Below are positions 1 to 39,991 of a DNA stretch of 39,991 nt, piece by piece. The notes beneath the pieces are model-generated. The model did not search any database. It saw nothing but the letters and a program-made list of their open reading frames with translations, and was not told the origin of the DNA. Positions within the stretch are counted from its first letter, which is position 1; every line of letters starts with the position of its first letter. A program made the position numbers and the translations under genes. This DNA comes from a bacterium (GTDB lineage: Bacteria; Actinomycetota; Acidimicrobiia; Spongiisociales; ZC4RG35): positions 1 to 39,991 of the forward strand of contig JAPPFC010000058.1 in the NCBI GenBank assembly GCA_028824015.1, in the 5' to 3' direction.

Positions 1-3000
1 CATCGGGCAGAATCGCAGCGGCCGAGACGAGCATCCGGTGGTGATCCCAGCCGCGTACAGCGCATCGATGTCGGCCGCGTGAACGTTCTGGGCGTCCACA
101 TCCGCAAAGCCCGACGGCCGCCGGTCCTCCGACGCAGGCGGATCGGATGGACTGGCGTTCCCACCTCCTCCGGGGCCGGATGGCGAGGAGGGACGCCGCG
201 GCGGAGCGGGCGGGGCGCCGTCGACGAGATTTATGGACACAGAACCGATGAAGCTGCCGTCGTGATAGGCGTCGATGTCGATGCTCTCGTTGCTGTCCGG
301 CACGCCGTCGTAGCGGGTTCGAAAGGTCGCTCGCACCGCCCGCGCGCCCTGGCGCAGGGTGAGAGAACAGGAGAATCCCGTCCCTGAATCCGTGCACCCG
401 CCGGGGAGCCGGTAGTCGTCGGTGGGCGTTGCCGTGCCGCCGAGCCTCAACTCGATCGTCCGGGCGCCGGGGAACGTCACGCCGCCGGTGTCCACGGTCA
501 GCACCAGCGACCGCCCTTCCGTCAGCTCATCGGCGGACGCGGTTAAGGTGAAGGTGGCCACGTCGTCGTCCAGGACGGTGACCGACGCCTGGTTCGCGGG
601 CGTGGTCAGATAGGCGGGCGGGTTGGCCGAGCTTCCCAGCACGAACACGCTCACCTGCCCGCCGCCGTCTCTCACGACCGTGTCGTCGCGCGTGGGCAGG
701 CTCAATTCGGCGGTGGCGCTGCCGGCGGCCAGGGTGACGCTTGAGGGCGCACCGCCGCTGAGGGCCGAATCCCTGGCGACCACCTTGACGGACACCGTGA
801 GCGCCGCGGTGGTGTCACCGGTGCGTTCCAGCGTGAACGACGCCGTGCCGCCCTCGGTTACGGAGCTTCCCGCCGCGATGGTCACATCCGGCACGTTCGC
901 TATGTCGCTCGGCGAGATGATGACCGTACGGCTGCCGAGGGACGCGTTCGTGAGGGCCAGCCTGGCGCTGACGGCGACGGTTTCGTCAACAGGCTCGGCG
1001 GCGGTGTCGTCCGTCGCCCGGACCGTGAAGCTCGTCGAGGACGCTCCGGCGGAGAGAGTCACCGAGTAGGGCTCGGAGAGCGTCGAGCCACTCGCATCCT
1101 CCAGAGTGAAGTCGTCCCCCGGGGTCGCGCTACCGCCGATCGCCAGTTTGATGGTCGTGTCCTCGGCGAAGGTCACGCCGTTGGTGATCTCGAAGGTGAA
1201 CGAGGCGCTCCCTCCCTCTGCCAGTTCCCCCTCGAACCGGCTGAAGTCGATGCTGGCGGTGGTGCGGTCGGTGAGGGTGACGGTGGTCGAGGAGATCGAG
1301 CCGGTGCCGACGGCGTCGGGCAGCGTCCCGAAGCCGAGCACGACAGTCTCGCTCCCCTCGACCAGGGTGTCAGTGGCGGCCCGGATCCGGAAGGTCTTGC
1401 TGGTCTCGCCGCGCCGGAAGGTCACGCTCTGGGGGGTTGCGAAGTCCGGCTCGTAGTCGTCCTGGGTAGCGGTGGACGCGTCCGGGTCGAGCACGATGGG
1501 GATCGTGACGCCGGTGGCGCTCTGGTGCGCCCGGCTCAGTCGGACCACGACTGAACCCGACCCACCCTCGCTGACGCTGTACGCAGCCCGCTGGAACGAG
1601 ACGAGGGGCGCCGGGTTGACCACGACCGTGAGCGCCTGCCCCAAGGTGGTCCCGTCCGCGGCGCAGATGCCGCCGTCGGCGCAAGCCCGGTTGGCCACCA
1701 GCCTGAAAGTGACCGCGCCGTCGCCGGCAGGATCGAGGGTGACCAGGTAGGCATTGGCGGGCTCGCTTCCCGCGACCAGGGCGCTGACCCCCGTGACCGT
1801 ACCACCGGCGACGCTGAGTGAGGGCGAGGTGGCCAAGAAGTCGACGACGGGACGGTTGAAGGTCACCAGCACCTGGGGGGTGTCGTCGTCGCCCTTGTGG
1901 AACAGGGAGGTCCGCTCGCTGGTGGGCGCGGCCGCTGTGAGCGCCATCGGCTGGGGGGCGAGCACGTAGGCAGGCATGGTCGTGGCGCGGATGTTGGCCT
2001 GCACTGAGGTGTTGCTCGGATTGGGAATGTCGAAAGCCAGGTTGCGCGTCCCGGTCCTCGGGTCCACCTGTGTGATCGCCTTCTCGACGTTGCCGTAGCC
2101 CGGCTTCGCTTGTCCCCGCTCCCGCGCCCAGCTGATCAGCCAGTCGCCGTTGTCGAGCACCACCACGTGCCCGCCGCGGGTGCCTTGCAGCGTCTTGGTG
2201 TCGTTCTGATCCTTGGCCCAGAGGAACACCGCCTCGCCGTTCTCGAGGTCGAGCGCGTACTCCACCGCGCGGGCATACAAGCCGGATTCGCGGGTGCTCT
2301 CCCTGGTGATGGGATCGACCACGCAATGCTCACCGTTGTCGAACAACGTGAGCCGGTTGCCGGGATGCAGTTCCGCACCGTGCTGTCCGCAGAACTCCCC
2401 TTCGGGGTCACCGATGATCGTCAGCGGCTCGGGGCCGAACCCGCGGCTCTCCCATTCGCCGGGATCGAGGTTGGTGCGCCCGATGCTCCACTCGGTCTTG
2501 CCGTTGCTGGTGTTGATGCCCAGCACCTTCGAGCAGCCGCGGAACGAGGCGGTGATGGTGCCTTCGAGGTAGTGCACCATGTTGACGTGGGCGTAGCGGT
2601 CGGCCCAGTGCTGGGTGCAGTCCTCGTAGGGGAGCTTGCCCCACGACTTCCAGGAGAAGACGGAGCGACGCGAAGGACTGACGACCTGGATGCCGGAGTC
2701 CTGCATCAAGGCGTTTGATCCGCTCAGCCAGTCCCCGTAGAGCCGCGGAAAGCTGCTCAGGTCATACCCGTAGGCGGACAGGTCGCGCCGGACGCGGCCC
2801 TCGTACGACATCAGCAGGTAGTTGCCGTTGGGCAGCACGCGGAAGTCGTGGACGCCGGTGTTAGTGAGCGGCGAGACATGAGTAACCCTGGCGATCTGGC
2901 GGAAGTCCTCGTCCAGGATGAAGTGCGTGCCGCTGGCGCCCGAGGCGCGCGCCCCGTAGCTGTAGCGGTACTCTCCGTTGGCGCCCACCCGAGCGAGTCG

Positions 3001-4953
3001 AAACCAGAACCTCGGCCTGGTGGCGCCCGCCCCCCGGAAGTTGCGGTAGCGGGGCACGCCGTGGTGATCGAGGAGGACGAGGTACCCCTCGAACCCGAAT
3101 GAGATCAACTCCTCCGTCGCCTCGCCCGCCTGTTCCTCGGTGACGGTCATGTTGGCGAGGAAGCCGTGAACGCAATGCACGACGTAGTCGGTGAATTCGC
3201 CGCCGGCGCCGCTCGCACGGACGACGACATCGCTGTCCCTGGTCACGGCGACATTGACGGCGGCGCCGCTGGCGGTCTGCGTGCCGTCGACTGCCAACCG
3301 GACGCCGGTGGCGGCCGTCGGGGTCAGGGTCATCGTGTCCGTGTCCCCGCAACTGACCCGGTAGTGCAGCACGTCCTCCTCAAAGCCCGGCGTCAGGGCG
3401 AGCGTGGAGTCCGTGGTGGTTGCCGACAGGCCGGTGAGGACGCTCGCAATCACCACATGGTGCGCGGTCGCTTCCGCGGTCTTGCCCGCGCCGTGCCCGT
3501 CGGTGTACGACACCGTGACCCGCAGGTACTGGCCCGAGTCGGCCGCCACCGGTGTGTAGCTGGCGCTGGTCGCCCCCGAGATGGTCGACCAATTGTTGCG
3601 CCCGGCGGAGCGCTGCCACACCCATGTGGTCGAGCCGCTCACGGTATCGGGATCGCTCAGCGTGGCGACCAGCGCCGTTCCGACCCTGGGCCGCACGGTG
3701 GAGAGGCCTATGGCGCCCGGCTCGTCGACATCGGTCAACGCCACGGTCACGGCCTGCGTGGCGTCGACCCCTCCGACCGTCGCGGTCAGGGTGATCGAGT
3801 AGGACCGGTCTGCGCCGTCGTCGTCGGGCGACTCGTAGTCGGGCAGCTTGGGGCGGGGCGGGGTGTTCGTCGTGTCCGAGGTGTCGATCAACCGCAGAGC
3901 GCCCTTGGGCGCGTTGATGTGGAAGTGGCTCGCGTCCGTGCCCGAGATCGCCCACGTGACCTCGCCCTCATCCGCTCCCGCCACGCTGAACGTTCCCACG
4001 CGGGAGGCGGAGTTCTCGGCGTATGACAGCGTCGCCGTGCCCGAGATCGCCGGGGTCCCCGTGTTGGCCGTCTGCGTCGCCGACCAGGCGCCGTCGCCGT
4101 CCTCGTTCACGGCGCGCACCTGGAAGTCGTATCCGGTGGACGGTGTCAGCCCGGTCTGCCGGTACGACAGCGCGCCGTCCCCTGTCTCCCAGATATCGTC
4201 TACCGTGGTCCACGAGGTAGCGGTGCTTTCCTTGTACCGCAGGTCGTAGGCGGTGATGGCCGCGCCGCCGTCACTCGAGGGCGCGGTCCACACGACTGTC
4301 ACAGAGGTCAGCGTCGCCGTGGCTGAGGAGATGGCTGGGGCGCCCGCCACCCCGGCTATGCCGACATCCGATCGCGGCCGGATCGGCGCGGACGCCCGCC
4401 AGTCCACCCGGTGGTTCGGGTCGTGGCCCAGCCTCGAGTGGCCGAGCACCGCGTCCTCCCCCGACGATGCCGACCGGATCGTGCCGTTGTTGAGTTCCAG
4501 GGTGTTGGCGAGGACGGCGATGCCTCGGGTGGAGAGGTTGGGTTCTGCGACCGTGTGGGTGAATACCAGGCTGGCTGTGCCGGAGCCGGCCGTGTAGGCG
4601 GCCCATTTGGCGCCCCACTCTGCAGGGTCCATGTCGATCCGGAGCCGTGGGGCGCCGGTCACGGTCACCGGCTCGCTGAAGGTCACCGTGATCTCGATCA
4701 CGTCCTCCTTGGCGTAGGTGTCGTCGTCGCCGGGGTCCGAGGTCACGGCCACGGCCGACACCATCGGCGCGCCCTGGCCCAACGCCGCTCCGGGTCCGAG
4801 TAGCAGGGCAACCACAACGACAACCAGCAGTCTCGCCAGGCTGGACAGGTGCCGCGGGAGCGTGCGAAGGCGGGAAGCCTGATGCCGTCGCCTCCCGTCC
4901 GAGGTCGGCGCGGGACTCTGCGAAACCGGATTTACGACGTGAGAATCCGGCAT
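1..4953 (-). CDS. Large SLH-anchored surface protein with arylsulfotransferase-like and Calx-beta domains (3' end outside window)
   Basis: The frame is open for 1651 codons from an ATG at 4953 to the left edge, so the C-terminus is missing. After a basic N-region comes a hydrophobic signal segment (about residues 36-55, ending GAALGQG). Domains in order: SWM/SwmB-like (about 55-185), fibronectin III (about 203-296), cadherin-like (about 300-400), Ig-like (about 413-504), cadherin-like beta sandwich (about 505-595), an arylsulfotransferase-type beta-propeller (about 600-985; motifs HDFRVLPNGNYLL, MVHYLEGTITASFRGCSKV, QHGAELHPGNRLTLFDNG), four Calx-beta domains (about 1114-1577), a Pro/Ser linker, and the start of an SLH repeat (GFADVDAQNVHAADIDALY). 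The protein should be exported and held at the cell wall through SLH. Whether it transfers sulfate is unproven: related propellers also occur as binding modules. No clear Shine-Dalgarno precedes the ATG, so the exact start is uncertain. Confidence 0.85.
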   Translation of the reverse strand, partial: MPDSHVVNPVSQSPAPTSDGRRRHQASRLRTLPRHLSSLARLLVVVVVALLLGPGAALGQGAPMVSAVAVTSDPGDDDTYAKEDVIEITVTFSEPVTVTGAPRLRIDMDPAEWGAKWAAYTAGSGTASLVFTHTVAEPNLSTRGIAVLANTLELNNGTIRSASSGEDAVLGHSRLGHDPNHRVDWRASAPIRPRSDVGIAGVAGAPAISSATATLTSVTVVWTAPSSDGGAAITAYDLRYKESTATSWTTVDDIWETGDGALSYRQTGLTPSTGYDFQVRAVNEDGDGAWSATQTANTGTPAISGTATLSYAENSASRVGTFSVAGADEGEVTWAISGTDASHFHINAPKGALRLIDTSDTTNTPPRPKLPDYESPDDDGADRSYSITLTATVGGVDATQAVTVALTDVDEPGAIGLSTVRPRVGTALVATLSDPDTVSGSTTWVWQRSAGRNNWSTISGATSASYTPVAADSGQYLRVTVSYTDGHGAGKTAEATAHHVVIASVLTGLSATTTDSTLALTPGFEEDVLHYRVSCGDTDTMTLTPTAATGVRLAVDGTQTASGAAVNVAVTRDSDVVVRASGAGGEFTDYVVHCVHGFLANMTVTEEQAGEATEELISFGFEGYLVLLDHHGVPRYRNFRGAGATRPRFWFRLARVGANGEYRYSYGARASGASGTHFILDEDFRQIARVTHVSPLTNTGVHDFRVLPNGNYLLMSYEGRVRRDLSAYGYDLSSFPRLYGDWLSGSNALMQDSGIQVVSPSRRSVFSWKSWGKLPYEDCTQHWADRYAHVNMVHYLEGTITASFRGCSKVLGINTSNGKTEWSIGRTNLDPGEWESRGFGPEPLTIIGDPEGEFCGQHGAELHPGNRLTLFDNGEHCVVDPITRESTRESGLYARAVEYALDLENGEAVFLWAKDQNDTKTLQGTRGGHVVVLDNGDWLISWARERGQAKPGYGNVEKAITQVDPRTGTRNLAFDIPNPSNTSVQANIRATTMPAYVLAPQPMALTAAAPTSERTSLFHKGDDDTPQVLVTFNRPVVDFLATSPSLSVAGGTVTGVSALVAGSEPANAYLVTLDPAGDGAVTFRLVANRACADGGICAADGTTLGQALTVVVNPAPLVSFQRAAYSVSEGGSGSVVVRLSRAHQSATGVTIPIVLDPDASTATQDDYEPDFATPQSVTFRRGETSKTFRIRAATDTLVEGSETVVLGFGTLPDAVGTGSISSTTVTLTDRTTASIDFSRFEGELAEGGSASFTFEITNGVTFAEDTTIKLAIGGSATPGDDFTLEDASGSTLSEPYSVTLSAGASSTSFTVRATDDTAAEPVDETVAVSARLALTNASLGSRTVIISPSDIANVPDVTIAAGSSVTEGGTASFTLERTGDTTAALTVSVKVVARDSALSGGAPSSVTLAAGSATAELSLPTRDDTVVRDGGGQVSVFVLGSSANPPAYLTTPANQASVTVLDDDVATFTLTASADELTEGRSLVLTVDTGGVTFPGARTIELRLGGTATPTDDYRLPGGCTDSGTGFSCSLTLRQGARAVRATFRTRYDGVPDSNESIDIDAYHDGSFIGSVSINLVDGAPPAPPRRPSSPSGPGGGGNASPSDPPASEDRRPSGFADVDAQNVHAADIDALYAAGITTGCSSRPLRFCPM

Positions 4954-5341
4954 GATGCGGGCGCCGGCGTAAGCCTCTGGTGGGGAACAGGTGAAAGTCA
5001 CGCTGGAACCGGGGCACGAGAGCGCGCTCGGTGGGGACGCTTCTGCAGCCCGCCAGCACGAGAACGTCATATTTGTGGGAAATTATATACAAAATTTTCA
5101 TAAACTGCCGCGTGTGGGAGCGCAGGAGGTGCTTCGCCACTGGGGGGTTTGGAACCGTTTCAGGGTAATCCAATAGACTTTGAAACGGAGTTCACTCCCG
5201 CCTCTCGCCCCGGCCTTCTAGCGCCAAGTGGCCTGTGCAAGCCTCGCTGACAGAGTTTTCGAAGCCGGACGGGGCGGGACGCACGAGATCCAGGCACCAG
5301 GACCAAGGATGGAGACTTGAACCGGAGATTGCGACATCTCG
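4954..5341. other. Intergenic region between divergent genes, no gene seen
   Basis: This 388-base gap separates the minus-strand surface protein from the plus-strand reductase. No open frame here has a convincing start or family match. The notable element is an AT-rich island at about 5068-5103 in an otherwise GC-rich gap, which fits a promoter. Just before the reductase ATG a weak hairpin (5325-5329 with 5336-5340) overlaps the only SD-like GGAG (5324-5327). With five base pairs it is too short to call a regulatory structure. Confidence 0.6.
5082..5087 (-). promoter_or_regulatory. Candidate -10 box for the surface protein gene
   Basis: Read on the minus strand, the AT-rich island contains an exact TATAAT. 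No good -35 hexamer lies 16-18 bases upstream. If used, transcription would start about 120 bases before the ATG at 4953. The call rests on the hexamer and the local AT-richness only. Confidence 0.35.
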
Positions 5342-6592
5342 ATGAAAGGGACTGAGAGCAGTGGACGGACCTTGGTGCGTGGCGCCTCGAATCCCAGTCC
5401 GCTTCGCAGTTCGCTGGAACTTCCTTGTGGCGTCCTCCTAAAAAACCGCCTCGCCAAATCCGCCATGTCGGATTCGCTCGGAAACGGTGAGGGTGATCCC
5501 ACCGAGGCTCAGATGCGACTGTATGAAAGGTGGGCGGAAGGCGGAGCGGCGGTCTCGATCATTGGTGAAGTTCAAGGTGATCCTCGCTACCCGGAGAGAC
5601 CGGGGAATCTGGTATTCGGGCCGCATGCAAGCCACAGGGCTTTGGAGTCACTGGTCAGCCGCGGCGTGATTGAGGATGCTCACTTATGGCCGCAACTCGG
5701 TCACGCCGGCGCCCTTTCTCACCTGCCGATCAGTCAGCCGAAGGGACCATCTGAGCTGAACATCGATGGTCTTCGATGCGTAGGTATGTCAATTGAAGAC
5801 ATCCGGGAACTACCCGCCATGTATGCAAGAACCGCGGCATACGCAAAGAACATAGGTTTCACCGGCGTTCATGTTCACGCTGGACACGGATTCTTGCTCA
5901 GTCAATTCCTGTCGCCATTGTTCAACCGCCGCAACGATGGCTACGGTGGCTCCATCGAAGCACGATGCCGGATAGTGCTCAAAGTAATCGATGAAATACG
6001 GCGGGCCGTTGGTCCTTTGTTTCCCGTGGGGATCAAGATCAATTCCACGGACAGACTGGAAGGTGGATTGACAGAGGATGATGCCTTGGAGGTAGTTCGC
6101 CTTCTCGACCAAACCTCGGTTGACCTGATTGACATCAGTGGCGGGACCTATTTCCCCGGAGCGAAGGCAAGTTCCGACGGGCCATCGGACGGCGAACCGT
6201 ACTTTCTCAAATTTGCCCAACGGGCGAAGGGTGTAACCGATGTGCCGATAATGCTGACGGGGGGCTTCAAGAGGCGTGACCAGGCGGTGGATGCAGTGGT
6301 CAGCGGTGCTGTCGACATGGTGAGTTTGGCGCGTGCAATGGTTCTTGATCCCCGGCTCCCGGAGGTCTGGCTGACCGAGGAAGGTGGCGATCCTGAGTTT
6401 CCGGCGTTCGACTCCCCGCCTCGGGGTGGGGCAACAGCCTGGTATACGATGCGAATAACGGCTCTGGCAGAGGACAGGGAGGAGACGTTCAATCTGGACC
6501 CTCGGTCCGCCCTGCGTGTTTATGAAGGACGTGATGCGCAACGTTGCGTCAAGTGGCGAGAGAAGTTTTCGCATCTACAAGTACCGGTCTGA
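5342..6592 (+). CDS. Old Yellow Enzyme family NADH:flavin oxidoreductase
   Basis: 416 residues forming the FMN-binding TIM barrel of the OYE/2,4-dienoyl-CoA reductase group, which reduces activated C=C bonds or oxidises amines with NAD(P)H. Visible marks are LKNRLAKSAMSD near residue 35, HVHAGHGFLLSQFLSP followed by NRRNDGYGGS in the middle, and the late FMN-phosphate motifs LTGGF and VSLARAMV. There is no C-terminal FAD/NAD or Fe-S half, so it is a single-domain OYE. The family's usual HGY is HGF here, so the common proton-donor tyrosine appears to be missing. Third codon positions carry visibly more A/T than in neighbouring genes, which hints at horizontal acquisition. The start fits the family N-terminus; the SD-like GGAG sits 14 bases upstream. 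It stands alone on the plus strand. Confidence 0.88.
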   Translation: MKGTESSGRTLVRGASNPSPLRSSLELPCGVLLKNRLAKSAMSDSLGNGEGDPTEAQMRLYERWAEGGAAVSIIGEVQGDPRYPERPGNLVFGPHASHRALESLVSRGVIEDAHLWPQLGHAGALSHLPISQPKGPSELNIDGLRCVGMSIEDIRELPAMYARTAAYAKNIGFTGVHVHAGHGFLLSQFLSPLFNRRNDGYGGSIEARCRIVLKVIDEIRRAVGPLFPVGIKINSTDRLEGGLTEDDALEVVRLLDQTSVDLIDISGGTYFPGAKASSDGPSDGEPYFLKFAQRAKGVTDVPIMLTGGFKRRDQAVDAVVSGAVDMVSLARAMVLDPRLPEVWLTEEGGDPEFPAFDSPPRGGATAWYTMRITALAEDREETFNLDPRSALRVYEGRDAQRCVKWREKFSHLQVPV

Positions 6593-6614
6593 ATCCGCAG
6601 CCAATCCGGCGCGT

Positions 6615-6636
6615 CCCACCCTCCGTGGGTCTTTCT
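6615..6636 (+). terminator. Possible intrinsic terminator after the OYE gene
   Basis: CCCAC and GTGGG form a perfect five-base-pair stem with a five-base loop, followed by the T-rich run TCTTTCT. It lies 22 bases after the reductase stop codon and before oppositely oriented genes. The stem is short, so this is a moderate call. Confidence 0.45.
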
Positions 6637-6639
6637 CCC

Positions 6640-6800
6640 CCGTGTGCAACTTGTCTCTGCGGGGGGTTATGCCATCTGGTCCGGCAAACGGCCCGGTGGT
6701 CGCCTTCCATCGTCGGCGTCGACGGCCGGGGGAAGGGTGATCTCAGCCAGTGCTTCCTGGAAGCGGATCAGGCCGGGGAGCAAAGCCCATCTCGATCCGC
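6640..6800 (-). pseudogene. Remnant of a second DUF885-family gene
   Basis: On the minus strand this stretch encodes LLPGLIRFQEALAEITLPP. That matches VRPGLARFREALGEITLP in the N-terminal half of the DUF885 gene at 7898-9554, and the DNA is also alike (compare about 6715-6785 with about 8880-8945). The match fades upstream. Downstream a stop codon and a frame change intervene, and a faint PRRDKLHT resembles VYRDMVRAHT of the intact copy. No start codon or complete domain remains. I read it as a decayed paralogue fragment left between the OYE gene and the MBL gene. Confidence 0.6.
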
Positions 6801-6862
6801 GAGCAACTCTCTCAACGCCTTGCGGTCTCCATCCTGCATGCATATTGATGCGGGCTTCAGCA

Positions 6863-7819
6863 TTATCCGGCACGGTCTTCAGCGCTCCCCGGGAACACGC
6901 TGAAAGTCCAACCTTCAACCGCCTGGTGGATGGCCCCCGGGTAGAGGCTTGCCATCGCTTCCAGTTCCCCCTCTCCGATCCCGGCGCTGATACTCGGCCC
7001 GAGGTGAGTGAGCACCAAGGCACCGACGTCTGCGGAGGAAGCCATCCTCGCCGCCCCGAGGGTCCCGGTCTGGCCGGGCGCCTCGCCGTTTCCCGCCATC
7101 ACTCGCTCCTCGTCCCAGCACATCGAGACCAGTACATCGGCGTCTCGTGAAAGTTCCACCACTTCGTCGCACGGTTCGGTGTCACCGGTGTACACGACCG
7201 AACTCGAACCCGCCGAGATCCGGTATGCGTTGCAGTCGAGGTAGGGCTGGACATGCCGGGCGAGACCCGGGAGGAACTCGATGTCACCGATCATGAATCT
7301 GTTGCCGGGTTGGATCTCCCGAACCTGCGGGTCCGGGGGATGGCGCGGCAACTCTCCGCCCCGGTTGACGTACACGGCCTGGCTTACGGGCGCCCGCATT
7401 CGGGCGTTCAGGTCAGGCCAGAACGCTCCGGAACCGACACCGAACAGCTTTTCGACGAAAGCGGAGGTGGGGGGAGGTCCGTAAATCGAGAGTTCGTCAA
7501 CCAGTCCCGCCCCCTGGTCCCAGCGACTCAGGAAGAACCCGGGAAACCCTGCCGTGTGGTCGAAGTGGTGGTGGCTGAACACCACCGCATCCACCTCCGT
7601 CGGGTCCAAGCCGGCTTCGACCAGTCGTCGCGTCGCTCCGGGGCCGGCATCCACCAGAACGGCGGCCGTGCGGCTCCGCACCAGGATCGACGTACCCCAC
7701 CTGGTGGGCGTGGGAGTGGGCGTACCGGACAGGAGAATGGACACCGTCAGATCGGCTCCATGCCCCTCACCGGCCTCCGGGACGTTGCCCTCACCAGCCG
7801 GGGATGCTCGGCCTGCCAT
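6863..7819 (-). CDS. MBL-fold metallo-hydrolase
   Basis: 318-residue metallo-beta-lactamase superfamily protein. The metal-binding signature HHHFDH lies at about residues 83-88, followed by a later His in GLARHVQPY, the bridging Asp in YTGDTEP, and a final His in VLTHLGP. The overall layout resembles the ribonuclease Z/arylsulfatase (AtsA)-like MBL branch, so hydrolysis of an ester, sulfate or phosphodiester is plausible, but the substrate cannot be read from sequence. The start is set by a clear AAGGAG seven bases before the ATG. It has no signal peptide, so it should be cytoplasmic. It is the last gene of the nitroreductase-DUF885-MBL operon, 78 bases after the DUF885 stop. Confidence 0.85.
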   Translation of the reverse strand: MAGRASPAGEGNVPEAGEGHGADLTVSILLSGTPTPTPTRWGTSILVRSRTAAVLVDAGPGATRRLVEAGLDPTEVDAVVFSHHHFDHTAGFPGFFLSRWDQGAGLVDELSIYGPPPTSAFVEKLFGVGSGAFWPDLNARMRAPVSQAVYVNRGGELPRHPPDPQVREIQPGNRFMIGDIEFLPGLARHVQPYLDCNAYRISAGSSSVVYTGDTEPCDEVVELSRDADVLVSMCWDEERVMAGNGEAPGQTGTLGAARMASSADVGALVLTHLGPSISAGIGEGELEAMASLYPGAIHQAVEGWTFSVFPGSAEDRAG

Positions 7820-7897
7820 ATTCTCACTCCTTGCGTTTCGGAGGCAGGCGCTCAGGGCGCCACACCCTTCAGGGTCCGAGAATAAGGCCTCCGGTCG

Positions 7898-9554
7898 TCA
7901 CCGGGCGTCCAGCCACTCCCGGACCACCGAACCGAGGGTGCCGAGCGGGATGGCGCCGTTGCCGAGGACGGTTCTGTGGAAGCTCTTGATGTCGAACGCC
8001 GGGCCCAGCCGGGCCTCGGACTCGGCTCGCAGGGACTCGAATTCCAGGCGCCCCAGCATGTAGGAGAGAGCCTGGCCTGGAGTTGCGATGTAGCGGTCGA
8101 TCTCCTCGGTGATCTCGTGGAGGGACATGGGCGAATGGTCGGCCAGAAACGCGATGGCCTTCTGGCGTGACCAGCCCAGGGCGTGGATGCCGGTGTCGAC
8201 CACCAGCCGCCCGGCCCGCAGCGAGTCGCCGGTGAGCATCCCGACCCGCTCCCAGTCGTCAGCGTAGAGGCCCATCTCTTCGGAGAGGCGTTCGGTGTAA
8301 AGACCCCATCCCTCGCAGAAGGCCGGCAGGTAATCGCGGTGAATGTCGTGGATATCGGGGTTCTCGATGGCCAGGGCCATCTGGAGGTGGTGGCCCGGTA
8401 TGCCCTCGTGATAGGCAACGGCGGGTATCTGGAAGGTCGTCCAGGCCGTGGGGTCGGCAACGTTGAAGAAGAACCGGCCCGGCCTGACGCCGTCGGTCGA
8501 GGGCGGGTAGTAGTAGGCCATGGACCCCACGTCGATGGGGTCGGCCAGACACCGAGCCCGGGGAACGGGGTCGAACCACTCACCCATCGCCCCGGCGGCC
8601 TTGTCGAGACATCGCAGAGCGTCCGCCACCAGGTCCTCGGACCGTGCGTACCGGAGCCCCGGGTCGTCACGGAGGCGGGTGTATATGTCGGTGACTTCGT
8701 GCGTGCCGAGCAACGGTCCGGCAATGCGCCGGTATTCGTCCTCCAGCATCCCGACCCCTCTCCAGGCCCAGTTGGTGAATCTCCTCGGGTTCCAGGCCCA
8801 GGGTCGTATGGGCCCTGACCATGTCGCGGTACACCACGTCGCCGCCTGCCAGGTGGCAGAGCCCGGCCTGATCGTCGGGGCGTCCGGCAGGGAGAGTGAT
8901 CTCGCCGAGAGCCTCCCGGAAGCGGGCCAGCCCGGGCCGCACGCCGGTCTCGATCGCCTTCACCAGCGCCAGCCGCCACCTCTCAGCCTCAGCGGCGCCA
9001 AGTTCGGTGGGGGCGGGCTGGGTGGCGATCGGGTCGTCGGCCGGTTGGCGGGAGAGGATCTGTTGGAGCTTTGCCGTGGTCTGGCGCACATGGCTGGCCA
9101 GGGGTACCACCCCGCTGGCGGCTCCCGCTCGGAGCCTGTCCACCAACTGGTCGATCATTGTCGGGAAGGAACCCAGCTTGTCCAGGTACCGGCGGCCGTG
9201 GTCGACGGTGACCAAAGGCTGGAGGTAGAGCGCCGGAAGCAACGATCTCACCAGCCCGCTCTGGGTGCTGGCCGCCTGCAGTTCCGGCCACCACACCGTC
9301 ACGCTGGCATCCATGAAGGCGGCAGCAGCCAGGGTCTCCGCCAGTATCCGGTCAGAGGTCTCGTCGGTGGTCACCTGGGCTGCATCGGCGGCGAACCGGA
9401 GGAATGTCTCCTTCGACTCCGACAGTCCTTCCGCCGAGAGATCGTCCCACCGTTCCACGTAGCTCAACTCGCCGCGGGAAAGGTTGGCGAAGTGGAGGTG
9501 CTCGAGGCGGTATTTCCAGTACCGGTCAGCCAGTGTCCGGGCGGTTGCTGTCAT
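7898..9554 (-). pseudogene. DUF885-family putative metallopeptidase, interrupted by a one-base frameshift
   Basis: The N-terminal half (from ATG 9554) ends at EEIHQLGLER in one frame and the C-terminal half continues as MLEDEYRRIAG in another. Removing one base from the C4 run at 8755-8758 (G4 on the coding strand) restores LGLERVGMLEDEYRRIAG and a single reading frame of 551 residues, the usual length of DUF885 proteins. The C-terminal half carries the family's hallmark YHEGIPGHHLQ, a likely zinc site, and is otherwise well preserved down to the stop at 7898. The start is firm because the ATG overlaps the nitroreductase TGA as ATGA, implying translational coupling. The lesion may be a homopolymer sequencing error or a recent null mutation. 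DUF885 proteins are thought to be secreted or cytoplasmic peptidases; the substrate is unknown. Confidence 0.82.
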
Positions 9555-10051
9555 CGGCTGAACGATTCTTGGTGAAAGATCTCTTCTCCCGGTTTGCGAC
9601 CTCCGTGCCGGGACGGGCGGGCACCGGGAGCGGGGTAACCGAGCGCGATGGCGTAACGGCACGTCCACCCCGGCGGCAACCCCAGCACGCGAGCCGTGTC
9701 CTCGGTGCGCTGCAGGGTGATGGGGCAGGTGGACATCCCCAGGGCATCGGCCGCCAGCATGATGTTCTGCGCCATTCGTCCCGTGTCGAACTCCCGGGTG
9801 TTGGGTTCCTGGACGAGAGCAAGCGCCACCGGCGCCGCTCGGAGCGGGACGGTGAAGTCACCGCAGTCGGCCAGCCGCTCGATCTGGTCCGGGTTGCGGA
9901 CCACCACGACCGCCCACTTCTGGAGGTTCCTGGAACTTCCCGTCCACCTGGCTGCCTCCAGTACCCGGTCGAGGTCTTCCTGGAGGATCGGACTCTCCTG
10001 ATAGCTACGAATGGCCCGGAGGCCCAGGATGTTTCGGTAGGTCTCACTCAT
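9551..10051 (-). CDS. Nitroreductase family protein
   Basis: 166-residue FMN-dependent nitroreductase-fold protein, first gene of the three-gene minus-strand operon. Seen: LRAIRSYQ near the N-terminus (FMN phosphate-binding Arg-Ser), GSSRNLQKWAVVVV (flavin contact), the DTGRMAQNIMLAADALG helix, and the C-terminal GYP...GRKPGEEIFHQESF typical of the group. Members reduce nitro groups, quinones or enones, or dehalogenate, using NAD(P)H; they normally work as dimers. The protein is short for the family but has both ends. Its stop codon overlaps the start of the DUF885 gene (ATGA). Confidence 0.85.
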   Translation of the reverse strand: MSETYRNILGLRAIRSYQESPILQEDLDRVLEAARWTGSSRNLQKWAVVVVRNPDQIERLADCGDFTVPLRAAPVALALVQEPNTREFDTGRMAQNIMLAADALGMSTCPITLQRTEDTARVLGLPPGWTCRYAIALGYPAPGARPSRHGGRKPGEEIFHQESFSR

Positions 10052-10181
10052 GGATCAGCACAATACCGCAGGTGAAGAATGTCGGTCCCCTCCTCCCCCA
10101 TCGGTTTCGCTGCCTCCGCAAATCTCCTGCACCCTCCTCATCGGCAGTCCTCATGTCCGTCGGGGCCCCATGGGCCGGACC

Positions 10182-10197
10182 CTACCCAACCGGGTAG
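10182..10197. repeat. Inverted repeat in the divergent gap before the ABC exporter
   Basis: CTACCC and GGGTAG form a perfect six-base inverted repeat around AACC in the 221-base gap between the divergent nitroreductase operon and ABC exporter. Its position suits an operator for a dimeric repressor, but no regulator gene adjoins it, so the role is inference. Confidence 0.4.
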
Positions 10198-10272
10198 AGT
10201 CCCTTTAGACCTACAGGACGAGGATTGCCCGCGCCGCTCGCTGGTGGCGGGTGGGACAAGGCAGGTGCGACC

Positions 10273-11187
10273 GTGTCGAGAGCCATAGAGACCTCGGGTC
10301 TCACCAAGTATTACGGGGACACGGAGGGGATCGTCGACCTGCACCTGGCGGTCGATGTGGGTGAGGTGTTCGGTTTCATCGGTCCCAACGGGGCCGGGAA
10401 GACCACCACCATCCGCCTGCTTCTTAATTTCCTGAAGCCCACGGCGGGTTCGGCATCCATATTCGGGTTGGACATCGACCAAGACTCGCTGGCGATCCGA
10501 AGCCGGGTCGGGTACCTTCCGGGCGACCTGGCCCTCTACCCCTCCATGACCGGCCGGGAGTTCCTGCTCTATTTCAGCAGACTGCGGGGCATCGACACCG
10601 CCGCCTCCACCGTCACGCTCGCGGAGCGTTTCGACCTGGACCTCGACCGGCGCATCAAGGAGTACTCGAAGGGCAACCGCCAGAAGGTCGGCGTGGTGAA
10701 CGCCTTCATGCACGAGCCGGAACTGCTGATCCTCGACGAGCCCACCGGCGGCCTCGACCCCCTCATGCAACAGGAGTTCGCCGAACTGCTGGCCGAGGTC
10801 CGGGCGGACGGACGCACGGTCTTTCTGTCCTCTCACTACCTTCCCGAGGTCGAGCGGGTGGCGGACCGGGTTGGGATAGTCCGCCAGGGCCGTCTCATCG
10901 ACGTTGACACCCTCTCGGGGTTCAGGTCGAAGGTCCAGTCAAACCTCTCGATCAAGTTCGGCTCGGCGGTCGACCCTGCAGAGTTTGCCTCGATAGAGGG
11001 GGTGACGGTGATCGACCTCCTCGACGGGGGCACCCTCTTGCGGCTGAGCATCGGCGGGTCCCAGAAGGCGGTGATCGCCACCGCCTCTGCGAGGGACGTG
11101 TTAACCATCACATCCGAAGAAGCCGACCTCGACGAAGTCTTCCTCTCCTACTACGGGTCCGAACTCCATCCGGACCCTCCGGGTTGA
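10273..11187 (+). CDS. ABC transporter ATP-binding protein, ABC-2 export type
   Basis: 304-residue ATPase. Walker A is GPNGAGKTTT at residues 37-46, the signature is YSKGNRQKVG, and Walker B is LLILDEPTGGLDP, followed by the HYLPEVERVADR switch region. The C-terminal extension of about 90 residues is usual for drug or lipid exporter ATPases (DrrA/YhaQ-like). It should drive the permease encoded immediately downstream. I chose the GTG at 10273 because the family N-terminus starts there. A TTG at 10225 would add 16 residues unlike the family. The substrate is unknown; antibiotic or lipid export and self-protection are the usual roles. Confidence 0.9.
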   Translation: MSRAIETSGLTKYYGDTEGIVDLHLAVDVGEVFGFIGPNGAGKTTTIRLLLNFLKPTAGSASIFGLDIDQDSLAIRSRVGYLPGDLALYPSMTGREFLLYFSRLRGIDTAASTVTLAERFDLDLDRRIKEYSKGNRQKVGVVNAFMHEPELLILDEPTGGLDPLMQQEFAELLAEVRADGRTVFLSSHYLPEVERVADRVGIVRQGRLIDVDTLSGFRSKVQSNLSIKFGSAVDPAEFASIEGVTVIDLLDGGTLLRLSIGGSQKAVIATASARDVLTITSEEADLDEVFLSYYGSELHPDPPG

Positions 11188-11194
11188 GACCGTG

Positions 11195-12871
11195 ATGCCC
11201 GCCATCCTCGGAAAGACCCTCCTCGACCGCCGGCGGGCGGTCATGGGGTACGGGCTGGGGATCGTGGCACTTTCGGTCTGGTTGGGGGCGATGTTCACGG
11301 TGATGCGAGACTCGGACGAGTTCATCGACTTCATGAACAATCTCCCCTCGGGACTCCTGTCGGCATTCGGGATAGACTCCGGCACCTTCGTGACGGCGGC
11401 GGGCTTTCTCTCCTCCTACCTCTTCACCCTGTTCGCTCCCCTCTTCATCCTGTTCTTCGTCATCAGCGCGGCTGCAGCCGAAGTGATGGCGGAAGAACGC
11501 GACGGTCTCATCGACATGCTGCTTTCCAATCCGGTATCCCGAACCCGGGTCTTCTTGGAGAAGACGGGAGGGGTGGCCCTGGCGGCCCTTCTGCTGGCGG
11601 CGGTCCTGACCGCGGCTCTCCTGGTTGTCAACCCGATATTCGACCTGTCCCTGTCGGTCACCGGGGTGCTGGCCGCCGGGTTGTCGCTGTGGCTGCTCAG
11701 CCTGGTGTTCGCATCGCTGACGCTGATAGCGGGCACATTCACCGGCCGCAGCGTGATGGCAGGCGGAGTGGCGGGTTCCCTGGCGCTCCTGGCCTGGTTC
11801 ATCAACAGCTTCGCCTCTCTGTATCCCGCTCTCCAGCCTGTCGCCAACGCCAGCCCCTTTGCCTGGTACCAGGATCCGAATCCCCTGACGGACGGAGCCG
11901 GCGCAGGCCAACTGTGGCTGGCCGTCACCGCCGGTGTGCTGCTGGCGGTGGCCACACTCCTGTTCCGCCGCCGTGACCTCGCAACCGAGATGGCCGTGGT
12001 ACCGGCCACCAGGGCCTTCCGGCTACCTCGCAGACGCAAGCGTCGGTCTCTGCGGGCGGCGTGGCTTCTGAACGGGTCGTTCCGCAAGACCGTCTGGGAC
12101 CGGCGGCGCTCCGTTTGGGGCTGGGGCGGGGGGCTCGGGTTCCTGACGCTGGTGATGTTCTCGGTCTGGCCGACGCTGGCCGACGACGCCCAGGCGCTGG
12201 CGGACCTGGTGACCTCCTTTCCCCGGGAGGTGTTCGCCATGTTCGGCATGACCAACCCCGAGGAGATAGTCACCCCGGCCGGCCTCGTCTCCTCCCGCAC
12301 CTACCAGGCGATCGGTCCGATCCTCATCGTGATGTTCGTGGTCCGGGGAGTCTCCATGGCAATGGTCAAGGAGGAGAGCGACGGCGCCCTCGACCTGGTG
12401 CTGTCGGCGCCCTCCACCCGCAGGACGGTCGTCCTGAACAAGGCCCTGGGAGTGGCGTGCTCGACCGCCCTGGTGATCGCGATTCTCACGGTGGCGGCAC
12501 TCGTGGGAGACCTTGCCTATCAGACCGAACTGGGGGTCGGCAGGATCCTGGCCGCCGGCGCGGGCCTGGGCCTCCTCGGTTTGTTCTTCGGCGCGCTGAC
12601 CATGGCGATCTGGGCTGTGGGAGGATCGTCCTTCCCGGCGGTCCGGGTCACCGCGGTGGTGGCGATGGCCACCTTCCTGCTGAACGGTCTCGGCGCCCTC
12701 AGCGACGCCATGGCGCCCGCCCGGGTGACATCACCCTTCTACTGGTACTTCGGAGACAACCCACCCCTCGCCAAGGGCTTCGAGCCCACCTACTTCCTGC
12801 TTCTCGCCGGCGCCCTCGTTCTGGGATGGGTGGCCATAAGCCGGATCGACCGGAGAGACATCGCCACCTGA
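11195..12871 (+). CDS. ABC-2 type permease, tandem-duplicated exporter subunit
   Basis: About 558 residues with two homologous halves of about six membrane segments each. Each half begins with a basic cytoplasmic stretch (LLDRRRAVMGYGLG; VWDRRRSVWGWGGGLG) and contains the same order of elements: an extracytoplasmic F(G)...V(T)(A/P)AG segment, an E(E/D).DG.(I/L)D(M/L)(L/V)LS.P..R motif, and an ASPFAWY/TSPFYWY segment near the end. The fused pair supplies both transmembrane domains of the exporter. It starts 7 bases after the ATPase stop, either at this ATG or at the GTG just before it. It ends 13 bases from the oppositely oriented M28-like gene. Confidence 0.88.
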   Translation: MPAILGKTLLDRRRAVMGYGLGIVALSVWLGAMFTVMRDSDEFIDFMNNLPSGLLSAFGIDSGTFVTAAGFLSSYLFTLFAPLFILFFVISAAAAEVMAEERDGLIDMLLSNPVSRTRVFLEKTGGVALAALLLAAVLTAALLVVNPIFDLSLSVTGVLAAGLSLWLLSLVFASLTLIAGTFTGRSVMAGGVAGSLALLAWFINSFASLYPALQPVANASPFAWYQDPNPLTDGAGAGQLWLAVTAGVLLAVATLLFRRRDLATEMAVVPATRAFRLPRRRKRRSLRAAWLLNGSFRKTVWDRRRSVWGWGGGLGFLTLVMFSVWPTLADDAQALADLVTSFPREVFAMFGMTNPEEIVTPAGLVSSRTYQAIGPILIVMFVVRGVSMAMVKEESDGALDLVLSAPSTRRTVVLNKALGVACSTALVIAILTVAALVGDLAYQTELGVGRILAAGAGLGLLGLFFGALTMAIWAVGGSSFPAVRVTAVVAMATFLLNGLGALSDAMAPARVTSPFYWYFGDNPPLAKGFEPTYFLLLAGALVLGWVAISRIDRRDIAT

Positions 12872-12884
12872 AGGGTAAGTCGGG

Positions 12885-14849
12885 CTAGGGGCTGTCGAGC
12901 CTGATGAAGCCCTCTCCGACCAGCCCCTCGAACAACTCCAGGATGTGGCGCGGCTCCACGTCGAAGTTGAACTCGGCGGCGATGGCGTCGGTAACGTCAT
13001 TCACGCTCCGGCGCCCGTCGGTGAGATTCCATATCTCGTCCCCCATTATCCGGAGAGAGTCATAGCGCATCCGGGGGTCCCGAGCATTCATCTCACCGGC
13101 CATGCGGACGCGAGTCTCATAGGAGGTACCGGCGAGCCCGGGCGCATCGCGTTCCACCAGTCGTCTGGGGACCACCATCCCCGGCGCGAACTCTTCCTCC
13201 GGGGCCGATTCCGGCAGCCAGCCCAGCACCTCGTCCAACCGGTCCTGGATCCGCTCGAGCATCCGGTCCCTGGTGGCTTCGAGATCCCAGCTTGCCTCCG
13301 GATCACCTTGATCGGCGAATACCAGGGCTGATTCGACGGCTTTCTTGTCCCTCCGGGCCAGGTGCGCGAGACGTTTTCTTGCGGCCGCGGCGGGCCCTTC
13401 GCCTCGCAGCGCCACCTGGCTCAGTCTCAACTCGCTCCGCGCCGTCACTTCTCTCATGATCTTGACTGCCTCCCGCGGGCCGGCGTAGGCCAGTTCCAGG
13501 GCCGCCAGGGCTATCACCATCCCGCACCTGCGGAAAACCGCGGGATCGAGCATGTTCGGCTTCAGGTAGTCGGTGTGGAAGAAGAGGTCGGGCCACGACA
13601 TGAACAGCGGCGACGCTATGCCGAAGGCTGGATAGTACTTGTTGTCGCTCCAAGGCGTGTAGGGCAGGTCCGGGAAGTTCACGAACGGGATCTCGTCGTC
13701 ATTGCTGAACACCCAGCGCGTCTCCTTGGGAGTCGCCTCGATGAGCGATACGAAATAGTCGTTGATGAAGGTGGGGACCGAGTCCGGGGAGTGATAGAAC
13801 AGGAGCGCGGCCTTGCTCTTTGGCTGGTCGTGGCCGACGCTGTCCAGGGCGATCGAGACTATTCCGTTCTCTGCCTCCTCCCGGTGGTTGTGGAGATAGT
13901 GCTTGGTCCCGTGCCCCTCGACGTCGACGAGGAACCTAATGGTGCGTCGCGGTCGAGGGATATGTCCGTCCGAGATTAGGCGGGAGATCACGCGTCCCAC
14001 TTCGGCCAGCAATGCGGGGCCCGAAGCACAGTTCGCCCCCGGCTTGGTGCCCGCCGTCGAGTGACAGACAAAGTGGATGAACTCATCCGCCCGGTCGGTG
14101 CCGGGAATCTCTCCGAAGAGATTCTGGGCCTCCCCCTTGAAGGTCTTGGCCTGGATGTCGATCCAGACCCTGGCTGTCCCCTGGCGCGCCATCGAAGCGA
14201 GGCGCTCCGCGGCATGGTAATTGACGGCGATCGCCCAGAGTCCCGGGAGGTTGGAAGGCATTCGCAGAAGCTGCACGGGATCCGGCAGGGACTCCCTGGT
14301 CCGGAAGGGAGCCGTGGGGTACAGGAGCGTGTCTGTGATCACGCCCACGGCGCCGTGCTCGGTGGCCAGACCGACCGCGTTGGCGAAGGAATCGGGCACC
14401 GTGGTGCTTCGCACCAGGACCGCCTTGCCACGGACCTCCTGTCGCTGGAAGTCCTCGGACCGCTCACCCGTGCCCACGTCCACCACCTCGACCGTCAACC
14501 CGCCCTCCGGAGTCGACGGCGTCCACCACGGCAGGCAGGAAGGCGAGTCCTCGTAGGAGACCAGGAGCCTTCCATTCTGTGACCCCACCCGCAACTCGGC
14601 GCTCAACGGCTCCCAGGCCAGGGGCATGGTCTGGGTGAGCAACCGGTGTTCGCCGTCCAGGGGGAACCTCTCCACCCAGACGCGTTCCAGGTCGTTGTCT
14701 CTCAGGAGTTGGGCCACGAAGTCGGTGGCTCGGTGGTACCCCGACGACCCCGGGGAACGGTAGAACTTGGTCATGTGGGCCGCGGATTCCAGAGCTCGGT
14801 CCCCCGACAACTCCTCCCCAAGAAGCCTGACGAGTTCTCTTCTGCGCAT
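12885..14849 (-). CDS. M28-like peptidase with altered metal site and C-terminal PqqD-like domain
   Basis: 654 residues, distal gene of the catabolic operon. An N-terminal part with a PA-like insert (about 90-235) leads into an M28 aminopeptidase fold. His263 (FVCHSTAG), Asp336 (IALDSVG) and His425 (FFHTDYLKP) sit where zinc ligands are expected. However, the bridging Asp is replaced in PGANCASG (about 274), and the usual Glu-Glu pair is EG (311-312). The last 60 residues (IWNLTDGRRSVNDVTDAI then LFEGLVGEGFIRL) look like a PqqD-type winged helix, a fold that binds peptides in RiPP pathways. No signal peptide is seen. The protein could be an unusual amide hydrolase or a binding protein without peptidase activity. 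The hydantoinase gene ends 14 bases before it. Confidence 0.75.
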   Translation of the reverse strand: MRRRELVRLLGEELSGDRALESAAHMTKFYRSPGSSGYHRATDFVAQLLRDNDLERVWVERFPLDGEHRLLTQTMPLAWEPLSAELRVGSQNGRLLVSYEDSPSCLPWWTPSTPEGGLTVEVVDVGTGERSEDFQRQEVRGKAVLVRSTTVPDSFANAVGLATEHGAVGVITDTLLYPTAPFRTRESLPDPVQLLRMPSNLPGLWAIAVNYHAAERLASMARQGTARVWIDIQAKTFKGEAQNLFGEIPGTDRADEFIHFVCHSTAGTKPGANCASGPALLAEVGRVISRLISDGHIPRPRRTIRFLVDVEGHGTKHYLHNHREEAENGIVSIALDSVGHDQPKSKAALLFYHSPDSVPTFINDYFVSLIEATPKETRWVFSNDDEIPFVNFPDLPYTPWSDNKYYPAFGIASPLFMSWPDLFFHTDYLKPNMLDPAVFRRCGMVIALAALELAYAGPREAVKIMREVTARSELRLSQVALRGEGPAAAARKRLAHLARRDKKAVESALVFADQGDPEASWDLEATRDRMLERIQDRLDEVLGWLPESAPEEEFAPGMVVPRRLVERDAPGLAGTSYETRVRMAGEMNARDPRMRYDSLRIMGDEIWNLTDGRRSVNDVTDAIAAEFNFDVEPRHILELFEGLVGEGFIRLDSP

Positions 14850-14863
14850 TGGCTCGACTCTCT

Positions 14864-16354
14864 CTAGTTGACGTCGAACCCGCCGGGAGCGTACGCGGCG
14901 GCATCGGGATCGCCCGGGATGTAGCGGGCCCTACCCGGTTTCCCGACCAACTCCCCGTCCTCGATGACCACCTCACCCCGCACCATGGTCACAACCGGCA
15001 TGCCCAGGAGTTCGGTGCCCTTGAAGGTGGAGAAGTCGCTGATGCCGTGTTCCTGGTCCACCAGATGCCTCTTTGCGGGATCCCAGACCACGATGTCGGC
15101 GTCGGAGCCGGGTTGAAGGATCCCTTTGCGGGGGTACACGCCGAAGATCTTGGCGGGGTTCTCGCAGAAGACCTGGACGAACCGGGGCAGGGTCATGCGC
15201 CCGCCGTTGACGCCGTGTGTCCACACGACCGGCATCATGAACTCCAGGGTGGTGAGTCCCGCTCCGATCTCGAAGATGTTCTCCTGGCCCGCCTCGGGTT
15301 CTTCAGCGTGACCGTCCAGGGTGCCGGTCAGCTTCAACGCCCGGGTGTATCCGGTGTAGTCGCTGCCGATCACGTCCAGCGCTCCGCTCGCCAGTCCCCG
15401 CCACATGGCCTCCTTGTCCTCTTCTTCTCTCAGAGGCGGGGCCACCTTCAGCAGGTACCCCTCCCTGATGAGGTCGTCATTGGTGAGGGCGAGATAGTGC
15501 GGGCAGGTCTCTCCATAGATGGGGAGTCCCTGGCTCTTGTACTGCTCCAGGATCGACACTATCTCCCTGGTGCTCAGGTGCACCGGATAGACCGGGCAGT
15601 CGGCCACCGTCGCCATGGTGGCGGCGCGGTGCACCGCCTCGGCTTCGATGATGTTGGGCGCCGACGCGTTGTAGTGGTGGACCGAGACCTTGCCCTCCGA
15701 TCTGAACTGTCGCTCCAGGTAAGCCTTGCACACGCCGTTCTCGGCATGGATCATCGCCATGCCGCCCTCCCGGCCCGCCAGGTCCATGACCGTCATGATC
15801 AGGTCGTCGGGGATGGCGAGGAGGTTGGTTCGCGAGTCCGCTCCCGCCCATGGGTTCCAGACCATGAACATCTTGAAGGCGTTCACCCCCAGACCAATCA
15901 GTTCGGGGATTACCTTTTGGATGTCCTCCTCGTCTCGCTTGGTGATCAGTCCGTGGATGGCGAAGTCGGTGTAGGAGACCTCTTCTGCGTATTCGATGAA
16001 CCCCTTCACTATGTCGGGGTTGTACTTTCTCACGCCCCAGTGGTTCCCGAACATCTCGTGGCGGTGGGTCTCGGAGCCAATGAAGGGGACCACCGTGGTG
16101 ACGCCCCCATAGGCGGCACAGATGGAGTAGGTGTCCATCTTCTCTCCGAAGATGGGATGTGCATGGGAGTCCAGACCCCCGGGCAGGACGTATTTTCCGG
16201 AGGCGTCGATGGTGCGTTTGGCGCTCCGATCCGATAGCTCGTCCCCCAGCTCCAGGACCTTGCCGCCCCCGACGAGGACATCCGAACGGGTGATCCCTTG
16301 CCCGGAAACCAGGAGACCGCCCCGCACGAGAACATCGGCCATTGATGTGTCCAT
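14864..16354 (-). CDS. Dihydropyrimidinase/hydantoinase family cyclic amidohydrolase
   Basis: 496-residue amidohydrolase-superfamily TIM barrel flanked by a composite beta sandwich. The binuclear metal site is complete: His64/His66 (DSHAHP), the carboxylatable Lys161 (AFKMFMVW), His203 (MIHAEN), His259 (YPVHLST) and Asp332 (GSDYTGY). Such enzymes open cyclic ureides, imides or hydantoins to N-carbamoyl or amic acids. In dihydropyrimidinases the residue five after the lysine is a substrate-binding Tyr; here it is Trp166, so the substrate probably differs. GTG at 16360 and ATG at 16342 are alternative starts; ATG 16354 follows a purine-rich AGAGAGTGAG. It sits between the phosphotriesterase-like and M28-like genes. 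Confidence 0.9.
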   Translation of the reverse strand: MDTSMADVLVRGGLLVSGQGITRSDVLVGGGKVLELGDELSDRSAKRTIDASGKYVLPGGLDSHAHPIFGEKMDTYSICAAYGGVTTVVPFIGSETHRHEMFGNHWGVRKYNPDIVKGFIEYAEEVSYTDFAIHGLITKRDEEDIQKVIPELIGLGVNAFKMFMVWNPWAGADSRTNLLAIPDDLIMTVMDLAGREGGMAMIHAENGVCKAYLERQFRSEGKVSVHHYNASAPNIIEAEAVHRAATMATVADCPVYPVHLSTREIVSILEQYKSQGLPIYGETCPHYLALTNDDLIREGYLLKVAPPLREEEDKEAMWRGLASGALDVIGSDYTGYTRALKLTGTLDGHAEEPEAGQENIFEIGAGLTTLEFMMPVVWTHGVNGGRMTLPRFVQVFCENPAKIFGVYPRKGILQPGSDADIVVWDPAKRHLVDQEHGISDFSTFKGTELLGMPVVTMVRGEVVIEDGELVGKPGRARYIPGDPDAAAYAPGGFDVN

Positions 16355-16471
16355 ACTCACTCTCTCGGTCCTCGTCGGCGCCGGCTTTCCCGGTTCAGTG
16401 TACTTGTCGAGGAGGGCGGGTGGAGGCTTCCTGCGAGGGTTTGAACACCGGGATCGTCCCCGGAGTCGCGG

Positions 16472-17431
16472 CTAGGGGATGTCAAGCGCCCTGCCGGGAT
16501 TGGCGACCATCATCTTCTGGATCTCCGCGTCGGTCACCCCCAGCGACTCAAGCCTGGGCAAGAAGTCCTCGAAGATGTGGCAGTACCCGGACCGGCCCGC
16601 GTTATGCAGGTCAGTCTCGCGGTTCGTGTCCTGGGAGAGAAGCAGGTTGTCGACGTACCCCCTTCGAACCAACGCATGCACCAACTCGGCCCTGGTCTGA
16701 TCCAGCAGGTAGTGCTCCTTTCCGATTACGTCGAACTGGATGAAGCATCCTTGGTCGGCCAACCCGGATAGGACGTCTATGTCCGGCCGCTCGTCCACAT
16801 GACCGACGATGAGCCGGGAGGGACTCACCCCCTCTGACTCGAGGATCTCCAGTTGCTGGACTCCCGCCACTCCCCCCGGTATCTCCATGCGCCGGTCACC
16901 CGTGGTGTGGGTGGTGATCACCGCACCCGTGCGCCTCTGGGCGACCGCCACCGCCATCAACACCTTCAACTCCACGCCCTCCACCCTGGCCCGGTGTATG
17001 GCCGACTTGAACAGACCGCACCGGCGTCTCCCGTCACCCACCCCTGCCTCTATCTCTCGGGTCATGTGGTCGGCAAGGCGCTCCTCGGACCACTCGTGTA
17101 CGAATCCCGGAATGTGGGGCTCTATGTAAAACCCCGATGTCGCCACTATGTGCACCCCGGTGGCCTCCGAGAGCCTGGCCAGCACATCCAGGTCCCTGCC
17201 CCATCCGTCACAGGTCACGTCCACCATCGCCCCGCCCCCGGCCCGGCGATAGGCCCGGAGTTCGGACACCATCACGTCGAAGTCGTCCAACCGCATGTAG
17301 GTGCTTTCGGGACGGGTGGCCGCCAGCAGGTCCGCCCGCGGCCCGAGGCGCTGGTCGCACCAGATGTGCTCGTGGGGCAGGCAGACGCCCAACTGATCGG
17401 GGTCTATGGGACCCAACACGGTCTGGATCAC
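16472..17431 (-). CDS. Phosphotriesterase-family metal hydrolase (lysine type)
   Basis: 319 residues, full length for the family. The binuclear site is visible: His20-x-His22 (LPHEHIWCD), Lys142 for carbamylation (GLFKSA), His175 (ITTHTTG), His211 (VGHVDERPD) and Asp268 (LSQDTNRE). Natural members are mostly lactonases or carboxylesterases; promiscuous phosphotriesterase activity is secondary. Here it may hydrolyse a lactone or ester intermediate of the operon's pathway. It lies 20 bases downstream of the isochorismatase-like gene and about 120 bases before the hydantoinase. It is cytoplasmic, with no signal peptide. It differs from the second family member at 24556-25626, which has Glu in place of Lys. 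Confidence 0.9.
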   Translation of the reverse strand: MIQTVLGPIDPDQLGVCLPHEHIWCDQRLGPRADLLAATRPESTYMRLDDFDVMVSELRAYRRAGGGAMVDVTCDGWGRDLDVLARLSEATGVHIVATSGFYIEPHIPGFVHEWSEERLADHMTREIEAGVGDGRRRCGLFKSAIHRARVEGVELKVLMAVAVAQRRTGAVITTHTTGDRRMEIPGGVAGVQQLEILESEGVSPSRLIVGHVDERPDIDVLSGLADQGCFIQFDVIGKEHYLLDQTRAELVHALVRRGYVDNLLLSQDTNRETDLHNAGRSGYCHIFEDFLPRLESLGVTDAEIQKMMVANPGRALDIP

Positions 17432-17451
17432 TCGTGCACCTCTACCGTCAC

Positions 17452-18087
17452 CTAGATGAGAACCGCGCCCTGCTTCTCCACCACGTCGAACAGATCCAGC
17501 ACCTCACCGGTGGTGCGGAGCTTTATCAGGCCATGGGCGATGTTGGCGCTCATATAGTCCTGGCCGGCCCTGGTAAGCGCCGCCACCGCGTCCGAAACGA
17601 CCAGGCTGCCGATGCCGCGGTCGGAGAGCTCGAGGCACGTCTGGTTTATGCCGAACTCCAGCATGGCGCCCAGGACCACCACGTTGGTGAGGCCGTTCTC
17701 TGCCAGATACGAGGCGAAGGCCGGATTGGACAGCGCGCTCCAGCCCGGCTTGGGAAGGACCAACTCATGCTCCAGGGGCTCCCAGGCCGGCAGGTAACCG
17801 CCGTCGCCTCCCCCCAGGTCCCACAGCCAGCCGGTGGCCCGCTGGAACTCCGAGACGTCGTCGTCCCGGTAGCCCAGGCTGGCATAGACGACGCCCATCT
17901 CCATGCGACGCGCCGCGCCCAACACCTTGGGGATGTTCCCGGAGATGACGGCCAGGAGTTCGAAGTACTCCTCGAACTCCCTGGTCAGCACCTTCCGTGC
18001 GACCCGCCGCGCCAACCATCCATGCTCGGGGTCGGTGAACGGAGCATGGACATCCTGCAGCAGCAGGCAGGAATTGCTCGCAGTCAG
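17452..18087 (-). CDS. Isochorismatase-like hydrolase, probable CTG start
   Basis: 211 residues with the Rossmann-like isochorismatase/cysteine hydrolase fold. Asp12 (LLLQDVHAPF) and Lys113 (LPKPGWSAL) match the catalytic Asp and Lys. Where amidohydrolase members have the nucleophilic Cys, GAMLEFGINQTC has Gly146, as in true isochorismatases (EntB, PhzD), so a vinyl-ether hydrolase role is possible; Cys151 is five residues later. No ATG, GTG or TTG precedes Asp12 in this frame. The CTG at 18087 aligns with a GTG in a homologous remnant downstream of the second SDR gene (20317), which is the reason for this start. No good SD is present; the nearest GGGAG is 15 bases upstream. Its upstream neighbour is an SDR gene. 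Confidence 0.75.
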   Translation of the reverse strand: MTASNSCLLLQDVHAPFTDPEHGWLARRVARKVLTREFEEYFELLAVISGNIPKVLGAARRMEMGVVYASLGYRDDDVSEFQRATGWLWDLGGGDGGYLPAWEPLEHELVLPKPGWSALSNPAFASYLAENGLTNVVVLGAMLEFGINQTCLELSDRGIGSLVVSDAVAALTRAGQDYMSANIAHGLIKLRTTGEVLDLFDVVEKQGAVLI

Positions 18088-18118
18088 GGTAAGGGGTCGC
18101 GACTCCCTGGTAACCAGG
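18063..18118. repeat. Copy A of a duplicated SDR 3' flank
   Basis: This stretch aligns with 20293-20347 with one single-base gap and roughly three bases in four identical. Both copies begin with GCAGGCAG and end in ACCAGG, and both end exactly 23 bases before the stop codon of an SDR gene (18141 and 20370). Copy A covers the first codons of the isochorismatase-like gene. Confidence 0.7.
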
Positions 18119-18119
18119 G
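18105..18119. promoter_or_regulatory. Perfect 15-base palindrome before the isochorismatase-like gene
   Basis: CCCTGGT, a central A, and ACCAGGG make a perfect 7-1-7 palindrome, 17 bases before the CTG start and just after the SDR stop. The related copy at 20333-20347 is imperfect. It could be an operator half-site pair or an RNA hairpin controlling the downstream gene; the sequence does not decide. Confidence 0.35.
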
Positions 18120-18140
18120 TCAGGGGATGGCGCGGTGCGA

Positions 18141-19043
18141 TCAGGGTCCTCCGCCCGGTCTTTGTCTGTGCCGTTCCTCCCTCTCCCACTGCTCCTGCCA
18201 CTCCCACCGAGATTGCATGTCTCCCGGATCCGGCGTGACTTTGTGGGGGGCGAACTCGAAATCCCATCCCTCGGCGGCAACGGTGTCCACCACCATTCCT
18301 GCGTCGAAGCAGAGTCCGGTGAACCTTCCCGGGGGCTGGTCGGCCAGCCAGACAAAGCCCTCCCCCAGCACGGTCGGATCGGTCCACCCGGATCTGACGT
18401 CTTCGGGCACCTGCGCCGCTTGTGCCAGGGTCATCCCGGTTGGCTTGATTCGTTTCCCGGAGCCGGGGCCCATGGTGTTGACCGCGATGTTGTATGGCGC
18501 CCACTCTATGGCCAAGGACTTGGTGAACCCTTCCAGGCCGTGCTTTCCCACGCAGTACGCAACCCCGTTGGGATAAGCGAAGAAGCCGGCGCGGCTGGCG
18601 ACGGAGATGATGTGTCCACCGCCATGAGCCCTCATTGCGTCCCGAACCGCCTTGGCGCCGTTGAACAGGCCACCCAGATGGATCTGCAACTCGTGCCACC
18701 AGAATTCATGAGAAGTGTCGTCCAGACTGATCACCGGCATTATCGCCGCAGCGTGAATCAAAGCGTCCAGCCGGCCCCACTCGTCAACCACCCTACCGAC
18801 GACATCATCGAACATCTGGGGGTCGGCCATGTCCAAAGGGAGGGTGACCAGATGCGTCTCCGGAATCTCTGTTCCATGGAAAGAGGCTTCCATGTCCTCT
18901 TCATCCACATCGGTCGCGCAGACCCTGACGCCGGCCCGTCCGAAAGCTTTGGCGATACCGCAACCGAGGCCTCTACCCGCGCCTGTCACCAGCGCTACTT
19001 TCCCCTCCAGTTGCAGGATGGCGGGGTTTCCTCTGAGAATCAT
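18141..19043 (-). CDS. SDR family oxidoreductase (paralogue 1)
   Basis: 300-residue classical short-chain dehydrogenase. TGAGRGLGCG at residues 20-29 is the dinucleotide-binding motif, TDVDE after beta-2 contains the acidic residue that favours NAD(H), and the catalytic Ser (SVASRAG) and Tyr-x3-Lys (YCVGKHG) are present. Past the usual core there is a longer C-terminal tail with an EW-rich charged end. It should oxidise a hydroxyl or reduce a ketone in the operon's pathway. It is closely related to the SDR at 20370-21239, including the N-terminal MIL..NP leader, so the two arose by duplication. The ATG start has AGTTAGG about 7-12 bases upstream, conserved before the paralogue. Confidence 0.9.
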   Translation of the reverse strand: MILRGNPAILQLEGKVALVTGAGRGLGCGIAKAFGRAGVRVCATDVDEEDMEASFHGTEIPETHLVTLPLDMADPQMFDDVVGRVVDEWGRLDALIHAAAIMPVISLDDTSHEFWWHELQIHLGGLFNGAKAVRDAMRAHGGGHIISVASRAGFFAYPNGVAYCVGKHGLEGFTKSLAIEWAPYNIAVNTMGPGSGKRIKPTGMTLAQAAQVPEDVRSGWTDPTVLGEGFVWLADQPPGRFTGLCFDAGMVVDTVAAEGWDFEFAPHKVTPDPGDMQSRWEWQEQWEREERHRQRPGGGP

Positions 19044-19113
19044 GACGAACCTAACTGATCCGGAGACCCGATGCAGTTGCAGATCGAGTCTAACTCTCCA
19101 CCACCTGTCCCGG

Positions 19114-20268
19114 TCACAGGGTTGAAGTCTCGGTCTCGAGACCCAGGCGCATGCGGCCCACGGTCTCCAGCGTCCTCGGCGCCACCATGGCGTGCTGGGC
19201 CGCCACCGCCGTGTCCCGCAGGCAGCGCTGGATCGGGCTCGTCCGATAAACCGCCGCCCCTCCCGCGGTCCGGAACATCAAGGCGGCCACGTCGGCCGCG
19301 GTCTGGGTGGCGTGGGTCGCCGCCATCCGAATGTGGCGTCTCTGATCGACCGTCGAGGACCGTCCCACCAGCGCGTCACCGAAGGTGTCATCCACCGCGT
19401 CGACCAGCAATGTCCATGCCGCGGCCAGCCTCGCCTCGGCCTTTGCCACCTCTGCCTGGGTTGCTGCCCGCTCGGCCAGGGTCCTGGTGCTGCCCTGGGG
19501 CTTCTTCGCCCGGGCCAGTTTCACCAGTTCGTCGATCGAGCGGCGGGCGATTCCCACCGCCACGGCTCCCACCCCGCTGGCCAAAAGCCCGTAGAAGGAG
19601 AACCGGGACCAGACGTTGTCCCGCACCGGCGCCATCGCGTCCAACTGCACCCAGCGCCCCTCGGGCACGTAGACGTCGCGCGCCTCGAAGTCGACCGAGC
19701 CGGTGCCGGCCAGACCGGCCACGTCCCAGGTGTCAAGCAGTTCGAGATCGCCGGGATCCATGAAAACGAAGGGCACGGACAGCCCGTCGGGACGGGGCTT
19801 GGGCCGCCCGTCGGCGCCGACCACGAGACAACCGCCGCCGATGGTGGTGCAGTGCTTGACGCCCGACCCCCACTGCCAGCGCCCCGAGACTAACAGGCCG
19901 CCGTCGACGGGCACCGCCCGTCCCCGGGGAACCACGAATCCTCCGCCGATCGCCCCGGAATCACCAAACAGGTCGGCGGCATGCGGATCGGGAAGGTACG
20001 ACGCCAGCACCGACGTTGTGGAGCCGATCGCCACGCACCAGCCGACCGAGCCGTCGTGGTAGGCGAACTCCTCGAAGACCTTCAAGCTCTCCGTGACCGT
20101 CACCCCGGGTCCGCCCAGGTCGTCGGGCACACAGAGGCGGAAGGCGCCGGTCAGCCGGATGGCATCCACCAGGTCGAGTGGCAGCGTGCCCAGCGCCTCG
20201 ATCTCTGCCGATCGGGCTCGCACCTGCGGGCCGAGGTGGCGGGCCGAAGCCAGCACCGCATGAGTCAC
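19114..20268 (-). CDS. Acyl-CoA dehydrogenase-fold flavin-dependent monooxygenase
   Basis: About 384 residues of the acyl-CoA dehydrogenase fold, closest in pattern to the oxygenase components HsaA/HpaB-like and DszC-like (C-terminal Acyl-CoA_dh_2 type). Marks: EEFAYHDGSVGWC, VSGRWQWGSG in the beta domain, GTGSVDFEARDVYVPEG, and the C-terminal YRTSPIQRCLRDTAVAAQH. Such enzymes use FMNH2 or FADH2 from a separate reductase to hydroxylate aromatic rings or S/N-containing compounds. No reductase is adjacent; the nitroreductase or another flavin reductase could serve, which is inference. A TTG at 20304 would add 12 residues; the GTG at 20268 fits the family better. It sits between the two SDR genes. 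Confidence 0.85.
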   Translation of the reverse strand: MTHAVLASARHLGPQVRARSAEIEALGTLPLDLVDAIRLTGAFRLCVPDDLGGPGVTVTESLKVFEEFAYHDGSVGWCVAIGSTTSVLASYLPDPHAADLFGDSGAIGGGFVVPRGRAVPVDGGLLVSGRWQWGSGVKHCTTIGGGCLVVGADGRPKPRPDGLSVPFVFMDPGDLELLDTWDVAGLAGTGSVDFEARDVYVPEGRWVQLDAMAPVRDNVWSRFSFYGLLASGVGAVAVGIARRSIDELVKLARAKKPQGSTRTLAERAATQAEVAKAEARLAAAWTLLVDAVDDTFGDALVGRSSTVDQRRHIRMAATHATQTAADVAALMFRTAGGAAVYRTSPIQRCLRDTAVAAQHAMVAPRTLETVGRMRLGLETETSTL

Positions 20269-20292
20269 GACCCCAAATCTAGGGCTGGGCGG

Positions 20293-20347
20293 GCAGGCAG
20301 ACAATGTTCGCGGTCACAATGGAACTCTCGACTCCCCGGTGACCAGG
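20293..20347. repeat. Copy B of the duplicated SDR 3' flank, truncated isochorismatase-gene start
   Basis: This is homologous to 18063-18118. On the minus strand GTG at 20317 opens VTANIVCLPAQP and then a stop, corresponding to the first codons (TASNSCL) of the isochorismatase-like gene. The rest of that gene is absent and the monooxygenase gene follows. I read it as the scar of a lost second isochorismatase-like gene. Confidence 0.6.
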
Positions 20348-20369
20348 CCCAAGGGGTGAGGAAAGACCC

Positions 20370-21239
20370 TCAGTACCCCCGTCCCGATTCCTTGGCGTAC
20401 CACTCCCATCTCGATTTCATGTCTTCAGGCGCCGACGTGACCTTTGCGGGAGCGAAGTCGAACTCCCAGCCCTCGGTTGCTATGGTGTCGACGATCCTCG
20501 CTGCATTGAAGCAGAGTCCTGTGAGTCTGTCGGGAGGCTGGCTCGCCAACCAGACAAAACCCTGGCCCAGTTCGATGGGATCCGCCCAGGTTGACTTCAC
20601 GTCCTCGGGCGTCGATTCCGCCTCTGCCACGGTGACCCCCGACGGCTTGATTCGGCTACCGGGCCCCATGGCGTTGATGGCGATGTTGTGAGGCGCCGCC
20701 TCTAAGGACAGGGACTTGGTGAACCCCTCAGAGCCGTGCTTTCCCACGCAATACGCAACCTCATTGGCAAAACCGTGAAAACTGGAGAGGCTGGCCACGG
20801 AGATGATGTGCCCGCCACCTTGGCCCTTCATCACGTCCCACACCGCCTTCGTCCCGTTGAACAGGCCACCCAGATTGATGGTGACCTCTTGCCACCATGC
20901 CGCATGGGATGTCTCCTCGAAACTGATCAACGGCATTATCACGGCCGCATGAACCAGCACATCCAACCTGCCCCATTCATCAACCACTGTGCGGACGACA
21001 TCGTCGAACGCTTCAGGGTCGGTCACATCCAGAGGCAGGTTGAGCAACCGGTTCCCGGACGTCTCCATCCCCCGGAAGGAAGCTTCCATCTCCACCTCGT
21101 CCACGTCGGTGGCGCACACCTTCACACCGGCTCCCAGGAAAGCCTTGGCGATGCCGCAGCCGAGGCCCCGGCCGGCGCCCGTCACCAGCGCAACCTTGCC
21201 CTCCAGTCGGGTCAGGGGTGGGTTGCGGTCAAGGATCAA
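20370..21239 (-). CDS. SDR family oxidoreductase (paralogue 2)
   Basis: 289-residue short-chain dehydrogenase, first gene of the seven-gene catabolic operon. TGAGRGLGCG, TDVDEVEME, SVASLSSF and YCVGKHGSEG give the NAD-binding and Ser/Tyr/Lys catalytic motifs. It aligns with paralogue 1 along its whole length but lacks that protein's charged tail, ending SRWEWYAKESGRGY. The start is a TTG at 21239. Its MILDRNPPLTRLEGK matches the MILRGNPAILQLEGK of paralogue 1, and GGTTAGGTCGATC before it is conserved. The two enzymes may act on successive or stereochemically different alcohols in one pathway. Confidence 0.9.
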   Translation of the reverse strand: MILDRNPPLTRLEGKVALVTGAGRGLGCGIAKAFLGAGVKVCATDVDEVEMEASFRGMETSGNRLLNLPLDVTDPEAFDDVVRTVVDEWGRLDVLVHAAVIMPLISFEETSHAAWWQEVTINLGGLFNGTKAVWDVMKGQGGGHIISVASLSSFHGFANEVAYCVGKHGSEGFTKSLSLEAAPHNIAINAMGPGSRIKPSGVTVAEAESTPEDVKSTWADPIELGQGFVWLASQPPDRLTGLCFNAARIVDTIATEGWEFDFAPAKVTSAPEDMKSRWEWYAKESGRGY

Positions 21240-21432
21240 GATCGACCTAACCGGCTCGTGCGTCCCCAGCCCCTAACCGTAGTTGATGTATTGAGGGAAC
21301 GGTCCGACACACCTGCCCAGGTCACTCATCCAACTCTACCCGAGGCCACACGACTCGCGGGTCGCCCGAGACTCCGCGGGCAACTCCCCCACCGGGGCTC
21401 GTACGGTCAGGGGTGATCAGCCTTCGAGAGGG

Positions 21433-21462
21433 TTGACCGATGCACCGTAGAGTCAGAATAAG
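21433..21462 (+). promoter_or_regulatory. Candidate promoter for the PPC-domain secreted protein
   Basis: TTGACC (-35, five of six) is followed after 18 bases by AATAAG (-10, four of six). The leader to the ATG at 21505 would be about 35 bases and contains a good AAGGAG. Pattern match only. Confidence 0.35.
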
Positions 21463-21504
21463 ATTGGACCTTGTCGCGGCAGGTCGATACGGAAGGAGTT
21501 CGAG

Positions 21505-24000
21505 ATGGGACGGATCCTAGGTGGTAGGCCGGCGGTGCGCAGGATGGCGCGGGCGTGCGTCGCCTTCGCCCTGATAGCGAGCGTGCTCGCCATTCCGGGA
21601 TTGGGAACGGTGTTGGGCCAGGAGTCCCCGGAATGCGAGGAGATAGACCTCGGGACGCTCAGCGGGGAGGCGTTGGAGGCGGTCGGGCGCTGGACGGACG
21701 ATGACTGCGATTCACGGTTCCGCGTCGGCAGCGCCGCCCACACCTATCGGTTCGGAGTCTCCACGGCAGGACGCGTCAGGATCGATCTGACATCCACCGG
21801 GGCCGACCCATACCTCTACCTGCTGGCGGAGGACGGTACCCGCATCGCTGACAACGACGACGGGGGAGGCAACATCAACGCCCGTGTGGAGCGTGACCTG
21901 CAACCCGGGACCTACCTGATCGAGGCAACGACGGTCGGCGGGCGGAGCCGGGGACCTGCGGACTTCGCCATCTCCGTCAGCTACGTCGCCGGTTGCGAGC
22001 CGGTGCATCTCGGCACGCTGGAAGCGGGAGCCGACCTCACCGCATCCGGGTCCTGGACACTGGACACATGCGGGTCGCGCTTCGTCGTCGAGCATCCAGC
22101 TCACGGTTACACGTTCAACCTTGAGCAGGGCGGTCGCGTGCGGATCGACCTGACATCGGAGGACGGCGATCCCGTCATGTCGCTGGCGTCACTGTCGGGC
22201 CGGATAATCGGAGCCAACGACGACGGCGGGGAGTCGCGCAACGCCCGCATAGACCGATACCTGCCCGCCGGTGGCTACTTCATCGAGGCGACCACCTACC
22301 GGGAGCGCGACAACCAACCCCTGCGATCCGATTTTCGCCTGACGGTCCACCTGGTGGACGAGCAGGCCGAACAGAAGCGCGCCAAGTTGAAGATCGAGGA
22401 CGCGCACGTCCCCTGGGAGGTGGTGGCGGGCGATCCATTCCCCGTCCAGTACCGCGCCGGGAACGTGGGGGGCGATCTCGTCCCCGGTGGCTACGCCTTG
22501 CTGTACGTGGTCGGGCCGGGCGTGTTCGAACTCCTCGGCCCAGTTTCCAGGCACTGGCAGGCAGGAGTCTCCTACCACTCAGGGGCCGAGACGGCGAGCG
22601 GGAACAGTTCCTCGATCAGGCCCCTAACCCCGTTCGAGGTGAGTTTCAATCGGTCAGGCCCCTCGTGGCTGTTCGTAGGCGTCGTCACCTACGACAGGGC
22701 GGGAAACGAGATCGGGTTCCACGGCCTGTGGAAGAACCTGATGGTCCTGAGCGGTCCGGTTTTCGAACCCGTGGACGTGCGCGTAGACGGCGCCAGATAC
22801 ACAGTGACCACGGTTTTCGACCGCGAGGGAAGGGTCAGGACCGAGGTCATCTCCGGCACCGGCTCACCGGTGGATTGGCAGGTCCGGCTCAGAGCGATCT
22901 ACACAGCTGGCGTGGTGACCCAGCTTTTGGGCGGAGTGTTCGAGCGGCCGGGGATCACGGCTCTGTCGGAGAGGGCGAAACCGGCGCCGGTCACCGTGGC
23001 GAACCTGTCGACCGGCGCCCTACTGGAGCCCTTTGTACAGCGATACGTCTCCGTCGCCGACAAATCGGGGATGATCGATTCCCTGGCCGCCGGGGAGGCG
23101 CTCAACCCGATCACCGTCGAGGACTCCGTGCTGCAGGCCGCCGCCGCAGCATCTTCGGAGTTCGCCTGGATGGCCTCCTCCTGGCGCTCGCTCCGCAATC
23201 GGATCAACAGTGGCGCGACGCTGTCCTTCGAGGAGGCGCTCAAGACCCATTCGCAGGTCACCTACGCCGAAAGCGTCGTCGCGGCGACGGTCACCGCGGG
23301 AGAGATCGTCACTGCGGCGCGGGCTGCCGAGAGAGGATGGGAGGACGCCAAAGTACGGGGGATGATGGCAGAGCAGGCAGGCTGCAACCCCGGAACGGAC
23401 GCATTGCGGGACGCGATCGAGACAACCGACGCCGCCGATGTCGAGGCGCTGCTGGCTCTCGACGCGGAAATGCGTGCGATCCGGCCCATCCACGGGCTGG
23501 CCGTGGACAGCGCCCTGTGCTCGGTACGGACGGCCCGCGCTGCCAACCTCCGATTCCTGCAACGCCTGGCGATCAGCCAAAGTCCCGGGCTTCGCAGCCT
23601 GGTCGGTCTCGAGACGCCCCCGGCATCCCGCCCAGAGTCCCACCGACTGCGCATAGTCGCCCGGTTAGGCGAGGACGGCCGCATCGAGCACGGCGTCGAG
23701 CTTGCCGACGGCCGGCAGGTGGTGCTGCCTCAGCGATTCCTGGGGGTCGGCGCACCTGCGGGAAGGTGGCATGTGAGTGCTGACGTGGAGGTTGGGGAAG
23801 GCTCGATCGGGAGAATCCGGGCGCGGCGCGGCGCAGATGGCAGGACCGAACTGGGATTCGTGGGCGCCGACGGCGAGCCGATCGTCCCCCACATTCGCTA
23901 CCTTCCAGCCGACCCACCGGTGGGCGTCTGGTTCCGCACCAGCGAGATCGAGGTTCCCGCAGCGGTGTTGATGGACCCGCCCAACCCCGGCGAACGGTAA
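21505..24000 (+). CDS. Secreted protein with two pre-peptidase C-terminal (PPC) domains
   Basis: 831 residues. A signal peptide (about 1-38, cut near VLGQ/ES) is followed by two tandem PPC-type beta domains (about 42-155 and 157-282) that share the pattern CE...LGTL, GRVRIDLTS, NDDGG..NAR, and L.(P/A)G.Y.IEATT, each with a Cys pair. A beta-rich segment (about 290-410) precedes a mainly helical region (about 490-690) and a C-terminal beta-rich part with two similar stretches (LGEDGRIEHGVELADGRQVVLP; RGADGRTELGFVGADGEPIVP). No peptidase catalytic motif or membrane anchor is visible, so it is probably an exported binding or structural protein of unknown partner. The ATG has AAGGAG six bases upstream. 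Confidence 0.85.
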   Translation: MGRILGGRPAVRRMARACVAFALIASVLAIPGLGTVLGQESPECEEIDLGTLSGEALEAVGRWTDDDCDSRFRVGSAAHTYRFGVSTAGRVRIDLTSTGADPYLYLLAEDGTRIADNDDGGGNINARVERDLQPGTYLIEATTVGGRSRGPADFAISVSYVAGCEPVHLGTLEAGADLTASGSWTLDTCGSRFVVEHPAHGYTFNLEQGGRVRIDLTSEDGDPVMSLASLSGRIIGANDDGGESRNARIDRYLPAGGYFIEATTYRERDNQPLRSDFRLTVHLVDEQAEQKRAKLKIEDAHVPWEVVAGDPFPVQYRAGNVGGDLVPGGYALLYVVGPGVFELLGPVSRHWQAGVSYHSGAETASGNSSSIRPLTPFEVSFNRSGPSWLFVGVVTYDRAGNEIGFHGLWKNLMVLSGPVFEPVDVRVDGARYTVTTVFDREGRVRTEVISGTGSPVDWQVRLRAIYTAGVVTQLLGGVFERPGITALSERAKPAPVTVANLSTGALLEPFVQRYVSVADKSGMIDSLAAGEALNPITVEDSVLQAAAAASSEFAWMASSWRSLRNRINSGATLSFEEALKTHSQVTYAESVVAATVTAGEIVTAARAAERGWEDAKVRGMMAEQAGCNPGTDALRDAIETTDAADVEALLALDAEMRAIRPIHGLAVDSALCSVRTARAANLRFLQRLAISQSPGLRSLVGLETPPASRPESHRLRIVARLGEDGRIEHGVELADGRQVVLPQRFLGVGAPAGRWHVSADVEVGEGSIGRIRARRGADGRTELGFVGADGEPIVPHIRYLPADPPVGVWFRTSEIEVPAAVLMDPPNPGER

Positions 24001-24059
24001 GCAATTGCCTTGCTAGTGGATCTGGGGCTCGGTTGCCTCGCGGTAGGTTCTGATACGTA

Positions 24060-24485
24060 ATGTCGAAGCGTTTCAGGTCCGCTGTGGTCGCCATTGTCTT
24101 CGTTGTCGGCCTGTACGCCCTCGGATGGTCCGCCCAGCAGCAGAGGGAGGAGTATCAGGCACTGTGGGAGACGTACGCTCCCGTGTGCGCGGTCCTGGAG
24201 TCCGAAGGCCGTGTCGTAGAGCATCCGGAGGACAATGGTGTTGCTGTGAGACTCTCCCAAGACGGGTTCTCGCCCTCGAGCGAACAGGCGCGATCTCTAT
24301 CCAGGTTCCTGTTCCTCGCACTGTCGCAGCGCAACGAGGAGCCCCCCTCTCGTTCCCTTTGCGGAGGCCCCCACTTCGTTCCCTACGAGTGGGTGCGGTT
24401 CGAGCGCCCCGATGGAGAGTGTCTGGTCTATTTCAATAGCGGGCCGGACGTCATCAATGCCGCGCCTTGCCTGGCGGGCCTGTAG
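24060..24485 (+). CDS. Small membrane-anchored hypothetical protein
   Basis: 141 residues. One N-terminal hydrophobic segment (about 8-24, VVAIVFVVGLYALGW) acts as a signal anchor, leaving an extracytoplasmic domain with four Cys residues (VCAVL, SLCGG, GECLV, APCLA) that could form disulfides. I recognise no family. It starts 59 bases after the PPC-domain gene and may be cotranscribed with it. The SD is weak (TAGG 13 bases upstream). The coherent membrane-then-hydrophilic profile supports a real gene. Confidence 0.6.
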   Translation: MSKRFRSAVVAIVFVVGLYALGWSAQQQREEYQALWETYAPVCAVLESEGRVVEHPEDNGVAVRLSQDGFSPSSEQARSLSRFLFLALSQRNEEPPSRSLCGGPHFVPYEWVRFERPDGECLVYFNSGPDVINAAPCLAGL

Positions 24486-24521
24486 GTCTCTACAAGAGAC
24501 TTGAGGAGTTACTCTCTCCTC
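24486..24521. terminator. Tandem hairpins between convergent genes
   Basis: GTCTCT-ACA-AGAGAC (24486-24500) and GAGGAG-TTACTCT-CTCCTC (24503-24521) are two perfect six-base-pair stems in the 70-base gap between the convergent small-protein gene and the phosphotriesterase-like gene. There is no T tract, so this is a possible bidirectional terminator rather than a clear one. Confidence 0.45.
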
Positions 24522-24555
24522 GGGCACGTTTGATACGGGAGCGAAGAGCCAGGGG

Positions 24556-25626
24556 CTAATGGCCAAGCAGCTGTTTCGGGTTCTCGACCAGGACACGCTC
24601 CAGCGTTGTGTCGTCGACCCCCGCATGACGCAGGGCAGGAACGATATTGCGGAGGATGTGGGCGTATCCGTAGCCTCCGTACCGTATCAGTTGGGTCTTG
24701 TAGCAGGTGTCCTGGGAGATCAGTATTTGATCGCCGTACCCGAGAGCCAGCAGCTGGAGCAATTGTTGGTGACGCTGGGAGTCGTGGCTGTTGTAGCTGA
24801 AGTCGATGGAGTCGTAGTAGTTCTCCAGGCCGAAGTTGTCGAATGAGATGAACACGCCCATATCGGCCACCTGTTTTTGGTAGTCGAGGTTCATGTAGCC
24901 GTCCATGTGACACATGTTGACCTTCCGTGGGTCCACACCGCTGCGTAGTACGAACCGGGCGACCTCGGGAGCGATCCTGCTTCTGGCGCCGAAATAGGGG
25001 TGAATGTAGAGCGGCAGGCCCGTCTGTTTCTGCGCCAGGCATGCGGCTTCGAGGACCTTCCACTCGTCTGGTTCAACGGGTTGGCTGAGGCCGATCTCGC
25101 CGATCACACCGGGTCTGATGCCGGTCCCGTCGATGCCTTCCTCTATTTCGGAGATGATCCGCTCGGCTAGGGACCCGGCACTAGAAGTGCTCACGTACTC
25201 CGGATGGGATGGCTGTATGTAGTACCCGCATCCCGCGATCACATTGACACCTACCCCTGAAGACACTGCCCTGAGGCCGGCCGGGTAGAGGTGCGGTGAT
25301 CGGGGGCGGGGACCGATCGGAGTGGCGTCCACGATGGTCCTCCCGCCGTACTCGGCGAAGTCGGATATCTCAGAGATGGCCAGATCGATGTCGTCAAGGA
25401 CCATGAAGTCGGGGAACTTCGAGTAGTCGCGGCGCCACTCTCCCAGCATGTGAATCTCCGGTGGGCCGTACTGGGCGTCGGGATTGTCCTCCTGGTAAGC
25501 GTGGCGCATATCGAGGAAGATGTGCTCGTGAACGAGTGTTGTTCCGATGTCCGCGACGGCCACCGGGCCGGTCACTGTCATGACGGTTGCTTGCCGTTCT
25601 CCTGAGAGGAGTCCCGATTCCGGCAT
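24556..25626 (-). CDS. Phosphotriesterase-family hydrolase (glutamate type)
   Basis: 356 residues. Metal-site motifs: His33-x-His35 (LVHEHIFLD), Glu177 (GVIGEIGLS) at the place of the carbamylated lysine, His in YIHPYFG, His in NMCHMDGY, and Asp in ISQDTCYK. Glutamate at the bridging position is known from the E. coli phosphotriesterase homology protein, so the site can still bind two metals. The likely substrate is an ester or lactone. The ATG at 25626 is preceded by AAAGGA at six bases; an ATG at 25665 would add 13 unrelated residues. It is a monocistronic gene, slightly richer in A/T than its neighbours, and only a distant paralogue of the operon copy at 16472-17431. Confidence 0.9.
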   Translation of the reverse strand: MPESGLLSGERQATVMTVTGPVAVADIGTTLVHEHIFLDMRHAYQEDNPDAQYGPPEIHMLGEWRRDYSKFPDFMVLDDIDLAISEISDFAEYGGRTIVDATPIGPRPRSPHLYPAGLRAVSSGVGVNVIAGCGYYIQPSHPEYVSTSSAGSLAERIISEIEEGIDGTGIRPGVIGEIGLSQPVEPDEWKVLEAACLAQKQTGLPLYIHPYFGARSRIAPEVARFVLRSGVDPRKVNMCHMDGYMNLDYQKQVADMGVFISFDNFGLENYYDSIDFSYNSHDSQRHQQLLQLLALGYGDQILISQDTCYKTQLIRYGGYGYAHILRNIVPALRHAGVDDTTLERVLVENPKQLLGH

Positions 25627-25782
25627 TGAAGGTCCTTTCGGCGTGGCCAAGCCGTTCTGTCTCACACCTCACCTCAGTCTCCAGCCGCCCGGTTCCAGTA
25701 GGGGAACACCTCGTTTGGGCGCCCTCCTTGGGGATGACGTCGCCACCCTCTGCCCGATCGTGGAAACCGTCTGACCGGTGGT

Positions 25783-25859
25783 TGGTGGAGGTGACGGGAT
25801 TTGAACCCGTGGCCTCTTCGTTGCGAACGAAGCGCTCTGCCGAGCTGAGCTACACCCCC
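25783..25859 (-). tRNA. tRNA-Ala (CGC)
   Basis: Cloverleaf on the minus strand: acceptor GGGGGTG/CACCTCC with the alanine identity pair G3-U70, D-arm TAGCTCAG...GAGC, anticodon stem CTTCG/CGAAG around loop TTCGCAA (anticodon CGC, bases 25823-25825), T-arm with GGTTCAAATCC, and an encoded CCA. Confidence 0.95.
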
Positions 25860-25905
25860 GCGCCGGAAGGCAGTTTACCAGTCCCCGTCATGCCTCCCAG
25901 GGGGT

Positions 25906-26373
25906 TCAGCCGCCTACCACCCGTCTGAGTACCGGATCGGACCGCCCCCTGCTCCCGACGCCCCGGGAGCGGGACACCGAGGCGGACCTGCTCTGCAACT
26001 GGAGCGACAGTCCGTAATAGACGAGCAGCAATGCGTCTATGCCTATGTGGGTGAGCCACCAATTGAGCGAGCGTGTGTACAGTGCGGCCGCCGCGGAGAT
26101 CACCGCCATCGCCAGCAGGAATCCTCTGACGCGGCTACGCCGCGCCGATGCCGCCGACGGCGGTCCCGGAGCACCGGGGACACGCTCCTGATACCCGTTG
26201 TTGCCGGTGACCCGCGCCACCGGAATGACCGTCACCTCCGGAGTCCGGCCACTCTTGGACTGCTGGCGTCCAAAGCTCAGCCGTGAGGACTTGTGAGCCC
26301 CGGTCTTCTTGGGGACCAGATACCATCCCCAAGCCACCAGGATGACAAACAGGGCGATCATCAAAGCGGCCAT
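25906..26373 (-). CDS. Hypothetical membrane protein
   Basis: 155 residues, distal to moaC on the same strand (104-base gap). A first membrane segment at about 2-19 (ALMIALFVILVAWGWYLV) is followed by a basic, Ser/Arg-rich cytoplasmic stretch. Two further hydrophobic segments lie at about 85-102 and 106-126 (WWLTHIGIDALLLVYYGL), and the tail is basic. I recognise no family. Its job is probably unrelated to molybdenum cofactor; it may simply be read through from the operon. No SD is visible before the ATG at 26373, so the start could shift. Confidence 0.6.
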   Translation of the reverse strand: MAALMIALFVILVAWGWYLVPKKTGAHKSSRLSFGRQQSKSGRTPEVTVIPVARVTGNNGYQERVPGAPGPPSAASARRSRVRGFLLAMAVISAAAALYTRSLNWWLTHIGIDALLLVYYGLSLQLQSRSASVSRSRGVGSRGRSDPVLRRVVGG

Positions 26374-26477
26374 AACCGGGATGAGTATACCAAACTCACG
26401 GCCCGGAGGGGCTACGGCCAGGTCGCGTTAAGGACAGTTGAGGGCCTCCGGCGCCGCCGGCCATCCCTCCCTATGCC

Positions 26478-26954
26478 TCACCCCCTCCAATCACCCGACT
26501 TGCCGCCGGTCTTTTCCAGCAATCGGATCGGGCCGATCACCGCTCCCCTATCCAGCCCCTTGACCATGTCATAGAGGGTGAGAGACGCCACGGAGACAGC
26601 CACCATCGCCTCCATCTCCACTCCCGTCCTGGCAGTGGTGCGCACCGCGGCGGTGATGGAGACCCCCTCGGGGGATGGGACCACCCTCACCTCGATCCCC
26701 GAGAGAGGCAAGGGGTGGCAGAGCGGGATGAGTTCGGAAGTGCGCTTGGCGGCCATGATCCCCGCCAACCTCACCGCCGCCAGGGCGTCTCCCTTGGGAA
26801 GCGACCCTTCCAAGAGCGAGCGTCGCACATCGGGACTCAACCGAACGTGGGCCTGCGCCACCGCCCGCCGCATAGTCTCCGGCTTCTCCCCCACCTCCAC
26901 CATCCGCATTTCTCCCTGGGAATCCAGGTGCGAATAGACGAGTTCATCACTCAT
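26478..26954 (-). CDS. moaC: Cyclic pyranopterin monophosphate synthase MoaC
   Basis: 158 residues, full length. With MoaA, MoaC converts GTP-derived 3',8-cyclo-GTP to cyclic pyranopterin monophosphate, the first stage of molybdenum cofactor synthesis. Conserved blocks: KGDALAAVRLAGIMAAKRT, ELIPLCHPLPLSGI, TGVEMEAMVAVSVASLTLYD, MVKGLDRGAVIGPIRL and LLEKTGGKSGDW. The ATG at 26954 follows a strong GGAGG and overlaps the moeA stop by eight bases (ATGAGTGA). moaA, moaE and moaD are not in the window. Confidence 0.96.
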   Translation of the reverse strand: MSDELVYSHLDSQGEMRMVEVGEKPETMRRAVAQAHVRLSPDVRRSLLEGSLPKGDALAAVRLAGIMAAKRTSELIPLCHPLPLSGIEVRVVPSPEGVSITAAVRTTARTGVEMEAMVAVSVASLTLYDMVKGLDRGAVIGPIRLLEKTGGKSGDWRG

Positions 26955-28200
26955 CCGGCGCCTCCTCCTCGGTCCGAGACTCCGGAGACCGCAACATCTC
27001 GACAACCACCGGCTCCCCCTCCCCCACCGAGGCCACGCCTCTGGGAACCACCGCCATGCCATTGGCGACGGCCGCGGCGGACAGCACGTTCGAACCCTGT
27101 CCACCCGAGGAGCGGGCAACCATCCTTCCGTCCTCCAGGCCCACCACCACCCGGACGAAAACGGTCTTCTCCGGGTTGGTGCGGAGGGGGTGTCCGGCCA
27201 GGGCCGGCACCCGCGGCCGGAACAGCGCCCGCGCGCCCATCATCTTCAACAGCGACGGACGGACGAACTGTTCGAAGGCCACCAGCGCCGAGACCGGGTT
27301 GCCGGGCAGGCCGAACAGCGGAGTGCCGTGGATAAGCCCGAATGCGAACGGCTTGGCGGGCTGCATCGCCACCTTCCACAACCCGATATCACCCAGGCTC
27401 GACAGGACTTGTTTCACCAGGTCGTACTCGCCCATGGAGACCCCGCCGGAGGTGACGGTCACATCCGCGGCGGAGGACGCATCCCTCAAAGCGGCCCGCA
27501 GACGATCCTCCTGGTCGGGGATGATCCCCATGTCGACGATCTCGACGCCCACGTCGGACAGCAGGCCCTTCAGGAGAGGACGGTTGGAGTCGCGTATCCC
27601 GCCCGGGGGCAGGCTCTGTGAGTCGACCGGAAAAAGCTCGTCTCCCGTGGAGAGCACCGCCACCCTCGCTCTCCTTCTCACCTCCGGCGCCGAGACGCCG
27701 ATGGTGGCCAGGACCCCGAGGTGGACGGGGCCCAATCGCACTCCGGCCGGCATGACCATCTGACCCTCCTCCAGGTCGCCTCCCGCAGGTCTGACCGCGG
27801 TGTCCATCGCAACCGAGGCCATTATCCTCACCCTGCTGTCCGAAAGCGGCTCGGTGTCCTCCACCTTCACCACGGCCTCCGCCCCTTCGGGGATCGGCGC
27901 GCCGGTCATGATCTTGATGACGCTCCCCGGCCTGACCGAGCCCGACGCCACGTGGCCGGCCGGCACATCCTCTGAGATGTGCAACTCCACCGGTGGGTCC
28001 GCCACATCCGCCACCCTCACCGCATAGCCGTCCATGGCGGAGTTGGCAAAGGAAGGGACCGCATGAGGAGCGGTCACATCGGAGGCCAGGGCCAATCCCT
28101 GCGCCTCGTCTAGGGGGACTTCGACGGCGGGCAGGAGCCGCATCGCGGACAGGACCTCCCGCCGGGCGGCGGCCAGCGGCTTCATCTCCTCGGTCGTCAC
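26947..28200 (-). CDS. moeA: Molybdopterin molybdenumtransferase MoeA
   Basis: 417 residues. MoeA inserts molybdate into adenylylated molybdopterin. The domains are in the usual order: N-terminal VPSFANSAMDGYAVR, the MoCF fold with VLSTGDEL, PPGGIRDSN, TSGGVSMGEYD and GLPGNPVSALVAFEQFVRP, and the C-terminal beta barrel ending in a Glu-rich tail. The GTG start overlaps the plsY stop as GTGA, so the two are translationally coupled. Confidence 0.96.
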   Translation of the reverse strand: MTTEEMKPLAAARREVLSAMRLLPAVEVPLDEAQGLALASDVTAPHAVPSFANSAMDGYAVRVADVADPPVELHISEDVPAGHVASGSVRPGSVIKIMTGAPIPEGAEAVVKVEDTEPLSDSRVRIMASVAMDTAVRPAGGDLEEGQMVMPAGVRLGPVHLGVLATIGVSAPEVRRRARVAVLSTGDELFPVDSQSLPPGGIRDSNRPLLKGLLSDVGVEIVDMGIIPDQEDRLRAALRDASSAADVTVTSGGVSMGEYDLVKQVLSSLGDIGLWKVAMQPAKPFAFGLIHGTPLFGLPGNPVSALVAFEQFVRPSLLKMMGARALFRPRVPALAGHPLRTNPEKTVFVRVVVGLEDGRMVARSSGGQGSNVLSAAAVANGMAVVPRGVASVGEGEPVVVEMLRSPESRTEEEAPDE

Positions 28201-28799
28201 GCCGTATCCGACCCGGACCTTCTCTCCCTCCAGGTGTCAAGATTGGACCTGTGGCGGAAGAGGATCAGCACCACGGCCAGCAGCAGCCAGGACAGTGCGG
28301 GAAGTTCCATACCCCGCCAGTACCCGATCGGCAGGTAGGCGATGGCCACCGAGCAGGATCCGGCCGCAGGGAACTTCGCCACCCTGGCCACCAGACCCCA
28401 CACCACGGCCGCCACGACCGTCACGAGGGGCAGGATGAAGAGCATCGCTCCGAAGAGGGTCGCCATTCCCTTGCCGCCCTGGAACCTGTGGAAGACCGGA
28501 TAGCAGTGTCCGATCACCGCGGCGGTCCCGGCCAGCATCACCACCCAAGACGTGACCGGATCGACCGATCCCGCCGCCAACCAGCCGAGGTAGGCAGCCA
28601 CCACCCCCTTCAGCAGGTCGCCTAACAGCACCAGGATCCCCGGAACCATCCCCACCACCCGGAACACGTTGGCGGTTCCGGGATTGCCGCTCCCCTCCGA
28701 GCGGATGTCGACGCCGTGAAGGCGCGCCACGAAAATGGCGAAGTCGATCGAACCAATCAGATAGGCGAGGGCGACGGCCGCCCAGACGGGTAACTCCAT
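28197..28799 (-). CDS. plsY: Glycerol-3-phosphate acyltransferase PlsY
   Basis: 200 residues, multi-pass membrane enzyme that transfers an acyl group from acyl phosphate to glycerol-3-phosphate, starting phospholipid synthesis. Motifs: SGNPGTANVFRV in the first cytoplasmic loop and HRFQGGKGMAT in the second; five or more hydrophobic segments. The ATG at 28799 fits the family N-terminus (MELPVWAAVALAYLIGSIDF); a longer frame upstream is not conserved-looking. First gene of plsY-moeA-moaC, divergent from the FmdB-type gene. Confidence 0.94.
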   Translation of the reverse strand: MELPVWAAVALAYLIGSIDFAIFVARLHGVDIRSEGSGNPGTANVFRVVGMVPGILVLLGDLLKGVVAAYLGWLAAGSVDPVTSWVVMLAGTAAVIGHCYPVFHRFQGGKGMATLFGAMLFILPLVTVVAAVVWGLVARVAKFPAAGSCSVAIAYLPIGYWRGMELPALSWLLLAVVLILFRHRSNLDTWRERRSGSDTA

Positions 28800-28886
28800 A
28801 ATTGAAATCCAGTTTATGCCCCAAGGCCGCAGGGAGGTATCCTGGTTGTCGATTCCCACCGCGTAACCGAGCCGGATCGTCACGCC

Positions 28887-29201
28887 ATGCCCACCTATGA
28901 ATACCTTTGTCGCCAGTGCGGGGACAGCCTGGAGGTGTGGCAGTCGTTCAAGGATGATCCCCTGACCCGGCACGAATCATGCGGGGGGCCGCTGCGAAAG
29001 GTGTTTCACGCCCGGGGAGTGGTCTTCAAGGGATCAGGGTTCTACGTGACCGACTCCCGGAAGCCGAATCCCGCCTCGGCCGGGACCAACGGAAAGTCCT
29101 CCGCCGAACAGAAGAGCGGGGACGCCTCCTCCGACTCCAAATCGGCAACCGACAAATCCTCCGTCAGCGCTTCGAAGAGCGGGAATTCCTCTTCCGAATA
29201 G
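28887..29201 (+). CDS. FmdB-type zinc ribbon protein
   Basis: 104 residues. The N-terminal half is the FmdB zinc ribbon: MPTYEYLCRQCGDSLEVWQS with Cys pairs CRQC and a later CGGPLRKVFHARGVVFKGSGFYVTDSR. The rest is a low-complexity Ser/Lys/Ala tail, as is common in actinobacterial members. FmdB was named for a regulatory link to formamidase genes, but most homologues have no assigned function. It is divergent from plsY, with an 87-base shared upstream gap and no evident SD. Confidence 0.9.
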   Translation: MPTYEYLCRQCGDSLEVWQSFKDDPLTRHESCGGPLRKVFHARGVVFKGSGFYVTDSRKPNPASAGTNGKSSAEQKSGDASSDSKSATDKSSVSASKSGNSSSE

Positions 29202-29308
29202 CCCCAATCAGGCGCCCCCAGGAGACCAGGGAAACAATTCGGTGAGTCGCGACAACTTCTCGGTCTCCACCCCCGCCCCCGTTGGGCCCGGTTACACCAT
29301 CTTGTGGG

Positions 29309-29845
29309 ATGATGTGGTTTGCGCCCCGCCCCTACCTCAAATGGGCGGGAGCGGCGGCAATTGTGGGGGTGTCATGGTTGATACAGGTGATGCCCTCACC
29401 GGTGACCCTGCACCCCTTCGCCAGGGTGGACATTCCGGCGGGCGCCCGGCTTTCGGGAGATCTGTTCGAGTACCGGGAGATACCCGAAGGGGTTCTGCCG
29501 GAGGCAGCCATCCACGGCGTGTCGGCCGTGCCGCTGTCCAGGGGCGACCCCCTCACGGCGGCGGTCATTGCCCGCACGGAGACCGCGGTTCCCGACGGAT
29601 GGTGGGCCGTTGAGTTGGAGACGCCGCCGGGGCTCCTGGCAGGTGGTCATGTGCTCTTGGTGGCGGGGGGCGACGGCCTCTCGGCGGCTACAGAACCAAT
29701 TCCGGGAGTTGTGATCCGGCCGATGGCCGAGGGTCGGGAACCCGGGGAGATGGCGCTGATAGCGGTACCGGGGGATCAACTGGCCCGGGTCTCGACCGCC
29801 TCGGCCTACGGAACCCTCACGGTGGCGGTGGCGCCGGGCCGCTAG
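29309..29845 (+). CDS. SAF-domain membrane-anchored protein
   Basis: 178 residues. An N-terminal membrane segment (about 11-27, WAGAAAIVGVSWLIQVM) leads into a SAF/CpaB-like beta-clip domain: ARVDIPAGARLSGDLFEYRE and LSRGDPLTAAVIAR. The remainder is beta-rich with no recognised signature. SAF domains occur in pilus assembly (CpaB) and flagellar basal-body proteins; the nearby Tad locus has its own CpaB, so this may be an accessory or a relative with another role. It lies 10 bases before uppP. The start could be either of two adjacent ATGs at 29309 and 29312. Confidence 0.7.
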   Translation: MMWFAPRPYLKWAGAAAIVGVSWLIQVMPSPVTLHPFARVDIPAGARLSGDLFEYREIPEGVLPEAAIHGVSAVPLSRGDPLTAAVIARTETAVPDGWWAVELETPPGLLAGGHVLLVAGGDGLSAATEPIPGVVIRPMAEGREPGEMALIAVPGDQLARVSTASAYGTLTVAVAPGR

Positions 29846-29855
29846 CGTCTCCTCC

Positions 29856-30629
29856 ATGATCAACGCGGTTAGCTGGGGGATCATCCAGGGACTCACGGAA
29901 TTCCTGCCCGTCTCCTCCAGCGGACATCTGGTGCTCATCCCGGCCCTGCTGTCGGAGGCGGGGCTGTCGGTCTCCACTCCGTCGCTGGCGCAGAGCGCAT
30001 TCCTGCACCTGGGAACCCTGGCGGCGGTGGTCTTCTTCTACCGGAGAGACCTGGGAGGACTGTTGAGGTTCAGAAGTTCCCCGAAGGCCCGGCACCTGTG
30101 GGGTCTGCTGATTGTGGGAACCGCACCCGCCGCACTGGGGCTCCTGGTCGAGGACCTGGTGGAAACCGCCCAGGACAACACCACCGCCGTCTCGATGGCG
30201 CTCGGGTTCACGACCGCAGTGCTGCTGGTGGGTCAGAGGCTCCGAGTACGGACCGGGCGCCTTGAGAAGGCTGGGTACCGGGACGGACTGTGGGTGGGAG
30301 TGGCCCAGGTGCTGGCCTTCATGCCGGGCGTCTCCCGCTCGGCGGTCACGATCACCGCCGGGATGGCGCGGGGTCTCTCCCCGGAGGAGGCGACCCGCTA
30401 TTCCTTCCTCCTGGCCGTCCCGGCCATTGCGGCTGCCGGGGCGCGGTCGATGACCGGCATGGACCTGACCACCGAGTCCCTGGGACCCGACCTCGTGGGC
30501 CTGGGGGTGGCGGCGGTGGTGGGGTACTTCTCGATAGTGGGCCTGTTGTCGTTGATCCGGCGGATCGGGCTAGCGCCGTTCGCGGCCTACACCGCCGCCC
30601 TGGCCGTGGTGGGCCTCTACATCCTTTAG
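29856..30629 (+). CDS. uppP: Undecaprenyl-diphosphatase UppP (BacA type)
   Basis: 257 residues, integral membrane phosphatase that recycles undecaprenyl diphosphate for peptidoglycan and wall polymer synthesis and can give bacitracin resistance. Motifs: IQGLTEFLPVSSSGHLVL at the N-terminus and MPGVSRSAVTITAGMARG around residue 155, both needed for catalysis. About eight hydrophobic segments. It is probably cotranscribed with the SAF-domain gene and converges on the last tad gene 24 bases away. Confidence 0.96.
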   Translation: MINAVSWGIIQGLTEFLPVSSSGHLVLIPALLSEAGLSVSTPSLAQSAFLHLGTLAAVVFFYRRDLGGLLRFRSSPKARHLWGLLIVGTAPAALGLLVEDLVETAQDNTTAVSMALGFTTAVLLVGQRLRVRTGRLEKAGYRDGLWVGVAQVLAFMPGVSRSAVTITAGMARGLSPEEATRYSFLLAVPAIAAAGARSMTGMDLTTESLGPDLVGLGVAAVVGYFSIVGLLSLIRRIGLAPFAAYTAALAVVGLYIL

Positions 30630-30653
30630 GAATAGTCACCCCTCACCCAATCC

Positions 30654-31085
30654 TCAGCCGACCAGGTGCGGCCTCGAGGTGGCGGAAACCGTTATCCGGA
30701 TACGGTCAGACTGCACTCCCAGCGCCAGCAGGGTGAGTGCCACCGAACCCGACACCCGCACCGTCACATTGCGTAGATCGGAGTCGAACAGGATCTCCGG
30801 GGATCCGTCCAGGAGGCCGACCCCGGGATGGCGGGAGGCCAGGCCTCTGCCCAACTGCCTCGCCCGGTCGGGATCCAGCCGGACCTGGCCCGTGTCCCGC
30901 CAGTGGGATTCGGAGATGCCCGAAGCCGCTCCGGTGGCAATCGCCTCCGCCACCCCCACCAGCCGGGCGCGCATCGCTACCACCGACCACAGGTCGAGCC
31001 CCATCCCTCCCACCACCAGAAGACAGATCCCAAGGCCCAGAAGCCACAGGGTGATCGATCCCCCCTGACGCTGTCGTCCCGTCAT
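30654..31085 (-). CDS. TadG-like pilus assembly protein
   Basis: 143 residues, last gene of the Tad operon. RQGGSITLWLLGLGICLLVVGGMGL is the N-terminal membrane segment of the Tad/TadG-like pseudopilin group, followed by an exposed domain. It starts with ATGA overlapping the stop of the preceding TadE-like gene, which implies coupled translation. It is shorter than classical TadG and has no von Willebrand domain, as is usual in actinobacterial loci. Confidence 0.8.
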   Translation of the reverse strand: MTGRQRQGGSITLWLLGLGICLLVVGGMGLDLWSVVAMRARLVGVAEAIATGAASGISESHWRDTGQVRLDPDRARQLGRGLASRHPGVGLLDGSPEILFDSDLRNVTVRVSGSVALTLLALGVQSDRIRITVSATSRPHLVG

Positions 31086-31528
31086 CGGGTGGAGCGGTAA
31101 AGGCCGACTGTCTCGGTGTGGGAAGCCCTGGTCGTCAGGTTTCCCACCTCACCGTAGGGAGTGACAAGAGCCGGGATCCCCACGGTGACGGTCACCGTGA
31201 ACTCTCTGCCCTTCACCGGCGAACCGCAACCCGACCCGGGCCGTTCCGTGACGGGGCGGATCGCTCGGCCACAGAAGCCGACCCCCACATCGCTCACCTG
31301 CAAGCCGTGATTGCGAGCGATTTCGGCGATCAGAGCCACGACTCCCTCCTCCGAACCGTCCGATAGCACCAACTCCCGGCCCGCCTCCACGGCCGCGATC
31401 CTCACGAACACCATCCTCTGGAGATAGGCGCCGAAGGAGAGCGACAGAAGGGCGATGGGTATGAGGATCAGGCCGATGCCCAGCACCACCTCGATGGGCG
31501 CCGAGCCCCGCTCCGCTTCGGGGTTCAT
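31082..31528 (-). CDS. TadE-like pilus pseudopilin 2
   Basis: 148 residues. The N-terminus MNPEAERGSAPIEVVLGIGLILIPIALL is a pseudopilin leader: RGSAPIE has Glu at +5 after a likely Gly cleavage site, then a hydrophobic helix. The exposed part has two Cys (FCGRA, GCGSP). Its ATG overlaps the preceding TGA by one base (TGATG). A much longer upstream frame is an artefact of the neighbouring gene. Confidence 0.85.
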   Translation of the reverse strand: MNPEAERGSAPIEVVLGIGLILIPIALLSLSFGAYLQRMVFVRIAAVEAGRELVLSDGSEEGVVALIAEIARNHGLQVSDVGVGFCGRAIRPVTERPGSGCGSPVKGREFTVTVTVGIPALVTPYGEVGNLTTRASHTETVGLYRSTR

Positions 31529-31926
31529 CACTCCCGCTCCACGGCGGCGGTGGCCGCCATCTGGAATCGGAACTCGGGGATGCCGGGCAGCCAGGCGGGA
31601 AACACCACCTCCGCCAAGGCCATGGTCCGGCGCGAGTCCCCCTCGCACCGGTAGGACACCCCGGATCCCATCGCCCCTCCCAAGAGGCCGCCCAGCACCT
31701 CCCGGATTCGATCTTGGCAAGCGGATCCCGAGGCCCCATAGCGGGCGCCGTGGCGGGCGCCCTCATCCAGGGCCGCCCGGACCACTCCCCGACCGTACTG
31801 GACCGCCATCAGGTTGGCCAACAGCACAAAGAACAGCATCGAGAAGCCCACCGCCACTATGAAACCCGCGGTCGCGAACCCGTCCGAGGGACCCCGGTCC
31901 CGCCTCGGGCCCGAACCGACCGTCAC
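31528..31926 (-). CDS. TadE-like pilus pseudopilin 1
   Basis: 132 residues. DGFATAGFIVAVGFSMLFFVLL is the TadE-type leader and helix, followed by QYGRGVVRAALDEGARHGARYG, a pattern common to actinobacterial TadE-like proteins, and a Cys pair. The GTG start has GGAGGT seven bases upstream. It lies 34 bases after the pilin gene. Confidence 0.85.
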   Translation of the reverse strand: MTVGSGPRRDRGPSDGFATAGFIVAVGFSMLFFVLLANLMAVQYGRGVVRAALDEGARHGARYGASGSACQDRIREVLGGLLGGAMGSGVSYRCEGDSRRTMALAEVVFPAWLPGIPEFRFQMAATAAVERE

Positions 31927-31960
31927 CTAAAGAACCTCCCTTCCCTGGGGTTCTTCGGTG

Positions 31961-32161
31961 TCACTTCTTCAAGTCGGCAGAGAGTTGCGCGCGGATCCAG
32001 CCCACGATGTCGGTGCCCAGAGTCTGCAGAAGAGCCCAGATGGCCAGCAACGCCACTATGGCCAGCGCCGCGTTTCCCAGCAATTCCGCGGTGCTAAGGC
32101 CACGCTCCTCGCGTTTCATCCGCCGGAATATCTCCCCCATCATTACAAATGCCGTCGTCAT
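31961..32161 (-). CDS. Flp-type pilin (short, DUF4244-like)
   Basis: 66 residues. A basic leader (RRMKREERG) precedes LSTAELLGNAALAIVALLAI. Cleavage after Gly would leave Glu at +5, the hallmark of type IV prepilins handled by a TadV-type peptidase. The mature part is about 43 residues, almost all one helix, so this is the probable major subunit of the Tad pilus. AAGGAG lies ten bases before the ATG. No prepilin peptidase gene is in the window. Confidence 0.85.
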   Translation of the reverse strand: MTTAFVMMGEIFRRMKREERGLSTAELLGNAALAIVALLAIWALLQTLGTDIVGWIRAQLSADLKK

Positions 32162-32190
32162 CACTTGGTTTCTCCTTTCTCGTCCTGGGT

Positions 32191-33141
32191 TCATGTCCAA
32201 CCAAGAATCAACTGGGGAAGCGGAGCAGCCACGAACAGCAGCATCACCGGCGCCAGGATGGCGATGGTGGGGATCAGCATGGCCGAGCGTCTCTTGACCG
32301 CGGATCGTCGAAGCTCATCCCGGCGGGCCCGGCGGGCGTCGTCCGCCAGGACCCGAAGGCCCGCCGCCAGATCCACCCCCATCTCCTCGGATGAGGCCAA
32401 CAGTTTGTAGGTCCGGGCACAGTAAGACTCGGGGGTGATCTCGGCCAATCGTCTGAATGCCTGGGCGGCGCTCATTCCCGAACGGTGCATGCGAAGGGCG
32501 GTTCCCAACTCTCCGACTACCTCACCCCTGCCGCGGGCGGTCATCTCCCCCACCGCGTGCATGACTCCGCTCCCCGAACGGACCCGGATCGCCAAGAGTT
32601 GGTTGACGGTGGAGATCTCGATCTTCATCATCGAACGACGGCGCTCCACCGCCCGGTCCAGCCGGCCCCGGACCCTGAAGGACCCCAAAAAGCCCCCGCC
32701 GATGGAGGCAGCCAGCACGACCGGAGTGGACTGGCGAAGCACCAACATGGTCCCGGCCCCCATGCCGGCGAACATGGCCGCAGTCCCCAGGACGGCCAAC
32801 CGATAGGAGGCCACCCGGTCCCGGTCATCCAGGCCCGGGTAGAAGCGGGCCTGCCGCAGGCGGAGGATCAACTGCCCCTCCCCCATCCGGTCGGCGACCC
32901 TCCCCACTCCATGGGCAGCCGAGAGAATCATCGGACCGAACAGTCTCACCGGAGCAGATCCCGCGGTTCGACCGAACGGCAGGCCGGGGTCGTAAGCAGC
33001 CCCCGGCAAGCCGCCCGTCCCCGCATAGGGACGCACCCGGGCGCTCAGGCGCTTGCGGAGGGGGAAGAGCCTGAGCATCGCTCCCATCACCGTGATCGAG
33101 GTGAACAGGGCCGCCACCAGATGTGCGGGCTGGTCTACCAC
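32191..33141 (-). CDS. tadC: Tad pilus inner membrane platform protein TadC
   Basis: 316 residues with a type II secretion F domain in the C-terminal half (RSGSGVMHAVGEM, SGMSAAQAFRRLAE, SEEMGVDLAAGLRVLADD, RDELRRSAVKRRSAMLIP) and four hydrophobic segments. TadC and TadB together form the membrane platform on which the pilus is assembled. The GTG start overlaps the tadB stop by seven bases. Confidence 0.9.
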   Translation of the reverse strand: MVDQPAHLVAALFTSITVMGAMLRLFPLRKRLSARVRPYAGTGGLPGAAYDPGLPFGRTAGSAPVRLFGPMILSAAHGVGRVADRMGEGQLILRLRQARFYPGLDDRDRVASYRLAVLGTAAMFAGMGAGTMLVLRQSTPVVLAASIGGGFLGSFRVRGRLDRAVERRRSMMKIEISTVNQLLAIRVRSGSGVMHAVGEMTARGRGEVVGELGTALRMHRSGMSAAQAFRRLAEITPESYCARTYKLLASSEEMGVDLAAGLRVLADDARRARRDELRRSAVKRRSAMLIPTIAILAPVMLLFVAAPLPQLILGWT

Positions 33142-34022
33142 CGTACGCCCTCCCCCACTGAGGGGGCCAAAACCCGCGGCTCCTCCAGAGGGCGCGACAG
33201 CCTGGAGATCAGGGCGATTCCGAACAGCGACAAAGCCGCTCCGATCGCCACCACCAGAATGCCCGCCGGAGAGGAGTAGAAGGTCCGAAAGGGTCCGGGG
33301 CGGATGGTCAGGGCCACCAGCACCAGCCAGGGAAGCGTGAACACCACCCGGGCGTTGATACGCTGCTCGAGGGCCTCGGTCTGCTCCTCATCGGTGGCTG
33401 CCAGGTCCATCGAGGTGGTGTCGGCCAGGTCGCGGAGGATGTCCGGGATCAAGACCCCACCCCGCTCATGTGCGATCATGAGCACTTCAATCACCCGATC
33501 GCTGGTCGGGTCGGCCAGGTCTTCCTTGATCGATTCCAGGGCGGGAACCACTCCCAGGGTGCGGGCCAGCATCGGAAAACGGCTGAAGGCCTCCCGCAGG
33601 GGCGCCGGACCGGAACCGGCCAGATTCTCCACCGCCCGCTGGACGGACATTCCCGACGCGACTCCTCCCACCACATCCCTGATCCCGTCCGGCCAGGCTC
33701 TTCTGACCTCCGACAGCCGTCGCGTACGGACCCGGGAGAAATAGAAACGCGGCAGAAGGGAGATGACCACCGACGGAGGCAGGGCCACGACCCACACCCC
33801 CGACACCCCGAGAAGGACCACCAGGGCCAGGACGCCGACACCTGCCGAGGCCAGCGTGAACTGTAGTGGGGTGATGTTCAAACCGGCCTGGGCAAGCCAC
33901 AACTCCCGCGCGGCCCTCTTGCGACGCGGCCGGGTCATCCGCAGGCGAGGCCGGATCCCCATCAGCATTGCCAGCATCAGGGAGGAAAACACTCCGCTGG
34001 CCAGGGCCGCGGTCCATTTCAC
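33135..34022 (-). CDS. tadB: Tad pilus inner membrane platform protein TadB
   Basis: 295 residues with an F domain (WPDGIRDVVGGVASGMSVQR, HERGGVLIPDILRDLADT, EQRINARVVFTLPWLVL) and N- and C-terminal membrane segments. It pairs with TadC. The GTG start overlaps the tadA stop as GTGA; a longer frame to 34121 lies inside tadA and is rejected. Confidence 0.9.
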   Translation of the reverse strand: MKWTAALASGVFSSLMLAMLMGIRPRLRMTRPRRKRAARELWLAQAGLNITPLQFTLASAGVGVLALVVLLGVSGVWVVALPPSVVISLLPRFYFSRVRTRRLSEVRRAWPDGIRDVVGGVASGMSVQRAVENLAGSGPAPLREAFSRFPMLARTLGVVPALESIKEDLADPTSDRVIEVLMIAHERGGVLIPDILRDLADTTSMDLAATDEEQTEALEQRINARVVFTLPWLVLVALTIRPGPFRTFYSSPAGILVVAIGAALSLFGIALISRLSRPLEEPRVLAPSVGEGVRW

Positions 34023-35305
34023 GTCGGCCGCCCCTCCCCGTCCACTATCGCCCCCAGCGTTGACCCGGTGGCCCGTTCGATGCGGGAAACCAGGGATTCG
34101 GGAAGAGACTCTCCCACCCAAATCATGGACTCCCCCAGGCGAGGGCGGCTGAACAAGACCTGGATGGAGAAGGACTCCCGGCGCCCGGGCGCAACCGAGA
34201 CGATCTCTCGCACCTGCCGCATCGGTCCGCCCCTGCCTTCGCCCAGCGCCTCCCTGTCCAGATGCACGACCAGGTCGATGGCCGAGGCAAAGACCCTCTG
34301 CACCACCCGTTCACTGACATTCTCCCCGGCCATCAGCGCGGCGCTCACCAGCGCGTCGAGGGCGTCGGCGGCGGAGTTGGCATGGACCGTGCAGGCAAAC
34401 CCGCACCCGGCGTTGGCGGCCCGGGTCAACTCGAATGCCTCCGCCCCTCTCACCTCCCCCACCACGATCAGGTCGGGGCGCATGGCCAGCACTGCCTTCA
34501 CCAGCACCCGCAGGCTGATCTCTCCCTTTCCATCCAGGCCGGGCGGACGCGCCTCGTAGAAGGACCCGTGAACCAGGGGGATGTGCAGTTCCCGCACCTC
34601 TTCGCAGCAGCGGATACAGCGGGTGGGAGGGCAGGAGTCCAGCAGGGCGCTGAGGAGCGAGGTCTTTCCCGCCCCTGGCGGACCGGAGACGACCACCCCG
34701 CATTCCGTCTGCATCGCGGCGGCCAGAAACCAGGCCGCCGCCGGGGGCATCGATCCCAGTTCCACCAGGGAATCCAGGGTTTGCCTCCGGAGTGCGTACC
34801 GTCGGAGGGTGGCCGAGAGTTGATCCGAGATGGGCGGGATGACAGCCGTCAGCCGAGCCGAGTCGCCCATCACCCGGGCCTGGACGATCGGTTGGGAAAT
34901 ATCCAGCCGACGGTCGCTGCCGGCCAGCAGCCTGTCCACCACCTGCCGGTTCTCCTCCACCGTGGTGGGTTCTTTCAGGCCTTGCAGGCGTCCCGCTCCA
35001 TCGATGAAGGTCACCCTGGGCCCCTCGATGAAGACCTCCTCCACATCGGAGCGGGAAAGCAACTCGGTCAGGGGACCGTAGTCGGCGATGGAACGCAGCA
35101 CCCGCTCGGCCATGTCCGAGGGATCGCGGAGGGCGCGGCCCAACCCCACCTGGGTGCGGCGGGAGTATTCCCTGACCGCCTGTTCCACCAGTCGGCGGGC
35201 GCCGTGCCGGTCCGTCTCGGGATCGAGGTTCCGCTCCTCGATGAGACTCAGGGAACTGCGGCGGATCTCCGCATAGGCGTAACCGGTGGCCCCTCCCTCA
35301 GTCAA
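34019..35305 (-). CDS. tadA: Tad pilus assembly ATPase TadA/CpaF
   Basis: About 428 residues, the hexameric secretion ATPase that powers pilus assembly. Walker A is GPPGAGKTSLL, the Asp box and Walker B include RPDLIVVGEVRG, and a His box is present (ACTVHANSA). The N-terminal domain has RSDVEEVFIEGP typical of CpaF. I prefer the TTG at 35305, which overlaps the tadZ stop by eight bases and has GGGAGAG upstream; a GTG at 35344 is the alternative. Stop codon overlaps tadB. Confidence 0.93.
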   Translation of the reverse strand: MTEGGATGYAYAEIRRSSLSLIEERNLDPETDRHGARRLVEQAVREYSRRTQVGLGRALRDPSDMAERVLRSIADYGPLTELLSRSDVEEVFIEGPRVTFIDGAGRLQGLKEPTTVEENRQVVDRLLAGSDRRLDISQPIVQARVMGDSARLTAVIPPISDQLSATLRRYALRRQTLDSLVELGSMPPAAAWFLAAAMQTECGVVVSGPPGAGKTSLLSALLDSCPPTRCIRCCEEVRELHIPLVHGSFYEARPPGLDGKGEISLRVLVKAVLAMRPDLIVVGEVRGAEAFELTRAANAGCGFACTVHANSAADALDALVSAALMAGENVSERVVQRVFASAIDLVVHLDREALGEGRGGPMRQVREIVSVAPGRRESFSIQVLFSRPRLGESMIWVGESLPESLVSRIERATGSTLGAIVDGEGRPT

Positions 35306-36482
35306 GTCCGATCTCTCCCAGAACCTGGTCGGCCAAACGGTCACATCCCCGGCGGAACTTTCCCCTCTCCACCAGCACCCCGTTCCAGGCAGCCTCGGCC
35401 ACCCTGGTGTCCTCAGGAAGAAAACCGATCCGGACCTGGCCGACCGCCTTGGACAACTCCTCGAACAGGGACATTCTCTGTGAAAGGGAAGCCGGCGTGC
35501 GATTGATCACCACGAATGCCTCCATGCCGGGTTCCTTCATCCGAAGCCGGCCGATCCATTCGATCATCCGGGTTATTCCCACCGGGCTGGGAAGCGCCAC
35601 CCCCACCAGAACCGTGGCAACGGCCATTACGGCGTCGGAAACACCCCCCGCGGTCTCCCAGATATGGGCATCTCCCTGGCCGTTCTCCCATGATCCGAAA
35701 TTGGCCACCGTGACATCGGACATCCGAGCGGTCTCCAACAGGAGTTCGGTCACCTCACCGCGTCGAAGCTCCCCCCGGTCGGCGGACGTGGGAACTCCCG
35801 ACAGCACCCGGAGGGTGGACCCACGGACGGTCTGCCAGCAGGCGTCAAGGCTCTCGGAGTGGTGGTGTACCGCGTCGATGGCGGTGAGTAGGTTGGGATG
35901 GAGACCCAACCCCAGGCGCTGCGCCATCGACGGGGCCCTTTGATCGACGTCCAGCAGAGCCACCCCGTCACAGCGCTCCGCCAGTCGGCGAGCCAGGGCG
36001 ATGGCGACTTCGGTGGCGCCGCATCCGCCCGGTGGGGACCCGACCGCGATCAGCGGCGGTCGCGTGGCGGGATGAACCGAGACCGCGCCGCCTGAAGGCG
36101 TGTCGGGAGTCGGATCGTCCCGGTCCTGTGGCGCAATCTCCAGCCGATCGACCAGCGCCAGGAATTCCTCGGGGCCCGCGTGGGCTTCGATCACCTCGGT
36201 TACATCGCATGCCAACAACCGGTCCTTCCCGTCCGGGAACTCCGCCGGGTCGTAGACACCCACCACCCGGCGGCCCAACCGGTTCAGCTTCTTGACCAGG
36301 TGCGGCGAGAGGAAAGAGCAGATGTCGTCTATCAGGAGAACGTCGAACCGTTCCGAGAAGGCGTCCTCGGGCTGCATCACGTACAACCGGACTCTCGCTC
36401 CTCCGTGGTCCACCAGGAATCGATGCAGGTGATCGGACCACCCGCGGGTGGAAACCGCCAGGGCCAACTCGATGTCCGTCAC
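35298..36482 (-). CDS. tadZ: TadZ/CpaE-like pilus localisation ATPase, atypical P-loop
   Basis: 394 residues: an N-terminal receiver-like domain (RFDVLLIDDICSFL) and a MinD/ParA-type domain (VALLDVDQRAPSMAQRLGL) that positions the Tad machinery at the pole or cell site. The deviant Walker A of ParA proteins, KGGxGKT, is replaced here by PPGGCGATE, lacking both lysines. Loss of the Walker lysine is known in some TadZ proteins, so a binding or scaffolding role is more likely than hydrolysis. The ATG overlaps the cpaB stop by four bases (ATGA). Confidence 0.85.
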   Translation of the reverse strand: MTDIELALAVSTRGWSDHLHRFLVDHGGARVRLYVMQPEDAFSERFDVLLIDDICSFLSPHLVKKLNRLGRRVVGVYDPAEFPDGKDRLLACDVTEVIEAHAGPEEFLALVDRLEIAPQDRDDPTPDTPSGGAVSVHPATRPPLIAVGSPPGGCGATEVAIALARRLAERCDGVALLDVDQRAPSMAQRLGLGLHPNLLTAIDAVHHHSESLDACWQTVRGSTLRVLSGVPTSADRGELRRGEVTELLLETARMSDVTVANFGSWENGQGDAHIWETAGGVSDAVMAVATVLVGVALPSPVGITRMIEWIGRLRMKEPGMEAFVVINRTPASLSQRMSLFEELSKAVGQVRIGFLPEDTRVAEAAWNGVLVERGKFRRGCDRLADQVLGEIGLD

Positions 36483-37285
36483 CGCAGGGGTTCCTCCACG
36501 GACGGCTCATAATCCTCCGGTCCCGGGTATGGCTCGGGATCGGATCCGATGAATCCGCCCGGCGTGGCCGGGGTGTCCAAAGTGGCGGAGGGTTCATTCA
36601 AGAACCAGATCTCCACCGGAGCGGACCCGGTGGAACGCAACACCTCCACCTCTGCATGGGCAAGCGCCAAAGCCAAAGCCAGGGCCGTCCGGTCATCCAC
36701 CTCCAGGACCAGGTGGAAACTGCCGCCGGACAGACCCAATGCCCCCTCCGACTGGGTGGAGACGCCCAGCACCTCCACTGCGGTGGCGACGAAGGAGGCC
36801 TGTTCGGTGTCCACCCGGATCACATCCACCAGATCGCCGGGAACGAGATTTCCCCCGGCGGCATGGTCGGCATCCACCGGAAAGCTCATCGCCCGAAACC
36901 CCACCGTGGCAAGCGGTGATCGCAGGCTCGCCTTGGTCAGGAGAGACCCGGCCGCAATCTGCTCGGTGATCAACCATCCCTGATACTCGTTCAACTCCGC
37001 CTCCGAGATCAGACCGGAAGCCACGTCTTCGGAGACATCGAGCGGAGTCAGATGGGTATCACCTCCCTGAAGGACCCGTCCCTGCGCCAGGTCGACGGCG
37101 CTCACCGCCATACGGGTCAGGGGTTCCTCCCCTCTACGCAGGAGCACCAGGTTGGTAACCAGGGCCAGCACGCCGGTTACGACGATCAGCAAGTGGGCCC
37201 CCGAGAGCGACGCGATCCACCTGCGACGCCGCCGGGCGCCGCCGGGCCTGGCGTCGGTTTTGTCCGAAGATGTAAAAGAGGTCAT
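36479..37285 (-). CDS. cpaB: Flp pilus assembly protein CpaB (SAF domain)
   Basis: 268 residues, first gene of the Tad operon. A basic leader and one membrane segment (LLIVVTGVLALVTNLVLL) precede a SAF domain (DLAQGRVLQGGD, LITEQIAAGSLLTKASL) and a RcpC/CpaB-like beta domain (AMSFPVDADHAAGGNLVPGD). CpaB works at the cell envelope in pilus assembly. The ATG at 37285 has AGAGGGGA upstream; a GTG at 37306 would add seven residues. It is divergent from the hypothetical gene at 37399. Confidence 0.85.
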   Translation of the reverse strand: MTSFTSSDKTDARPGGARRRRRWIASLSGAHLLIVVTGVLALVTNLVLLRRGEEPLTRMAVSAVDLAQGRVLQGGDTHLTPLDVSEDVASGLISEAELNEYQGWLITEQIAAGSLLTKASLRSPLATVGFRAMSFPVDADHAAGGNLVPGDLVDVIRVDTEQASFVATAVEVLGVSTQSEGALGLSGGSFHLVLEVDDRTALALALALAHAEVEVLRSTGSAPVEIWFLNEPSATLDTPATPGGFIGSDPEPYPGPEDYEPSVEEPLR

Positions 37286-37398
37286 ATCCCCTCTCGAGCC
37301 GACCACCCCGATCGGCGTCCGAAGAAGTGTTTTCGACGACCGACTATAAATAGCGGGGAGGGGGCCTACAGCTACTCATGGAGGAGGGTTTTCCCAAT

Positions 37399-37977
37399 AT
37401 GAGGTTTTTTTCCACCGGTTCGCCCGATCACGATCCGCGTTCGGCTCCGGATCCTCTTTCAGGACTGGCCCGCTTCCTGCGCCAGGGGGTGGGACAGGAG
37501 TGGCGGGCCGAGTTCGAAGCCACCGAGTTCGAGACCCATCAGGACCGTCTCCGGCGCCGCACGTTGCGGGATGTGACCGAGATGCTGCTCCATCGCGGAG
37601 ATCGGCTCACCCTGCACGCCGGCAGGCTCCAGCTCTCCGGACAGGTCACGGCGGGAGGGGCCGATTACGTCACCATCAACACCGACCACCTCTGCGCCGA
37701 TGCCCGTTTGGATCGGGTCGCCCTCCTGGTTACCAAGCGCCATTCCGGGGGCGCCCAGGTCGGAGGGATGCCCCACACCTGGAGAGCCAGGCTCACCCAG
37801 ATGGAACTGACCCAGGAGAAGCTGGAGGTCCATGCCCCGTCCCTGGGAGTGTCCCGGGCCGGAAGGATCGGGGCCGTGGCCGTAGATCATCTCTGGCTGG
37901 TGGACACGGACGGACGCGACTTCTACGTGCCCTTCGAGGAGATATCGGTCGTTACCCGCGCGCTCCCCCCGGCTTGA
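37399..37977 (+). CDS. Hypothetical protein divergent from the Tad operon
   Basis: 192 residues from the ATG at 37399, which follows GGAGGAGG at 11 bases; an ATG at 37378 would add seven residues. The first half is charged and helical (EFEATEFETHQDRLRRRTLRD). The middle (LTLHAGRLQLSGQVTAGGA then DYVTINTDHLCADARLDRV) has the look of a small beta-barrel, and the C-terminus is again beta-rich. No membrane segment or known motif. A TATAAA at 37345-37350 is a possible -10 without a matching -35. Because it shares the upstream region with cpaB, it may be coregulated, which is inference. Confidence 0.7.
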   Translation: MRFFSTGSPDHDPRSAPDPLSGLARFLRQGVGQEWRAEFEATEFETHQDRLRRRTLRDVTEMLLHRGDRLTLHAGRLQLSGQVTAGGADYVTINTDHLCADARLDRVALLVTKRHSGGAQVGGMPHTWRARLTQMELTQEKLEVHAPSLGVSRAGRIGAVAVDHLWLVDTDGRDFYVPFEEISVVTRALPPA

Positions 37978-37996
37978 CCGGGCCGGGAGGCAGCTA

Positions 37997-38018
37997 CCGG
38001 GAGGCCCCTTACTCCCGG
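37997..38018. terminator. Hairpin between convergent genes
   Basis: CCGGGAG and CTCCCGG form a perfect seven-base-pair, GC-rich stem around GCCCCTTA. It lies just after the hypothetical gene and overlaps the stop codon of the HTH gene. It lacks a T tract but is the only strong hairpin in the 31-base convergent gap, so it may end transcription from both sides. Confidence 0.5.
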
Positions 38019-38236
38019 GTTGCTCCTGGGTGAACCGGATGGGACTTGATGTAGTCGATCACCTCGGAGTAAATGAAGCGGTAGACCCTTGACCCAGGCA
38101 ACTGGTAAGCGGGAAGCCGACCCTCCCGCACGTATTTACGGACCATCTGCACATTCATGCGCAGCAGTTCAGCCACCTGGGCAGTGTCGATCACGGGCGG
38201 GTAGGCCGTGCCCTCGGAATTGGAATTTTCCACCAT
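38009..38236 (-). CDS. BldC-like MerR-family helix-turn-helix protein
   Basis: 75 residues, essentially one HTH domain (DTAQVAELLRMNVQMVRKYV then EGRLPAYQLPGSRVYRF) of the excisionase/MerR HTH_17 type. In actinomycetes such short proteins (BldC) bind tandem repeats and control development; an excisionase role is the other possibility, but no integrase is nearby. AGAGG lies six bases before the ATG. Upstream gap is short because of the tRNA genes. Confidence 0.85.
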   Translation of the reverse strand: MVENSNSEGTAYPPVIDTAQVAELLRMNVQMVRKYVREGRLPAYQLPGSRVYRFIYSEVIDYIKSHPVHPGATRE

Positions 38237-38253
38237 TATGAACCTCTTTTCCA

Positions 38254-38282
38254 GTTACATGAGAAAAGTCTATATCCGTCAA
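38254..38282 (-). promoter_or_regulatory. Candidate promoter of the BldC-like gene
   Basis: On the minus strand TTGACG (five of six) and TGTAAC (four of six) are spaced 17 bases apart. The expected start would give an unusually short leader of about 11 bases that just includes the AGAGG ribosome site. Confidence 0.5.
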
Positions 38283-38407
38283 GGATAATCGACTGCCTGA
38301 TTTGGATGCGGTTTCTTTCGCGAGCACGTCGCATGGCGACGCTTCGCGGCCCCCGTGGCGGGCAACGCTTTCGGTACGTTCTCCCGCTCGGGTGACTGGG
38401 AGGGCAG

Positions 38408-38483
38408 TGGCAGCCCCGACCGGATTCGAACCGGCGTTACCGGCTTGAGAGGCCGGCGTCCTAGGCCACTAGACGACGGGGCC
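38408..38483 (-). tRNA. tRNA-Glu (CTC)
   Basis: Minus-strand cloverleaf: acceptor GGCCCCG/CGGGGCT with a G1-U72 wobble, anticodon stem CCGGC/GCCGG around loop CTCTCAA (anticodon CTC), T-arm CCGGTTCGAATCCGG, encoded CCA. It reads downstream of tRNA-Gln and may be cotranscribed with it. Confidence 0.95.
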
Positions 38484-38510
38484 AACAGGCCGGAATGATA
38501 GCCAGCCCGG

Positions 38511-38582
38511 CTCGGGGGGAAGGACTCGAACCCTCAATAACAGGGCCAGAACCTGTCGTGTTACCTATTACACCACCCCCGA
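38511..38582 (-). tRNA. tRNA-Gln (CTG)
   Basis: Minus-strand cloverleaf: acceptor TCGGGGG/CCCCCGA, small D-arm GTGTAATAGGTAACAC, anticodon stem ACAGG/CCTGT around TTCTGGC (anticodon CTG), T-arm GGTTCGAGTCC. The 3' bases read GCCG, so CCA is not encoded, unlike the two other tRNAs here. Confidence 0.93.
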
Positions 38583-38628
38583 GGGCGCCCCTGAGCATAA
38601 CAGCCCACCAGTTCAATCTTCAAGGGAA

Positions 38629-39951
38629 TCATCCGGTGCATGCCAGGCCGTCATTGTTCCCGTCCAGTCGGTCATGGTCCCGACCCACGACGGTCAGCGG
38701 CTTGAATCGATTGGGGATGTCGCCGCAGTTGACATCGTTGCTCCGGTTGCCCAACTCGGGCACCTCCGCACACGGATCACCGGCCGACGAGGTGTACGGA
38801 CAGGATGAGATGGCGGTGGAGACGGCAGCCGTGGTGGTGGCGGCGCGGCGGGTGGTGGTAGTCGTGTCACTGGCCGGGAGCGTGGTGATCGTCATGCTGG
38901 ATGCGCAGGTGTCGAGCATCTCCTGCAGCGCTCCGACCTCGGCCCGGTCGGCGGTGAGCCCCCAGGCGGCCTTGACTGTCACCCAGTCGGTGGCGTACCT
39001 GCACCAGGCGGATCCGTCCGGAGGTCTCCACTCGGATGGATCTCGGGAACCCTTGGAACGATTGGAGGAAGCGCTGACCACCGCCAGGGCCTCGGGATGG
39101 AGGAGATCGTTGGCGAAGGCCGCCTTCCGGGATGAACTCCACCGCCAAGCCCCCGAAGAGTGCGCCTCCGCCAGGGGGACCATGTGATCGATGTCCAGTC
39201 GGGACGCCTCCGAGATGACCATCCCGTCGTACCAGGAGAACCAGGTCCCGTCAGCCCTCCTCTCGTCCTCCAGCACCGCACAGCGGGTGTTGCATCCCGA
39301 CCTGACCCTGGTCCAAGATCCGTACAGGTCGCGATCGTACGGCACTCCCCCGTCACCCTCGGAAGCCACGGCCAGGGCTCCCAACCCCCCTTCCGCAGAG
39401 GTGGCGGGCTGATTGGTGGGCGGAGCGGAGATGGTGGTGGTAGTGGCTGCCGCGGCGGTGGTTTGAAGTGGCGATGTCGTCGCATCGGGAGGGGCGGCAG
39501 TGGTGATGGCCGGTGAAGTTGGGGCGGTGGGGGTGGTCGTCTCCAACTCCGCAGGGGGAGGAGAGTCGTCTTCAACCTCGGCGGTGGTGGTGCCCGAAAG
39601 AGGAGCTTGGGACGTGGTGGGCGCGACTGCGGTCACATCCTCTATCTCGACTTCACGTTGAGGGTCCTGCGCGGTGGCTGCCGGTGCAGCCTCAATGCTG
39701 GTGGTTGTGCCGGACGCGGCGGATCCCGCATCGTCCGTGGTCCTCCCCAAGGGCTGATCCCGAGCCTCCCCGAGGCCTGCCAGGGGATCGATTATCAGCA
39801 CATTGACCCACAGCAACTGGAACAGACCGGCCAGCACTGCCAGCATCAGCAGTGAAACTCGCCGCCCGCGTCCTGGAGGAGGCCGGTGGGAGATCCGCCA
39901 GAACCAGACGGCCACAAATCCGGGAAAGAAGGCTATGGTGTTGGCGATCAT
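38629..39951 (-). CDS. Membrane-anchored HNH (DUF1524/GmrSD-type) nuclease-like protein with Excalibur domain
   Basis: About 440 residues. Two N-terminal hydrophobic segments (FFPGFVAVWFW; VSLLMLAVLAGLFQLLWVNV) are followed by a Thr/Ala/Pro-rich linker of about 140 residues. An HNH-type domain comes next (LDIDHMVPLAEAHSSGAW, ANDLLHPEALAVVSASSNRS, SAWCRYATDWVTVKAAWGL), then a second Thr-rich linker and a C-terminal Excalibur calcium-binding domain (DHDRLDGNNDGLACTG). The combination suggests an extracellular DNase. The ATG at 39951 lies inside a repeat at the window edge and has GGGGA six bases upstream; an ATG at 39987 inside the second repeat would add 12 residues. The native N-terminus may therefore have been altered by an insertion. 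Confidence 0.85.
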   Translation of the reverse strand: MIANTIAFFPGFVAVWFWRISHRPPPGRGRRVSLLMLAVLAGLFQLLWVNVLIIDPLAGLGEARDQPLGRTTDDAGSAASGTTTSIEAAPAATAQDPQREVEIEDVTAVAPTTSQAPLSGTTTAEVEDDSPPPAELETTTPTAPTSPAITTAAPPDATTSPLQTTAAAATTTTISAPPTNQPATSAEGGLGALAVASEGDGGVPYDRDLYGSWTRVRSGCNTRCAVLEDERRADGTWFSWYDGMVISEASRLDIDHMVPLAEAHSSGAWRWSSSRKAAFANDLLHPEALAVVSASSNRSKGSRDPSEWRPPDGSAWCRYATDWVTVKAAWGLTADRAEVGALQEMLDTCASSMTITTLPASDTTTTTRRAATTTAAVSTAISSCPYTSSAGDPCAEVPELGNRSNDVNCGDIPNRFKPLTVVGRDHDRLDGNNDGLACTG

Positions 39952-39987
39952 TGAAATTCCCCACTCTCGATCACTGAAATTCCCCAC
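39945..39987. repeat. Two 20-base direct repeats at the right edge, IS21-end-like
   Basis: CGATCATTGAAATTCCCCAC (39945-39964) and CGATCACTGAAATTCCCCAC (39968-39987) differ at one base and start 23 bases apart. From memory, such multiple repeats with TGAAATTCCCCA are seen at the ends of IS21-family elements in actinobacteria. No transposase lies inside the window; the element body would be to the right. Confidence 0.55.
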
Positions 39988-39991
39988 CTCC

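Follow-up and report, generated by a model that had tools for sequence, protein, structure and literature searches.

The window analysed here (the whole stretch of 39,991 nucleotides, contig C15 of a 2.9 Mb genome in 60 contigs) carries a real and conserved seven-gene cluster, whose products belong to known families of enzymes and show unusual changes in their active sites. The host is an uncultured actinobacterium with relatives known solely as metagenome bins. Deletion scars in these relatives, described here for the first time, indicate a seven-gene ancestor and repeated losses. The cluster is tentatively read as a genus-restricted catabolic cluster that would oxidise and then hydrolytically open small cyclic amides or imides, and possibly lactones.

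Layout and conservation of the cluster

The seven co-directional ORFs lie at positions 12885-21239 of the minus strand and encode, from 5' to 3': (i) a short-chain dehydrogenase (SDR1), (ii) a flavin monooxygenase, (iii) a second SDR (SDR2), (iv) an isochorismatase-fold protein, (v) a phosphotriesterase-family hydrolase (PTE), (vi) a hydantoinase and (vii) an M28-like protein. The intergenic gaps in this order are 65, 70, -7, 20, 111 and 14 bp, with the -7 bp value hinging on the isochorismatase-fold start codon, which is uncertain as upstream GTG codons overlap SDR2. Families were assigned with Pfam and NCBIfam profiles and by comparison with solved structures. A first-pass annotation of the DNA had reported these seven genes on one strand with short gaps, and its coordinates and families are confirmed (gaps of -7 to 111 bp). 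Its statement that the cluster lacks an N-carbamoylase and a ring-cleavage dioxygenase also agrees with the Pfam/NCBIfam results for the seven genes, among which there is no ureidopropionase either. As it had further stated, the gene set is not known to fit any standard hydantoin, pyrimidine or aromatic pathway. No regulator or dedicated transporter is identified within the cluster. A promoter and terminator scan found no sigma-70-like promoter and found terminator-like matches to be rarer than in shuffles; thus, it is from gene layout alone that the cluster is predicted to form an operon.

Conservation of the neighbourhood in relatives, which the first-pass annotation had named as a check on its proposal, is found, and the complete lack of conservation that would have refuted that proposal is thereby excluded: the cluster occurs in full in G110 and in part in G109, G107 and G108, all four of them genomes of the same genus. 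Compared to the window, every cluster gene has a dN/dS of 0.07-0.24 at a dS of ~0.2-0.7, and all seven genes are under purifying selection. Since other genomes keep the order and strand at this site despite such divergence and under such selection, the cluster is not a chance grouping. In the window, G109 and G110, the cluster is flanked by an ABC-2 transporter pair on one side and a gene for a PPC-domain protein on the other; the latter (21505-24000 in the window) is divergent and directly upstream of the cluster.

Among the genomes searched, the cluster is restricted to the genus. The M28-like protein has orthologues of 89-94% identity in three other genomes of the genus, listed in public records as RHO1_bin_22, RHO3_bin_31 and Acidimicrobiia bacterium SB0665_bin_24, which, from the bin names, are presumably sponge-derived. 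No further orthologues are found among the genomes searched (138 from the order, 396 from the phylum and 395 from the class), and the phylum search returns weak M28-type relatives, the top one sharing 29% identity across residues 4-473. Hydantoinase orthologues (93-94%) occur in the same three genomes, with nothing else above 42%, and SDR1 is 81-84% identical in four relatives. A literature search for links between sponges, Acidimicrobiia and hydantoinase or creatinine found nothing.

Predicted enzymes and their active sites

The first gene encodes SDR1 (20370..21239, minus strand; Pfam PF00106, 1.4e-44), an NAD-type short-chain dehydrogenase with a YxxxK motif and an Asp after beta2, as read from the sequence. 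SDR2 (18141..19043, minus strand; assigned by Pfam and tree) is its tandem paralogue at 67% identity. The two SDRs form separate clades across the genus; thus, the duplication predates the split of these genomes. Plasmid matches of the SDRs are distant and uninformative. Based on their family, both enzymes would oxidise alcohols, newly formed or pre-existing.

Between the SDR genes lies the oxygenase component of a flavin-dependent monooxygenase (19114..20304, minus strand) that has the acyl-CoA-dehydrogenase fold and is kin to two-component enzymes of the Rv3094c/HsaA type. Among solved structures, its sequence best matches, over nearly the full length, that of Rv3094c, a two-component-type flavin monooxygenase of Mycobacterium tuberculosis (PDB 7f70, E 8e-71), and the NCBIfam HsaA match (3.5e-44) falls below the cut-off. 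The enzyme is predicted from its family to oxygenate the substrate with reduced flavin from a separate reductase. Unlike the Rv3094c type, there is no adjacent flavin reductase in this cluster, and the nearest nitroreductase-like gene (9551..10051, minus strand) is ~9 kb away. This gene product may be the flavin reductase partner, as nitroreductase-like genes are found near monooxygenase homologues in G105, G120 and G106. In G105 and G120 the homologues (~38-44% identity) are also near enoyl-CoA-hydratase-like and ABC transporter genes. In G106 the monooxygenase orthologue is away from the cluster locus and is beside sarcosine-oxidase-like as well as nitroreductase-like genes, in a region spanning 3617-11167 of L128.

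The hydantoinase-type cyclic amidohydrolase (14864..16360, minus strand) scores 340.5 bits to the D-hydantoinase model NCBIfam TIGR02033, below the curated equivalog cut-off of 393.25. Similarly to D-hydantoinase and dihydropyrimidinase (1nfg, 1k1d), it has the fold and all six metal ligands (His-x-His, carboxylated Lys, His, His and Asp), as tabulated by residue over its relatives. By contrast, the substrate Tyr of the third gate loop is replaced by Trp, a change that the first-pass annotation had noticed and that the 1nfg alignment and residue table corroborate; this Trp is followed by an 8-residue insertion in the third gate loop, after the carboxylysine loop, and the His after the metal Asp is a Tyr. 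The Trp and the full insertion are common to the four orthologues only; all other relatives compared have the Tyr and none has the full insertion. With its metal centre intact and its substrate pocket rebuilt, the enzyme would, by family, open a cyclic amide. Compared to hydantoin and pyrimidine catabolic operons, the cluster differs in having no N-carbamoylase or ureidopropionase beside the hydantoinase. The closest relative of this enzyme, at 42% identity in G352, adjoins a CN_hydrolase gene, with MmgE/PrpD, molybdenum hydroxylase and MobA-like genes nearby; this neighbourhood resembles a heterocycle-degradation context and is counted in favour of a ring-opening role.

The PTE (16472..17431, minus strand; PF02126, 1e-64) has the full metal-ligand set of its family (HxH, Lys, His, His and Asp) by alignment to E. 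coli PHP and direct reading, and may open a lactone or ester, as its fold suggests. It differs from OPH and PHP in scoring far below the equivalog cut-offs of both. Plasmid matches of the PTE are distant and uninformative. A second phosphotriesterase-family gene (24556-25665, minus strand) is in the window and is ~31% identical to the cluster PTE in relatives.

The isochorismatase-fold protein (17452..~18147, minus strand) matches the superfamily profile (PF00857, 1.9e-19) and retains the catalytic Asp and Lys. The position of the catalytic Cys is occupied by Gly in alignments to 6xj4 and to orthologues, which have the same Gly; the protein was thus correctly described as Cys-less in the first-pass annotation, and it does not have the nucleophile of cysteine hydrolases. 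The fold, Asp and Lys are shared with true isochorismatases (PhzD, EntB) and with isochorismatase-like hydrolases (biuret hydrolase). Overall, the sequence is nearest, weakly, to biuret hydrolase/cysteine hydrolase structures, and the Gly at the Cys position presumably resembles true isochorismatases. True isochorismatases use acid-base chemistry with no thiol, and the cluster protein may act in this way. In other searches, the protein has no match among plasmids and the isochorismatase profile has weak matches in genomes of the phylum. A creatinine/N-carbamoylsarcosine route is rejected, since the amidohydrolase of that route uses the Cys, which is absent here.

The M28-like protein (12885..14849, minus strand) has a C-terminal winged-helix-like domain. 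Its only direct profile match is PqqD-type (PF05402, 0.00032), at the C-terminus and below the cut-off; its M28/DUF4910 homology is instead supported through relatives, by alignment with M28 proteins and a haloarchaeal homologue. His263, Glu311, Asp336 and His425 are kept, and the bridging Asp is gone (N-CASG compared to NDNASG of M28 relatives), such that the complete dizinc site of M28 peptidases is not present. The N-CA at this site is also seen in the haloarchaeal homologue. The nearest full-length M28 relative (33-35%) is on a plasmid of the haloarchaeon Natronosalvus, with ABC transporter, amidohydrolase, dipeptidase, formamidase and SDR genes as neighbours; this setting is likewise counted in favour of the catabolic reading, although these SDRs are only 26-30% identical to those of the cluster. 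The structure of CA_C2195, a DUF4910 protein with a C-terminal winged helix and a degenerate site, has been solved, and this protein is proposed to function in modified sugar biosynthesis (PMC4000134). The window protein is similar in its M28-like domain, winged-helix-like domain and degenerate metal site; by contrast, the residues lost are different (in the window protein, the bridging Asp is missing and the two His, Glu and Asp are kept), as is the gene context. The altered protein may partner the hydantoinase in a binding or other non-peptidase role. The AlphaFold models (mean pLDDT 35.6 for the M28-like protein and 39.7 for the isochorismatase-fold protein) are too poor for use, as just 4 and 3 close sequences, respectively, were available for alignment. 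More distant M28/DUF4910 proteins (L035-L037), from small AT-rich genomes of the same phylum, are rejected as members of the same cluster, as their neighbours are housekeeping and radical SAM genes.

Gene losses and competing explanations

G110 has all seven genes, and each partial cluster is missing a different part. In G109 the monooxygenase is missing from the cluster, with a break from window position 20366 to 19051. G107 is without the monooxygenase, the isochorismatase-fold gene and most of the PTE gene: its alignment spans 21233 to 20368 and restarts at 19154, leaving ~40 bp of the monooxygenase 3' end, and a second break from 18138 to 16594 leaves ~120 bp of the PTE 3' end. The monooxygenase is not found elsewhere in the incomplete G107 and G109 assemblies. 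G108 has SDR1, the monooxygenase, SDR2 and the isochorismatase-fold gene on one short contig, and no PTE, hydantoinase or M28 gene is found in this incomplete assembly. Its match to the window breaks off at 17450 on one contig and at 12888 on a second. The two contig ends (L124 end, L125 start) have a 16-bp inverted match in common (15/16), which suggests a mobile element, itself unassembled, at the junction where the three genes are missing. The PTE-hydantoinase-M28 block was likely lost in G108 at this unassembled junction. Most breakpoints coincide with gene ends. In G106 the transporter is present at the locus with no cluster genes. In a tree of the two transporter genes that has G106 as its root, G107 and G109 do not group as sisters; thus, the monooxygenase was probably lost at least twice, if this tree is right.

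Given these scars, the ancestor is inferred to have carried all seven genes, different parts of which were later lost. The SDR pair is the only set of genes present in all five clusters. The view of this pair as a retained core, with the other genes as optional add-ons, together with the seven-gene ancestor, is the best supported part of the explanation. A catabolic toolkit is consistent with the enzyme families, intact metal sites, conserved order at one locus, purifying selection and deletion scars; counted against it is the monooxygenase that stands alone at the other G106 locus beside sarcosine-oxidase-like genes.

The same G106 gene and the mosaic retention would also fit a set of neighbouring catabolic genes that share a locus and have separate jobs with no common substrate, and the differing losses could mean that the genes were never part of a shared pathway. 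Such independence is rather doubtful, as spacing is tight, gene order is kept over the genus and no genome examined has the hydantoinase gene without the M28 gene or the reverse. A new ring-opening route is a more speculative proposal and is considered unlikely; in it, the Cys-less isochorismatase-fold protein and the M28-like protein (with a Cys close to where the bridging Asp would be) would perform chemistry undescribed for their families, alongside a hydantoinase with a new specificity. The first-pass annotation had favoured a dedicated pathway for one specific natural product, with a lactam, imide or ureide as the putative substrate class. A single linear pathway of this kind, with all seven enzymes required, is improbable: both the window genome and G110 have the full, colinear set and all its genes are under purifying selection, yet G107, G109 and G108 are without different parts, and the missing genes (the monooxygenase in G107 and G109, the hydantoinase and M28 genes in G108) do not turn up anywhere else in these incomplete assemblies. 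Thus, the seven genes probably do not make up a single pathway in which each step is obligatory. A biosynthetic or tailoring cluster that applies oxidation and amide chemistry to a secreted molecule is very unlikely, since hydrolases dominate and the seven genes include no scaffold-forming enzyme, carrier protein or exporter, even though SDRs and acyl-CoA-dehydrogenase-type monooxygenases are often tailoring enzymes and modified sugar biosynthesis has been put forward for DUF4910 proteins (PMC4000134). Diketopiperazine cleavage was also considered as a route; the enzymes responsible are left unclear in PMC3852281.

If the enzymes cooperate in the oxidation and opening of cyclic compounds, the cluster would show by what means this uncultured genus of actinobacteria exploits cyclic nitrogen compounds of an unrecognised class, and its three active-site variants (the hydantoinase, the Cys-less isochorismatase fold and the altered M28) are offered for direct tests of chemistry. 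The natural series of partial clusters reveals which genes can go without others and helps in the design of such tests.

Elsewhere in the window, two overlapping ORFs (7898-9668, minus strand) appear to be parts of a single long gene that a frameshift has broken. G107 has just one ORF, with 547 codons or more, at the matching place. The split could be an assembly error.
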